Source of the DNA: Candidatus Babelota bacterium
GTDB taxonomy: Bacteria > Babelota > Babeliae > Babelales > Vermiphilaceae
Length of the DNA: 47,035 nt
Assembly (NCBI GenBank): GCA_029262575.1
Contig: JAJCZC010000033.1
Coordinates: 1-47,035 of the forward strand
Direction: 5' to 3'
The stretch's first letter is position 1, and each line of letters opens with the position of its first letter. Under the pieces are notes generated by a model. That model did no database searches. It was not told where the DNA came from and saw only the letters and a program-made list of their open reading frames with translations. The position numbers and the translations under genes were made by a program. This document shows, piece by piece, positions 1 to 47,035 of the stretch.

Positions 1-29
1 CAAAAAAACATTGCAGGAAAATCACCTAC

Positions 30-488
30 TTAACGTCTTTTTTGCATATGCATTTTTACAATATGAGCGTAAGAAGAATAGGCTGAAAAACGTAGAAAGC
101 GCAATAAAATCGATAAAAGACTCAAGTTTTGAAGATGTAAGATCGCAGTTTGCTCGATCTGCAGAGATCTTTGGTGTTGCTTAGCGGAAGTCCTGTCAAA
201 AAGATCTTTGATGACAATTTCAAATCCATGGTTTCCTATAGTATTTATATTGGACGTCCCTACTCGTATCATCTGGCAAAAATTACCTGCTTTAGCAAGG
301 TTCACCTTTTTGCCTAATGTATCAACAATTTGCAACTCTGTTTTTGAACCTCCACCATCAATGCATATAATATAAGAAGTATCCTCTAAAACATTGTTTA
401 AAGATTGTGATGGGCTAGGATAAATTGATGATATATATAGCCCGAAATAGACTATTGTTCCCTGAATTAAACATTTATTACTTTTCAT
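30..488 (-). pseudogene. Truncated BadF/BadG-type sugar kinase (N-acetylglucosamine kinase-like) remnant
   Basis: The product has a hydrophobic N-terminus and then, around residues 38-60, the phosphate-binding motif CIDGGGSKTE of the BadF/BadG/N-acetylglucosamine kinase family. A stretch SNINTIG near residue 80 matches the family's second conserved block. After about residue 98 the similarity stops and the remaining residues are basic and low-complexity. Normal members are near 300 residues, so this is the N-terminal third only. I checked the other two frames below position 190 and saw no continuation, so a single frameshift does not explain it. It starts 7 bp after the vanX-like gene, behind an AAGGTTGA ribosome site, so the two were probably one operon. 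The signal-peptide-like start is odd for an ATP-dependent kinase. Confidence 0.55.
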
Positions 489-495
489 AAAAAAA

Positions 496-1143
496 TCAAC
501 CTTGATTACTCAGCTCTTCAAAGGTAATATCCAAAACTTCATATTCATACCAGTTGGGCAAATTATAATGCCACCACTCACATGATATGCCAACAAAACC
601 ATATTTTTCCATGACTGATCTCAGGAATTCTCTATTTTTTAGCCTTTCATCATCTAAACCAGTAAAGTCCCGATGGGCTCTTTTAGAGAATTCCATGGGT
701 GGCATCGAAAGCTCTTGCCCATCTTGCAATCGAACGAGCGTAAGGTCTACAGCTACTCCTCGAGGATGCCGACCTCCTTCAACATCTGGATCTGAAATAT
801 AATTACCTGGATCATCAAGGTTCATCGTTAATGCAATTTCCCAAAGTTGTTTTTGTACAAAAAGAGGACGATATGCATCTTTAATTTTTATTCCCAGGCC
901 ATACTCAGCAAGTTCTTTTTGAATCGCATCCAATTTTAACGCGACTCCTTTATCAATATATGCTGTAGCACATTTTGGATATTGCGCTTTTCCTAAAAAA
1001 TTATGCGCATCTGCCAAAAACAAATCCACAAGAATCGTTGGATTTATCGATCGTATTTCAACAAGTTTTGGCTTAATGAGGGAGTGCAAAGGTGTGAATA
1101 TAAATATGATAGAAAATGCAAACCATTGTCTTTTGTGTATCAC
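496..1143 (-). CDS. D-alanyl-D-alanine dipeptidase, VanX/DdpX family (peptidase M15D), exported
   Basis: This zinc dipeptidase should cleave D-Ala-D-Ala released from peptidoglycan or its precursors. The sequence shows the family zinc site: RHPRGVAVDLTL (first His and Asp ligands, residues about 125-136) and EWWH (catalytic Glu and last His, about 189-192), plus the DAYRP substrate motif near residue 89. The 215-residue length fits the family. A hydrophobic N-terminus (WFAFSIIFIF) suggests export, which favours wall degradation or scavenging over a vancomycin-resistance role; no vanH or vanA partner is visible. The start is GTG, chosen because AAGGAG lies 7 nt upstream. It is followed by the broken BadF-type kinase. 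The family call is firm; the physiological role is inferred. Confidence 0.9.
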   Translation of the reverse strand: MIHKRQWFAFSIIFIFTPLHSLIKPKLVEIRSINPTILVDLFLADAHNFLGKAQYPKCATAYIDKGVALKLDAIQKELAEYGLGIKIKDAYRPLFVQKQLWEIALTMNLDDPGNYISDPDVEGGRHPRGVAVDLTLVRLQDGQELSMPPMEFSKRAHRDFTGLDDERLKNREFLRSVMEKYGFVGISCEWWHYNLPNWYEYEVLDITFEELSNQG

Positions 1144-1284
1144 GTCAAAGCTCCTTTTTGAAATTCAAATATTTTTTAACAATCGCATTGTTGCCTTATA
1201 CGGTCTTTCAATGTTTTCTAAAATAATGAAAAACAAATTTAAAAAAAATTGCATTATTAATCAACAAAAATAAAACATTTTTTT

Positions 1285-2346
1285 CTAAACCTTACACTTA
1301 CCTTCCAAGCGCATGTATTCTATAGCGCCATATAAACTCACATCATAATCGGCAATCACCCAAATAGGCATCGATTTAAGAAGTGTTTGTTGTTTGCCGC
1401 AATTGGCGAACTCTTTGAGGAAACTGTTTAATTTAAACATCTCTACATTGTGCGATGCAATACCGCCGGCAATATAAACACCGCCTAATGCAAGTGCATC
1501 TAATGCCCAATTTTTTGCACAACGCCCATAAAGTTTTGCGTAAAGTTCAAAGGTATCCCAACAACGTTTATCACGATTGCGGCTTTTGAAAATTTCATCC
1601 GGATGTGGGCCATCATTTGTGAGTGTAATATCTTGCTTGCCATATTTTTTATATTCGCCAAAAAAAGCATATATTCGCTTGATACCCCTGCCCGAAAGTA
1701 CATTTTCCCATGAGATACCACAAAAATAACTCTCGCGTTCACGTATAAAATTAATCAAATCAAGATCAACTTGCTCTTGAGCAGCAAAATCGGCATGCCC
1801 ACCTTCGGATGCCACCGGTAAATATCGCCCTTTACTATCAATCCAACGCAATATTGATTTGCCAAGTCCGGTACCCGCACCCAAAATTGCCTTATTGCCC
1901 CACTTGTGCTCATTCCCCCTTTGCGCTACCACCAAGTCTTTTTGATCAATACGACTAATGCCAAAACCCACAACCTCAAAATCATTTACTATAAAAGCAC
2001 ATTCAAGGCCCGTCTTTTTCTTGATATCTTTTGCATCAATAGTGATGTCTAAATTGGTTGGCTTGCAAAAATCCTGTTTTGGCGTCACCACGCCAGCTGC
2101 AGCAAAACAGGCACTTTTAATCTCAAGTGCATATTTTTCGTGAACATAGTCCAATAGATCTTTAACCACATCACTGAAATTGGTGATTTCCTGACTTTTA
2201 AAATGTATTGAAAATAATAACACAGCATCATCATCAATAATTTGTGCAATACCAAAGTTCGCATTTGTACCGCCTACATCTGCAACGAGCAACGCCGGCA
2301 CGCCTTTTTTTATTTCTTCATAAATAACTTCTTTAAATGGTAGCAT
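1285..2346 (-). CDS. glk: Glucokinase (Glk family)
   Basis: Phosphorylates glucose with ATP at the entry to glycolysis; cytoplasmic. The N-terminus carries the phosphate-binding motif VADVGGTNANFGIA (residues about 22-35), followed by FIVNDFEVVGFGI, AILGAGTGLGKS and SEGGHADFA, the conserved order of the bacterial Glk family (PF02685). The end has GGVYIAGGIASHN, the second adenosine-binding loop. The length of 353 is slightly above the usual 320. ATG follows AAGGAG closely. It appears monocistronic, with a long intergenic region upstream. In a host-dependent bacterium it implies use of host-derived glucose. The family call is secure; ROK-type kinases lack this motif arrangement. Confidence 0.93.
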   Translation of the reverse strand: MLPFKEVIYEEIKKGVPALLVADVGGTNANFGIAQIIDDDAVLLFSIHFKSQEITNFSDVVKDLLDYVHEKYALEIKSACFAAAGVVTPKQDFCKPTNLDITIDAKDIKKKTGLECAFIVNDFEVVGFGISRIDQKDLVVAQRGNEHKWGNKAILGAGTGLGKSILRWIDSKGRYLPVASEGGHADFAAQEQVDLDLINFIRERESYFCGISWENVLSGRGIKRIYAFFGEYKKYGKQDITLTNDGPHPDEIFKSRNRDKRCWDTFELYAKLYGRCAKNWALDALALGGVYIAGGIASHNVEMFKLNSFLKEFANCGKQQTLLKSMPIWVIADYDVSLYGAIEYMRLEGKCKV

Positions 2347-2850
2347 CTGTTTTCTCCTTGAAAAAGTTTTCTCCCTTCTGCTTAAGTTAACGTGAACTCT
2401 ATCTAAGAAAATAGACTTTTTTCGTTGAAAGTACCTACTCTTTCAAGAAGGTTTTTATATAGTCTCATCTTGAGTTGAGCGAGGGCGAAGTATCGAAGGA
2501 TACATTAAAAAAAATGTTGCATTCGTTTCTCAAAAAACACAATACATAAAATTTAAAAATGCATAATTTTTATAAAAAGAAAGGTATCCTTCGATACTTC
2601 GCTCTCGATTAACTCAAGATGGAATAAATAGATCTCTTTCATTCATAATCTCTCAATAATTAATCAGAATGCAAATTTTTCTTTCCCTTAAAACGCAACA
2701 TAAAGTTAACGCAAAACAATGCATTAGAATCTGAAGCTTGCAAATACAAAACCGTTTATTTTATAGTGCTTATGATCGCTCATGCATAACTAAAGCAAAA
2801 AATAACGTATTAAATAAAAAATAACCGAATGATACAAAAAAAGGTTACCT
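2347..2850. other. Intergenic region between glk and the channel gene
   Basis: This 504-bp divergent region holds promoters for glk (minus strand) and the channel gene (plus strand) that I cannot place exactly. Its only clear structure is the long inverted repeat annotated separately at 2466-2621. The remainder is AT-rich and I see no open reading frame worth calling. Confidence 0.6.
2466..2621. repeat. MITE-like palindromic element
   Basis: Two 38-nt arms (2466-2503 and 2584-2621) are almost perfectly inverted copies. The ends are CATCTTGAGTT and AACTCAAGATG, and the inner parts are GTATCGAAGGATAC-like. They enclose an AT-rich core of about 80 bp. No coding capacity is present and no convincing target-site duplication can be seen. 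It could be a non-autonomous mobile element or a dispersed intergenic palindrome; no second copy occurs in this window. Confidence 0.75.
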
Positions 2851-3882
2851 ATGACCCAAGCAAAAGCTGTTGAAAAACAGACGAAAGTGCATCCATGGTT
2901 TCAAGCCGCACTTATTATATTAAGCACCACCGTTATTTGGTATTTCCTACAAAAACGTATTACCACCTTTGTCAGCAAAGATCCGACACCGCCCATCATT
3001 CACGTAACGCCTGAAACTTATACACATTTTGGCGGTTTTCCGGATACGGTAAAGATTGGTCTTTATATTGATCAGTTTCGTCAATTTAGCATGGTAAAAA
3101 ATGATTTTGAATTCAGTGGCATTCTTTGGTTTGAATTCAATCCAGATGTTTTATCATTGGAAACATTAGATAAATTTGTTTTTGAAAAGGGCAAGATAAA
3201 ATATAAATCTGAACCGGATACACAATTGGTTGATGGCAAGCTATTGGTGCGCTACAACATTCGAGTAAATTTTAATAGCGCATTAAGTTATGCTGATTTC
3301 CCTGTTGATAATCATAGCATTAACCTCATTATTGCAAACCACTTTTTATCACCCAGCACCGTACTGTTCTCCTCTTCAAACAGAGAATTTGTGGTTAAAG
3401 CAAAAACAAAGGCTGCCGGTTGGGATCGCATTAACAAATCGGTAACTACCGGTTTTCAAAAATCAGAACTTGATCCTCACGACGAAAGAAAAACCATCTA
3501 TTATCCTGTGGCAATGTTCACCCTTGACTATCTTCGTTATGGCATTAGATATGTACTTTCGATCATGCTGCCCTTACTTATGCTATTCTATTTAACACTT
3601 TCCAGCTTATCATGGGGTGATAGCACCGCTACAAGTTTGGCTATTGGAGGCATAACCGCGACAATTGGTTATAAATTCGTTATTGAAAGCCTATCGCCTA
3701 AAGCTGGTTATTTTATGCTTTCAGATTATCTTTTTTTCCTATTTTTAGGCGCAAATGCCCTGGTGTTTTTTATTATTTTAGCAGATAAATATGCAACGCG
3801 TTTTTCTCTCACGCAAAAAAATATCGCCTTAGTTTCTCTACATTTTTTAGTCACAACGGCATGCGTTTACCTCTTTATATAA
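2851..3882 (+). CDS. Pentameric ligand-gated ion channel (Cys-loop-like) homologue
   Basis: Probably a membrane channel opened by an external ligand. Architecture: a cytoplasmic stub and signal-anchor helix (about 16-34), a beta-rich outer domain (about 50-225), then four helices M1 (about 230-254), M2 (258-280), M3 (287-311) and M4 (323-342). Family hallmarks are FPVD (150-153) in the loop that carries the Cys-loop in animals, a proline in M1 (P241), and the M2-M3 link ESLSPKAGYFMLSDY, which resembles the LPxxxYLxxxD segment of known channels. There are no loop cysteines, as usual in bacteria. ATG follows AAAGG. The next gene starts 19 bp later and encodes an exported ligand-binding domain, suggesting one functional unit. 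The fold call is from motifs read by eye; ligand and ion are unknown. Confidence 0.8.
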   Translation: MTQAKAVEKQTKVHPWFQAALIILSTTVIWYFLQKRITTFVSKDPTPPIIHVTPETYTHFGGFPDTVKIGLYIDQFRQFSMVKNDFEFSGILWFEFNPDVLSLETLDKFVFEKGKIKYKSEPDTQLVDGKLLVRYNIRVNFNSALSYADFPVDNHSINLIIANHFLSPSTVLFSSSNREFVVKAKTKAAGWDRINKSVTTGFQKSELDPHDERKTIYYPVAMFTLDYLRYGIRYVLSIMLPLLMLFYLTLSSLSWGDSTATSLAIGGITATIGYKFVIESLSPKAGYFMLSDYLFFLFLGANALVFFIILADKYATRFSLTQKNIALVSLHFLVTTACVYLFI

Positions 3883-3901
3883 ATGAATACAAAGGATATC
3901 T

Positions 3902-6175
3902 ATGAATAAAAAATCACTTATTTTATTTTTATTATGCATGTCATGTGACTTAGCTGCACACATCACCCTATCTCACATTCAAGAATATACGGCCCAGCAT
4001 CCTGAGTTTCCTCAAACAGATAAAAATGATTGGAATGATCCAGTTTATGACACATTTTATAAAAGCCTTCGGCCAAACATGCTCACCCGTTGGATGAATT
4101 GGCTCGGTTTTGGCAAAGCAGAAACTTGGAATGCCTATGCCTTTAAAGAGCTACTTGAAGAACAAATCGAATCTCGTGAACGCAAAAATTTATCGGGGCG
4201 ACACGTTGCAAAACTACTTATAGATGAACCTGTCAATGTTTACGTTTTTGGTGACATTCAAGGCGCTCTTCATTCATTAATACGCAGTATGACCTTTTTA
4301 AAAGAAAAAAACATCATTAATAATGACATGATCATCACACAACCTGACACTTATATTGTTTTCAATGGCGACTTCATTGATCGATCGGCATATTCGATAG
4401 AATCACTCTATGTTGTAATGCTTTTATTGCAACGAAATCCTGATACCGTGTTTTATATTCGCGGCAAACATGAAGATAAAGATTACTGGCAAAATTTCGG
4501 CTTAAAACGCGAACTAATTCAACGCATGGATTTCATGCTAGCCAGCGATGCTCCTGCCGATACAATTCCAATGGGTGACTCAATACGACGCTTCTTTAAC
4601 TCATTGCCCTTAGCCCTTTATATTGCAACCAAAGATAATCCCACAGAACTTATTCGCATCTCGCACGCAGGAAGAAACAGCCCAGAACTAAAAGAACACC
4701 TCTATGATGATTTCTTCACTCGCCAACCTGCAGAAAAAATTAGTTACTTCAATGTCAGTAAAAAAAACAAATCGAAAGTTACGCCACAAATCAAAGCACT
4801 TATTACCACCGAGAATTGGATCAAGGAGCATCGCGCAACACAAGGGCTTGGTTTGCTTGATCAAGACCTCGGAACCACAGCATGGTCAATTGTTTCAACT
4901 CCAATTATGGCATATCAAAATTATTACAACTTTTTTTATGATGCACTGGTTGAAATAAAAATAAAAACCCCTCTTAATAAAAGCACTATTAGCGTATGGA
5001 ACAATAATATCAATACACCAACAAAATTTGAACGCAAGGCTCAATTCAACCTGATCACCTCTATTCCATCCTCAGAAATTGAAGAAGAGTACCTTGAAAA
5101 ACCTCAAATTAAAATAGGTTCTTCAATGGCGCTTAAACGCGGGGTTGCCATTATGGGGCAACGCATCAAGCGCGGTATGGACATTCGCGTGAACGAACAA
5201 AATCAAAAAGGTGGCATTAACGGCCAACATATCAAAACCATCATTTATAACGATGACTATACACCTTTTTTAGCACGCCAAAACATTGATCGCTTAATGA
5301 ATGTTGATGATACGCGCCTTATTATACTCCCAGTAGGCAGCCCGACGCTCAAGGCATACTTTGATTACGTAAAAGAACAAAAGATTACAGTCCTCTTTCC
5401 TGTTACTGGATCAAATGAATTTAGAAAACCGACCCTTAAAAGTTTGGTTAACTTCAGGCCAACCTATGCAGATGAAGTACAAATTTTATTGGATTACCTG
5501 TTCACTGAATATGGAGCACGTAAATTTCTATTCTTTTATCAAAACGATAGTTACGGACTTGATGCACTGGAACAAGCACATAAAGAACTTGAAGCTCGCG
5601 GCATAACCGATTGGGTAGATGTTTCTTACGCTCGCGGTGAGACTAATTTCAAAAAACAGGCTGAAACTATCGCAAACGCGCAAGTTGATGCCATCGGGCT
5701 TTTTTCAACCGCAAAAGCAACTGAAGAACTGTTTCGGCAAATTGGCATTGATGCATTATCAAACAAAAAGCTGTTTGGCATATCATTCTTAGGCGAAGTA
5801 TCATTCAGAGAATTTATTAAGTCCCGCGGCTTGCAAGTAATGCTCGGGGCAGCTGTGCCAAATCCAGCAAAAAGCAACCTTGAATCTGCAAAGCTTTATC
5901 GCAAGGCAATGGATAAAAACAATCTTCCTTATGACGTGTTTTCACTTGAAGCATTCATAACCACAAGCCTTTTGATGAATGTAATGAAGAGCATACAAGG
6001 TCCAATTACACGAGAAAAAATAGTTGAAAAATTAGAAGCATTCTATCTTGATAAATTTCAGGGACTCACCTTAACCTTTAACCCAAAAACTCGCAGTTTA
6101 GCCCGCTATGTTTGGATTGAAACAGCTGAAAATGAAAACTGGATTGAAAGAAAAATCAAGAATGTATTGGCTTAA
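3902..6175 (+). CDS. Exported fusion: PPP-type phosphatase-like domain + LivJ-type periplasmic binding domain
   Basis: After a signal peptide (about 1-20), residues 110-260 form a calcineurin/PPP-like phosphatase domain with GDIQG (117-121), GDFIDR (156-161), RGKHE (187-191) and SHAGR (254-258). In active PPP enzymes these read GDxHG, GDxxDR and GNHE, so a metal-binding His is Gln here and the catalytic Asn is Lys; activity may be lost or altered. Residues about 402-757 are a type I periplasmic binding domain: IGSSMALKRG, then a helix and GGINGQ, with FYQNDSYGLDAL in the hinge area. This is the branched-chain amino-acid receptor fold (Peripla_BP_6). No ABC permease genes lie nearby; instead the channel homologue is immediately upstream. 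The role may be ligand sensing for that channel, which is inference. Confidence 0.85.
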   Translation: MNKKSLILFLLCMSCDLAAHITLSHIQEYTAQHPEFPQTDKNDWNDPVYDTFYKSLRPNMLTRWMNWLGFGKAETWNAYAFKELLEEQIESRERKNLSGRHVAKLLIDEPVNVYVFGDIQGALHSLIRSMTFLKEKNIINNDMIITQPDTYIVFNGDFIDRSAYSIESLYVVMLLLQRNPDTVFYIRGKHEDKDYWQNFGLKRELIQRMDFMLASDAPADTIPMGDSIRRFFNSLPLALYIATKDNPTELIRISHAGRNSPELKEHLYDDFFTRQPAEKISYFNVSKKNKSKVTPQIKALITTENWIKEHRATQGLGLLDQDLGTTAWSIVSTPIMAYQNYYNFFYDALVEIKIKTPLNKSTISVWNNNINTPTKFERKAQFNLITSIPSSEIEEEYLEKPQIKIGSSMALKRGVAIMGQRIKRGMDIRVNEQNQKGGINGQHIKTIIYNDDYTPFLARQNIDRLMNVDDTRLIILPVGSPTLKAYFDYVKEQKITVLFPVTGSNEFRKPTLKSLVNFRPTYADEVQILLDYLFTEYGARKFLFFYQNDSYGLDALEQAHKELEARGITDWVDVSYARGETNFKKQAETIANAQVDAIGLFSTAKATEELFRQIGIDALSNKKLFGISFLGEVSFREFIKSRGLQVMLGAAVPNPAKSNLESAKLYRKAMDKNNLPYDVFSLEAFITTSLLMNVMKSIQGPITREKIVEKLEAFYLDKFQGLTLTFNPKTRSLARYVWIETAENENWIERKIKNVLA

Positions 6176-6203
6176 CTCATTTAAAGTTATAATAGGTGAG
6201 CCT

Positions 6204-6755
6204 TTAGCTTCTCATGTTGCGGCCATAATCTTGGGTAAGCCATGCTAAAGAGCCAAACATCCAGCCAACACCTAATATCTTTTTTTGATCAGCCTCAGGA
6301 ATTTGATCCCAATATTTGTGCAAAAGAAAAGCAACAACGCCTGTGGTAGCCAACGAACCGATGATGTGACCAACTTCGTGCATGCGGCTAGACAAAGCTG
6401 CACTACGCTCGGCATCTTGTCGAGACGAAAAACTATCAATGCTCTGCTCACAAGGACTATCTCTCAGAGCATGATGTAAACATTGTAGCTTAATTGCTGT
6501 AAACGTATGCGGTAAAGTTAATGTTGTGCATAAACCGGAAGTCGCATATTGGGCCTTTTGCCCAAAAACATGCCGCACCGGCACAGTGATTAATCCGCTA
6601 TATACTAACGACTCATAAGATCCTCGTATAAAACCTGCCCCCAATTGGTGCAACACTTTTTCAGATTCTTGAATTCTGTTATACGGTGTAAGTTGATTAT
6701 TTGAGACAATTAATGATGCGCAGAATACAGCTGTTATTATTGCAAGATTTCTCAT
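6204..6755 (-). CDS. Exported protein of unknown function with an HExxH motif
   Basis: I do not recognise a family. I start at the ATG at 6755, because AAGGA lies 5 nt upstream and the product then begins with a clean signal peptide (NLAIITAVFCASLIV). An upstream in-frame ATG at 6785 lacks such a site. Near residue 125 it has HEVGHIIG, which matches the HExxH zinc-protease pattern, but this sits beside a hydrophobic segment (LATTGVVAFLL) and no third ligand is obvious. A second hydrophobic stretch (ILGVGWMFGSLAWL) follows near the C-terminus, so it may be a membrane protein. It converges with the channel/fusion pair and is transcribed toward it. Protease activity is only a possibility. Confidence 0.6.
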   Translation of the reverse strand: MRNLAIITAVFCASLIVSNNQLTPYNRIQESEKVLHQLGAGFIRGSYESLVYSGLITVPVRHVFGQKAQYATSGLCTTLTLPHTFTAIKLQCLHHALRDSPCEQSIDSFSSRQDAERSAALSSRMHEVGHIIGSLATTGVVAFLLHKYWDQIPEADQKKILGVGWMFGSLAWLTQDYGRNMRS

Positions 6756-6961
6756 GATGATCCTTGGTATGCTGGAGTTATTCAAATGTTCTTGCTCGAT
6801 TATAGGGCATCATAAGGCCGAAGTAAAGCAATAACCCATTTTTTATTCTCTTTGAAATAACAGAGGCGCCTGTTTACATAATACCCACTAATGATAAAAT
6901 AATAATATGAAGCAAGCAGTACGTAAAATATCACCTTCACTTTATTATATAATGGGAAACT

Positions 6962-7654
6962 ATGAACAGAGCCAACATAATTGCCTTTTGCCTAAGCACT
7001 CTCTTGACAATAAGCCTATCAGCATCTGGGCAAGAGGATACACAAAAGTCGGTAGCCATATATTTTAGGCCATATAACGTTGTTTGGGCAAATGATACGA
7101 GTGCCATACTCAAAGAATTGGGTAATTTCATAACAAGTCACAAATGGCTATCTACAAAACTCACACTTTGCTCAACCTTACTGCCAGAAGGTTTTTATAG
7201 GTGGTATCGAGGCGATTCTTTACCCAAATTTTATCCGCTTTTTGAGCGCACAAACCCAACAGGTGAACTTAAAGAGTTAGCTCTTAACATCACCATCGAT
7301 ACGAAACAAGAACTCCCTGGTACAGAGCTTCTAAACTGGTTTCTAGAACAGCAGCTTCCTGTGTATTGCATAACGGATCAATTGGCACCACTTTACCCAC
7401 GTATCAAACAACGCTTTACCATATTTGAACAGATTCATGACATTATACAAAAAGAAGATACAACGGTGTATAGCACGATTATTAATCAGCAAGAAGAGCG
7501 CACCTGTGCGATACTTGTTTTACCTAAAACAGCAAAAGAAAACGATATTGAAGCCGCAATAGATGCTGGATTTAAACTTGTCTATTTTGATAAAGAAGAC
7601 GCCCAAAACTCAATAGCTGAAATCAAGGAACAAATTAACCAGCTTATACAATAA
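6962..7654 (+). CDS. Exported HAD-like protein, probably catalytically dead
   Basis: A signal peptide (about 1-22) is followed by a HAD-like pattern: VAIYFRPYNVVW where HAD phosphatases have a DxDGVL-type motif I, then ELLNWF...LPVYCITDQ resembling motif II, and ILVLPKTAKENDIEAAIDAGFKLVYF (split here as LPKTAKEN and AAIDAGFKLVYF) resembling motif IV, where active enzymes have IDDxxxN. The nucleophile Asp and the motif IV Asp pair are both replaced (RPY, LP). I therefore infer a non-catalytic HAD fold. TATAAT at 6948-6953 lies very close to the ATG at 6962, which would give a very short leader if used. A strong hairpin terminator follows. An unrelated fold cannot be excluded. Confidence 0.6.
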   Translation: MNRANIIAFCLSTLLTISLSASGQEDTQKSVAIYFRPYNVVWANDTSAILKELGNFITSHKWLSTKLTLCSTLLPEGFYRWYRGDSLPKFYPLFERTNPTGELKELALNITIDTKQELPGTELLNWFLEQQLPVYCITDQLAPLYPRIKQRFTIFEQIHDIIQKEDTTVYSTIINQQEERTCAILVLPKTAKENDIEAAIDAGFKLVYFDKEDAQNSIAEIKEQINQLIQ

Positions 7655-7680
7655 ATTATACTACCATGCTCCAAAACATC

Positions 7681-7721
7681 GGGCGATTATTTTGAAAAAT
7701 TTCAAAATAATCGCCCTTTTT
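7681..7721 (+). terminator. Rho-independent terminator
   Basis: A 17-bp perfect stem GGGCGATTATTTTGAAA with its complement around a 2-nt loop, followed by TTTTT. It ends the HAD-like gene at 6962-7654 and separates it from the RNA array downstream. Confidence 0.9.
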
Positions 7722-7894
7722 CTGAAATTTCTTTTTATTACTCATTTTTTTGCCCACTCTCAAGCAAAATCCCAATAAAACACCTAAAATCTCATTTACC
7801 TTTCAGAGTTTTAACATATTTTTAGTGCAAAAAACAAGACTAGACATAAATTAAGCAAAAAAGCCCTTATTTTAAACAAAAAATTTAAAAAACC

Positions 7895-7924
7895 TTGATT
7901 TTACATAACTCAATGTTTTATGAT
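7895..7924 (+). promoter_or_regulatory. Putative sigma-70 type promoter for the RNA array
   Basis: TTGATT (7895-7900) and TATGAT (7919-7924) are spaced by 18 nt and would start RNA near 7931, just ahead of the first repeat unit. No equally good promoter is visible before units 2 and 3, so the array may be one precursor. Confidence 0.45.
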
Positions 7925-7930
7925 GAAATG

Positions 7931-8240
7931 GAAGATAAAGAAAAGCGATCATCGATCAGCGATCTTTGAAAAAGATTTGTCAGAAACTTGTTAGGTATGC
8001 ATGTTTATTTCAGGCATGTGTGGCTAAGTAGCTATGAGTAACGAATATATCAGGTTGAGATGTATTGGTGAAAACAGGTAACGCAGATATTGATTACTGA
8101 AGTTGAACTGTAATTAAGCAGTAAATATGAAATAAATGCGCAAGAAGTAAGGCGAAACAATCAATAATGCTGAAAAGCATTATTGATTATCAACCATAAA
8201 AGTGAGTAGCATATGACTTTCCCGACATATGCTACCACCT
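7931..8240 (+). ncRNA. Candidate structured RNA, unit 1 of 3
   Basis: No protein is encoded. Helices by position: P1 7999-8003/8015-8019; P2 8020-8025/8030-8035; P3 8044-8051/8059-8066 with loop AGGTTGA; P4 8107-8111/8118-8122. A 13-bp hairpin with a GAAA loop follows (8159-8171/8176-8188), then TCAACC at 8190-8195, complementary to the P3 loop GGTTGA at 8053-8058. Last is a 10-bp hairpin, 8206-8215/8226-8235. Several pairs are G-T in the DNA, which work as G-U only if the plus strand is transcribed. The core TGTTTATTTCAGGCATGT and GAACTGTAATTAA are shared with unit 2. The 5' and 3' ends are estimates. I cannot match it to a known RNA family. Confidence 0.7.
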
Positions 8241-8249
8241 AAAAAAGTA

Positions 8250-8530
8250 ATAAAAAAAATCTTTGAAAATTTTGTCATGAACTTGGTAACTGTAGATGTT
8301 TATTTCAGGCATGTATAGTTAGATAATTATAGAGTAAGCAACATTTCTGGTTGAGATATGTTGGCGAAAATAATTAAAGCAGGTATGGATTACTGAAATT
8401 GAACTGTAATTAAACAGTAAATATGAAATAATGCACAAGCTAAGATCATGACAAAGCACTCAACCAATTGCGTAAGGAACATACTGTTCAGAGAGCATAT
8501 TGCTTTATGGCGTATGTTCCTTACCTTTAA
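8250..8530 (+). ncRNA. Candidate structured RNA, unit 2 of 3
   Basis: Same plan as unit 1. P2 is 8315-8320/8325-8330, with different bases but intact pairing. P3 is 8339-8347/8355-8363 (one T-T mismatch) with loop TGGTTGA. P4 is 8403-8407/8414-8418. TCAACCA at 8460-8466 is a 7-nt complement of the P3 loop. A 13-bp hairpin (8472-8484/8512-8524) closes the unit; its arms share no sequence with the end hairpins of units 1 and 3. The hairpin that precedes TCAACC in units 1 and 3 is not evident here. A weak AAGCC/GGTTT hairpin with a T run follows at 8538-8555. Ends are estimates. Confidence 0.7.
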
Positions 8531-8560
8531 AACTATTAAGCCTTTTGGTTTTTTATGAAG

Positions 8561-8832
8561 AATTGTGAAGTCATAACACTTGAAAAGAAATATATGTTTA
8601 TTTTGGACATGTATTACTAAAGTGATTATATGAATAAACACAGGGTTGAATGTGTTTGTGTGTATAATTATCGCAAGTATATCTTACTAAAATTGAACTG
8701 TAATTAAACAGTAAATAAGATATATAGGTGAAGTAAATGATAACGCAAGCAACAATACTCATACACGAGTATTGTTGTCAACCAAACAAAGCGAGTAGTA
8801 ATGCATGAAAGTGCTTACTGCTCGCTGTTTTA
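8561..8832 (+). ncRNA. Candidate structured RNA, unit 3 of 3
   Basis: The most diverged copy. P1 is 8591-8596/8608-8613; P2 8613-8617/8622-8626; P3 8636-8642/8651-8657 (7 perfect pairs, sequence different from units 1 and 2) with loop GGGTTGAA; P4 8697-8701/8708-8712. An 11-bp hairpin 8750-8760/8767-8777 precedes TCAACC at 8778-8783, again complementary to the P3 loop. The last hairpin is 8791-8806/8811-8825 with a GAAA loop and one bulge, then TGTTTT, so it could act as a terminator. It converges with the mazF-like gene and its 3' end touches that gene's stop. Confidence 0.68.
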
Positions 8833-9162
8833 ATCCAGATCCAAAGCAACTTTTAAGGCTTTATCTATTTGATCAATCGTTGCAATATCGCACATACCAA
8901 TTTGTTTACCAACACGACCTTTGTCAACAGCCTTAATTTGATTGAGTAAAATCATACCTTTGACTTGTTCGAGGATAATTGGCACAGTAAACGAAAATTT
9001 CTTCTTTGAGGTACTTGTTATAGGTGCAACAATTACAATATTACTATATTGATTGCCAACATCATTAGAAACTATAACCGACGGGCGTGTTTTTTTTATT
9101 TCGGCACCAACTGTTGGATCTAATTTAACCCAGTAAATATCGCCACGCTTAGGGTAACTCAT
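8830..9162 (-). CDS. MazF/PemK-family endoribonuclease toxin
   Basis: Likely an mRNA-cleaving toxin of a type II toxin-antitoxin pair. It shows the family's N-terminal block PKRGDIYWVKLDPTVGAE, then KTRPSVIVSND and VAPITS, with IRA/LNQIKAVDK-like strand and a C-terminal helix; the 110-residue length is typical. I choose the ATG at 9162: it overlaps the antitoxin stop as ATGA and has GAGGGG upstream, a translational-coupling arrangement. A GTG two codons earlier is possible. It converges with the structured RNA array. Its cleavage site cannot be read from sequence. Confidence 0.92.
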   Translation of the reverse strand: MSYPKRGDIYWVKLDPTVGAEIKKTRPSVIVSNDVGNQYSNIVIVAPITSTSKKKFSFTVPIILEQVKGMILLNQIKAVDKGRVGKQIGMCDIATIDQIDKALKVALDLD

Positions 9163-9386
9163 TCCCACCCCTCAGCTTCAAGAGCGCTCCAATCGCGCAT
9201 CGCTTCATTGTGCCCTTCATCCTTTGACGCTTCGATGTATTCTTGCTTAAGCTCCATTCTTTTTGCTTCCAAGGCTGTTTCTAATGCTTTTGCCACAAAT
9301 TTGCTCATATTTCTCCGACCAACCAATTTTTGCAACGATTTATGCATTTCAGGAGGAATCGAAAAAGTAACATTTATGTTTTTCAT
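9159..9386 (-). CDS. Ribbon-helix-helix type antitoxin partner of MazF
   Basis: A 75-residue protein whose N-terminus (NVTFSIPPEMHKSLQKLV, then RRNMSKFVAKAL) has the beta-helix-helix pattern of ribbon-helix-helix DNA-binding proteins. The acidic C-terminus (about 45-75) is the part that usually wraps the toxin. It lies directly upstream of mazF with a 4-nt overlap, which is the standard antitoxin-first order. By analogy it should repress its own promoter, upstream of 9386, and neutralise the toxin. Family-level identity is inferred from pattern and context. Confidence 0.8.
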   Translation of the reverse strand: MKNINVTFSIPPEMHKSLQKLVGRRNMSKFVAKALETALEAKRMELKQEYIEASKDEGHNEAMRDWSALEAEGWE

Positions 9387-9680
9387 ATTGGTATCCTTAT
9401 ATTAATAATCAGAACCTCACACTACATATTATACATTATTTATTGTTTATTGTTAATGGTTTTGAAAAAACGAATAGTTAGCTCATTTGAGCCCGCTTGC
9501 AAAACAGCTAAATTCATCCAGAATATCCATAAAAACACCTGGGATAAGAACTTTTTCGCTCAAACCTTTGTTTTTTGCTCCCCCTGTTTGATAACATAAA
9601 ACCAGAGGTGGTAAACAGTTCATCAATTAAAAAAAGGCCCTTCGATAATAAATTTGTTAAATTTAAACTCAGGATGAAAA

Positions 9681-9992
9681 ATGATGAAAAGAATATTATT
9701 GAGCATGGTGCTCTTGTTGAGTGGCGCGAATCTACTAGGTATAGTAGCAAGCAATAAAAAATTAGGTATAGTAGTAAGCAATAAAAAATTCCCAATACTT
9801 GGAGTTGACACTCCACAAGGAATTCGCCCGGATGGGCTGCCTTATGGTAGCCCTGAACCTTATCAGCATCGAACGTCACTCTTCTCAACCAATGAAGAAG
9901 AGTCACAATATAGAATACCACAATCTACACGACCTCCACATCTAATGACCCGGGAAGAACGGATGCGCATGATCGCACAGGGCGGTGTATAA
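9681..9992 (+). CDS. Small exported protein with an internal nine-residue tandem repeat
   Basis: No family recognised. A signal peptide (ILLSMVLLLSGANLLG) is followed by two copies of LGIVxSNKK, encoded by a 27-nt direct repeat at about 9739-9792. The rest is polar and proline-rich with no cysteines, ending near residue 103. AGGA precedes the ATG. A strong hairpin terminator follows. Similar short secreted proteins recur through the window, so it is probably part of the organism's exported orphan set. The near-identical repeat implies a recent duplication or slippage. Confidence 0.65.
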   Translation: MMKRILLSMVLLLSGANLLGIVASNKKLGIVVSNKKFPILGVDTPQGIRPDGLPYGSPEPYQHRTSLFSTNEEESQYRIPQSTRPPHLMTREERMRMIAQGGV

Positions 9993-10012
9993 CAATAGCA
10001 TCAAGAACATAA

Positions 10013-10055
10013 AATAAAGAAAGCCCGCATCTATAATGTGCGGGCTTTCTTTATT
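10013..10055 (+). terminator. Rho-independent terminator
   Basis: Long stem built on AAAGAAAGCCCGCA and TGCGGGCTTTCTTT with a short loop, running into TTATTTTATT. It ends the 9681-9992 gene. Confidence 0.88.
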
Positions 10056-10120
10056 TTATTGCCCCACGTAAAAAGCCTATGTTAACATCAAGACATATAA
10101 ATACTCTAAGGGGGAAACCA

Positions 10121-10606
10121 ATGGGACATAAGTTATTGCCTTTATATCTTTTATCTTTACTGCTCTTGCCTAGCTGCTGGCAGGAAGAACAACCAGAAGA
10201 ACAATCAACAAAACAACAAAAAGAGCCATCTCGATCAATGAGCAAAAGCATTCATCTTGAAGATATCGTTTCAAATAAAGAAGAAGCTCCCGATGTTTTG
10301 CGTAACGAAATTGCACAAGGCAAAACGGTTGTTGATTTTTATGCACAATGGTGTGGTCCGTGTAAATTAATGTCTCCAGTAATCGATGAATTGGCAAATG
10401 AATATAAAGATATTTCATTCATCAAAATTGACATTGATAAATTCACCGATCTCGCAAACGGTTTTGATGTTGATAATCAGCGGATCGTGATAAGTGGCAT
10501 TCCAACTATCTATTTTTTCAAAGATGGAAAAATCGTAGAAAAAGTTGGCGGCTATATAAGAAAGGAAGTCTTTAAAAAAATGATAATCAGCAAACTAGGC
10601 TCATAA
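10121..10606 (+). CDS. Thioredoxin-like lipoprotein (WCGPC)
   Basis: Likely a membrane-anchored thiol-disulfide protein facing the periplasm. I start at the ATG at 10121, behind AAGGGGG; the product then has a signal sequence ending in LLPSC, a lipobox with the lipidated Cys near residue 19. A charged linker leads to a thioredoxin fold with VVDFYAQWCGPCKLMSP, so the redox pair is WCGPC, and a cis-proline in SGIPTIYFF. It is the first of two neighbouring WCGPC proteins (next at 10735). A hairpin terminator separates them. Whether it reduces or oxidises its partners is unknown; no DsbB or DsbD homologue is visible here. Confidence 0.88.
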   Translation: MGHKLLPLYLLSLLLLPSCWQEEQPEEQSTKQQKEPSRSMSKSIHLEDIVSNKEEAPDVLRNEIAQGKTVVDFYAQWCGPCKLMSPVIDELANEYKDISFIKIDIDKFTDLANGFDVDNQRIVISGIPTIYFFKDGKIVEKVGGYIRKEVFKKMIISKLGS

Positions 10607-10633
10607 ATTATATTAACACCAAACATCTCACTA

Positions 10634-10652
10634 GGGGGTCACGTCGACCCCC
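10634..10652 (+). terminator. Probable terminator hairpin
   Basis: GGGGGTC and GACCCCC pair around a 5-nt loop, followed by ATTTTATT. It lies just after the thioredoxin lipoprotein gene. Confidence 0.75.
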
Positions 10653-10734
10653 ATTTTATTACAATCAAATGCATGTTAATATTGATTAATATAGCAGTTA
10701 GAACATTTTAACAATTTTCATTAAAGGATAACTT

Positions 10735-11133
10735 ATGAAAAAAATATTATTAGCAAGTTTGCTCATCACGGCAAGTGCATATACTGCAACACCACCCTCT
10801 AAAGTGATTCATTTTAGTACAAAACGAAATCAGTCAGTTATGGATTCATTTAGTCAATTGACGAGCAAAGGATTCGTGATTGTTGATTTTTATGCAGATT
10901 GGTGTGGCCCTTGCAAAAGCATCAGTCCAATTTTTAACCAATTATCAAACGAATGCAATAACGTAACTTTTATAAAAGTAAATATCGATAGCTATAAAGA
11001 GATTGCTCAAAAGTATAAAGTGTGTAGCATTCCACAGCTGCTTTTGTTTAAAAATGGCAAGTTAATCAAAACATTGGTCGGCAAGCAATCTAAAAAACAA
11101 ATTAATACAGAAATCAAAAAACACTTTAAATAA
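10735..11133 (+). CDS. Exported thioredoxin (WCGPC)
   Basis: A 132-residue thioredoxin with a signal peptide (KKILLASLLITASAYTA) and no lipobox, so soluble in the periplasm. The domain contains VDFYADWCGPCKSISP, the FIKVNID strand and the cis-proline motif CSIPQLLLFKNG. An extra Cys lies before the cis-proline. The fold is complete and all catalytic residues are present. It has its own AAGG ribosome site and a downstream palindrome, so it is probably transcribed alone. With the proteins at 10121, 13463 and 21722 it makes four exported thioredoxin-like proteins in 12 kb. Confidence 0.92.
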   Translation: MKKILLASLLITASAYTATPPSKVIHFSTKRNQSVMDSFSQLTSKGFVIVDFYADWCGPCKSISPIFNQLSNECNNVTFIKVNIDSYKEIAQKYKVCSIPQLLLFKNGKLIKTLVGKQSKKQINTEIKKHFK

Positions 11134-11144
11134 CTCAATGTTGT

Positions 11145-11168
11145 TTGGGATGCATTCCTGCATCCCAA
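11145..11168. terminator. Palindrome between convergent genes
   Basis: TTGGGATGCA and TGCATCCCAA form a perfect 10-bp stem with a TTCC loop between two convergent genes. There is no long T run on either side, so termination efficiency is uncertain. Confidence 0.55.
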
Positions 11169-11174
11169 CCTTAT

Positions 11175-11774
11175 CTAACCAACCGTTGCTATAATGCCCA
11201 AAACACTGCCTATACCGCCAAAGAGCATGCCGCATAAACCAATTAAATATCCCCATCGCGTGTGGCAACGCTGTCTCTCTAGTTCGCCGTCGGTCCGTCT
11301 TTTATCATCACGATAAGATACCTCCTGACTGACCAAAACATTATAAATTGCACGACTATATGCAATAATTTCAGATGACGTTTTTTTCGACGCTTCGCTA
11401 TCATGACTGTCATCGTCTGAGCTATCCGTTCCCTTGCTTATTCCCAAGCTTCTGGCAAGCTGCATGACATCGGTTGTAGTCCTTTGCGACAATAAGTCTC
11501 TTTCTAAAACAACTCTTTGGCTAATACGCTTGCGTACAGTATCTAACGCGTCTTGCATATCTGAATTATCTAAATCATTTGCACTTGCATTGGGCAATAA
11601 AATATGAAACGTTGAACTCTGCGGGGACTGAATATTACTTTCATTACTACTCGATGCACGTTTTATAGATGTATCGTTCTCAGATGTATTTTTGTCCACC
11701 ACAACTTGCAACTCATGCATTGCACACAAACTGAAACTGGATAGCGCCAACAACAGATATCGCTTCTTGTCCAC
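11175..11774 (-). CDS. Exported protein with C-terminal membrane helix
   Basis: No family recognised. I prefer the GTG start at 11774: GGAGG sits 5 nt upstream and the product then begins with a good signal peptide (DKKRYLLLALSSFSLC). An ATG four codons earlier has no ribosome site. The middle is serine/asparagine-rich and acidic (SDDDSHDSEAS). The last 25 residues are a glycine-rich hydrophobic helix (IGLCGMLFGGIGSVLGII). It is last in a run of four minus-strand genes (13283 to 11175) whose products share the plan of signal peptide, polar middle and, in at least three, a C-terminal helix. Confidence 0.65.
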   Translation of the reverse strand: MDKKRYLLLALSSFSLCAMHELQVVVDKNTSENDTSIKRASSSNESNIQSPQSSTFHILLPNASANDLDNSDMQDALDTVRKRISQRVVLERDLLSQRTTTDVMQLARSLGISKGTDSSDDDSHDSEASKKTSSEIIAYSRAIYNVLVSQEVSYRDDKRRTDGELERQRCHTRWGYLIGLCGMLFGGIGSVLGIIATVG

Positions 11775-11792
11775 AATAACCTCCATACAATA

Positions 11793-12239
11793 TTAACAAC
11801 CGCCGTTAAGCACCCAGCCTAAAGCAACGCAAACAATTGATCCCATTAGATACAAATAATTTTGCTGTGTTTGATGAGATGTAGCCTTTTTTTCATATAG
11901 CTCCTTTTGACGAGCCATTTTTAACGCATGCACACGGTCACTCTGTTCTGCCTCAAGCAACAATTGATTGGTTGTGTGTAACAATAATGTTGAGGCGTCA
12001 TTTATTTGTGTTTGCTCCACGCTCTCCAATGATTGCACAAGTGCTACATCTGATTCTCTTCGGCTAACAGTTCTTTGCATCACACTTGCAAGTGCTTTTC
12101 TGTTTACCTGCTCTTGCTCATTAGATGACTGAGCTTTAACAAGATTTGATGCTACTCGGTAGTAAGAATTCGGCGCGCTATCTTTTTGAATACCAATAAG
12201 AAATAATGGCACAATAGCCAACAAGAGTACTTGTTTCAT
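11793..12239 (-). CDS. Exported coiled-coil protein with C-terminal membrane helix
   Basis: No family recognised. A signal peptide (QVLLLAIVPLFLIG) is followed by a Gln/Ser/Glu-rich helical middle (about 40-120) likely to form a coiled coil, and a C-terminal hydrophobic helix (YLMGSIVCVALGWVL). A GGGGGA ribosome site precedes the ATG. It is third in the four-gene run; the gap to the next gene's GTG start is 18 bp. The plan resembles membrane-tethered envelope or surface proteins, but the topology is only inferred. Confidence 0.65.
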   Translation of the reverse strand: MKQVLLLAIVPLFLIGIQKDSAPNSYYRVASNLVKAQSSNEQEQVNRKALASVMQRTVSRRESDVALVQSLESVEQTQINDASTLLLHTTNQLLLEAEQSDRVHALKMARQKELYEKKATSHQTQQNYLYLMGSIVCVALGWVLNGGC

Positions 12240-12277
12240 ACTTCCCCCATTTTATTAGTTTATTAAGGCAATTAACA

Positions 12278-12661
12278 TTAGGCGGCAACGTTAGATTGCT
12301 GCAATAATCGCTTTAAATCTTCTATTAAACGTAGAATCAACTGAGCTTTCACCTTTTTTTGATTTCGTGATCGCAAACTTAACAAAGGCAACAAGCGGCC
12401 CTTTTGTTCATTTTTAAACATGTATAGTTGAGTTTTTAAATAATGCAATGTCAGCACGCCTCCCTTGGGAAGATGCTTATATAATAATGCTGTAACATGA
12501 TCCTGCCCCGAAAGATCCCCATTAGACATCAAGCCAATTTCATCACCCAATATATCACTTGTAGATTGCTTATTTTGCTCGCCTGCCTGGATAAATGCAC
12601 AGCAAAGCAAGAACATAAACATTAAAACCATTACACCCCCAAACCTAATGAATCTATTCAC
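12278..12661 (-). CDS. Exported small protein, cluster member
   Basis: No family recognised. The N-terminus MNRFIRF followed by a long hydrophobic stretch and a cut site near FIQAGEQ is a standard signal peptide. I keep this start over an internal ATG at 12631, because the internal start would remove the positive charges a signal peptide needs. It overlaps the preceding gene by 8 nt, suggesting coupled translation. The mature part is short (about 95 residues), leucine- and lysine-rich and probably helical. Unlike its neighbours it has no clear C-terminal membrane helix. Confidence 0.6.
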   Translation of the reverse strand: MNRFIRFGGVMVLMFMFLLCCAFIQAGEQNKQSTSDILGDEIGLMSNGDLSGQDHVTALLYKHLPKGGVLTLHYLKTQLYMFKNEQKGRLLPLLSLRSRNQKKVKAQLILRLIEDLKRLLQQSNVAA

Positions 12662-13283
12662 CGCCTTCTGAACTTAAATACACAATCAACGCATTTGCTC
12701 CATACGTTAGACCAGATGCAACAATAAATGAAGCGACTCCCGTTATCCATTTTATTTTTTGTTCACGCGTTACTTTGTGCCCTAAAAAATCTGACTCTTT
12801 TCGCACATATTTGCTCACCAACCAATTAATTGGAGGCTTCACGGCATCTTTTTCTATAGTGACTTCAAAGCCGCGCTCGATCTGTTCACTTCTTTGACGA
12901 TCTTGCATAAGAGCACGAGAAACCCCTCTCATCTTAGTTGGTTTTTGAATATAGCCAAATGTTATAAGCTCTTGTAACAATTCGTTTCTCTCTCTTTGAG
13001 AAATAGCCTGATTTTTGGGCACATAAGGCTCTATATCTGCCGGCACGATTCTGCTTGAAGATTGCGGCAAATCATCTAGATTATCAACTTTATTATTTGC
13101 AGGAAGAACCTTAAGCTCAATGTGTGAAACATCTCGATCATTTTTTGCTGAAATCATCATATTATTAATAATCACATTGTTATTGTTGCTATGCATCAAA
13201 CCACTGTCGCTTGAAGAACTCGAGCACCATATTGACGCAAAACAATTCAAAACAAGCACAACAAGGTATCTTTTTTTGAACAT
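12654..13283 (-). CDS. Exported protein with C-terminal membrane helix, first gene of cluster
   Basis: No family recognised. I start at the ATG at 13283 because AAGGAG is 5 nt upstream; a GTG two codons earlier is less likely. The signal peptide (KKRYLVVLVLNCFASIW) is followed by a Ser/Asn-rich segment and a polar helical middle. Near the end is a hydrophobic helix (VASFIVASGLTYGANALIV) and an acidic tail. It opens the four-gene run 13283-11175. The start of this signal peptide (FKKRYLVV) resembles that of the last gene (DKKRYLLL), hinting at duplication within the cluster. Confidence 0.65.
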   Translation of the reverse strand: MFKKRYLVVLVLNCFASIWCSSSSSDSGLMHSNNNNVIINNMMISAKNDRDVSHIELKVLPANNKVDNLDDLPQSSSRIVPADIEPYVPKNQAISQRERNELLQELITFGYIQKPTKMRGVSRALMQDRQRSEQIERGFEVTIEKDAVKPPINWLVSKYVRKESDFLGHKVTREQKIKWITGVASFIVASGLTYGANALIVYLSSEGGE

Positions 13284-13462
13284 AACCACTCCTTTATACC
13301 GCTCTTTCTATTTTTGAATGTATACAAAAACCACTGAAAAAATCAATAAAAAAAAACCTTCTTTTTATTCTAATTGAAAACAACCCTACCTGTTGCCAAA
13401 TATCGCCCAGACGATATTATGTTAACTAATAAGTGAAATGTATATAATATAAGGAAAACCCT

Positions 13463-13873
13463 ATGAAAAAAGCTATTTTAGCTATCGTTTTTTGTACTAT
13501 TTCTAACATAGCTTGGAGCTACGAAGGCCTTATCACGTTGAATCATTCGGCCAAACGTGGCGGGAAAACACCAACTCAAGTTATCAATGAATATAAAAAA
13601 GATAATGCTGTCGTCTTTTTTTCCAAATCTGGCTGCCCATATTGCAACATCCTCAAGCCAAGATTTACAACACTAGCAAACAAGAATAAAAATAAAGCAC
13701 AATTTATCGTGGTAAATGTTGGCAGCAGCACATCCTATAAATCAAGTTATGGCTTTTCAACCTATCCAACAGTGATGTATTACAAAAATAATGCAAAAAA
13801 GAAACAACATGGCAGCAATAATGGAAGCATGACAACAAATCAAATGCAAGGTTATATCAACTCTGTATATTAA
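13463..13873 (+). CDS. Exported thioredoxin-like protein (CPYC)
   Basis: A signal peptide (KKAILAIVFCTISNIAWS) precedes a thioredoxin-fold domain with VVFFSKSGCPYCNILKP, a CPYC redox pair like that of glutaredoxins, and the cis-proline motif FSTYPTVMYYKN. At about 118 mature residues it is thioredoxin-sized. The C-terminus is rich in Asn, Lys and Gly. It is divergent from the four-gene exported cluster and ends at a hairpin. The CPYC pair suggests a different redox potential from the WCGPC proteins nearby; the function is inferred from the fold only. Confidence 0.82.
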   Translation: MKKAILAIVFCTISNIAWSYEGLITLNHSAKRGGKTPTQVINEYKKDNAVVFFSKSGCPYCNILKPRFTTLANKNKNKAQFIVVNVGSSTSYKSSYGFSTYPTVMYYKNNAKKKQHGSNNGSMTTNQMQGYINSVY

Positions 13874-13881
13874 TCTACTAA

Positions 13882-13911
13882 CACACTGCTGAACATCTTT
13901 TCAGCAGTGTG
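13882..13911. terminator. Palindrome, probable terminator
   Basis: CACACTGCTGAA and TTCAGCAGTGTG pair over 12 bp around a 6-nt loop, between the convergent genes ending at 13873 and 13946. A short T run (TTTTT) follows about 10 nt later. Confidence 0.6.
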
Positions 13912-13945
13912 CCCTGACTATTTTTCAAACAATAGAGCCCTATAT

Positions 13946-14176
13946 TTATTTTCCTTGTTTACTATTTGAAGCCGTAAACACAGATATAAAACGTTGCATA
14001 CACGTTTGATTATCTTTTTTTTCCACTTTCTTTTTTGTTCGAATCGGCTGATTATTAAAGAGGGTAGCCACAGATATGCAATATTCAGAAGCACTCACTT
14101 GCGCAAGAGCAAGCCTGTGTATCGCATGCAGAGCATTCAATGATAACAATGAAAAACAAAACAATAATTTATGCAT
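13946..14176 (-). CDS. Very small exported protein
   Basis: No family recognised. The 76-residue product begins with a signal peptide (LLFCFSLLSLNALHA) and has a basic mature part of about 58 residues with two cysteines, enough for one disulfide. The ribosome site is weak (TGGGG). It lies alone between two plus-strand genes. The main support is the signal peptide and the placement between a hairpin and a divergent promoter region; it could still be spurious. Confidence 0.45.
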   Translation of the reverse strand: MHKLLFCFSLLSLNALHAIHRLALAQVSASEYCISVATLFNNQPIRTKKKVEKKDNQTCMQRFISVFTASNSKQGK

Positions 14177-14274
14177 AACAAATGCCCCAAAGTAAGATTT
14201 AGATTATTTTATTTATTGCTTCAAACCACTGTATTGTTGTATCAATAAAAGCAATAAATAACAAGGAGATAACT

Positions 14275-14913
14275 ATGAAACGGGCTCTTTTGTTTCACTC
14301 ATTATTGTACATATCTTTAATCACTCAAGGTGCATCCTCATCCAAACAAAATAAAAAAAAGAGGGGCAACAATGTCATTATCGACATTGATAAAATTCAA
14401 AACACACCAGATAATCAATTAGTCGGTACCAAAGCATTTGCAGGCGCATTCACTCAAGCTGTTTATGGAAAAGAATGCGAAGAAAAATTTTGCACTCCCT
14501 TAATCAGAAAGCGCCTAAAACATCTGAAAGAAAATAACCCTACTGCTTTCGGTCGATTAGTTCAACAACTAGGACAAGCAAATCAAGCCATAACGCATCG
14601 ATCAAATAATAGCCATACTCAAAACACACGATTTAATTCACAAATGTTAACCGAAATTATCTCTCCTGAAATGATCCAACAGTTAATCAAAGCCTGGAAA
14701 GAAAGTCATCAGCAACAAGAACAACAGATAGGAGAACACGCAATTACTATAAATGATCATCAAGCAACGATAGAGACACATGAGGGCACAATAGCCACAC
14801 AAAATCAAAATCTACGCGCAACCCGCTATAAATTTTACGCCTCCATAGGGACCACGATTTTGGGCATTATTGGCACAGTTGTAACTGCATGGGTTGCCTC
14901 ATCTTCATGTTGA
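14275..14913 (+). CDS. Exported protein with coiled-coil middle and C-terminal membrane helix
   Basis: No family recognised. AAGGAG precedes the ATG. The signal peptide contains LLYISLITQGASSSK, strikingly close to LLYISTTHGASNK in the gene at 21015. The mature part is polar and helical, with a Gln/His-rich heptad-like stretch (about 150-185), and ends in a hydrophobic helix (ASIGTTILGIIGTVVTAWVA) and a final Cys. This is the same overall plan as the cluster at 11175-13283 on the other strand. A hairpin terminator follows. Confidence 0.68.
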   Translation: MKRALLFHSLLYISLITQGASSSKQNKKKRGNNVIIDIDKIQNTPDNQLVGTKAFAGAFTQAVYGKECEEKFCTPLIRKRLKHLKENNPTAFGRLVQQLGQANQAITHRSNNSHTQNTRFNSQMLTEIISPEMIQQLIKAWKESHQQQEQQIGEHAITINDHQATIETHEGTIATQNQNLRATRYKFYASIGTTILGIIGTVVTAWVASSSC

Positions 14914-14922
14914 AACATTAAA

Positions 14923-14948
14923 AAAGGCCCGCATAAATGCGAGCCTTT
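14923..14948 (+). terminator. Rho-independent terminator
   Basis: AAAGGCCCGCAT pairs with ATGCGAGCCTTT (one mismatch), followed by CTTTTG. It ends the 14275-14913 gene. Confidence 0.8.
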
Positions 14949-14979
14949 CTTTTGTGCAGGATATAAATTTATGAGCAAT

Positions 14980-15393
14980 TTATTTCAGAGTAACCTGCAA
15001 CAATGCTTTATCGTAGCTACCAGCTTTTAAATCTGAAAGATTCAAGAGTATTTCTTGGCCCCTTCCAGCTTGAGCTGTTTGATTAACAATAGCAATCAGC
15101 TTATATTGATTTTTGGCAACTTTTTCATACACATAAAGTACATTCAACTTATACTTGCTACCCAAATCACGTTTTTTACATGGCTCAACTTTTTTGCTGC
15201 TTAAAAGACTTGAACGGAGCATCTTTCCAGGAATAACGCCTTCATTGATGTACGAAACAAAATCATTATTAACCACAACACGTAGATTCTTAGTACAATC
15301 TGTATTGTCATTCACAAGCTTAATCTTACATGCCACAGCAGGTAAAGAAGCCATCAGAATAGCTAAAACTGTCGCTTTTTTCATTATTGTCAT
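14980..15393 (-). CDS. Exported protein, probably beta-rich
   Basis: No family recognised. AAGGA lies 5 nt before the chosen ATG. A signal peptide ending near LPAVA is followed by a mature domain of about 115 residues with alternating hydrophobic strands (IKLVNDN, LRVVVNNDFVSYI, YKLNVLYVYEKV, YKLIAIVNQTA, ALLQVTLK), suggestive of a small beta-sandwich. Three cysteines are present in the mature part. It is alone between a terminator and the ankyrin operon. Confidence 0.65.
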   Translation of the reverse strand: MTIMKKATVLAILMASLPAVACKIKLVNDNTDCTKNLRVVVNNDFVSYINEGVIPGKMLRSSLLSSKKVEPCKKRDLGSKYKLNVLYVYEKVAKNQYKLIAIVNQTAQAGRGQEILLNLSDLKAGSYDKALLQVTLK

Positions 15394-15590
15394 TAGAGTC
15401 CTTCACTTAAAATTAAATATCTTATGACAATAATACATCAGGCCGTTTAATTTTTAAACAGGGGGCCAATATTTAACTAAAAAAATAACTCAGACAGCAC
15501 TTTTTACTCATTTTACAGCTTTGCAACCTGTTTTCATATATGACGAGAAGGACTTAATAGTATCGCAAACACAAGTGTTGCAATCGCATT

Positions 15591-16409
15591 TTATCCACTA
15601 TTTAACTTCTGCAACCTACTTATAAATTTTGAACGTTTAAGTGTGTTGGTAATCAACTCAATTGGCCTCCTTCCAAGAATATCTCGGCGAGATTCGTCTG
15701 CTCCAAACTTAATGAGTAGTGCCGCAGCTTTTGGGTCGAGACTATTATATGCCTCAAACAAGGGAGTATGCCCAGCATTATCTGGAATATCAATATCTGC
15801 ATTATTTGCTTGAAGTTTCAGCATTATTGGATAACTACCATGTAAAACTGCCAAATGTATAGGGGTTTTGCCGAGTTTATTCTTAATGTCCACCTTTGTT
15901 GGGCAATAGTTTAATAAGAAGCAAACAATATCAAAACTCTCCACGCCGACCGCCGTATGTAAAGGAGTGTTTCCATTTTTGCATTGCGCATTAAGATCAG
16001 CTCCTTGCTTAATCAAGGACTCTCCCACATATTTATTTTTTGCCATTACGGCATAATGCAGTAAAGTTAAACCACGATAATCCACAGCATTGATATCCGA
16101 CTTGATACCAATTGATACAAGATCTGCAATAGTTATATTTTTGCTAAAAAAAACATGTAACCATTTAACAACGTGTGAAACAATGCCCTCTGCGCACAAT
16201 TCGTCTATTTTGATATTGTTATACAATATGCCTGATTTCGCATCATATTGCTTAAAAGTATTATAGATCTTTCCCAATGCACATTTATAATATTTTTTAG
16301 CCTCTGACGTATTGCTTGTAAGCACATTAACAGGAAATTTGACTTCACTATCATCACTTGCACACATTGTAAATACGCTATATATCAATAAAAATAGAAA
16401 AATAATCAT
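15591..16409 (-). CDS. Exported ankyrin-repeat protein
   Basis: After a hydrophobic N-terminus (FLFLLIYSVFTMC), about residues 105-265 hold four to five ankyrin repeats. Typical units are DYRGLTLLHYAVMAKN, KNGNTPLHTAV, KLGKTPIHLAVLHG and NAGHTPLFEAY, with GADLNAQ and GADESRRD turns. Ankyrin repeats bind other proteins; in host-associated bacteria secreted ones often target host proteins, though an envelope role is equally possible. The start overlaps the stop of the upstream small gene as ATGA, so the two are coupled. The N-terminal 100 residues are unique. Confidence 0.85.
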   Translation of the reverse strand: MIIFLFLLIYSVFTMCASDDSEVKFPVNVLTSNTSEAKKYYKCALGKIYNTFKQYDAKSGILYNNIKIDELCAEGIVSHVVKWLHVFFSKNITIADLVSIGIKSDINAVDYRGLTLLHYAVMAKNKYVGESLIKQGADLNAQCKNGNTPLHTAVGVESFDIVCFLLNYCPTKVDIKNKLGKTPIHLAVLHGSYPIMLKLQANNADIDIPDNAGHTPLFEAYNSLDPKAAALLIKFGADESRRDILGRRPIELITNTLKRSKFISRLQKLNSG

Positions 16410-16624
16410 TTTACTTCTACTTGTTGAAATTCATTGATAAAAAAAGCTAAGTGGCCATAAACATCAATCATATCCAAAGTGCTTGCTAATGGAGCTTTGC
16501 TAAAAGAAAAAACAATTCGCTTACCAAATTTACATCCAGGATTAGTAACGAGCCCTAAGACCTTAAACATGCCAAGGCTATTCAATTCATTGCATAAAAT
16601 TAAGAAAAAAATGTACTTCTTCAT
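16406..16624 (-). CDS. Small exported protein coupled to the ankyrin gene
   Basis: No family recognised. A 72-residue product with a signal-peptide-like start (KKYIFFLILCNELNSLG) and a short mature part. Its stop overlaps the ankyrin gene start by 4 nt (ATGA), which supports it being translated. It could be the trimmed remnant of a larger gene. On the minus strand its ATG follows GAGGAG closely. Confidence 0.55.
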   Translation of the reverse strand: MKKYIFFLILCNELNSLGMFKVLGLVTNPGCKFGKRIVFSFSKAPLASTLDMIDVYGHLAFFINEFQQVEVK

Positions 16625-16688
16625 TTATTACTCCTCTTTAAATCTAATTCGCGCCTCAAGCCTTAGTTTTTAATTTTCTAAAAAAAAA

Positions 16689-16708
16689 GCGAGGCATATG
16701 CGCCTCGC
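16689..16708 (-). terminator. Rho-independent terminator of nrdAB
   Basis: GCGAGGC and GCCTCGC pair around a 6-nt loop. Read on the minus strand the hairpin is followed by eight T residues. It lies about 30 bp after the nrdB stop. Confidence 0.88.
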
Positions 16709-16738
16709 TCAATCTATTCAATCTTTAACACCTAAATG

Positions 16739-17737
16739 CTAATCCCAATCAAGCGACCCTGCAGTTTGATATTCAGTTACCCGCGTTTCAAAGAAATTCT
16801 TTTCTTTGTTCAAATCGGTTGCTTGTGACATCCAAGGAAACGGATTTTTTTTACCATATACTTTTGGCAATTCAATGCGCTCCAAACGACGATCTGCGAT
16901 ATATTCAACATACTCACTAAACTGCTCTGCATTAATACCAAGCAGTCCTTGAGGACATGCGTCATGTGCATAGTTCTTCTCTAAAACGACGGCTTGTTTT
17001 ATCAGCTCTGTAACCTCTTGCTGAAATGAATCGGTCCATATTTCAGGATTTTCAGCTTTGATAGCGTTAATTAAGTCACAACCAAATGCCAAATGAATAC
17101 TTTCATCACGCATAATGTATTCAAACTGTTCTCCAATACCAACCATTTTATTCTGGCGCTTCAATGCAAGCATCATGGCAAAACCAGCATAAAAGAAAAT
17201 ACCTTCCATGATCACATAAAACCCAATCAGATCACGCACAAATTTCTGCGTATTTTCTGAACCTTCAGTGCTAAAATTTGGATCAAATACTGAAGTGGTG
17301 AGTTCGACAACAAAGTCATCTTTTTCTTTGATTGATGGAATTGTTTCATACATATTAAAGATTTCATCTGGATCTAGTCCAAGTGAATCACAACAATAGA
17401 TAAATGTATCCGTGTGCACAGCTTCTTCATATGCCTGACGCAATAAGTATTGACGACACTCTGGATTAGTTACATGACGATAAATTGCCAATACAAGGTT
17501 ATTAGCGGTGAGCGATTCTGCTGTTGAAAAAAATCCCAAATTCCACATAATCATTCTGCGTTCTGTGTCTGAAAGAACGTCCGGTGATTTCCAATGCTCA
17601 ACGTCTTGCTGCATTGATATCTCTTCAGGCGTCCAGTTGTTCGCTACGCCACTTTTATAATGCTCGCGAGCCCAAAGATAGTGCATAGGTAAAATTTTAT
17701 TAGGATCAGTTTTTGAATCATTGATTATTTTTGCCAT
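16739..17737 (-). CDS. nrdB: Ribonucleotide reductase beta subunit, class Ic-like
   Basis: Provides the oxidant for ribonucleotide reduction, with NrdA. Metal ligands read as E74 (STAES), E105 and H108 (EEAVH), E178 (IMEG), E212 and H215 (DESIH). Four residues after H108, where class Ia/Ib enzymes have the radical tyrosine, the residue is F112. The first ligand is Glu where class Ia has Asp. Both changes are the hallmarks of the Chlamydia-type class Ic R2, which uses a Mn/Fe centre instead of a tyrosyl radical. The C-terminal Tyr needed for electron transfer may be Y327 (TEYQTAGS). The gene follows nrdA by 18 bp. The class assignment rests on these residues. Confidence 0.95.
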   Translation of the reverse strand: MAKIINDSKTDPNKILPMHYLWAREHYKSGVANNWTPEEISMQQDVEHWKSPDVLSDTERRMIMWNLGFFSTAESLTANNLVLAIYRHVTNPECRQYLLRQAYEEAVHTDTFIYCCDSLGLDPDEIFNMYETIPSIKEKDDFVVELTTSVFDPNFSTEGSENTQKFVRDLIGFYVIMEGIFFYAGFAMMLALKRQNKMVGIGEQFEYIMRDESIHLAFGCDLINAIKAENPEIWTDSFQQEVTELIKQAVVLEKNYAHDACPQGLLGINAEQFSEYVEYIADRRLERIELPKVYGKKNPFPWMSQATDLNKEKNFFETRVTEYQTAGSLDWD

Positions 17738-17755
17738 AGTGTATCTATTCCTTTG

Positions 17756-20347
17756 TTATTGACACGAATCACAGTCTGGCCCATTCAAAATACTGCACAT
17801 CACATCTTTATCAGATTGACCATTGTTTAATGCAATATCTTCTTGCGGCGGTTTTTGAACAGGAGCACCTGTATTAGTATTTCCTTTTTGAGCTTTATTT
17901 ACTTCAACATGATCACGTCGTTGTGTGAAACCAAATTTCTTTGCATCTAATGTTGATTTTTCAATTTGTGTTGCACCCAAGGTTCGCAAATAATAGGTTG
18001 CTTTCAAACCACATCGCCATGCTTTGAGATAAATATCACCCAGTTTTTTTCCCGAAACACCTCGCATAAATACATTGTGTGATTGGCTTTGATCAATCCA
18101 TTTTCCACGTGCTGCTGTCAATTGAATCAACCATTCTGGATCAATTTCAAAAGCTTCCTTATATTTATCTTTTATGTGTTGCGGAACCTCTTGTACCAAC
18201 TGTACATTACCATCATAATATTTCAACTGGTCGAGCATATGATCATTCCATAGGCCCATTTTCTTTAGATCCTTAACCAAATATTGATTAAGTATGGTAA
18301 ACTCACCACTCATATTTGATTTAACATACAAGTTCTTATAAATCGGTTCAATACATGGATAACAGTTAGCAACGTTTGAAATCGTTGCAGTTGGTGCAAT
18401 TGCCATTGTGTTTGAATTACGCATACCATGTTTTTTTATAGATTCGCGAACAGCAGTCCAATCAAGTTTAACATTACGATTCACGTCAATCGTTTGCCCA
18501 CGCTCTTTTTCTAACAATGCTAAAGTATCAAATGGCAACAAACCTCTATCCCATTTTGAACCTTCAAAAGTTGAATAAGCACCGCGCTCTGCCGCCAACT
18601 CTGATGAAGCCAAAATAGCATGATAAGAAATCTTCTCCATAACTTCATCAGTAAATACTAACGCACGCTCATCATCAAAAGGAATATCCAATTTAAACAG
18701 CGCATCTTGCAAGCCCATCATTCCCAAACCAATTGGACGATGACGCAAGTTAGATGTTTTACCTTCCTTAATTGGATAATAGTTAATATTAATAACATTA
18801 TCGAGCATGCGAATTGCCGTTTTTACTGATTTGGCGAGCTTTTCATCGTCTAATATGCCATCAACAATATGTTGCGACAGGTTAATTGAACCCAAGTTAC
18901 ATACAGCCGTTTCATCGGGTGAAGTGTTCAAACTAATTTCGGTACACAAGTTAGTACTATGAATCACACCTGCATGATCTTGCGGCGAACGCACATTAAA
19001 TGCATCTTTAAACGTAATCCATGGGTGTCCTGTTTCGAACAGACGGCTCAACATTTTGCGCCATAACTGTTTTGCTGGCATTGTTTTAGTTAAACGAATC
19101 TTGCCCTCTTGCGCCATTTTTTCATATTCGTTATAACGCTTTTCAAATGCGGCACCATAAAGATCATGTAAATCTGGCACTTCATCTGGAGAGAACAATG
19201 TCCAAGCGCCATCTTCTTGCACACGTTTCATGAATAGATCTGGTACCCAGTTTGCAGTGTTAATATCGTGAGTTCTACGACGCTCGTCACCAGTGTTTCT
19301 ACGTAAATCGAGAAAATCTTCGATGTCATAATGCCATGTTTCAAGATAAACCACTGAAGCTCCGCGACGCCGGCCACTTCTATTGATTGAAGCAGTTGTA
19401 TCGTTTGCAACCTTCAAAAAGGGAATAACACCCTGGCTTTCAATATTGATACTTTTGATCATTGAACCGGTAGCACGTACAGGCGTCCAATCATTAGCAA
19501 CACCACCAGACCATTTTGCCATTTGCGCATTGTCACCAACACATTTGAAAATATGATGCAAATCATCTGAGACTGTGGTTAAAAAGCAAGAACTTAATTG
19601 TGCACGTTTAAGCCCTGCATGCAGCAAAGTTGGTGTACTTGGCACATAAGACAATGTTGAAATTAAACGATAGAATGAAATTGCACGCTCAGTTTTATTT
19701 TCCTCTTCAACTGCTAATCCCATAGCAACTCGCATCCAAAATGTTTGAGGCATTTCAGTGCGTTTGCCCTTTTGCTTAATCAAATAACGTTCATGCAATG
19801 TACGCAAACCCATATAATAAAACAAGCGATCATTTTCTAAGCATAGTTCTTGCGACAAACGATCAAGATCAAAATCGGCAAAACGCTTATCAAAAATATC
19901 ACGTTCAATGCCCTTGGTGATACTTTTAATAAATGATGAGCGATAGAGTTGTTCGCCACCTTCATACTCCATTGAAATACCAGTTACCTCAATGAACAAC
20001 TTTTTAAGCAAAAGTTGAGCTGCAACATAACCATAAGCAGGATCTTTTTCTATAAAAGCGATGGCTGCCAAAATAAGCGCTTCGGAAATTTCTGCTGCAT
20101 TAATACCATCATAAATATTACGCACAGTCTCTTGCATGATTTCATCAGGATTTATATCCTGCTCGTGTCCAACACTCGCCCAAGCAATCACTTTATAAAT
20201 TCGATTAATATCAAAAACTTCCCGACTTCCGTCATGTTGAATTACAAACAACTGTTTTGTAAAAACTTTTGGTTCAGAAGTCTTAACTGAAGATGATAAT
20301 GAGGCAAACTTAATGCCGGCTTCACTCGTTTTTTTTTCCAGATCCAT
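17756..20347 (-). CDS. nrdA: Ribonucleotide reductase alpha subunit
   Basis: Reduces NDPs to dNDPs with NrdB. I start at the ATG at 20347, behind AAAGGG; the in-frame extension to 20452 lacks a ribosome site. An N-terminal ATP-cone (VIQHDGSREVFDINRIYKVI onward, about residues 37-120) implies dATP/ATP activity control. The catalytic core shows SSCFLTT (first redox Cys), STNLCTEISLNT (radical Cys and its Asn/Glu), and ETAVCNLGSINL (second redox Cys). The C-terminus ends CDSC, the swinging dithiol that passes on electrons. It lies 18 bp ahead of nrdB in one operon with a shared terminator. An inverted repeat lies in its leader. Confidence 0.97.
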   Translation of the reverse strand: MDLEKKTSEAGIKFASLSSSVKTSEPKVFTKQLFVIQHDGSREVFDINRIYKVIAWASVGHEQDINPDEIMQETVRNIYDGINAAEISEALILAAIAFIEKDPAYGYVAAQLLLKKLFIEVTGISMEYEGGEQLYRSSFIKSITKGIERDIFDKRFADFDLDRLSQELCLENDRLFYYMGLRTLHERYLIKQKGKRTEMPQTFWMRVAMGLAVEEENKTERAISFYRLISTLSYVPSTPTLLHAGLKRAQLSSCFLTTVSDDLHHIFKCVGDNAQMAKWSGGVANDWTPVRATGSMIKSINIESQGVIPFLKVANDTTASINRSGRRRGASVVYLETWHYDIEDFLDLRRNTGDERRRTHDINTANWVPDLFMKRVQEDGAWTLFSPDEVPDLHDLYGAAFEKRYNEYEKMAQEGKIRLTKTMPAKQLWRKMLSRLFETGHPWITFKDAFNVRSPQDHAGVIHSTNLCTEISLNTSPDETAVCNLGSINLSQHIVDGILDDEKLAKSVKTAIRMLDNVININYYPIKEGKTSNLRHRPIGLGMMGLQDALFKLDIPFDDERALVFTDEVMEKISYHAILASSELAAERGAYSTFEGSKWDRGLLPFDTLALLEKERGQTIDVNRNVKLDWTAVRESIKKHGMRNSNTMAIAPTATISNVANCYPCIEPIYKNLYVKSNMSGEFTILNQYLVKDLKKMGLWNDHMLDQLKYYDGNVQLVQEVPQHIKDKYKEAFEIDPEWLIQLTAARGKWIDQSQSHNVFMRGVSGKKLGDIYLKAWRCGLKATYYLRTLGATQIEKSTLDAKKFGFTQRRDHVEVNKAQKGNTNTGAPVQKPPQEDIALNNGQSDKDVMCSILNGPDCDSCQ

Positions 20348-21014
20348 CGCAACCCTTTCTGCGTTAAATAGTGGCGTATACACTATAAATTTTCGTATAA
20401 ACCCCCCTAACGGATAAGATACTACTTCATCCGTATCTTTTCTCACATGCATTATTAAAATAAAAACTTAAATAAGTTACTATAAGAAAAAATGTTTATT
20501 GGAGCATATTGATATGGTAACGGTTTAAGTCTGTAGAATCAACTGTTTTTTAAAAAAAAATGCTAACCATATTCTAAAATTTTTCCTACATCAATAGCTG
20601 AAAAAAATCCTCATTGTAAGAATCCCAACTAGGGGAATCCGTTGCAAGAAAATGAAAACTGATGCATAAAGGTGTTAAACCATGAGAGAAAATTATAACA
20701 GAAGAGAAAAAAATGAAGAGTACTAAATCAATAAAAAAAACCTAACAGAAATTCAAGAAAAACTAAAAAAAAACTAAACACGCATCAATACAACTATCTC
20801 AATAGTTTTTCATCTTTTTCTCAAAAGAATTACATTACAAAAAAGGCATCTTTATTTTTTTATTACTCGATTTTTTCTTCCAAAATTTACTTACCGAGAA
20901 AATAAAAGTCAAGCAGATTTTTTTGGATGACAAAAGGTCAAAATATGATACGATATTTAGAATATGTTATACAAATACATAAGATAAAACATCTTTGAAC
21001 AAAGGAAAATAATT
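20348..21014. other. Gene-free AT-rich region upstream of nrdA
   Basis: 667 bp between the nrdA start and the next gene. It contains the leader repeat at 20416-20439, an imperfect ATAGTG/CACTAT palindrome near 20366, and long A/T tracts. Promoters for both flanking genes must lie here but I cannot place them firmly. No reading frame is convincing. Confidence 0.55.
20416..20439 (-). promoter_or_regulatory. Inverted repeat in the nrdA leader
   Basis: AAGATAC and GTATCTT form a perfect 7-bp inverted repeat 10 nt apart, about 70 nt upstream of the nrdA start. It could be an operator or an RNA hairpin. It does not match the NrdR-box pattern that I know. Confidence 0.3.
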
Positions 21015-21647
21015 ATGCAAAGGCTGAAGGCAACACTTCTGTTAGGGTTCTTGTTATATATTTCCACAACACATGGAGCTTCAAACAAAACTCTCGATCT
21101 AAAAAAGAAAGATGCTCAGGTTGTCTACATCAAGCCAAATGTTAACGTGGATTTTGGTAAAGTATATTATTTTGACGGCCAAACAGATAACAACGGCAAT
21201 CTCAGACTCAGCACATCAGACGATGGACCACCTTCAGGACTTGCTTGCCATTACATGCAAAAGGTTTTTGGCAAACTACTATTTATCGAATTCTCAGAAG
21301 AAGGTATTAAAAAAGTTCGCCAATCGGCTACCTCCGACTTCATATCTCTTCTTATTCCAATTTCCTTGCAAAAAGGGGAACCTAAAGCCAACAAATCCGG
21401 CACTATAACCGTCAACGGCATTCAAGAAATTCGCGAGTCTAAACAAATCATCCCAGACAGTTCACCACACCGTAGCCCTATACTCCCTAGAGCCATGGAC
21501 CGCATAAAAGGGCACAAAGCTCTCATTTCGTGTTCAGAAAGCATGCTAAAACTCATTTGTGCATGCACTGCAAGTAGCATAATACTTTCTGCAGAAATCA
21601 CAGATGAAGAGGCCAAGTCCTTTGAAAATTTAGTACAAACACCCTGA
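21015..21647 (+). CDS. Exported protein of unknown function
   Basis: No family recognised. AAAGGAAAA precedes the ATG. The signal peptide contains LLYISTTHGASNK, close to that of the 14275 gene, though the mature sequences differ. The mature part has beta-like stretches (AQVVYIKPNVNVDFGKVYYF) and a hydrophobic, Cys-containing segment near the C-terminus (LISCSESMLKLICACTASSI). Four of its cysteines lie within that last segment and one nearer the middle. It is followed, 75 bp later, by a thioredoxin-like gene and then an exported superoxide dismutase. Confidence 0.62.
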   Translation: MQRLKATLLLGFLLYISTTHGASNKTLDLKKKDAQVVYIKPNVNVDFGKVYYFDGQTDNNGNLRLSTSDDGPPSGLACHYMQKVFGKLLFIEFSEEGIKKVRQSATSDFISLLIPISLQKGEPKANKSGTITVNGIQEIRESKQIIPDSSPHRSPILPRAMDRIKGHKALISCSESMLKLICACTASSIILSAEITDEEAKSFENLVQTP

Positions 21648-21721
21648 ACGATGTATTGACTTCTATTATATATATTGAGTATTTTCATAGAAACATTTAA
21701 CCCATTAAGAATGGAATTTCT

Positions 21722-22120
21722 ATGAAAACACTCAATACTTTATTAGTTCTTTTTTGTGCAGCAACATTACATGCTCAAACTATTTCAGTTGATGGCAAAG
21801 ATGATCTTGAAAAAAAGATTAAAGAGCATTCTCACATTGTTATCAAATTTTGGCGCCCAGGATGCCCTGCCTGCAGAAAGATTGAAAATGATTTTAATCG
21901 CATATCAAATAGCATCAATAAAGAGCGAGACAAAAAGATTGTTTTCCTGGAAATCAATACAAATAAACCAAAAAACAAAAAAGTGTATCCTGAATGGGGC
22001 GTAACTGGTGTGCCTGCTATATTTTTTGTTAAAAACGGCAAACGAAGTAGCGAGATCAAGCGCAAAAAAGACTTTGCTAAATCATTTGAAGCTGACATCC
22101 AAGCTCACTTTGGTTCATAA
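21722..22120 (+). CDS. Exported thioredoxin-like protein (CPAC)
   Basis: A signal peptide (NTLLVLFCAATLHAQ) and a thioredoxin domain with IVIKFWRPGCPACRKIE, giving a CPAC redox pair in place of CGPC. The cis-proline motif is TGVPAIFFVKNGK, and the strand VFLEINTNK is in its usual place. Mature size is about 115 residues. The rare CPAC pair and the missing Trp before it suggest a specialised partner. It sits between an unknown exported gene and the exported superoxide dismutase, so a role in periplasmic redox protection is plausible but inferred. Confidence 0.85.
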   Translation: MKTLNTLLVLFCAATLHAQTISVDGKDDLEKKIKEHSHIVIKFWRPGCPACRKIENDFNRISNSINKERDKKIVFLEINTNKPKNKKVYPEWGVTGVPAIFFVKNGKRSSEIKRKKDFAKSFEADIQAHFGS

Positions 22121-22183
22121 CACAACTTGTTTATATTTATAATTTCTTGCTAGGCTAAGCAAAAAAACATAAAGGGATACATT

Positions 22184-22951
22184 ATGAAAAAAATGCTTAG
22201 CCTAACCTACCTATCTATTGCTATTTGCTTTACACAAACTACTTGCAAATCATGCAAGAAAACGCAAGTCTGCCAAACACAAAGAAATACATGTATAACA
22301 ACGCCTAATGTTGCATCCTTTTATAAAGCTACATATCCGTTTGAAGTGCCTACTTTACCATATACTTTTGATGCACTTGAGCCTTATATAGATAAAGAAA
22401 CAATGGAAGTTCATCACAATAGACACCATCAAGGCTATGTGAATAACCTCAACAATGCATTAAAGAATCATAAAGACCTACACAACAAAACATTGTTTGA
22501 ATTGCTAAACAACTTGAGCAAGCTTCCTCGCCAAGTGCGCAACTCTATTCGTAATCAGGGCGGTGGGCACTTTAATCATAGCTTGTTTTGGACCGTTATG
22601 ACGCCAAAAGCACAACAACGCCCTTCTGGCAAGCTAGCAGAAAAAATTAATAAAACTTTCGGTTCATTCAAAACAATGCAAGATGAATTTAACAAAAAAG
22701 CAAAAACCGTATTTGGCAGCGGATGGGCATGGCTTGTCACTGATAAAAAAGGCAATCTTAGCGTATTGGCAACCCACAACCAAGATTCGCCATTACAAGA
22801 AAACTTAATTCCTATTTTAGGCCTTGATGTTTGGGAACATGCTTACTACTTGAAATACCAAAATAAGCGTGGTGATTATATTTCTGCTTGGTGGCATATA
22901 ATCAATTGGACGACTGTGCAGGCTTATTACTCAAAAGCGACTGAAGCATGA
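22184..22951 (+). CDS. Exported Mn/Fe superoxide dismutase
   Basis: Converts superoxide to oxygen and hydrogen peroxide. Residues 1 to about 50 form a signal sequence and a Cys-rich linker (KSCKKTQVC); the enzyme domain starts near YPFEVPTLPYTFDALEPYI. Metal ligands are the His in HHNRHHQGY, the His in GGGHFNHSLFW, and the Asp and His in LDVWEHAYYL. The GGGHFNHS block and the NQDSP segment favour a manganese or cambialistic type over a strict iron type. The signal sequence is unusual, as most bacterial Mn/Fe enzymes are cytoplasmic, and suggests defence against external superoxide. AAAGGG precedes the ATG. Confidence 0.93.
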   Translation: MKKMLSLTYLSIAICFTQTTCKSCKKTQVCQTQRNTCITTPNVASFYKATYPFEVPTLPYTFDALEPYIDKETMEVHHNRHHQGYVNNLNNALKNHKDLHNKTLFELLNNLSKLPRQVRNSIRNQGGGHFNHSLFWTVMTPKAQQRPSGKLAEKINKTFGSFKTMQDEFNKKAKTVFGSGWAWLVTDKKGNLSVLATHNQDSPLQENLIPILGLDVWEHAYYLKYQNKRGDYISAWWHIINWTTVQAYYSKATEA

Positions 22952-23025
22952 GCCACTAGCACAACACATCTATTTTTGGTATAGTGCAAAACTATGATAA
23001 AAAACATTTAAAAAAGAGGACGACA

Positions 23026-23346
23026 ATGAGATCTATTTTAGTTTGTGCGCTACTCTCATCATGCATAAGCCTTTGCGCTCAACCAAACATTAAAGATATA
23101 AAAGAGACCAACCCATCTAAATTCCAAATTATTTTTGAAGTGGAAAAACTACCGGACATAGATCCCGAAATATGGCAATATTTGATGGACTGCGTACTTG
23201 AACTTTATACACCCTCACTAACTTCTGATAATCAACTTGATGATTGGATCGCACGCTTTAGTGAAGTAATAAAAAAAGTGGCCCATGTTTCAGTCAAAAC
23301 GAAAAAAACACAAGGCAAGCTCACATTTCGCTTCGTAACTGATTAA
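23026..23346 (+). CDS. Small exported protein
   Basis: No family recognised. I start at the ATG at 23026, behind AGAGGA, giving a 106-residue product with a signal peptide (SILVCALLSSCISLCAQ). A longer in-frame start at 22984 has no ribosome site and a charged start unlike a signal peptide. The mature part is about 85 residues, mixed alpha/beta by eye (FQIIFEVEKL, LDDWIARFSEVIKKVAHVSV, KLTFRFVTD). It may belong with the exported redox genes upstream, but nothing in the sequence shows this. Confidence 0.62.
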   Translation: MRSILVCALLSSCISLCAQPNIKDIKETNPSKFQIIFEVEKLPDIDPEIWQYLMDCVLELYTPSLTSDNQLDDWIARFSEVIKKVAHVSVKTKKTQGKLTFRFVTD

Positions 23347-23373
23347 TAGTGAGGCAATCAATAGATCGTCTTT

Positions 23374-24597
23374 TTAAATAGCTAACCAATCTAACGCGAA
23401 TTGATCAATTCGCACAATTTTTGGATGAGCTTGGTAGAGTAGAATATCTTCATTGTTTTTTAAAAAATCATGTAGATCTTTTTTGACATCTTGCATCAAA
23501 TGATCTTTTGATTTATCAGCATCATACCATGCTCGCACGTGACGAGTGCCGATTGCTTTATCAAACAAATTAGAAAAACTAACCTTTAATCGCTGATCTT
23601 TGGCCCAAGATAATACACTTAATAAAGTTTTAAAGCCTGAAACATTATTAATATCCTTAAACTCAAGTAACAACCCAACAAAATCACGGTCTTTTGCCTT
23701 TGAATGGTATGTATATCGCTTTGAGTGTATGCCAAATTGGCAAAGATCGTCACGCATTTGATCCCAGGCACGTTCTGCTATATTGAAATCCGTGGGTAAC
23801 GTAATCGTTTGAAATGCATATGGCGTTCCCACACCAACATTAAAAGGACGAACTTCACCAAGAAGCCCCAAGAAACTATAGCCATGAACAGAGGATAATG
23901 TCTTAATATTTGGAGAAAGATGTTTAAGCAACTTTACCAATTGCATATCTCTTTGATAGTCAACCAATGGTACAACTTGCAAATCGGCTTTTTGCTTTAA
24001 ACATTTAGCATTAAAAAATTGAGCTAACTCACCAATAGTCATCCCATGACGCAATGGAATATTTGCAATGCCAACAAACGAGCGCAACGATGTTTCACAC
24101 AGTGGACCTTCCATAATATGCCCAAGTGGATTTGGCCGATCTAAAACGACTATTTTTTTATTTTTTTTGGCAGCTGCTTGCATAACGGTGTATAATGTAG
24201 AAATATAGGTATAATGGCGCATGCCAACATCCTGCATATCAAAAACAAGCGTATCGACACCTTCAAATGCATCGGCTGAAATATGCCCTGAACCATTCTT
24301 ATATAAACTCAGGATCGGCAAACCGGTTTTTTTATCAACACCATCAATTATATCATGCGCAGCCTTAATTACGCCGTCAAGACCATGCTCGGGAACAAAG
24401 ATAGCCTTAAGCTGCACACCTTTATCACGCAAAACATCAATTGTACGATTGCCTCGTTGGTCGACCCCTGTTTGATTAGTTATTAAGCCCACAGGTATAT
24501 TTTGTAATTGAGATAACATATCAGCTGAGATGCTCTCAACACCTAGCTTAAACGCAGATAATTGCATAAAAATTAAAAACAAACATAATCGTTTCAT
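23374..24597 (-). CDS. namZ: Exo-beta-N-acetylmuramidase, NamZ family (DUF1343), exported
   Basis: The DUF1343/NamZ family removes terminal MurNAc from peptidoglycan fragments. Signatures seen in order: VGLITNQTGVD, AIFVPEHGLDG, LVFDMQDVGMRHYTYI, VVLDRPNPLG, IPLRHGMTIGELA, and the C-terminal domain block PFNVGVGTPYAFQ. The length of 407 is typical. A signal peptide (CLFLIFMQLSAF) puts it outside the cytoplasm. It is 12 bp downstream of a degenerate paralogue and both read on the minus strand, so they form an operon. With the VanX-type peptidase at 496-1143 it suggests an ability to trim cell wall, its own or another bacterium's. The family call is firm. Confidence 0.92.
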   Translation of the reverse strand: MKRLCLFLIFMQLSAFKLGVESISADMLSQLQNIPVGLITNQTGVDQRGNRTIDVLRDKGVQLKAIFVPEHGLDGVIKAAHDIIDGVDKKTGLPILSLYKNGSGHISADAFEGVDTLVFDMQDVGMRHYTYISTLYTVMQAAAKKNKKIVVLDRPNPLGHIMEGPLCETSLRSFVGIANIPLRHGMTIGELAQFFNAKCLKQKADLQVVPLVDYQRDMQLVKLLKHLSPNIKTLSSVHGYSFLGLLGEVRPFNVGVGTPYAFQTITLPTDFNIAERAWDQMRDDLCQFGIHSKRYTYHSKAKDRDFVGLLLEFKDINNVSGFKTLLSVLSWAKDQRLKVSFSNLFDKAIGTRHVRAWYDADKSKDHLMQDVKKDLHDFLKNNEDILLYQAHPKIVRIDQFALDWLAI

Positions 24598-24609
24598 TGC
24601 ACATATACC

Positions 24610-25866
24610 TCAAACTAATACAACTTGGGGCAATGGATGATACATAAATGTGCCAAATGCCTTGCGATAAAAATCTTCTAGCCCCTGATTAATATTATCT
24701 GCCAAAACTTTTTTAGGAACTTTACCTTGCACATACCTACGCACCAATGAACTGCCAACCGATTGATCAAACGAATCTGAAAAATGTAAAATAATGCCCG
24801 ACTTTTTAAAAAATTCAAGTGTAGCTAATAACGCTTTAAAACTATCAACTTCATGCATATTCTTGATATGCAAGCGCAATCCTCGGCATGCCTCTTTTTT
24901 TTGTTTGCTGTAATAACGGCATATAGAGCTCTCAATTCCGATATTGCGCAACAAAATTTTTAATTGATACCATTTTTGTTCTGGCAATACAACCGATTTG
25001 GGTAGTGCAATACAGCAATAGGGCGCATCGGTATCCAACCCAACATCAAATGGACTCACCTGCGCAAGCATACCACACAAACTGTATCCCCAGGCAGCAT
25101 CAATTGAATCTATTCTTGGAATAACAATATCATCTACATTTTTCATTGAAACCGATCGATTATAGTTATACATTGGGACAATGTGCAAATTGACACGCTC
25201 ACTAAGCGCATGGATATTATAATAATGCGCGAGCTCAGCAAGTGTCATTCCATAACGCAAAGGAACTTGTGCATGCACATCCGACGGATTAAGTAACGAC
25301 CCCTCTATTTTGTTACCCAATAGGTTCGGCCTATCCAAAATAACTATAGGAATTTTTTTACGAACTCCTGCATGTAATGATTGAAAAAGCAAAACGATAG
25401 AGGCCATATAACCAATGCCAACATCTTGTAGATCTACTAACAATAAATTAATATCATCTAATGACTCGCCAAACCCATCTCTTTTAATCGCACATGATTC
25501 AACGCCTTGCCTATCTGAATTTGATACAGGATTATTGTTTATTATCCCAACACCACTCACATGTGGATAAAAAACACGCGCAACCTCAATGTTCTTTTCT
25601 TTGAGCAACTCAACATTCGTATCTTTAAACTGTGTAACAAGGCCGATTTTACAAGCTCCTGGACATATCTGGGCAAGATATTGATTGGTCACATTTTCAA
25701 TACCCAACGTAAAACCACCGCTTGTTACTGTATTGAATAGACTAGGCACATTTTTTTTAGGTTTTTTAAATAATATTTGTGGAGCAAAACAGACTAAGGA
25801 AATTACAAAGAAGATTTTTGCTAATTGAATGAACTGCTCAAATACATGTATAACCCCCCTGAACAT
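24610..25866 (-). CDS. Degenerate NamZ paralogue, probably non-catalytic
   Basis: It aligns by eye with its neighbour over the whole length: GLVTQFKDTN for GLITNQTGVD, a PHVSG block for PEHGL, LLVDLQDVGIGYMASI for the DMQDVGMRHYTYI block, VILDRPNLLG and VPLRYGMTLAELA. The N-terminal loops and the PEHG block, which hold the family's most conserved polar residues, are altered, so hydrolysis is probably lost. A hydrophobic N-terminus (IFFVISLVCFAPQI) suggests export or anchoring. It is the first gene of the pair, with GAGGA before the ATG. It may bind glycans or regulate the active enzyme; that is speculation. Confidence 0.82.
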   Translation of the reverse strand: MFRGVIHVFEQFIQLAKIFFVISLVCFAPQILFKKPKKNVPSLFNTVTSGGFTLGIENVTNQYLAQICPGACKIGLVTQFKDTNVELLKEKNIEVARVFYPHVSGVGIINNNPVSNSDRQGVESCAIKRDGFGESLDDINLLLVDLQDVGIGYMASIVLLFQSLHAGVRKKIPIVILDRPNLLGNKIEGSLLNPSDVHAQVPLRYGMTLAELAHYYNIHALSERVNLHIVPMYNYNRSVSMKNVDDIVIPRIDSIDAAWGYSLCGMLAQVSPFDVGLDTDAPYCCIALPKSVVLPEQKWYQLKILLRNIGIESSICRYYSKQKKEACRGLRLHIKNMHEVDSFKALLATLEFFKKSGIILHFSDSFDQSVGSSLVRRYVQGKVPKKVLADNINQGLEDFYRKAFGTFMYHPLPQVVLV

Positions 25867-26035
25867 TGCTTTTCCTCGATTAATCGCGAAACCTCACATT
25901 CTCCTCCAACCCCATAGTACCATTTTTAAATATTTAGACGCAATAAATTTTCTATTTAAAATAAGAAACGTCTTTTATTCTATAGTGCCAACATGTTAAA
26001 CTCAGATAAAATTACGTTAATTATCGGAGGTTATT

Positions 26036-26392
26036 ATGTTCGCATATTGTACTGCACTTTTAGGACTATGTTTACATTTCTCAATTTTAAGCATGGCAAA
26101 CAATAAAAAAGATACGCACGAAGATTTGTTAAAAACGATAGCAATATTAACTACTCGCGGAGAACAAACGCAAAATGATCGATCGACAAAAGAGGAGAAA
26201 TTACGAATAAAGGTACAAAGCAAAAGAAAAAAAAATACTGAAGAGAGACTCAAACAACAATTGATTAAAGAAATCAAGGAAAAATTTCCAGGCGCGCCCA
26301 CACCAAATAATCTTGAGGAGCTCAAAAAATTGCATGAAATATTGTTTTCAAAAGATCTAAAAAAGACGTTCAAACGAGAAAAGAAGAAATAA
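26036..26392 (+). CDS. Small exported basic coiled-coil protein
   Basis: No family recognised. A strong CGGAGG site precedes the ATG. A signal-peptide-like start (YCTALLGLCLHFSILSMA) is followed by about 95 very lysine- and glutamate-rich residues, likely one long helix (KEEKLRIKVQSKRKKNTEE). A short hydrophobic-poor tail ends in KREKKK. An overlapping minus-strand frame at 26017-26451 also begins and ends near here but lacks a ribosome site and codes for Phe/Ser-rich low complexity, so I chose this strand. A shared hairpin terminator follows. Confidence 0.62.
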   Translation: MFAYCTALLGLCLHFSILSMANNKKDTHEDLLKTIAILTTRGEQTQNDRSTKEEKLRIKVQSKRKKNTEERLKQQLIKEIKEKFPGAPTPNNLEELKKLHEILFSKDLKKTFKREKKK

Positions 26393-26394
26393 AA

Positions 26395-26421
26395 AAGCCC
26401 CAACGATAACAGTTGAGGCTT
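26395..26421. terminator. Bidirectional terminator hairpin
   Basis: AAGCCCCAAC and GTTGAGGCTT pair (one mismatch) around a 7-nt loop, with A/T runs on both sides, between convergent genes ending at 26392 and 26426. Confidence 0.75.
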
Positions 26422-26425
26422 AAAA

Positions 26426-26863
26426 TTAATTTTCAAGCAATTGTTTTGCAAGCGATAGCAACAGCTGCATTTCCCGGTCAGCGCAAGTTGAAAACTTAAT
26501 ACTTGGACACCACAATACGCGCCCTACAGCTTTGGATATCTCTACAGAACACCCTAGTTCATCGCTATCCATCCAAAGACGTTTATTGGCGACATCATTG
26601 ACCAAGAAATCGACCTTAAACGCATCTATTGAAAACAGCCAATTATTTATAACCCGCGCATGTGCATTCATATCAAAAAAAGCATCTGTAAGGTCAGCAT
26701 AATGTTCATCAAAAATATCATGCTCTTGTACATACCGCTTCAAACTCGATTCATCTGATAACATTAATAAATAATTCGTTTCTTCTGATGAAGAAGCCTG
26801 TGCAGATAAAAATGCAAAAGTCACGTACAAAAAGAACGTTCTAATAAGTAAATGCATTGTCAT
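26426..26863 (-). CDS. Exported protein of unknown function
   Basis: No family recognised. A signal peptide (FFLYVTFAFLSAQASS) precedes about 125 acidic residues with helical character (LKRYVQEHDIFDEHYADL) and two cysteines late in the chain. No clear ribosome site is visible; the start lies 19 bp after the upstream Cys-rich gene, so translation may be coupled. The first ATG and one two codons later are equally possible starts. Confidence 0.58.
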   Translation of the reverse strand: MTMHLLIRTFFLYVTFAFLSAQASSSEETNYLLMLSDESSLKRYVQEHDIFDEHYADLTDAFFDMNAHARVINNWLFSIDAFKVDFLVNDVANKRLWMDSDELGCSVEISKAVGRVLWCPSIKFSTCADREMQLLLSLAKQLLEN

Positions 26864-26882
26864 ATGTTGCTACTTTAAAATA

Positions 26883-27590
26883 TTATTGTTTTTTATTTTT
26901 TTTAAACTCGATAAAATGCTTTAATGCTTCACAGTCCATATCTTTACATACTTTAACATTAAGTGCTGCTAAAACAACAGGAGCACATGCTATAGCGCCC
27001 ACTATAGTGCCCGCAAAGCACAAAACAATACCTCCAAGAGCAGAGCCTCCTGGCAAGTAAAGATCTCCTTCTGAAGAACCTTTTTTTGAGCATTCATCAA
27101 AGCATTTTAGAAAAACATGTTCATACCATTGCTGACACCCATATACCGATAAACCTTTGGCGCTACAGGAGGCGACTATTTTATGAATATCTGGACAAAC
27201 TTGCTTGCAAGGCCTATCGCACCAAAATTGATTGCATAGATTCCAATTTTCTGTAACATTTTGTACACAATTCGCGTTTTTTACATGTTGAATGATGTCA
27301 CAGACTTTATCTTTACCAGTAATCACGCATTGTTCACATCCATTATAAATTTGGCCCAACGTTATATTCTGCCAGTCATTTGAAGATGGATCAACTTCGG
27401 TCATTTGCATAGGTTGATTAAATATATGAGATGAATTAGAGGACCCCACGACCATTGCAGATAGATCATCATCACTATTTGTATGGGGGGGGAGCCATTC
27501 ATTCTCGGGCCCTGAATTTGCTCTCACACCAAAAGAAATAAATGCCACGCAAAAGACTAAAAACTTAGTAGAAGCTTTAACTATATTCAC
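26883..27590 (-). CDS. Exported cysteine-rich protein with a C-terminal membrane helix
   Basis: No family recognised. The start is GTG behind AAAGGA. A signal peptide (KFLVFCVAFISFGVRA) is followed by a polar segment and, from about residue 85 to 170, at least thirteen cysteines in patterns such as CEQC, CDRPC and CFDEC. A glycine/alanine-rich hydrophobic helix (LGGIVLCFAGTIVGAIACA) lies near residue 195, then a basic tail. The density of cysteines implies several disulfides and links it with the exported thioredoxin-like proteins. The 30296 gene has a smaller version of the same plan. Confidence 0.7.
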   Translation of the reverse strand: MNIVKASTKFLVFCVAFISFGVRANSGPENEWLPPHTNSDDDLSAMVVGSSNSSHIFNQPMQMTEVDPSSNDWQNITLGQIYNGCEQCVITGKDKVCDIIQHVKNANCVQNVTENWNLCNQFWCDRPCKQVCPDIHKIVASCSAKGLSVYGCQQWYEHVFLKCFDECSKKGSSEGDLYLPGGSALGGIVLCFAGTIVGAIACAPVVLAALNVKVCKDMDCEALKHFIEFKKNKKQ

Positions 27591-27653
27591 ACATATCCTT
27601 TAATTATAATGACTTAACTTGCAAAATAGAATACCAATTTTTTACGCAAAAGC

Positions 27654-27685
27654 TAAGGCCCAACTTCAAAAAAAGTTGGACCTTA
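27654..27685 (-). terminator. Terminator hairpin after hppA
   Basis: TAAGGCCCAACT pairs with AGTTGGACCTTA (one mismatch) around an 8-nt loop, about 25 bp past the hppA stop. On the minus strand it is followed by GCTTTT only, so it may be moderate. Confidence 0.6.
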
Positions 27686-27708
27686 TAACAGTTTTTTTCG
27701 ATCTATTG

Positions 27709-29685
27709 TTACTTCATCAACACAAGCAACAATGAAACCACTGACATCAATTTAATCATGATGTTCAATGCTGGACCTGAAGTATCTTTGAATGGATCAC
27801 CAACGGTGTCACCAACAACAGCAGCTTTGTGTGCATCGGAACCTTTGCCACCTAATGCACCGGTTTCGATGTATTTTTTAGCATTATCCCATGCACCACC
27901 ACCATTCGCCATCATAAGCGCAAGCAACACACCACACACAGTTGCACCAACCAAGAAACCACCTAAAGCTTCAACGCCTAGTGTATACTTCATAATAATT
28001 GGAGTAAACACAGTAATAACACCCGGTAGCACCATTTCTCTGAGTGATGCTTTTGTGCTAATTTCAACACAACGGCGATAATCAGGTTGGCCAGTACCTT
28101 CCATAATGCCAGGAATTTCTTTAAATTGACGACGAACCTCCATAACCATTTTGAGCGCTGCTTCACTCACTGAACGCATAGTGAGTGCAGAAATCAAGAA
28201 AGGAATTGTGCCACCAATAAAAATACCAACCAATACGGTAGGATTCAAAACATTTAATACCGCAATACCTGCTTCCTCAGCATAAGCTGAGAACATTGCA
28301 AGTGCAGTTAATAATGCTGAGCCAATTGCAAAACCTTTGCCCATTGCGGCAGTTGTGTTTCCAATTGCATCTAACTTATCGGTAATCTTACGGACTGATT
28401 CACCAAAGCCTGACATTTCAGCAATACCACCAGCATTATCCGCAATCGGACCATAAGCATCAACGGTCATAGAAATACCAACTGTTGCTAACATTGAAAC
28501 CGCAGCTAATGAAATACCAAACAAGCCACCACCATAGGTAAATGCAAGCAAGATGCTCAATGCAAGTAAAATAACTGGGGCCACCGTTGATTCCATGCCA
28601 ACAGCAAGACCTGTAATAATATTGGTTGCAGCGCCCGAACGTGCACTTTCTGCAACATCGCGCACTGGTTTACCTGCAGTATAATACTCAGTGATTAAAC
28701 CGATTGCAATACCGGCAACACACCCTAATACGATTGAAAATAAGAAATGCATTTCAAGACCAGTATAGTGTATGTAAAAGCCTGAAACAGCCAAGAATAA
28801 ACCAATTGCAATATAGGTTGCATTATGCAACATTGCAGATGGCTCTGCCTTGAAAATCAAATTTGAAAATAGGCCAACAACTGAACTAGCAAGACCAATT
28901 GTTGCAAGCATTAAAGGTAAAGTAACATATGGCATATTCATACCAAATGCATTTATTGCCAAAATAGTAGATGAAACCATTGCACCAACATATGATTCAT
29001 AAATATCAGCACCCATGCCCGCAGTATCACCCACACAATCGCCAACATTATCAGCAATCACAGCTGGGTTCCGCGGATCATCCTCCGGAATACCTGCTTC
29101 AACTTTTCCAACTAAATCTGCACCAACATCGGCCGATTTGGTATAAATACCACCGCCAATGCGAGCAAAAAATGCAACTAAACTTGCACCTAAGCTAAAA
29201 CAAGTAATGTAAATTACAAAATCTGCTTCGTGAGAGAAAAGATAGAGCAATGTGCCCAAACCAAGTAAACCAAAACTTGCAACGGCAAAGCCCATCACGC
29301 CGCCACCGAAAAATGAAACGAGAAATGCAGCGTGTTCACCTTCTTCTTTTGCTGCCATAGTTGTACGCACATTTGCATCAGTTGCAGCACGCATGCCAAT
29401 AAAACCAGCTGTCATAGAAAACAATGCACCAACCACAAAAATGACTGCTGCTTTTGGAGAAAAGAACACACCCAAAAATGCTGCAACAAGCGCAACAGCA
29501 ATCAAAATAAGGCGATATTCTTCGCGCAAGAAAGCCATAGCGCCTTCACGAATTGCAAGCGCAATTGAGCGCGCTTTATCATTGGTAACTGCAATTGCAT
29601 TAATCTTTGCCAACAACACAGCTACAACAAGTAGCCCTAAACCTGCTGCTCCAACAAACAGAGCAACATAATGGGTCATGTCCAT
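27709..29685 (-). CDS. hppA: Membrane-bound ion-pumping pyrophosphatase, K+-dependent type
   Basis: Splits pyrophosphate and pumps H+ (or Na+) across the membrane, recovering energy from biosynthesis. About 16 membrane helices are visible. Signature motifs: [33 protein letters not shown](V)GD (pyrophosphate site), and near the end [18 protein letters not shown]. The segment [16 protein letters not shown] has Ala where K+-independent enzymes have Lys, which indicates K+ dependence. H+ versus Na+ cannot be decided from sequence by eye. The length of 658 is usual. TTGGAG precedes the ATG. It is flanked by small exported genes and appears monocistronic. Confidence 0.96.
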
Positions 29686-29837
29686 AAAAACTCCAACTAA
29701 TAATTAATAAAATGGATTTACATCACGATAATAGTTAATTTTACTTATGATAGGCCTTTTTGTAAAGATCGCTGAAGCCCAATTGCTTAAAACACGCAAA
29801 GGTGTCCATTTTTAGCTATTTTTTAAGCAAAAAAACA

Positions 29838-30224
29838 TTAATGTGAAAAATAAAAATACATACTCACAAAAACCGCACAGGTACATACAGCATTCCAGAA
29901 TGGATCAGAAGAGTTATCCTCTTGCAGCTCAACAAGCTCTTGATCGCTATCCTGTTCCATTTGATTGCCAACAGGATACTGCATGGTGAGTTGCGCTGGC
30001 ACTGAAAGTTCTATGGAATTACCTACATGCACATTAGCCGGAGAATGTGGCGGTGAGTTATTCGGCGAATTTTGTGTGCTATTTGGCGGCGTATAGGGAT
30101 AATCATCTTGTATTTGCACAAGAGCGTTTGTCAAATTATCTGACCCAGAAGACGTTGACCGTCTTTCATCATTCCCCGCAAAAAGTAGTATAGGCAAACA
30201 TAGTATAACTATAGATTTGTTCAT
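29838..30224 (-). CDS. Exported proline/asparagine-rich protein with C-terminal helix
   Basis: No family recognised. GGAGG precedes the ATG. A signal peptide (SIVILCLPILLFAG) is followed by a low-complexity segment rich in Pro, Asn and Ser (NSTQNSPNNSPPHSP), an acidic stretch, and a short C-terminal hydrophobic helix (FWNAVCTCAVFVSMYFYF). The plan matches the other exported proteins with a C-terminal helix. It lies just downstream of the Cys-rich gene at 30296-30604. Confidence 0.62.
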   Translation of the reverse strand: MNKSIVILCLPILLFAGNDERRSTSSGSDNLTNALVQIQDDYPYTPPNSTQNSPNNSPPHSPANVHVGNSIELSVPAQLTMQYPVGNQMEQDSDQELVELQEDNSSDPFWNAVCTCAVFVSMYFYFSH

Positions 30225-30295
30225 AACCCCTCCATTTAATTGTACATACCATTTGTCTTTATTATGCCCTTTTCAATATGACGAGCACAATAAAA

Positions 30296-30604
30296 TTACA
30301 CTCCTGCAAATATACAAAGAATTGCCACAAAGGCGCCGCCGATTAAGCCTCCCATACAAAAGGCTGATTCACGTTGAGTTTGAGGGCATAGCACAGGACC
30401 TTCGTTTAAACAACTTGTATAGCAATCACGACATGATGCGCAACACTCAGTTTGCTGTAGATCAAGAGAGCACAAAGCCTCTAATGTATCTTGACCAACT
30501 ACATGCGAATTTTGAGGATAATACTCAGCAACAGCTCCAACCTCAACATCATCCGACGCATAAAGCGCTGAACTCATAAAAAATAAAAGCACCATCTTTT
30601 TCAT
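30296..30604 (-). CDS. Exported cysteine-rich small protein with C-terminal helix
   Basis: No family recognised. AAGGAAAG precedes the ATG. A signal peptide (MVLLFFMSSALYA) precedes a short domain with eight or nine cysteines (CCASCRDCYTSC and others), then a glycine-rich membrane helix (MGGLIGGAFVAILCIFAGV). It is a smaller relative in plan of the 26883 protein; sequence identity is not obvious. It sits just downstream of murE on the same strand. Confidence 0.65.
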   Translation of the reverse strand: MKKMVLLFFMSSALYASDDVEVGAVAEYYPQNSHVVGQDTLEALCSLDLQQTECCASCRDCYTSCLNEGPVLCPQTQRESAFCMGGLIGGAFVAILCIFAGV

Positions 30605-30615
30605 ACATTCTTTCC

Positions 30616-32043
30616 TTAATTTAGCTGTGTCACCACTTGGGTATCACTAAAATCATGACGAGTAGCACCAATTATTTGATAGGCGTCTGGGCCTTTGCCC
30701 AATATCGCAATAATTGCATCCTTCCTAGAACATGCATACGCTTTTTTTATAGCTTCATCCCGATTGAGAACAACCATAATTTTGTGCATTTCTTCTTCTT
30801 TAATGCCCTGCTTAATATCGTTGATAATCTCATCTGGGCTTTCTGTGCGAGGGTTATCATTGGCCAAAATCACGATGTCAGCAAAATGCGCCGCAACATT
30901 GCCCATCAATGGACGCTTCACTTTGTCTCGCAATCCTCCACAACCAAATACCACAATTAAATGGTCAGTTAAACTACGCAACAAACTGAGCACATGCTGA
31001 TATGAATCTGGCGTATGGGCATAATCGATAAAGCAACTAGCACCATTAGGCAGCACATGTTTTTGCATTCTGCCAGGCACACCTTTAAACGTCGCTAAAG
31101 ATTCGATAACTTTCATCGAAATAGAACATAAGCGCACAATATGAATAGCGCAAAGGATGTTATAGAGATTGAATACTCCCATCAAATATGGCGCCCGCAC
31201 AACATGAGTTTGACGGTCTAAAATCAATGTACACATGATTTTAGGGGTAACTTGCATAGCATCTACGTCGCCCAATGCTATAGGCTGAATGTGCTCATAA
31301 TCTATATTTTTTAAAGCCTTATCATCAGCATTTATTATTAATGGAGCTTGGGGCTTTAAATGATTAAGCAACAAACACTTTGCATCATAATAGGCATTCA
31401 TAGATGCATAAAACTCCATATGCTCATGAGCAAAGTTGGTAAATGCTGCAACATCAAATTGCAAGCCATACACACGGTGCAAACTCAATGCTTGAGCAGC
31501 AACTTCCATGACAACATGGGTAATGTTTTGTTGAACACAGACATCAAAAAACATATGCAGATAATCAGGTTGTGCTGTTGTGAGTGGCGCTTTAAAACTT
31601 GATTGCCCAATTTTATTCTCAACACTTGTGAGCAGAGCGACCCTTAATCCCGCTTGTTGCAACATATGATGCGCAATATATGCCGTTGTTGTTTTACCTT
31701 TGGTGCCGGTAATAGCAGTCAGCTTTAGTTTATTGGCAGGATGATTATAAGCCTCTGCGCTCAATTGCGCTAACGCCAAGCGAGTATCTGAAACACGTGA
31801 TAACAAAACATTACGCTCATTGATAAAGCTAACAACCTTTTGAGGTAATCTTGCACCGTCATCCACAACAATACGCTTAGCGCCTTTCTTAATTGCCATC
31901 GAAAGAAAATTAATCCCATCAAAAGTATCGCCTTTTATTGCAACAAATGTTGAACCTGGTCCAACATTATCAGTGTGGCATGCCACGCGCCAAATGCTAG
32001 GTAAATTAAGCATCCGACTTAATTCGTGATTCTTTTTTTGCAT
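30616..32043 (-). CDS. murE: UDP-N-acetylmuramoyl-tripeptide synthetase (Mur ligase)
   Basis: Adds the third residue to UDP-MurNAc-dipeptide in peptidoglycan synthesis. It has the ATP site ITGTKGKTTTA, a Mur-ligase central domain (FTNFAHEHMEFY; ligand Lys in YYDAKCLLL), and a C-terminal domain with NDNPRTESPDEI. DNPR there marks meso-diaminopimelate enzymes in the MurE family. The late motif reads GKGPDAYQ, where most family members have GKGHExYQ. Its start overlaps the end of the upstream symporter gene by 38 nt; an internal ATG at 32013 overlaps by 8 nt, and neither has a clear ribosome site. Its presence suggests the organism makes, or recently made, peptidoglycan. Confidence 0.93.
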   Translation of the reverse strand: MQKKNHELSRMLNLPSIWRVACHTDNVGPGSTFVAIKGDTFDGINFLSMAIKKGAKRIVVDDGARLPQKVVSFINERNVLLSRVSDTRLALAQLSAEAYNHPANKLKLTAITGTKGKTTTAYIAHHMLQQAGLRVALLTSVENKIGQSSFKAPLTTAQPDYLHMFFDVCVQQNITHVVMEVAAQALSLHRVYGLQFDVAAFTNFAHEHMEFYASMNAYYDAKCLLLNHLKPQAPLIINADDKALKNIDYEHIQPIALGDVDAMQVTPKIMCTLILDRQTHVVRAPYLMGVFNLYNILCAIHIVRLCSISMKVIESLATFKGVPGRMQKHVLPNGASCFIDYAHTPDSYQHVLSLLRSLTDHLIVVFGCGGLRDKVKRPLMGNVAAHFADIVILANDNPRTESPDEIINDIKQGIKEEEMHKIMVVLNRDEAIKKAYACSRKDAIIAILGKGPDAYQIIGATRHDFSDTQVVTQLN

Positions 32044-33358
32044 ATTTCTTTAGGCCACCTCGAATAACTTGTATCAAACAAATAATCGCTGAGGCATTGA
32101 GTAACACCATACCGGCATTAATAATGTCGCCAAGCAACCATAAAACATGCGGATTCACCATCGCACCAATAAATGAACATATGCAATATAATAGGCTTCC
32201 AATAAATGCAAAGCGTCCATTGGTTAAATATGCCCAAACATTACGTGCAACAAAACCATAACTAACAATCAAACCACCGCCAAACGCAATGGATAGTACA
32301 ACCACAATCCAGCCAGCGATAGAACCGAATACGGTATCGAACGAATTAATAACCAACGCCGTGCTTGTATGCCCAGAATCCCAAAGACCACAAACTATAA
32401 TTGCAACACCCAAAATAAAACATATCATCGTGCTGATACAGGTGGTCAACATACCCATCAAAGAATCTTCAACATGCTTTTTACTTTCGGTTGCCCCAAA
32501 AACAATGCCCGCAGTTCCCAACCCAGCTTCTGATGACATCAGACTTCTTAACATCCCAAAGCGTACCGCTTGTTGAATAGTAAAACCAAGTGCACCACCT
32601 GCAACTGCAGTATAAGAAAATGCACTATTGAATATAAGTTGCAATGCAGGAATGATGTTCTGCCAATGATAAGCAAGCACAATAATTACGGTAATAAAAA
32701 ACAGTATCACTTTCAAGGGAACAATCGCGTCAGAAAGCGCAATGATACGCTTGGCACCTCCAAGCATCACATAAAGCGTGAACAGGGAGGCCAATACAGC
32801 AATTATATACGGCTGCACATGCCACACTGTTTGCATGCTCAAACTAATAGCGTTTGTTTGAATTGCATTTCCCACGGCCAAAGCATATAAAAACGCAAAA
32901 ACCGCATAAGCATAAGCCAAATATTTACCCGCAAACAATTGTTTGATATAAAGCATCGGCCCGCCAACATGAGAAGTAGCATCTTGATAATGCAGGCTTA
33001 AATAAACCTCAGCAAACCTAATCGCCATCAAACAAATTCCGGTAACAACAAGCCAAAACAACGCACCCGGCCCGCCAGCATAAATTGCAGTGGCAACACC
33101 TGCTAGCACACCATTGCCCATACTCATGCCAAGACTATTTAAAAATGCTTGAAGCGGGCTCAGCTCCCCGCCACCTTTTTCTGTTTCCTCTTTTGATGGA
33201 AACAACATAACTTTCCACGAAGCTAAGAAATATTTAAACTGCACAAACCCGAGGGCAACTGTGCAGAACAAACTTGAGCCAACCAAAAAAATGATCAACG
33301 GCCAACCAGAAACAACGGCGCTTACTTCATGTATTAAATAATTAAAATCAAAACCCAC
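32006..33358 (-). CDS. Sodium:alanine/glycine symporter (AGCS family)
   Basis: Inner-membrane carrier importing small neutral amino acids with Na+ (or H+). About ten or eleven helices. Family motifs include GVLAGVATAIYAGGPGALFW, the segment LHYQDATSHVGGPMLYI, and GLGTAGIVFGATE. The start is GTG behind AAGG, 450 residues, normal for the family. It precedes murE with overlapping ends, which may reflect supply of alanine to cell-wall synthesis, but this is inference from position. It reads divergently from ruvX. Confidence 0.92.
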   Translation of the reverse strand: MGFDFNYLIHEVSAVVSGWPLIIFLVGSSLFCTVALGFVQFKYFLASWKVMLFPSKEETEKGGGELSPLQAFLNSLGMSMGNGVLAGVATAIYAGGPGALFWLVVTGICLMAIRFAEVYLSLHYQDATSHVGGPMLYIKQLFAGKYLAYAYAVFAFLYALAVGNAIQTNAISLSMQTVWHVQPYIIAVLASLFTLYVMLGGAKRIIALSDAIVPLKVILFFITVIIVLAYHWQNIIPALQLIFNSAFSYTAVAGGALGFTIQQAVRFGMLRSLMSSEAGLGTAGIVFGATESKKHVEDSLMGMLTTCISTMICFILGVAIIVCGLWDSGHTSTALVINSFDTVFGSIAGWIVVVLSIAFGGGLIVSYGFVARNVWAYLTNGRFAFIGSLLYCICSFIGAMVNPHVLWLLGDIINAGMVLLNASAIICLIQVIRGGLKKYAKKESRIKSDA

Positions 33359-33461
33359 GATTTTACCTTAAATAAAGGATGTATAATATTATGGCATTTA
33401 TAGTATACTTAAAATAAGTGATCTGATAAAATGCGCGGCTCATAAAGGGAATTACAAACAT

Positions 33462-33860
33462 ATGAAAACGTTAGCACTCGATTTAGGCGATGCATGGGTT
33501 GGCACAGCCATTTCTGATGAACTTGGTATTACCGCACGGCCCTTTCAAACTGTTAAACCAAAAGAATTGGTCGATTTTTTAAAAAAAACTATCGAAACTG
33601 AACACATTAATACAATAGTTGTTGGCTATCCAAAAACTATGCGTGGCACAGAAAGCGAACAAACCAAAAAAATTGTTGCGCAAAAAGAGGGGCTTGAAGT
33701 GCTATTTTCCGCCATTAAGTGGGTTCTTTGGGATGAGCGTTTGAGCAGCAAACAAGCCGCTGGCATTAAAAAAATTAAAACCAAAGAAGATAAAATCGCC
33801 TCACATTCAGTTGCAGCTGCTGTTATTTTGACCGGCTACCTCATGTTTGCATCACGATAA
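33462..33860 (+). CDS. ruvX: RuvX/YqgF-family putative Holliday-junction resolvase / pre-16S rRNA nuclease
   Basis: A conserved RNase H-fold nuclease implicated in 16S rRNA 5'-end maturation. It has ALDLGDAWVGTAISDELG (first acidic residue), VVGYPKTMRGTESE, WDERLSSKQA (Asp/Glu) and DKIASHSVAAAVIL (final Asp), the family's full active site. The length of 132 is standard. AAAGGGA precedes the ATG at a long spacing of about 11 nt. It is divergent from the AGCS gene and followed by a leader hairpin and the zinc-ribbon gene. Confidence 0.93.
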   Translation: MKTLALDLGDAWVGTAISDELGITARPFQTVKPKELVDFLKKTIETEHINTIVVGYPKTMRGTESEQTKKIVAQKEGLEVLFSAIKWVLWDERLSSKQAAGIKKIKTKEDKIASHSVAAAVILTGYLMFASR

Positions 33861-33921
33861 CCTATATGCCTCCTTCCCACCCTTATTTAAATCCCTAACT
33901 AAAGCTCAATTTCAACAATTA

Positions 33922-33950
33922 TTGACAATACAATGATTTCTGGATTAGAT
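33922..33950 (+). promoter_or_regulatory. Putative promoter of the zinc-ribbon/tsaB transcript
   Basis: TTGACA (33922-33927) and TTAGAT (33945-33950) are spaced by 17 nt, a good sigma-70 match. RNA would start near 33957 and contain the hairpin at 33991-34031. Confidence 0.55.
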
Positions 33951-33990
33951 TTACTCTTAAGAGAGTACTGAAAGTAATGTTAGCATATCC

Positions 33991-34031
33991 CGACAAATTG
34001 CTTTAGATGTGAAGCCCCTAAAGCATTGTCG
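33991..34031 (+). promoter_or_regulatory. Leader hairpin upstream of the zinc-ribbon gene
   Basis: CGACAA plus TGCTTTA pair with TAAAGCA plus TTGTCG, a 13-bp stem interrupted by a 2-nt bulge (AT), with a loop of about 13 nt (GATGTGAAGCCCC). There is no T run, so not a terminator. It ends 10 nt before the AAGAAGGAG ribosome site and may control translation or RNA stability. Confidence 0.5.
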
Positions 34032-34059
34032 AAACATTTCAAGAAGGAGAAGTAGTCCA

Positions 34060-34239
34060 GTGAAGTGTAAAAAATGTGATGGCCTTATGGTCTTGCAATC
34101 TTTTTTTGATCATTTTCTCAACTTTGATGGTTGGAAATGTTTAAATTGTGGTAAAATAATACTCAGGAAAGATAAAACAATTGAATTTGATACATTCAGC
34201 ATTTTTTATCAACAACAAAAGTGTAAAAACAAAAATTAA
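34060..34239 (+). CDS. Small zinc-ribbon protein
   Basis: A 59-residue protein starting at GTG (34060) about 10 nt after AAGGAG. It has two CxxC pairs, CKKC near the start and CLNC about 27 residues later, with WKCLNCGKII typical of a compact zinc ribbon. Small proteins of this plan are widespread in bacteria with no assigned function. An in-frame ATG at 34009 lies within the leader hairpin and lacks a ribosome site. It is probably cotranscribed with tsaB, 18 bp downstream. Confidence 0.7.
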   Translation: MKCKKCDGLMVLQSFFDHFLNFDGWKCLNCGKIILRKDKTIEFDTFSIFYQQQKCKNKN

Positions 34240-34257
34240 TATAACATCTGGATATAT

Positions 34258-34938
34258 ATGCAATGGCTATGCATCGCAAGTGATTATCAACACATACATG
34301 TTGCACTATGCAATAAAAATAAGATTCTACTTCAAAGTTCAGTCGACAAAAAACTGGGTAATCAGCAACTTTTGTTAACAATTGATGAACTGCTCAAAGC
34401 GGGCGATGCTCAACTTTGTGACATACAATTCATCGGCATTAATTTAGGCCCTGCACCTTATACAAGTTTGCGCATTGCCATAGCCACTGCAAATGGACTA
34501 AGTACCGCCACTAGTATTCCGCTAGTTGGCATAGATGCATTACAAACATTTATGCATGCATATCCCCCAAAAGATGAAAGCGCTATCACGATTGCTCTGT
34601 TGAATGCATTCAACTTTGATCTATTTTATGCTATTGCCCAAACAAATGAAGCATTCACAGCAGGATATAAAAACGTTGATGCTTTGTTGACTCATATCGC
34701 TGAGCAATACTCATCTAAAAGCATACTATTTATCGGAAATGGCGTTGAGCTTTATCAAGAAAAAATAAAACAAACAATAAACAACTATACTATTGCAGAT
34801 CCTTTGCCCATGTATCCGAATATACAACAATTGGTTAACCTTGGATGGCACAATTGGCAAGAAGAAAAAACTCTTGAAACGGCATTACCGCTTTACTTAA
34901 AAACGGCTACTTATAAAAAATCTGTGAATATTAAATAA
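34258..34938 (+). CDS. tsaB: tRNA t6A synthesis protein TsaB
   Basis: Partner of TsaD in making N6-threonylcarbamoyladenosine at position 37 of ANN-decoding tRNAs. Family marks: N-terminal LCIASDYQHIHVALC, then GINLGPAPYTSLRIAIATANGL (normally GPGSFTGLR), PLVGIDALQTF, and the C-terminal PLYLKTATY. ASKHA fold without ATPase function. The length of 226 is usual. The ribosome site is weak, so coupling to the upstream gene is likely. It is essential in most bacteria. Divergence in the GPGSFTGLR motif is notable but in range. Confidence 0.88.
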   Translation: MQWLCIASDYQHIHVALCNKNKILLQSSVDKKLGNQQLLLTIDELLKAGDAQLCDIQFIGINLGPAPYTSLRIAIATANGLSTATSIPLVGIDALQTFMHAYPPKDESAITIALLNAFNFDLFYAIAQTNEAFTAGYKNVDALLTHIAEQYSSKSILFIGNGVELYQEKIKQTINNYTIADPLPMYPNIQQLVNLGWHNWQEEKTLETALPLYLKTATYKKSVNIK

Positions 34939-34992
34939 CTAATTCACGCCCTTTTACTCAAAAAAACCATCTTTTTTGCAATTTCAAAAAAA

Positions 34993-34998
34993 TATAAT
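34993..34998 (+). promoter_or_regulatory. Putative -10 box of the riboflavin operon
   Basis: TATAAT lies 29 nt upstream of the ribD start at 35027. No good -35 hexamer is seen. No FMN-riboswitch pattern is visible in the short leader. Confidence 0.45.
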
Positions 34999-35026
34999 AC
35001 GCTTAGTGCAAAAAAGAGACCCTAGT

Positions 35027-36157
35027 ATGAAGCATGATGAATTCTATATAAAAAAAACTATTGAGCTTGCCTCAAAGGGTATTGGTAAGGTTAGCCCAAA
35101 CCCTCTCGTGGGCGCGTTACTTGTAAAAAACAATAACATCATCGGGTCAGGCTTTCATGCCAAATATGGCAGTCCACACGCAGAACTATCGGCCATCTTA
35201 AATTGTACCGAATCACCTGAAAATGCCACACTTTATTGTAATCTTGAGCCCTGCTGCCACACCAATAAACAAACTCCTCCATGCGCACAAAGAATTATTA
35301 AAGAAAAAATAAAACGTGTTGTTATAGCCAACACAGATTCAAACCCTCGTGTAAATGGCAAAGGAGTGGAGTTTTTGCGCCAAGCAGGCATTGAGGTAAC
35401 TCAAGGAATACTTGATCAGCAAGGACGAGAGCTCAACGAAATTTTTTTCACCCATATTGAGAAAAAAAGGCCATTCATTCATTTAAAATGGGCTCAATCC
35501 CTTGATGGCAATATTGCCACGCATAATGGCAACTCAAAATGGATAAGTAATCAAAAAGCACTGCAAAAAGTGCACGAATTTCGCACAAAATATGATGCAA
35601 TACTCATTGGACAAAATACCTGCTTATATGACAATCCTCATTTAACGGCTCGATTAAACAATGCCCCTATTCAAGCACGTTGGCGCGTTGTACTGACTGC
35701 ATTAAGTGTATTAAAAGATGATTTAAATATTCTAAAGGATCAACATAGGTCAAAAACAATCTTAATTACATCAATAAATGATATAGAAGAGAATGCCGCC
35801 ATAGTTGCTAAATTTCGGCAAGCGGGTGTTCACATTGAAGGAGTGAGTGAACAAGAAAATGGTATACTCGATCTGCACAATGTCATGGCTATACTTTCAA
35901 CATATAATATTTGCTCGGTACTTGTAGAAGGCGGCCGATCTATTCTTACTTCATTTTATAATGCAATGCTATGGGATCGTATTTCTATATTCATTGCACC
36001 AATATTTATCGGCAATGGGATTTCACCATTTTCGAGTTTAAACATTAATTATATCGAACAAACACAACGATTAAGTGAAATTAAGTATGAACTCATGGAT
36101 GATTCAATACATTGTTTAATAAAAAAAGGAAGGAAGAGCACATGTTCACCGGTTTAA
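35027..36157 (+). CDS. ribD: Bifunctional riboflavin deaminase/reductase RibD
   Basis: Second and third steps of riboflavin synthesis: deamination, then NADPH reduction of the pyrimidine. I start at the ATG at 35027 because the TATAAT at 34993 lies upstream of it; the frame is open further up. The deaminase zinc site is HAELSA and PCCHTNKQTPPC (about residues 50-85). The reductase domain starts near KWAQSLDGNIATHNGNSKWIS, with LVEGGRSILTSF later. The length of 376 is normal. It opens a tightly packed operon; ribE overlaps its end by 16 nt. Confidence 0.95.
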   Translation: MKHDEFYIKKTIELASKGIGKVSPNPLVGALLVKNNNIIGSGFHAKYGSPHAELSAILNCTESPENATLYCNLEPCCHTNKQTPPCAQRIIKEKIKRVVIANTDSNPRVNGKGVEFLRQAGIEVTQGILDQQGRELNEIFFTHIEKKRPFIHLKWAQSLDGNIATHNGNSKWISNQKALQKVHEFRTKYDAILIGQNTCLYDNPHLTARLNNAPIQARWRVVLTALSVLKDDLNILKDQHRSKTILITSINDIEENAAIVAKFRQAGVHIEGVSEQENGILDLHNVMAILSTYNICSVLVEGGRSILTSFYNAMLWDRISIFIAPIFIGNGISPFSSLNINYIEQTQRLSEIKYELMDDSIHCLIKKGRKSTCSPV

Positions 36158-36744
36158 TCAAATCCATAGGAACAACGTATTCAAAAAATGCCAATAGTTC
36201 AGGTTTTGCATTTGGTTTTAAGGCGCCCGCACTAACACCACAATTACAAATTGGCGAATCGATTGCAGTAAATGGTGTGTGCCTTACGGTTACATCAATT
36301 GAAAATGACATCTTTTTCGTGCAAGTTGTGCATGTCACTGTAGAAAAAACAAGCCTAGCCGATTTAGAAGTAGACTCTAAAGTTAACCTGGAACTAGCCC
36401 TAAAAGCAGACGATCGACTTGGAGGCCATTTTGTACAAGGCCACGTTAATGGGCTGGCGACCATCTCACGAATCGAAAAAAAGGGAACCAATTACGAAAT
36501 AAGCTTTATGGTTCCAGCATCACTGCACAAATATTTGATTCTTGAAGGCTCTATAGCAATCGATGGCATTAGTTTAACAATTGCCAGAATAAAACAAGAT
36601 GAAATAACCATTTCAACCATACCGCATACATGGCAAAAGACTAATCTTCAATACAAAAAAGTTGAAGATAAGGTCAATGTAGAAATTGATGTTTTAGCTA
36701 AATATATCGAAAAACTTATAAATCCGAAGCCGATACAACTTTAA
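36142..36744 (+). CDS. ribE: Riboflavin synthase alpha subunit
   Basis: Dismutates two lumazine molecules to riboflavin. Two lumazine-binding repeats are visible: MFTGLIKSIGT with GESIAVNGVCLTVTSI, and RLGGHFVQGHVNGLATI with EGSIAIDGISLTIARI. I start at MFTGLI, the family's canonical N-terminus, at 36142 behind GGAAGG; a longer in-frame start would add ten non-conserved residues. It overlaps ribD by 16 nt and is 17 bp from ribBA. 200 residues is standard. Confidence 0.96.
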   Translation: MFTGLIKSIGTTYSKNANSSGFAFGFKAPALTPQLQIGESIAVNGVCLTVTSIENDIFFVQVVHVTVEKTSLADLEVDSKVNLELALKADDRLGGHFVQGHVNGLATISRIEKKGTNYEISFMVPASLHKYLILEGSIAIDGISLTIARIKQDEITISTIPHTWQKTNLQYKKVEDKVNVEIDVLAKYIEKLINPKPIQL

Positions 36745-36761
36745 CTAATAAAAGGGGCAGA

Positions 36762-37979
36762 ATGTTCTCACTAAGTAGTATTGATGAAGCAATAAAAGAT
36801 ATCGCTCAAGGCAAGATGATCATTGTGGTTGACGACGAAGATCGAGAAAATGAGGGTGATTTGGTGATGGCATCAGAACTTATAAGCCCTGAGGCTATCA
36901 CGTTTATGGCAACACATGCTCGTGGGCTTATCTGCGCGTCGATCACACCTGAAACAGCACAACGATTAGACTTGTCCCCAATGACTTCTCGCAACACCGC
37001 ACATCACCAAACCGCATTCACCGTGAGTATTGATGCCGCAAAGGATATCTCTACGGGCATCTCCTCATTTGACCGAGCTCATACAATAAAATTACTCACA
37101 AATCCAAGCACCTCAGCTAGCGATTTTGTCAGACCAGGTCACATTTTTCCATTGATTGCAAAGAAAGGAGGCATACTTGAAAGACCTGGCCACACTGAGG
37201 CATCTTTAGAAATCGCTCAAATGGCAAAATTAAAGCCAAGCGCCGTAATTTGTGAAATAATTAATGATGATGGCACCATGGCTCGCTTACCTGATTTGCA
37301 AACATTTGCGCAAAAGCATGATTTAAAAATTGTTAGCATAAAAGATTTGATCGAATATAAAAAATCAAAAAAAACAACTTCACTAAATCATAAGTTGCAG
37401 CTTAATATGCCAACACATTTTGGCAACTTTGATCTACATACCTTCAAGCAAGATGATGAGCTTTGCTTTGCTCTTAAAAAGGGTAAGCTCCCAGCAAATA
37501 AACCGACCCTAACACGCATTCATTCTGAATGTTTCACCGGAGAACTATTGCATTCAAAACGATGCGAATGCGCTCAACAATTGCATGAATCAATGCGCAT
37601 GGTGGAAGAAGAGGGAGAGGGCATTATTCTCTACCTCAGGCAAGAAGGGCGCGGCATAGGACTATGGAATAAACTTAAAGCCTATGACCTGCAAGATAAA
37701 GGATATAACACCGTTGAGGCAAATATTAAATTAGGCTTTGCACCCGATCTGCGAGATTTTGAGCATGCAGCTCAAATGCTTAATTATTTTGGTATTAGCG
37801 ACATTAGATTGATTACCAACAATCCATATAAAGTAAAAAATATAAAAGAATACGGCATTAATGTTTGTGAGCGCATTCCAATAGAAATACCACCCAACGA
37901 AGTTAACCGCGGTTATTTAACCACAAAAAAAAACATTATGAACCACATCTTCAAAACAATACATAAGGAAATTGCATGA
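36762..37979 (+). CDS. ribBA: Bifunctional RibBA: DHBP synthase / GTP cyclohydrolase II
   Basis: N-terminal half makes 3,4-dihydroxy-2-butanone 4-phosphate; C-terminal half opens GTP, the first committed step. DHBP-synthase motif VDDEDRENEGDLVMAS (about 24-39) and RPGHIFPL and RPGHTEASLE. GTP cyclohydrolase II motif HSECFTGELLHSKRCECAQQL supplies the three zinc cysteines, followed by LRQEGRGIGL. The length of 405 is typical. AAGGGGC precedes the ATG. Its stop overlaps the ribH start as ATGA. Confidence 0.96.
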   Translation: MFSLSSIDEAIKDIAQGKMIIVVDDEDRENEGDLVMASELISPEAITFMATHARGLICASITPETAQRLDLSPMTSRNTAHHQTAFTVSIDAAKDISTGISSFDRAHTIKLLTNPSTSASDFVRPGHIFPLIAKKGGILERPGHTEASLEIAQMAKLKPSAVICEIINDDGTMARLPDLQTFAQKHDLKIVSIKDLIEYKKSKKTTSLNHKLQLNMPTHFGNFDLHTFKQDDELCFALKKGKLPANKPTLTRIHSECFTGELLHSKRCECAQQLHESMRMVEEEGEGIILYLRQEGRGIGLWNKLKAYDLQDKGYNTVEANIKLGFAPDLRDFEHAAQMLNYFGISDIRLITNNPYKVKNIKEYGINVCERIPIEIPPNEVNRGYLTTKKNIMNHIFKTIHKEIA

Positions 37980-38491
37980 AACACATACAAGGAAACTTTA
38001 TTGGGAACAGTATGTCAGTTGCAATCGTGGTGAGTAAATTTAATAATTTAGTCACGCAGCAACTCCTTAATGGTGCCCAAGATTGCTTAACACAGCATGG
38101 CGTTGCAAGCGCAAACATTACCGTTGCATGGGTTCCTGGGGCATTTGAACTTCCTTTAATCGCAAAAAAAATGGCTCTAACTCGCCACTTTGACGCGATA
38201 ATTTGCTTGGGCGCAGTCATTCAAGGAGAAACAACTCATTATGACTTTGTATGCAATCAAACAGCATCAGGCATTAGCCAAGTTGCCTTACAAACTGACA
38301 TTCCTACTATTTTTGGTGTTTTGACCACAAACACTCTCGAGCAAGCCCTGACACGCGTCGGCGGAAAAGGAGGCAATAAAGGATGGGAAGCCGCTTTAGC
38401 AGCTCTACAAATGCGTAACTTAATCAAGCAGATAGATGATAAACACATACTATCAAAACCCACAAATAAAGTATTTGAAACAAGAACATGA
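37976..38491 (+). CDS. ribH: 6,7-Dimethyl-8-ribityllumazine synthase
   Basis: Condenses the RibBA and RibD products to the lumazine precursor of riboflavin; normally a pentamer or 60-mer shell. Marks: VSKFNNLVTQQLLNGA, WVPGAFELPLIA, CLGAVIQGETTHYDFV with the catalytic His, and GVLTTNTLEQALTRVGGKGGNKG. The C-terminal tail after about residue 155 is longer than usual. Starts and ends overlap neighbours by ATGA, so it is translationally coupled to both ribBA and the HAD gene. Confidence 0.96.
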   Translation: MKHIQGNFIGNSMSVAIVVSKFNNLVTQQLLNGAQDCLTQHGVASANITVAWVPGAFELPLIAKKMALTRHFDAIICLGAVIQGETTHYDFVCNQTASGISQVALQTDIPTIFGVLTTNTLEQALTRVGGKGGNKGWEAALAALQMRNLIKQIDDKHILSKPTNKVFETRT

Positions 38492-39189
38492 ACAAAAAAA
38501 TTAAGGCCATCATTTTTGATCTTGATGGCACAATAGTTGATACTGAAGATCTTTGGGCACAAGCGACCAAAGAAATATTGATCATGCGGGGTATCGCATA
38601 TTCACAAAAAATAAAAAAAGAAATTCATAATGCTGTGCATGGCTTGCCACCATTGCAAGCATCTGCAATAGTAAAAGACATGTTCAACCTGAAAGATGAC
38701 CCGCCTGCTCTTGCGCAAGAAAAAAAAATACGCGCATATAAACTGATAGAAAATCAAGTTCAATTCATTGAAGGTTTTGAGGCTTTCTATGAAATCATTA
38801 AAAATGATTTTACCATTGCAATCGCAACCAATTGTCCAACCGAAATGGTGAATTGCATTGCAACAAAGTTAAACTTAAAGCAAAAATTTAACAACAACAT
38901 ATTCAATCCATCGCATGTGCAAAATAAAGCAAAACCTGACCCGGCAATTTATCTTTATGCGGCTCAACAATTGGAAATTGAGCCAAGTGAATGCATTGCC
39001 ATTGAAGATTCGGCTGTCGGCATCACCTCTGCAAAACGCGCGCAAATGCAGTGCATAGGTATCAATACTGCACAAAATCTAAAAAGCCTTGAAAACGCAG
39101 ACTATATTATAGAACACTATTATGAATTAACACATCTTTTGCCCAACATGGGACTGGAAATAAATCAAAATCCATGCTATGAAAATTAA
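38488..39189 (+). CDS. HAD hydrolase, candidate pyrimidine phosphatase of the riboflavin pathway
   Basis: A beta-phosphoglucomutase-like HAD phosphatase: motif I FDLDGTIVDTED (nucleophile and acid Asp), motif II IATNCPTEM, Lys in NKAKPDPAIY, motif IV IEDSAVGITSAK. All catalytic residues are present. It is coupled to ribH by an ATGA overlap and ends the operon, so it is a good candidate for removing phosphate from the RibD product, the step with no dedicated rib gene and known in other bacteria to be done by HAD enzymes. A different sugar-phosphate substrate remains possible. Confidence 0.88.
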   Translation: MNKKIKAIIFDLDGTIVDTEDLWAQATKEILIMRGIAYSQKIKKEIHNAVHGLPPLQASAIVKDMFNLKDDPPALAQEKKIRAYKLIENQVQFIEGFEAFYEIIKNDFTIAIATNCPTEMVNCIATKLNLKQKFNNNIFNPSHVQNKAKPDPAIYLYAAQQLEIEPSECIAIEDSAVGITSAKRAQMQCIGINTAQNLKSLENADYIIEHYYELTHLLPNMGLEINQNPCYEN

Positions 39190-39294
39190 AGGAAATGAAA
39201 TAAAAAAATAGAAAAAAGAAGGAGCTCTATCGAATTCTATATTATATATTCATGCACGTTTGTTATTTTATAACCAAAAAAAAAGGAGTTGTGA

Positions 39295-40749
39295 ATGCGC
39301 AACAAATTTAGCATATCAGTTATGCTCTTAAGTCTTTTGGCAGCGCCGTTGATGCAAGCCGACAGCAATAAGTGTTGTACCTCACATACATTTGTACCAA
39401 GATCGATTACCACTGATCTTGTATATGTTGATGTATTTAATTATTTTCTCAGGCACTATGGTGAACGTGACAAATTCATTTATAGTGGCACAATTTTAGG
39501 TCAAAAAAGCAGCAAGTCAGACCGTTTAGGATCAGCATTCTTGCTCAAAAATGGATGTAACTGTGTAACCGTCACACAAAATCCTCCAGGCGATATTAAC
39601 AGTGCATGGCTTGGTTTGCAAAATGCCGATCCTAACAACCCATTCTCTTCAACCTTTTGCATTGAGCCACAACGTCGTGAAGTTGGCTATCATAGCTATG
39701 GCTATTTTAGCTTAGACGATTGGGTGTGCGGTTTATGGGCTGATGTTGCAACTGCAGTAATTAGCGCAAAACACAATTTGAATTGTTGCGAACAAGGCAA
39801 TAAAGCTACTGCTTGCCAAGATATCACCACCGTAACTGAAGCGTTAGCAAATCCTGCTTATGAATTTGGCAGATTTTCATGCGATCCATGCAATCTTGAG
39901 CAAACCGGTCTTGACGATGTTCAATTCCGTCTTGGTTATGAGCGCGAGTGGTGCAATGAAACTATGAACGCTGGTGTATATGGAATTGGTACTGCTCCAA
40001 CTGGCCTTCGCCCAAACGGTCGCTATATCTTCGAACCACTTGTTGGTAGCCTTCACGGTTCAGTTGGTGTTGGTGTTAATGGTGATTACCAGTTCTGGAA
40101 TGATGATTGCGGTGATAGAAGTTTAACCGTTATGACTGATGCAAACTATCGTTATGCATTCGCTCACGATATTCGTCGAACTTTTGATCTATGCAACAAT
40201 GGTGCATTCTCACGCTATCTACTTGTTGCACAAGAAAGCAATCCAAATGTAGCATTGCCAGCAGTTAACTTCTTCACACTTGATGCAAACGTTCAACCAC
40301 GCAGCACTATTCAATGGTGGTTAGCAGTGCATTATGAACATTGCGACTATGACTTTGAACTTGGTTACAACTTGTGGTGGCGCCAAAAAGAAGATCTCAA
40401 AGATTGCTTGGCTAATCCATGCAAAACAGTTGGCATTTATGATCTAACGTGTGTTGGCGTTGATTGCAGAACGGCATCAACTGCCACCATTGGCACCTAT
40501 GCTCAAGATATCACCATTGATGATGCCTTCACTGCAATAACAGCAAACGACTTTAATGTGCAATCTGGCCTTGCTGATGAAGCACTCACCAACAAATTCT
40601 ATGCTGCTGGATCATATCAGGGTACCGTATGCGATAGCTATGATTACCTCTACGGCTTTGGTGGCTCATATGAATTTGTGAGTGATAAATATCGCTGCGC
40701 TGCATTGCCAAAATGGGCTCTATTCGGTCGCTTTAGCTTGATGTTTTAA
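39295..40749 (+). CDS. Cysteine-rich beta-barrel outer-membrane protein
   Basis: No named family recognised. A signal peptide (SISVMLLSLLAAPLMQA) and a 465-residue mature part rich in aromatic, alternating strands (YRYAFAHDIRR, IQWWLAVHYEHC, DFELGYNLWW), ending with FGRFSLMF. A C-terminal Phe after alternating hydrophobics is the usual outer-membrane assembly signal. About twenty cysteines are present, reminiscent of the disulfide-linked major outer-membrane proteins of chlamydiae, though I claim no homology. AAGGAG gives a strong ribosome site and codon use is relatively GC-richer than neighbours, suggesting high expression. A GMC oxidoreductase follows 27 bp later. Confidence 0.78.
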   Translation: MRNKFSISVMLLSLLAAPLMQADSNKCCTSHTFVPRSITTDLVYVDVFNYFLRHYGERDKFIYSGTILGQKSSKSDRLGSAFLLKNGCNCVTVTQNPPGDINSAWLGLQNADPNNPFSSTFCIEPQRREVGYHSYGYFSLDDWVCGLWADVATAVISAKHNLNCCEQGNKATACQDITTVTEALANPAYEFGRFSCDPCNLEQTGLDDVQFRLGYEREWCNETMNAGVYGIGTAPTGLRPNGRYIFEPLVGSLHGSVGVGVNGDYQFWNDDCGDRSLTVMTDANYRYAFAHDIRRTFDLCNNGAFSRYLLVAQESNPNVALPAVNFFTLDANVQPRSTIQWWLAVHYEHCDYDFELGYNLWWRQKEDLKDCLANPCKTVGIYDLTCVGVDCRTASTATIGTYAQDITIDDAFTAITANDFNVQSGLADEALTNKFYAAGSYQGTVCDSYDYLYGFGGSYEFVSDKYRCAALPKWALFGRFSLMF

Positions 40750-40776
40750 TTAACATACAAAAAAGGAATATAAAAT

Positions 40777-42576
40777 ATGAAACAAAACAAATTATTTTAT
40801 ACATTATTACTAGCATTATTTTTACCGCTAGCGGCTAAAAATAACTGCAACACAGATTGCAAGGTAAACTGCAAGCCATGCTCGACCCAATCGATTGATT
40901 GCATTAATCCGATAGTTGATTATGTGATTATAGGTTTAGGTACAGCTGGAGCCACGTTAGCACGTTATTTATCTGATCAAATTGACGGTGAATACAAAAA
41001 TAACGTATTGGTTCTTGAAGCAGGATCACGTGTTGTTGACGATCTCGTGCTTCAACCAACAGTATTTGGCACAGGTCCACTTGCAGTCGGAACTAAATAC
41101 TCCAATACTTGGTCTGCTTTACTTGGACCCGAAGTAAACGTTGGCTTTGCAGGCTTTCTCTATACTGAAGGCAGAATGTGGGGCGGTAGCAGTGGACACA
41201 ATGGCCTCATCGCTGTTCGAGGAAGCTCAGAAATTTACGATGATTGGGCAACCCTCACCGGCAATAGCCAATGGAGCTATACCAATCTTCTCCCAGTAAT
41301 GAAATTCATGGAGGGCTATACCCCAATGGGAACCACTGTTGATACATCCGAGCGTGGCACAACAGGCCCACTTAGAATTACTCAAGATGATTATTCTGCA
41401 ATCCCCGGCAACGGCTTTAATATGGCATTATCTACAGCAAGTAATACTCCCATCGTAGAGGATTATAACGCCACAAATACAGGTATTTCGTCTAATCAAC
41501 TCTATATCACTCCTCCTCCAGGAAGTGAGCGTAGCTGGTCATATAATGCATTTTTGCCCGATACCGTAGTAACAGACCAGGGCTTTGGTGTTGATGGCAG
41601 AAAACTACGCATAGTTTCACAAGCAACCGCATCTCACCTAATCTTCGATCAAAGCGGCTCCACACCAATAGCAACTGGCGTTGAATACATACTTGATGGC
41701 AATCGCGAACAAGTTCGCCATGTTTATGCCCGCAAGAAGATCATTTTATGCGCTGGTGCTGTAGAAAACGTTGGTATCTTGCAACGCTCAGGAGTGGGTG
41801 ATGCTACACTCCTTGGTGGCTTAGGAATTGACGTTGTTGTCGATAGCCCAACGGTCGGTAAAAATCTTCAGAACCACTACGGAACAAGTTGTATAATGAC
41901 CGCAACTAATATGGGAAGCCCTGCTCCAAGTCAACTTGTTGAAGCATTTATTGATTTAAGCCCAGAGTTTCCAGCAGATGGTATTCGCAGAAATCAAATT
42001 CTCTATAGCCAAGGACCATTCTTATTTGGTTCATTTGCAGCATTACGAGCTATCGGATATGAACCATTTGAGCATTTTACGGACAGCAATAGCTTTGGTC
42101 CTACAATCGTAAAACCTGGCAGCCGGGGAACCGTTATGATTGCTGATACAGATCCGCTTACAAACCTAATAGTGAACTTTAACTTCTATTCTGATGGCAC
42201 CGTATTTGACCCAACATCAGATGCTTCACAAATTATTGCTGCCCTTAAAATCATTCGATCTGCCGCAACTTCACTCGGCGAAGAAATGGTTTATCCAACC
42301 CCTGCAATGTATGCTGCTGATCCCCTTCTCTACGTTGCAGCTCAAGATGTTCCATTCATCACATATCACGCAGCAGGAACTTGTGCAATGGGAACCTCAA
42401 TTGCAAACGGTGTTGTTGATGGCAATTTACATGTATTTGGCGTTAGTAACCTCATGTGTGCTGATTGCAGTATTGAGCCAACAATCCAAACGGGTAACAC
42501 TGCATATGCAGCATATGTGATTGGCGCAGTTGCAGCACGCATTTGCGGATCACAAACAGTCCCTGCATTGCCATAA
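40777..42576 (+). CDS. Exported GMC-family FAD oxidoreductase
   Basis: A choline-dehydrogenase-like flavoenzyme. A signal peptide and a Cys-rich linker (NTDCKVNCKPCSTQ) are followed by the FAD-binding motif DYVIIGLGTAGATLARYL, EAGSR, and the signature GRMWGGSSGHNGLIAVRG. The C-terminal domain has the catalytic His in TYHAAGTCAMG and the later TGNTAYAAYVIG. At 599 residues it is complete. Export by a standard signal peptide is uncommon for a large flavoprotein and suggests oxidation of an external alcohol or sugar; the substrate is unknown. It is probably cotranscribed with the barrel protein. Confidence 0.9.
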   Translation: MKQNKLFYTLLLALFLPLAAKNNCNTDCKVNCKPCSTQSIDCINPIVDYVIIGLGTAGATLARYLSDQIDGEYKNNVLVLEAGSRVVDDLVLQPTVFGTGPLAVGTKYSNTWSALLGPEVNVGFAGFLYTEGRMWGGSSGHNGLIAVRGSSEIYDDWATLTGNSQWSYTNLLPVMKFMEGYTPMGTTVDTSERGTTGPLRITQDDYSAIPGNGFNMALSTASNTPIVEDYNATNTGISSNQLYITPPPGSERSWSYNAFLPDTVVTDQGFGVDGRKLRIVSQATASHLIFDQSGSTPIATGVEYILDGNREQVRHVYARKKIILCAGAVENVGILQRSGVGDATLLGGLGIDVVVDSPTVGKNLQNHYGTSCIMTATNMGSPAPSQLVEAFIDLSPEFPADGIRRNQILYSQGPFLFGSFAALRAIGYEPFEHFTDSNSFGPTIVKPGSRGTVMIADTDPLTNLIVNFNFYSDGTVFDPTSDASQIIAALKIIRSAATSLGEEMVYPTPAMYAADPLLYVAAQDVPFITYHAAGTCAMGTSIANGVVDGNLHVFGVSNLMCADCSIEPTIQTGNTAYAAYVIGAVAARICGSQTVPALP

Positions 42577-42599
42577 ATCATCTGGTTTATTTGGACTTC

Positions 42600-42631
42600 A
42601 AAAAAGGGCGCATATCTATGCGCCCTTTTTT
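42600..42631. terminator. Bidirectional rho-independent terminator
   Basis: AAAAAAGGGCGCATA and TATGCGCCCTTTTTT pair over 15 bp around a TC loop, with T runs in both directions, between the GMC gene and the ankyrin gene. Confidence 0.92.
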
Positions 42632-42657
42632 GCTACTTAAACAACACTTACTAAAAG

Positions 42658-43635
42658 CTATTCTCGCGCACCCGATCGGCGCAATAATTGTTCCATTTGA
42701 GCATCTCGATTTGCAATCGCACGCTGCAAAGCAGAGCCAAATTCAACATCGGCTATCTTGTCAAGATCAACATCTAGTTTGATCAATTGTTCAACCACAT
42801 CACGATGACCTTTTTCTACCGCTTGAATAAGCGGTGTCATATTGCCTCTTATTTGATTAATATCAGCGCCAAGCTTTTTTAATTCGGCCAATAAAGACGC
42901 ACTATTACCATTATTAGCTATATGCCAAATCAACTCATTTGCATGCTCTTGCGAGATGCCTTTGGCAAAATCATGTATTGCTTTCAATGCTTTAATATCT
43001 TCCTCATCTACGGCACGCAATAACGCCTGAAACTTCAACTCTTGCAAATCTTTTTGCACTTCCTTGTGTTGAGGCGCCATTTTCATTGCCCACGCCAATA
43101 AGGGCAAAATTGTTTGCTTATAACCGTTCGTAACTGCAACAAACAATGGGTAACTCTCTTTTAGTAAATCATGAAACTCTATCAATAAAGCAAATACCTT
43201 TGCTTGTTCGCCCGATCCTGGGGTATAGGTATTAGCAACATCAAGAATCAATTGCGTGCTGTCATCATACGTAAATCCATACCCCTTGTTTGCAATAATT
43301 GCTCGCAAAAGCTCAATCCGTTGCTCAAGAGGAATTTCACTATGCTCAATATAGCGGCCCACCTGCTCCACGCTACGTGATGCAAGTTGTGGCGCCATTG
43401 TATCAAGCAGCTCTTGATTTGTAACAACGCGCTTGCCATCAGTTTGATTATCATCTTGAACTGATTCATCATCAGATAGTTGTAATTGCGCTCGCAGTTC
43501 ATCATGTGAAATAAGCTTATTTTTGATCAACTCTTCTTTTTGTTCAGGTGCTAATTCCTGCACGTAAATCATTTTAACAATTGAAACAACTGCCAAGAGT
43601 GTCAACGGCAAAATAAAAGACTTTAAAAACTTCAT
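42658..43635 (-). CDS. Membrane-anchored or exported ankyrin-repeat protein
   Basis: A hydrophobic N-terminus (FILPLTLLAVVSIVKMIYV) acts as signal or anchor. An acidic helical region follows, and the C-terminal third has ankyrin-like units: LLAELKKLGADINQIRG, NMTPLIQAVEKGHRDVVEQLI and LQRAIANRDAQMEQLL. Two repeats are clear; a few more degenerate ones may precede them (LFVAVTNGYKQTILPLLAWA). AGGAGATACT-like spacing (GGAGATACT) places the ATG well. It is the second exported ankyrin protein of the window. The target is unknown. Confidence 0.78.
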   Translation of the reverse strand: MKFLKSFILPLTLLAVVSIVKMIYVQELAPEQKEELIKNKLISHDELRAQLQLSDDESVQDDNQTDGKRVVTNQELLDTMAPQLASRSVEQVGRYIEHSEIPLEQRIELLRAIIANKGYGFTYDDSTQLILDVANTYTPGSGEQAKVFALLIEFHDLLKESYPLFVAVTNGYKQTILPLLAWAMKMAPQHKEVQKDLQELKFQALLRAVDEEDIKALKAIHDFAKGISQEHANELIWHIANNGNSASLLAELKKLGADINQIRGNMTPLIQAVEKGHRDVVEQLIKLDVDLDKIADVEFGSALQRAIANRDAQMEQLLRRSGARE

Positions 43636-43688
43636 AGTATCTCCATTTTTATTTTTTTATTTAACCTAACCCATTTATTGATCTAACT

Positions 43689-44441
43689 TCAAGATAATAA
43701 TGAACGTAATGCCCCAACACCAACAGCCACAGCTTGTTGCGCACGCAATATTGTTGGCGTCAAATGAACAAATAAAAATGGCATTTTTTGCAATTGAAAC
43801 TTCTCATGCTCTGTCAAATCACCCTCAGGGCCAATGAACACTACATAGTTTTGATGGGGTACTTTGTTTAATCCCTGAGCAACCTCTAGTAAAGGCTTAC
43901 CTTCCACATCAAAAAAGATGCATTGAGCGCCTTTGCTTTGATCCAACAACACATCTAATGATTGTGGCTCATGTAAGGTAGGTAACGCAAAGTTTTTTGA
44001 TTGTTCTGCTGCCGCAACCATAATATTATGCAAACGCTCAAACTCTCTTTTGCCATGCCAATGGCGTTGTTCTTTTGCTGTATGAATAAACTGAATATCG
44101 TTTACCCCCAATTCAACTGCACTATATATTGCCTGCTCAAATGCTTCACGTTTGAGCAATGGCAACCATAGGGTGATATGCGGTACAATCTGGACATTTT
44201 GCTTTACCTCTTTAATGGCACACACAATTCGCTTCTTTTCAATTGAAACAATATGCGCAACAAAGTGCATATTGGCATCAAACAAGATCAAGAGATCTTC
44301 TGGATGCAAACGCAAAACACGTGAAATACGATGCACTAATTGAGGATCTTGTAATACATAACGATCGGATTTACCATAATCAAAATTTGAGAGCCCTGAA
44401 ACATATAGTGCAAATTCATGGCCTGCATCGCGCATTTTCAT
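43689..44441 (-). CDS. rsmE: 16S rRNA m3U1498 methyltransferase RsmE
   Basis: Methylates U1498 in 16S rRNA using S-adenosylmethionine; SPOUT-family knot enzyme. Marks: N-terminal RNA-binding part with HRISRVLRLHPEDLLILFD, then PLLKREAFEQAIYSAVELGV, and the knot VVFIGPEGDLTEHEKF with LTPTILRAQQAVAVGVGAL, where most relatives have LGxRILRxETA. The length of 250 is standard. No clear ribosome site; two ATGs two codons apart are possible starts. It sits alone among exported genes. Confidence 0.92.
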   Translation of the reverse strand: MKMRDAGHEFALYVSGLSNFDYGKSDRYVLQDPQLVHRISRVLRLHPEDLLILFDANMHFVAHIVSIEKKRIVCAIKEVKQNVQIVPHITLWLPLLKREAFEQAIYSAVELGVNDIQFIHTAKEQRHWHGKREFERLHNIMVAAAEQSKNFALPTLHEPQSLDVLLDQSKGAQCIFFDVEGKPLLEVAQGLNKVPHQNYVVFIGPEGDLTEHEKFQLQKMPFLFVHLTPTILRAQQAVAVGVGALRSLLS

Positions 44442-44463
44442 AGTTATTGTGGAATTCTATGTA

Positions 44464-44781
44464 TTAAAAGTGTTTGATGTTGACGTTTTTTTTTAAGCGT
44501 CCTTGCCACCAGCCTGACATTTTGTTGTAAAGAACAAAAAATGGCGCTACAAGCTTGTTTGCAAGTCGTGCCCAAAGGGGTACCAAGTCTGCAACATTTT
44601 CAACCTCTTCATCGAGACCAAAATCAATAAATTCGTCATCAATGTCATATTCATCAACAACATCAACCTTTTTTTCACGCCCCGCCGATTCCTGCGTGCG
44701 ATCCATCTTAATTTGATTTGTATAGGTAAATGAGCTGAAAAGAAGAGATAACAAAAGTAAACAATGTTTATTTGATTGCAT
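44464..44781 (-). CDS. Small exported acidic protein
   Basis: No family recognised. I start at the ATG at 44781 behind AGGAT, and a promoter is visible about 30 nt upstream; a longer in-frame start would lie upstream of that promoter. The signal peptide (HCLLLLSLLFSSFTYT) is followed by an acidic stretch (DEYDIDDEFIDFGLDEE) and a basic, aromatic end (FFVLYNKMSGWWQGRLKK) that might associate with membrane. 105 residues. Confidence 0.62.
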   Translation of the reverse strand: MQSNKHCLLLLSLLFSSFTYTNQIKMDRTQESAGREKKVDVVDEYDIDDEFIDFGLDEEVENVADLVPLWARLANKLVAPFFVLYNKMSGWWQGRLKKNVNIKHF

Positions 44782-44810
44782 GGTTAAAATCCTATAATTT
44801 TCATCTTTAA

Positions 44811-44839
44811 TGTATAAACGGGATAAAAATAGTTTACAA
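44811..44839 (-). promoter_or_regulatory. Putative promoter of the 44464-44781 gene
   Basis: On the minus strand TTGTAA (44839-44834) and TATACA (44816-44811) are spaced by 17 nt, 30 nt before the ATG. Confidence 0.5.
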
Positions 44840-44885
44840 CCAGATACAAGTGAATGCAACAAGAAGGATATTCACTAAATTAAAA

Positions 44886-44909
44886 AAGCCCCGTTAAAAA
44901 ACGAGGCTT
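44886..44909 (-). terminator. Rho-independent terminator
   Basis: AAGCCCCGTT pairs with AACGAGGCTT (one mismatch) around an AAAA loop; read on the minus strand it is followed by six T residues. It ends the 44941-45342 gene. Confidence 0.85.
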
Positions 44910-44940
44910 CTTATTTCTAATTCTTGGTCAAAAAGAACAA

Positions 44941-45342
44941 TTACTTGTTCAACTCTTCCCATTTTTCTTTGCATGCATTATATGCTTTTGTATGCCAATC
45001 TTTGTAGATTGCATAAGCTGCAGCAGCTGTGATAAGTGCTGTTCCAGCTAGAACTGGTTTGTGTTTTTCCCAAGTCGTTGGTAAAGCTTTTAAGAACCCA
45101 GCTTTATACATGTCTTTACATGCACGAGCATATCTTGCAGGATTAAGCATACCGTTAATAAATCCACCCGGTGTTGAATCACAGTAGCTATCCCAAGCGC
45201 TTACAACGCCATTGGTTAGACAGTTATCAGAACAAAGCTCTTTGAAACCTTCCCAATAACCCTTTTCTGAATCAGATGCATGTATTGCAGGCGCTGCTAA
45301 AGCAGAAACCAATACAAGACTTAATAAAGAACGCTTAAACAT
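44941..45342 (-). CDS. Small exported protein with four or more cysteines
   Basis: No family recognised. A signal peptide (SLLSLVLVSALAAPAIHA) and about 110 mature residues with six cysteines (ELCSDNCL, SYCDS, RACKD and others), and a mid-chain hydrophobic stretch (VLAGTALITAAAAYAIY) that may be a membrane helix. The end is amphipathic and lysine-rich. A strong terminator follows, so it is transcribed alone. Its high cysteine content fits the window's exported set. Confidence 0.68.
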   Translation of the reverse strand: MFKRSLLSLVLVSALAAPAIHASDSEKGYWEGFKELCSDNCLTNGVVSAWDSYCDSTPGGFINGMLNPARYARACKDMYKAGFLKALPTTWEKHKPVLAGTALITAAAAYAIYKDWHTKAYNACKEKWEELNK

Positions 45343-45514
45343 AAGGTTCCCCCACTAAAGAGATTAAAAAATAATTCACTAGATGTATAAAGCAATGATA
45401 CTAAAAAAAAACATTATTACAAGAGCCCCTCAAGCCATCCAGCCCTTATAATAAACAAAACCAGCACAATTAACACTAATAGAATTTCCAGGCGAGTTTC
45501 TCTATAAGAACAGC

Positions 45515-45970
45515 TTATTTTCTCAATCCATCACGCACCATTTTATATCCTGAAACCAAAAAAGCTGGTACGAGTACATTGCGCGGCGCTCTCTTTATAT
45601 TCATCAAAGTTACGAAAAACGCTGAAAGCACTGTTGCAGTCTGCACGCAATGATTGTGCCATAACTTATGAGAGGTTTTTGCGCTCAAACCATGCTCTTT
45701 GAATACGCGGCAAGCCTTTTTATACTCTTGAAGATCGGTTACTTCATCAACATAACCATTAAATTGCTCTTTTGCGGTCCGCTCACCATTCAACTTCCTG
45801 CGAGTTGCATCAACTGCTTTTTTGCCCTTTTGAAATCCGTTACTTGCTTGCTCAAGACCTGCATCTACCAAATCAACAGTTGCGCCTTTCACCTTTTTTA
45901 ACGAATCATCATCTAACGCACAGGCCATATTCACTGAAATTAAGGAACATAATAAGATTTTTTTCATCAT
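45515..45970 (-). CDS. Exported helical protein of unknown function
   Basis: No family recognised. AGGAGT precedes the ATG. A signal peptide (KKILLCSLISVNMACA) is followed by an amphipathic helical region (KKVKGATVDLVDAGLEQAS), a basic middle, and a weak hydrophobic segment (TATVLSAFFVTLMNI) near residue 120. The layout (soluble helices, then a short hydrophobic segment, then a basic end) is similar to the 44941 protein but without clear sequence identity. Confidence 0.62.
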   Translation of the reverse strand: MMKKILLCSLISVNMACALDDDSLKKVKGATVDLVDAGLEQASNGFQKGKKAVDATRRKLNGERTAKEQFNGYVDEVTDLQEYKKACRVFKEHGLSAKTSHKLWHNHCVQTATVLSAFFVTLMNIKRAPRNVLVPAFLVSGYKMVRDGLRK

Positions 45971-46064
45971 AGTTAACTCCTATAGGTTGTTTTATTATCA
46001 GCTACAGCATACGCTCAATAAGGATTTCTTCAACCACACTTGAATATAAATCGAGCAAAAAAAA

Positions 46065-46084
46065 GCCCCCTCGATTGAGGGGGC
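46065..46084 (-). terminator. Rho-independent terminator
   Basis: GCCCCCTC and GAGGGGGC pair around a GATT loop; read on the minus strand it is followed by eight T residues. It ends the 46831-46144 pair. Confidence 0.9.
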
Positions 46085-46143
46085 AACTTATCTATGCGAC
46101 ACAAAAAATGTCCATCTAATCTTCATTAATTATATATATGACT

Positions 46144-46446
46144 TTATTGGGTTCGTGCTTGTCGTGTCATATTATCAAGAACAGAGCGCATTGCATTCTC
46201 TGCATCGCCAAATAGCTTTTCCAATTTAGGGTGCATATTGATAGCATAATTCACTTGACCTTCTCCCTGATATTCAAGCATTTCAGCCAGCGCAGCCTCT
46301 TTGTCGGTAAAATGTACACTCTCGTTAAATGCTCGCTTATACCGCATCACTTCATTAGCAACATCTCCAGCAGATAATCGGTTATTCGCTGAGGCGCATA
46401 AACCTGCAGGCAACAAAAGGAAAACTGATAATAATAATTTATTCAT
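46144..46446 (-). CDS. Small exported protein
   Basis: No family recognised. I start at the ATG at 46446 behind AAAGGGAG, giving a clean signal peptide (KLLLSVFLLLPAGLCASA); the frame is open further but would prefix Met/Arg-rich non-signal sequence overlapping the upstream gene. The mature part of about 80 residues is helical and charged (GDVANEVMRYKRAF), without cysteine. It follows the Asn/Gln-rich gene by 25 bp, so the pair is probably one operon ending at the hairpin at 46065. Confidence 0.62.
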   Translation of the reverse strand: MNKLLLSVFLLLPAGLCASANNRLSAGDVANEVMRYKRAFNESVHFTDKEAALAEMLEYQGEGQVNYAINMHPKLEKLFGDAENAMRSVLDNMTRQARTQ

Positions 46447-46471
46447 GAATCTCCCTTTATTAAAAGACATT

Positions 46472-46831
46472 CTATTCTTCGATAACATCCATCGGATCAT
46501 TATTAGCATCCTGCATCTCAACATCAGCTACACCAAGCATCCCTTGTGCAAATAAATTTTGTGGATTCGCTCGAGCACGCAACGCCGCACTGCGAACAAT
46601 TTTTTCCACTACATCCCTTTGCTGATTATTTAAATTTTGATTTTGTTGTTCCAAAAATACTCGTGCCTGATTCCCAAAATTTTGATATGCTTGGCGACGC
46701 TGATCATTATTTTGCATATTGGCAATACCGTTAAAATTATTTTGCAAGCCCTGAATTGCCTGCTCTACATTATTGGCTGCTCCATTAAGAATAGCTGGAA
46801 CAAATAACACAAAAAATAATAACTTTTTCAT
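46472..46831 (-). CDS. Small exported Asn/Gln-rich protein
   Basis: No family recognised. AAAGGA precedes the ATG. A signal peptide (KLLFFVLFVPAILNGAA) is followed by about 100 residues very rich in Asn and Gln (LQNNFNGIANMQNN, EQQNQNLNNQQRD), likely helical, with an acidic C-terminus. The composition could favour self-association. First gene of a two-gene minus-strand unit. Confidence 0.65.
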   Translation of the reverse strand: MKKLLFFVLFVPAILNGAANNVEQAIQGLQNNFNGIANMQNNDQRRQAYQNFGNQARVFLEQQNQNLNNQQRDVVEKIVRSAALRARANPQNLFAQGMLGVADVEMQDANNDPMDVIEE

Positions 46832-46920
46832 ATAAACATCCTTTCATTAGACCTTATGCGTAATAAGGGAATTATCAAAAAGATTTAACTACACAAAAAA
46901 AGAAAAATTTGGTATAAAAA

Positions 46921-46954
46921 TAGCCGAAACCTCGCTTTAAAAAGGAATCGGCTA
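46921..46954 (+). promoter_or_regulatory. Hairpin over the transposase-like ribosome site
   Basis: TAGCCGA (46921-46927) pairs with TCGGCTA (46948-46954) directly before the ATG. The AAGGA ribosome site (46942-46946) is in the loop. It could limit translation of the gene at 46955, a control known for transposases. Confidence 0.45.
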
Positions 46955-47035
46955 ATGAAATTTCTAGATAATCTTATCAAAAAACCAAACGTATTTCAAC
47001 GCACAATTGGCTTGTCTCCCGAACAATTTAAAAAA
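46955..47035 (+). CDS. 5' fragment of a transposase-like gene, cut by the window end
   Basis: Only 27 codons are in view. The N-terminus FLDNLIKKPNVF then RTIGLSPEQFKK resembles the leading helix-turn-helix of IS5/IS1031-type transposases of the DDE_Tnp_4 group, where a GLSxEQF motif is common. AAGGA lies 8 nt before the ATG, within a small hairpin. No terminal inverted repeat could be fixed because the other end is outside the window. The identification rests on a short stretch and is tentative. Confidence 0.45.
   Translation, partial: MKFLDNLIKKPNVFQRTIGLSPEQFKK

Follow-up and report, generated by a model that had tools for sequence, protein, structure and literature searches.

Three tandem copies of a possibly undescribed structured RNA in the genome of a Candidatus Babelota bacterium

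Type III toxin-antitoxin RNAs (ToxI-like) consist of tandem pseudoknotted units and occupy accessory regions close to a toxin gene; their repeats are about 36 nt long. CsrB-like sponge RNAs display nearly identical binding elements several times within one molecule. Comparative genomics has also revealed orphan structured RNAs, which are intergenic, have a conserved structure and belong to no known family (PMC2864571, PMC8632094, PMC6429828). The genome description of Babela massiliensis includes genes of rRNA, tRNA, SRP RNA, tmRNA and RNase P RNA; searching the paper for terms turned up no further noncoding or structured RNA (PMC4378268).

Here we describe an array of three tandem units that span positions 7976-8833 (+) of a stretch of 47,035 nucleotides from a Candidatus Babelota bacterium. 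This whole stretch, which we call the window, is one contig (JAJCZC010000033.1) of a 1.66-Mb draft genome (GCA_029262575.1). The lineage is uncultured and probably host-dependent. The array occupies an intergenic gap of ~900 bases, is bounded upstream by a gene ending at 7654 and downstream by a convergent PemK gene, and the plus-strand GC skew becomes positive across it. The features are listed in Table 1.

Table 1. Positions of the array units, their structural elements and the neighboring features in the window
Feature	Position	Strand	Basis or remark
Strong intrinsic terminator of upstream gene	7681-7716	+	terminator scan; parts the gene from the array
Promoter-like site TTGATT-18-TATGAT	7895-7924	+	9/12 matches; start expected at ~7931
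Unit 1	7976-8240	+	repeat search, folding, alignment, RNAalifold
Unit 1 P0	7976-7981/8151-8156	+	
Unit 1 P1	7991-8027	+	
Unit 1 P2'	8029-8035/8074-8080	+	
Unit 1 P3	8044-8066	+	
Unit 1 P3 loop GGTTGA	8053-8058	+	complement TCAACC at 8190-8195, putative pseudoknot
Unit 1 P5	8082-8085/8137-8140	+	
Unit 1 P4 arm TTACTGAAGTTGAACTGTAATTAAGCAGTAAATA	8094-8127	+	nearly invariant
Unit 1 hairpin H6, GAAA loop	8159-8188	+	z -7.1; TCAACC directly 3'
Unit 1 terminal hairpin H7	8206-8235	+	z -7.6; without T-run after it
Unit 2	8270-8524	+	repeat search, folding, alignment
Unit 2 P0	8270-8280/8446-8456	+	
Unit 2 P1	8287-8321	+	
Unit 2 P2'	8324-8330/8370-8376	+	
Unit 2 P3	8339-8363	+	
Unit 2 P3 loop TGGTTGAG	8348-8355	+	complement CTCAACCA at 8459-8466, 8 bp
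Unit 2 P5	8379-8381/8432-8434	+	
Unit 2 P4 arm	8390-8423	+	
Unit 2 terminal hairpin H7, long outer stem	8472-8524	+	z -6.0; sequence unrelated to the other H7s
Unit 3	8563-8833	+	repeat search, folding, covariance model recovery
Unit 3 P0	8570-8574/8737-8741	+	
Unit 3 P1	8586-8618	+	
Unit 3 P2'	8623-8629/8664-8670	+	
Unit 3 P3	8636-8657	+	
Unit 3 P3 loop GGTTGA	8644-8649	+	complement TCAACC at 8778-8783
Unit 3 P5	8672-8674/8728-8730	+	
Unit 3 P4 arm	8684-8717	+	
Unit 3 hairpin H6	8749-8778	+	z -6.8; position as in unit 1, other stem bases
Unit 3 terminal hairpin H7, GAAA loop, then GTTTTAAT	8790-8826	+	z -6.6
PemK/MazF-type toxin gene	8830-9168	-	Pfam E 1.8e-29
Small gene upstream of PemK, candidate antitoxin	9159-9386	-	candidate by its sequence look

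A repeat search detected 100-nt copies at 8036-8135, 8332-8431 and 8626-8725, with a spacing of 296 and 294 nt. Over these 100 nt, identity with the first unit is 84% for unit 2 and 65% for unit 3. An earlier reading of the bare letters (the sequence-only reading) had claimed three diverged tandem units, and the repeat search bears this out. No fourth copy of the unit was found elsewhere in the genome.

Single-sequence folding of the three units pointed to one architecture, in which P0 closes a multibranch domain of P1, P2'-P3 and P5-P4. The closing helix P0 is present in every unit and differs between units in sequence and length. P1 is a hairpin of ~15 positions with the loop AUUUC, P2' has 7 bp, and the upper arm of P4 is two-step. 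The three unit cores were aligned and a structure of 53 pairs was derived on the plus strand; RNAalifold without a structural hint gave nearly the same fold. Its plus-strand consensus has an energy of -23.5 kcal/mol vs -8.3 +/- 2.6 kcal/mol for shuffled alignments (z -6.0), and 0/300 alignments with columns permuted within conservation class were as low. The minus-strand consensus is much weaker (z -3.0). Over the 53 pairs, in a structure itself derived on the plus strand, there are 18 G-U cells vs 3 A-C cells. Both comparisons favor the plus-strand reading proposed earlier.

The common plus-strand fold is well supported. Paired cells make up 91.6% in register vs 26-49% after sliding the partners. 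Compensatory changes occur at 6 pairs, and three sequences that are all paralogues limit covariation to 5-6 pairs; within this limit, the array shows the covarying pairs that mark a structured noncoding RNA. A covariance model trained on units 1 and 2 without the third, and given their own RNAalifold structure, recovers unit 3 with 66 bits (E 4.9e-13), and a sequence-only model from the same units scores it at 49.5 bits, a comparison that is supportive only because the models weight sequence differently. The core of unit 1 taken as a single sequence has a weak z of -1.6. P2' has an ensemble probability of 0.84 in unit 2, 0.93 in unit 3 and 0.07 in unit 1, where it contains two mismatches.

The fold that had been proposed from the letters alone is retained in part. 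Its helix P3 pairs in all three units with compensatory changes. Its helix P2 (GTGGCT/AGCTAT in unit 1 and the corresponding strands in the others) has ensemble probabilities of 0.13, 0.00 and 0.00 in units 1-3 and, judged by this modeling, is probably not a real pairing. It could form by pairing the 3' arm of the longer hairpin P1 with the next segment; P1 was preferred, as it is in register in all units, covaries and has a probability of 0.65-0.98. P0, P1, P2', P5, the P4 arm and most of the H6 and H7 hairpins had been overlooked.

The P3 loop contains GGTTGA in 3/3 units, and exact complements TCAACC lie just outside P0, at 8190, 8460 and 8778. The complementarity amounts to 6, 8 and 6 bp in units 1, 2 and 3; for unit 2 it had been given as 7 nt. 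It is exact in all units though the surrounding tail is barely alignable, and this part of the previously claimed conserved pseudoknot holds. The bases are the same in all three units; compensatory change in the pseudoknot is thus absent, and covariation does not demonstrate it. As far as sequence can tell, a real GGTTGA/TCAACC pseudoknot is plausible. In unit 3 an outer pairing UUUGGUU/AACCAAA (8545-8560 with 8780-8790) is in partial overlap with the pseudoknot strand and might form at its expense.

Across the three units 31/34 columns of the P4 arm and 14/17 columns of the P1 apex are identical, compared with 65/129 in the remainder of the core, and in the other helices it is mainly the pairing that is conserved, not the letters. 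The near-unchanged sequence of the P4 arm and of the P1 apical loop makes these two the likely contact surfaces. The lower internal loop of P4 in units 1 and 2 (8086-8144 and 8382-8440) has facing GA/GA steps (UAUUGA/AUAUGAAAUA), which may allow a bend of the kink-turn type; in unit 3 this position is occupied by Watson-Crick pairs.

No synonymous bias was found in any of the six reading frames. A minus-strand frame is open in all units; protein coding was rejected for it, since a comparison of units 1 and 2 gives 13 codons with a nonsynonymous change and none with a synonymous one. Each P1 also includes an 8-codon ORF on the plus strand (8001-8027, 8296-8322 and 8594-8620). The peptides are MFISGMCG, MFISGMYS and MFILDMYY, the stop is conserved, and the changes are mostly nonsynonymous. 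These mini-ORFs are probably a by-product of the hairpin.

The H6 and H7 hairpins are strong (z -6 to -7.6) yet divergent in sequence or missing between units. GAAA loops had been noticed in two end hairpins, and they are indeed present at 8159-8188 in unit 1 and at 8790-8826 in unit 3. Among the terminal hairpins only the latter has a T-run immediately behind it; it is the likely terminator of the array. The terminator scan did not call it, as this T-run is short. Units 1 and 2 have no T-runs directly after their hairpins, which suggests a single transcript through all three units. The promoter-like site upstream is weak, and shuffled sequence yields such sites as often.

A search with Rfam 15 at the gathering threshold gave 0 matches in the window. 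A relaxed scan of 7655-8840 gave low-scoring matches to families that include miRNA and snoRNA, all well below the gathering scores. That the sequence-only reading could not match the array to a known family is borne out at both thresholds. The same holds for RNase P RNA, tmRNA and SRP RNA in particular, as each of these was found above cut-off on other contigs of the genome. A separate tRNA/tmRNA search found none in the window. 6S RNA (RF00013) has no match anywhere in the genome; the array has a multibranch fold with a predicted pseudoknot, whereas 6S RNA is one long hairpin with a central bubble.

Homologues were sought with several methods. BLASTN gave nothing but short AT-rich matches in 86 relatives and nothing beyond short matches in phage and plasmid collections. 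The Infernal-type search of related genomes that had been proposed along with the sequence-only reading was run and found no homologue outside the window: the covariance model found none under strict filters in 101 genomes from the phylum and none under laxer ones in 36. One model (R1) had weak matches of 16-19 bits in G000 C40, G001, G002, G006 and G034; the first three were inspected and rejected, as they overlap coding ORFs. Exact-pattern scans of viral and genome contigs gave many chance matches, and among the matches listed none of those tested exceeded 21 bits; the listed and tested matches covered 80 of at least 100 genome-contig stretches and 80 of at least 120 viral stretches. The best reading of these sequence searches is that the RNA is lineage-specific.

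G001 belongs to the same genus, and its H+-PPase is 92% identical to that of the studied genome; a slowly evolving RNA should have shown there, and the array was not found. A 3.9-kb block (6204-10000) comprises two hypothetical genes, the RNA array, the toxin pair and a small ORF. In G007 the orthologues of the flanking genes 3902-6175 and 10079-10606 are adjacent and the block is absent between them; thus the block is lineage-specific and the array accessory. The flanking gene 3902-6175 (+) encodes a 757-aa single chain in which a calcineurin-like phosphoesterase is fused with a periplasmic binding (receptor ligand) domain. On the other side, after position 9992 and ahead of the thioredoxin gene at 10079, lies the most stable 50-nt hairpin of the window (10001-10060, -28.8 kcal/mol). 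PADLOC defence models matched none of the neighbors of the array, and no partner protein for the array was recognisable nearby. In G001 and G006 the PemK homologues occur without such an array next to them, which weakens the link between the array and PemK, and no PemK relatives were found in viral contigs.

A structured, duplicated plus-strand RNA without an Rfam match, as originally suggested, is supported by the RNAalifold consensus, covariation and the leave-one-out model, with transcription being predicted. Our preferred reading, held tentatively and a little short of an even chance, is a trans-acting, multi-unit structured RNA that is lineage-specific and accessory. Transcription would start from a promoter near 7900 and yield a single RNA of ~900 nt whose end lies at the unit 3 hairpin. 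Every unit would form its own fold, with the pseudoknot locking it. As contact surfaces, the P4 arm and the P1 apex would be offered three times; the three copies may then present an identical site to a single partner, protein or RNA, and act in trans as a multivalent scaffold or sponge. It is possible, but unlikely, that the array represents a new class, i.e., a large, pseudoknotted, multi-unit RNA that is an accessory system of its own (for example, an RNA inhibitor, a scaffold or a ribozyme array).

Several other explanations can be weighed against the same data. The array could be a relic, in which case a structured RNA or mobile element entered the genome and was duplicated long ago and is now functionless and decaying. 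The lack of matches in the other genomes searched and the location in a lineage-specific block are compatible with this, as are the difference of up to 35% between units and the H6 and H7 hairpins that differ or are missing. However, decay should erase both the pairing, which is maintained despite base change, and the near-invariant 34-nt arm, so we regard a relic as rather unlikely. The adjoining PemK gene brings to mind a toxin-antitoxin or conflict-system RNA, in which tandem, putatively pseudoknotted units would bind the toxin and inhibit it like a type III antitoxin; the accessory distribution would fit as well. This is improbable, because PemK already has a candidate partner in the protein encoded at 9159-9386 and is convergent on the opposite strand, not downstream as a type III system requires. 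Moreover, its homologues in G001 and G006 lack such an RNA, the units of ~270 nt far exceed type III repeats, and an Rfam match is absent. The end of the array coincides with the end of the toxin gene and the last T-run is short, so transcription past 8830 might silence the convergent PemK. We find such antisense or read-through regulation quite improbable, since it leaves unexplained both the three conserved folded units and the absence of the array beside the PemK homologues of relatives.

The remaining explanations concern the nature of the element itself. Strong hairpins fold on both strands, as would be expected for a folded single-stranded DNA element (a recombination or replication site). 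The 18:3 ratio of G-U to A-C cells and the strongly strand-specific consensus fold speak against it, and inspection of the ORF list of the window recognised no recombinase or reverse transcriptase; this makes a DNA element very improbable. Tandem cis-regulatory elements (riboswitch or attenuator) could act via the 8-codon ORFs and alternative pairing: each unit has an ATG, seven codons and a stop (at 8001, 8296 and 8594), and P1 competes with the P2 first proposed. Yet no plus-strand gene lies directly downstream and the neighbor is convergent; the first likely coding, gene-sized plus-strand ORF starts only at 9681, past two minus-strand genes. Most of the changes in the peptides are nonsynonymous, and the alternative P2 reaches a probability of no more than 0.13. 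Such a role is hardly credible.

If the array is expressed, it is an undescribed, sizeable structured RNA from a poorly studied lineage, present in three diverged copies, and the copies themselves supply the covariation evidence without a homologue elsewhere. The case also shows that RNAs confined to one species can escape family-based RNA searches. The accessory, strain-limited distribution points to a conflict or host-adaptation role and not to housekeeping.

Like the orphan structured RNAs mentioned above, the array is intergenic, has a conserved structure and belongs to no known family; unlike them, it is known from three copies in one genome, without homologues elsewhere. It resembles ToxI-like RNAs in its tandem, putatively pseudoknotted units and its accessory location close to a toxin gene, but its units are much longer, and the toxin, which is convergent and of the PemK type, has a protein of its own as candidate antitoxin. 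The similarity to CsrB-like RNAs is in principle only: the repeats of the array are large folded domains, whereas those of CsrB are short GGA hairpins.
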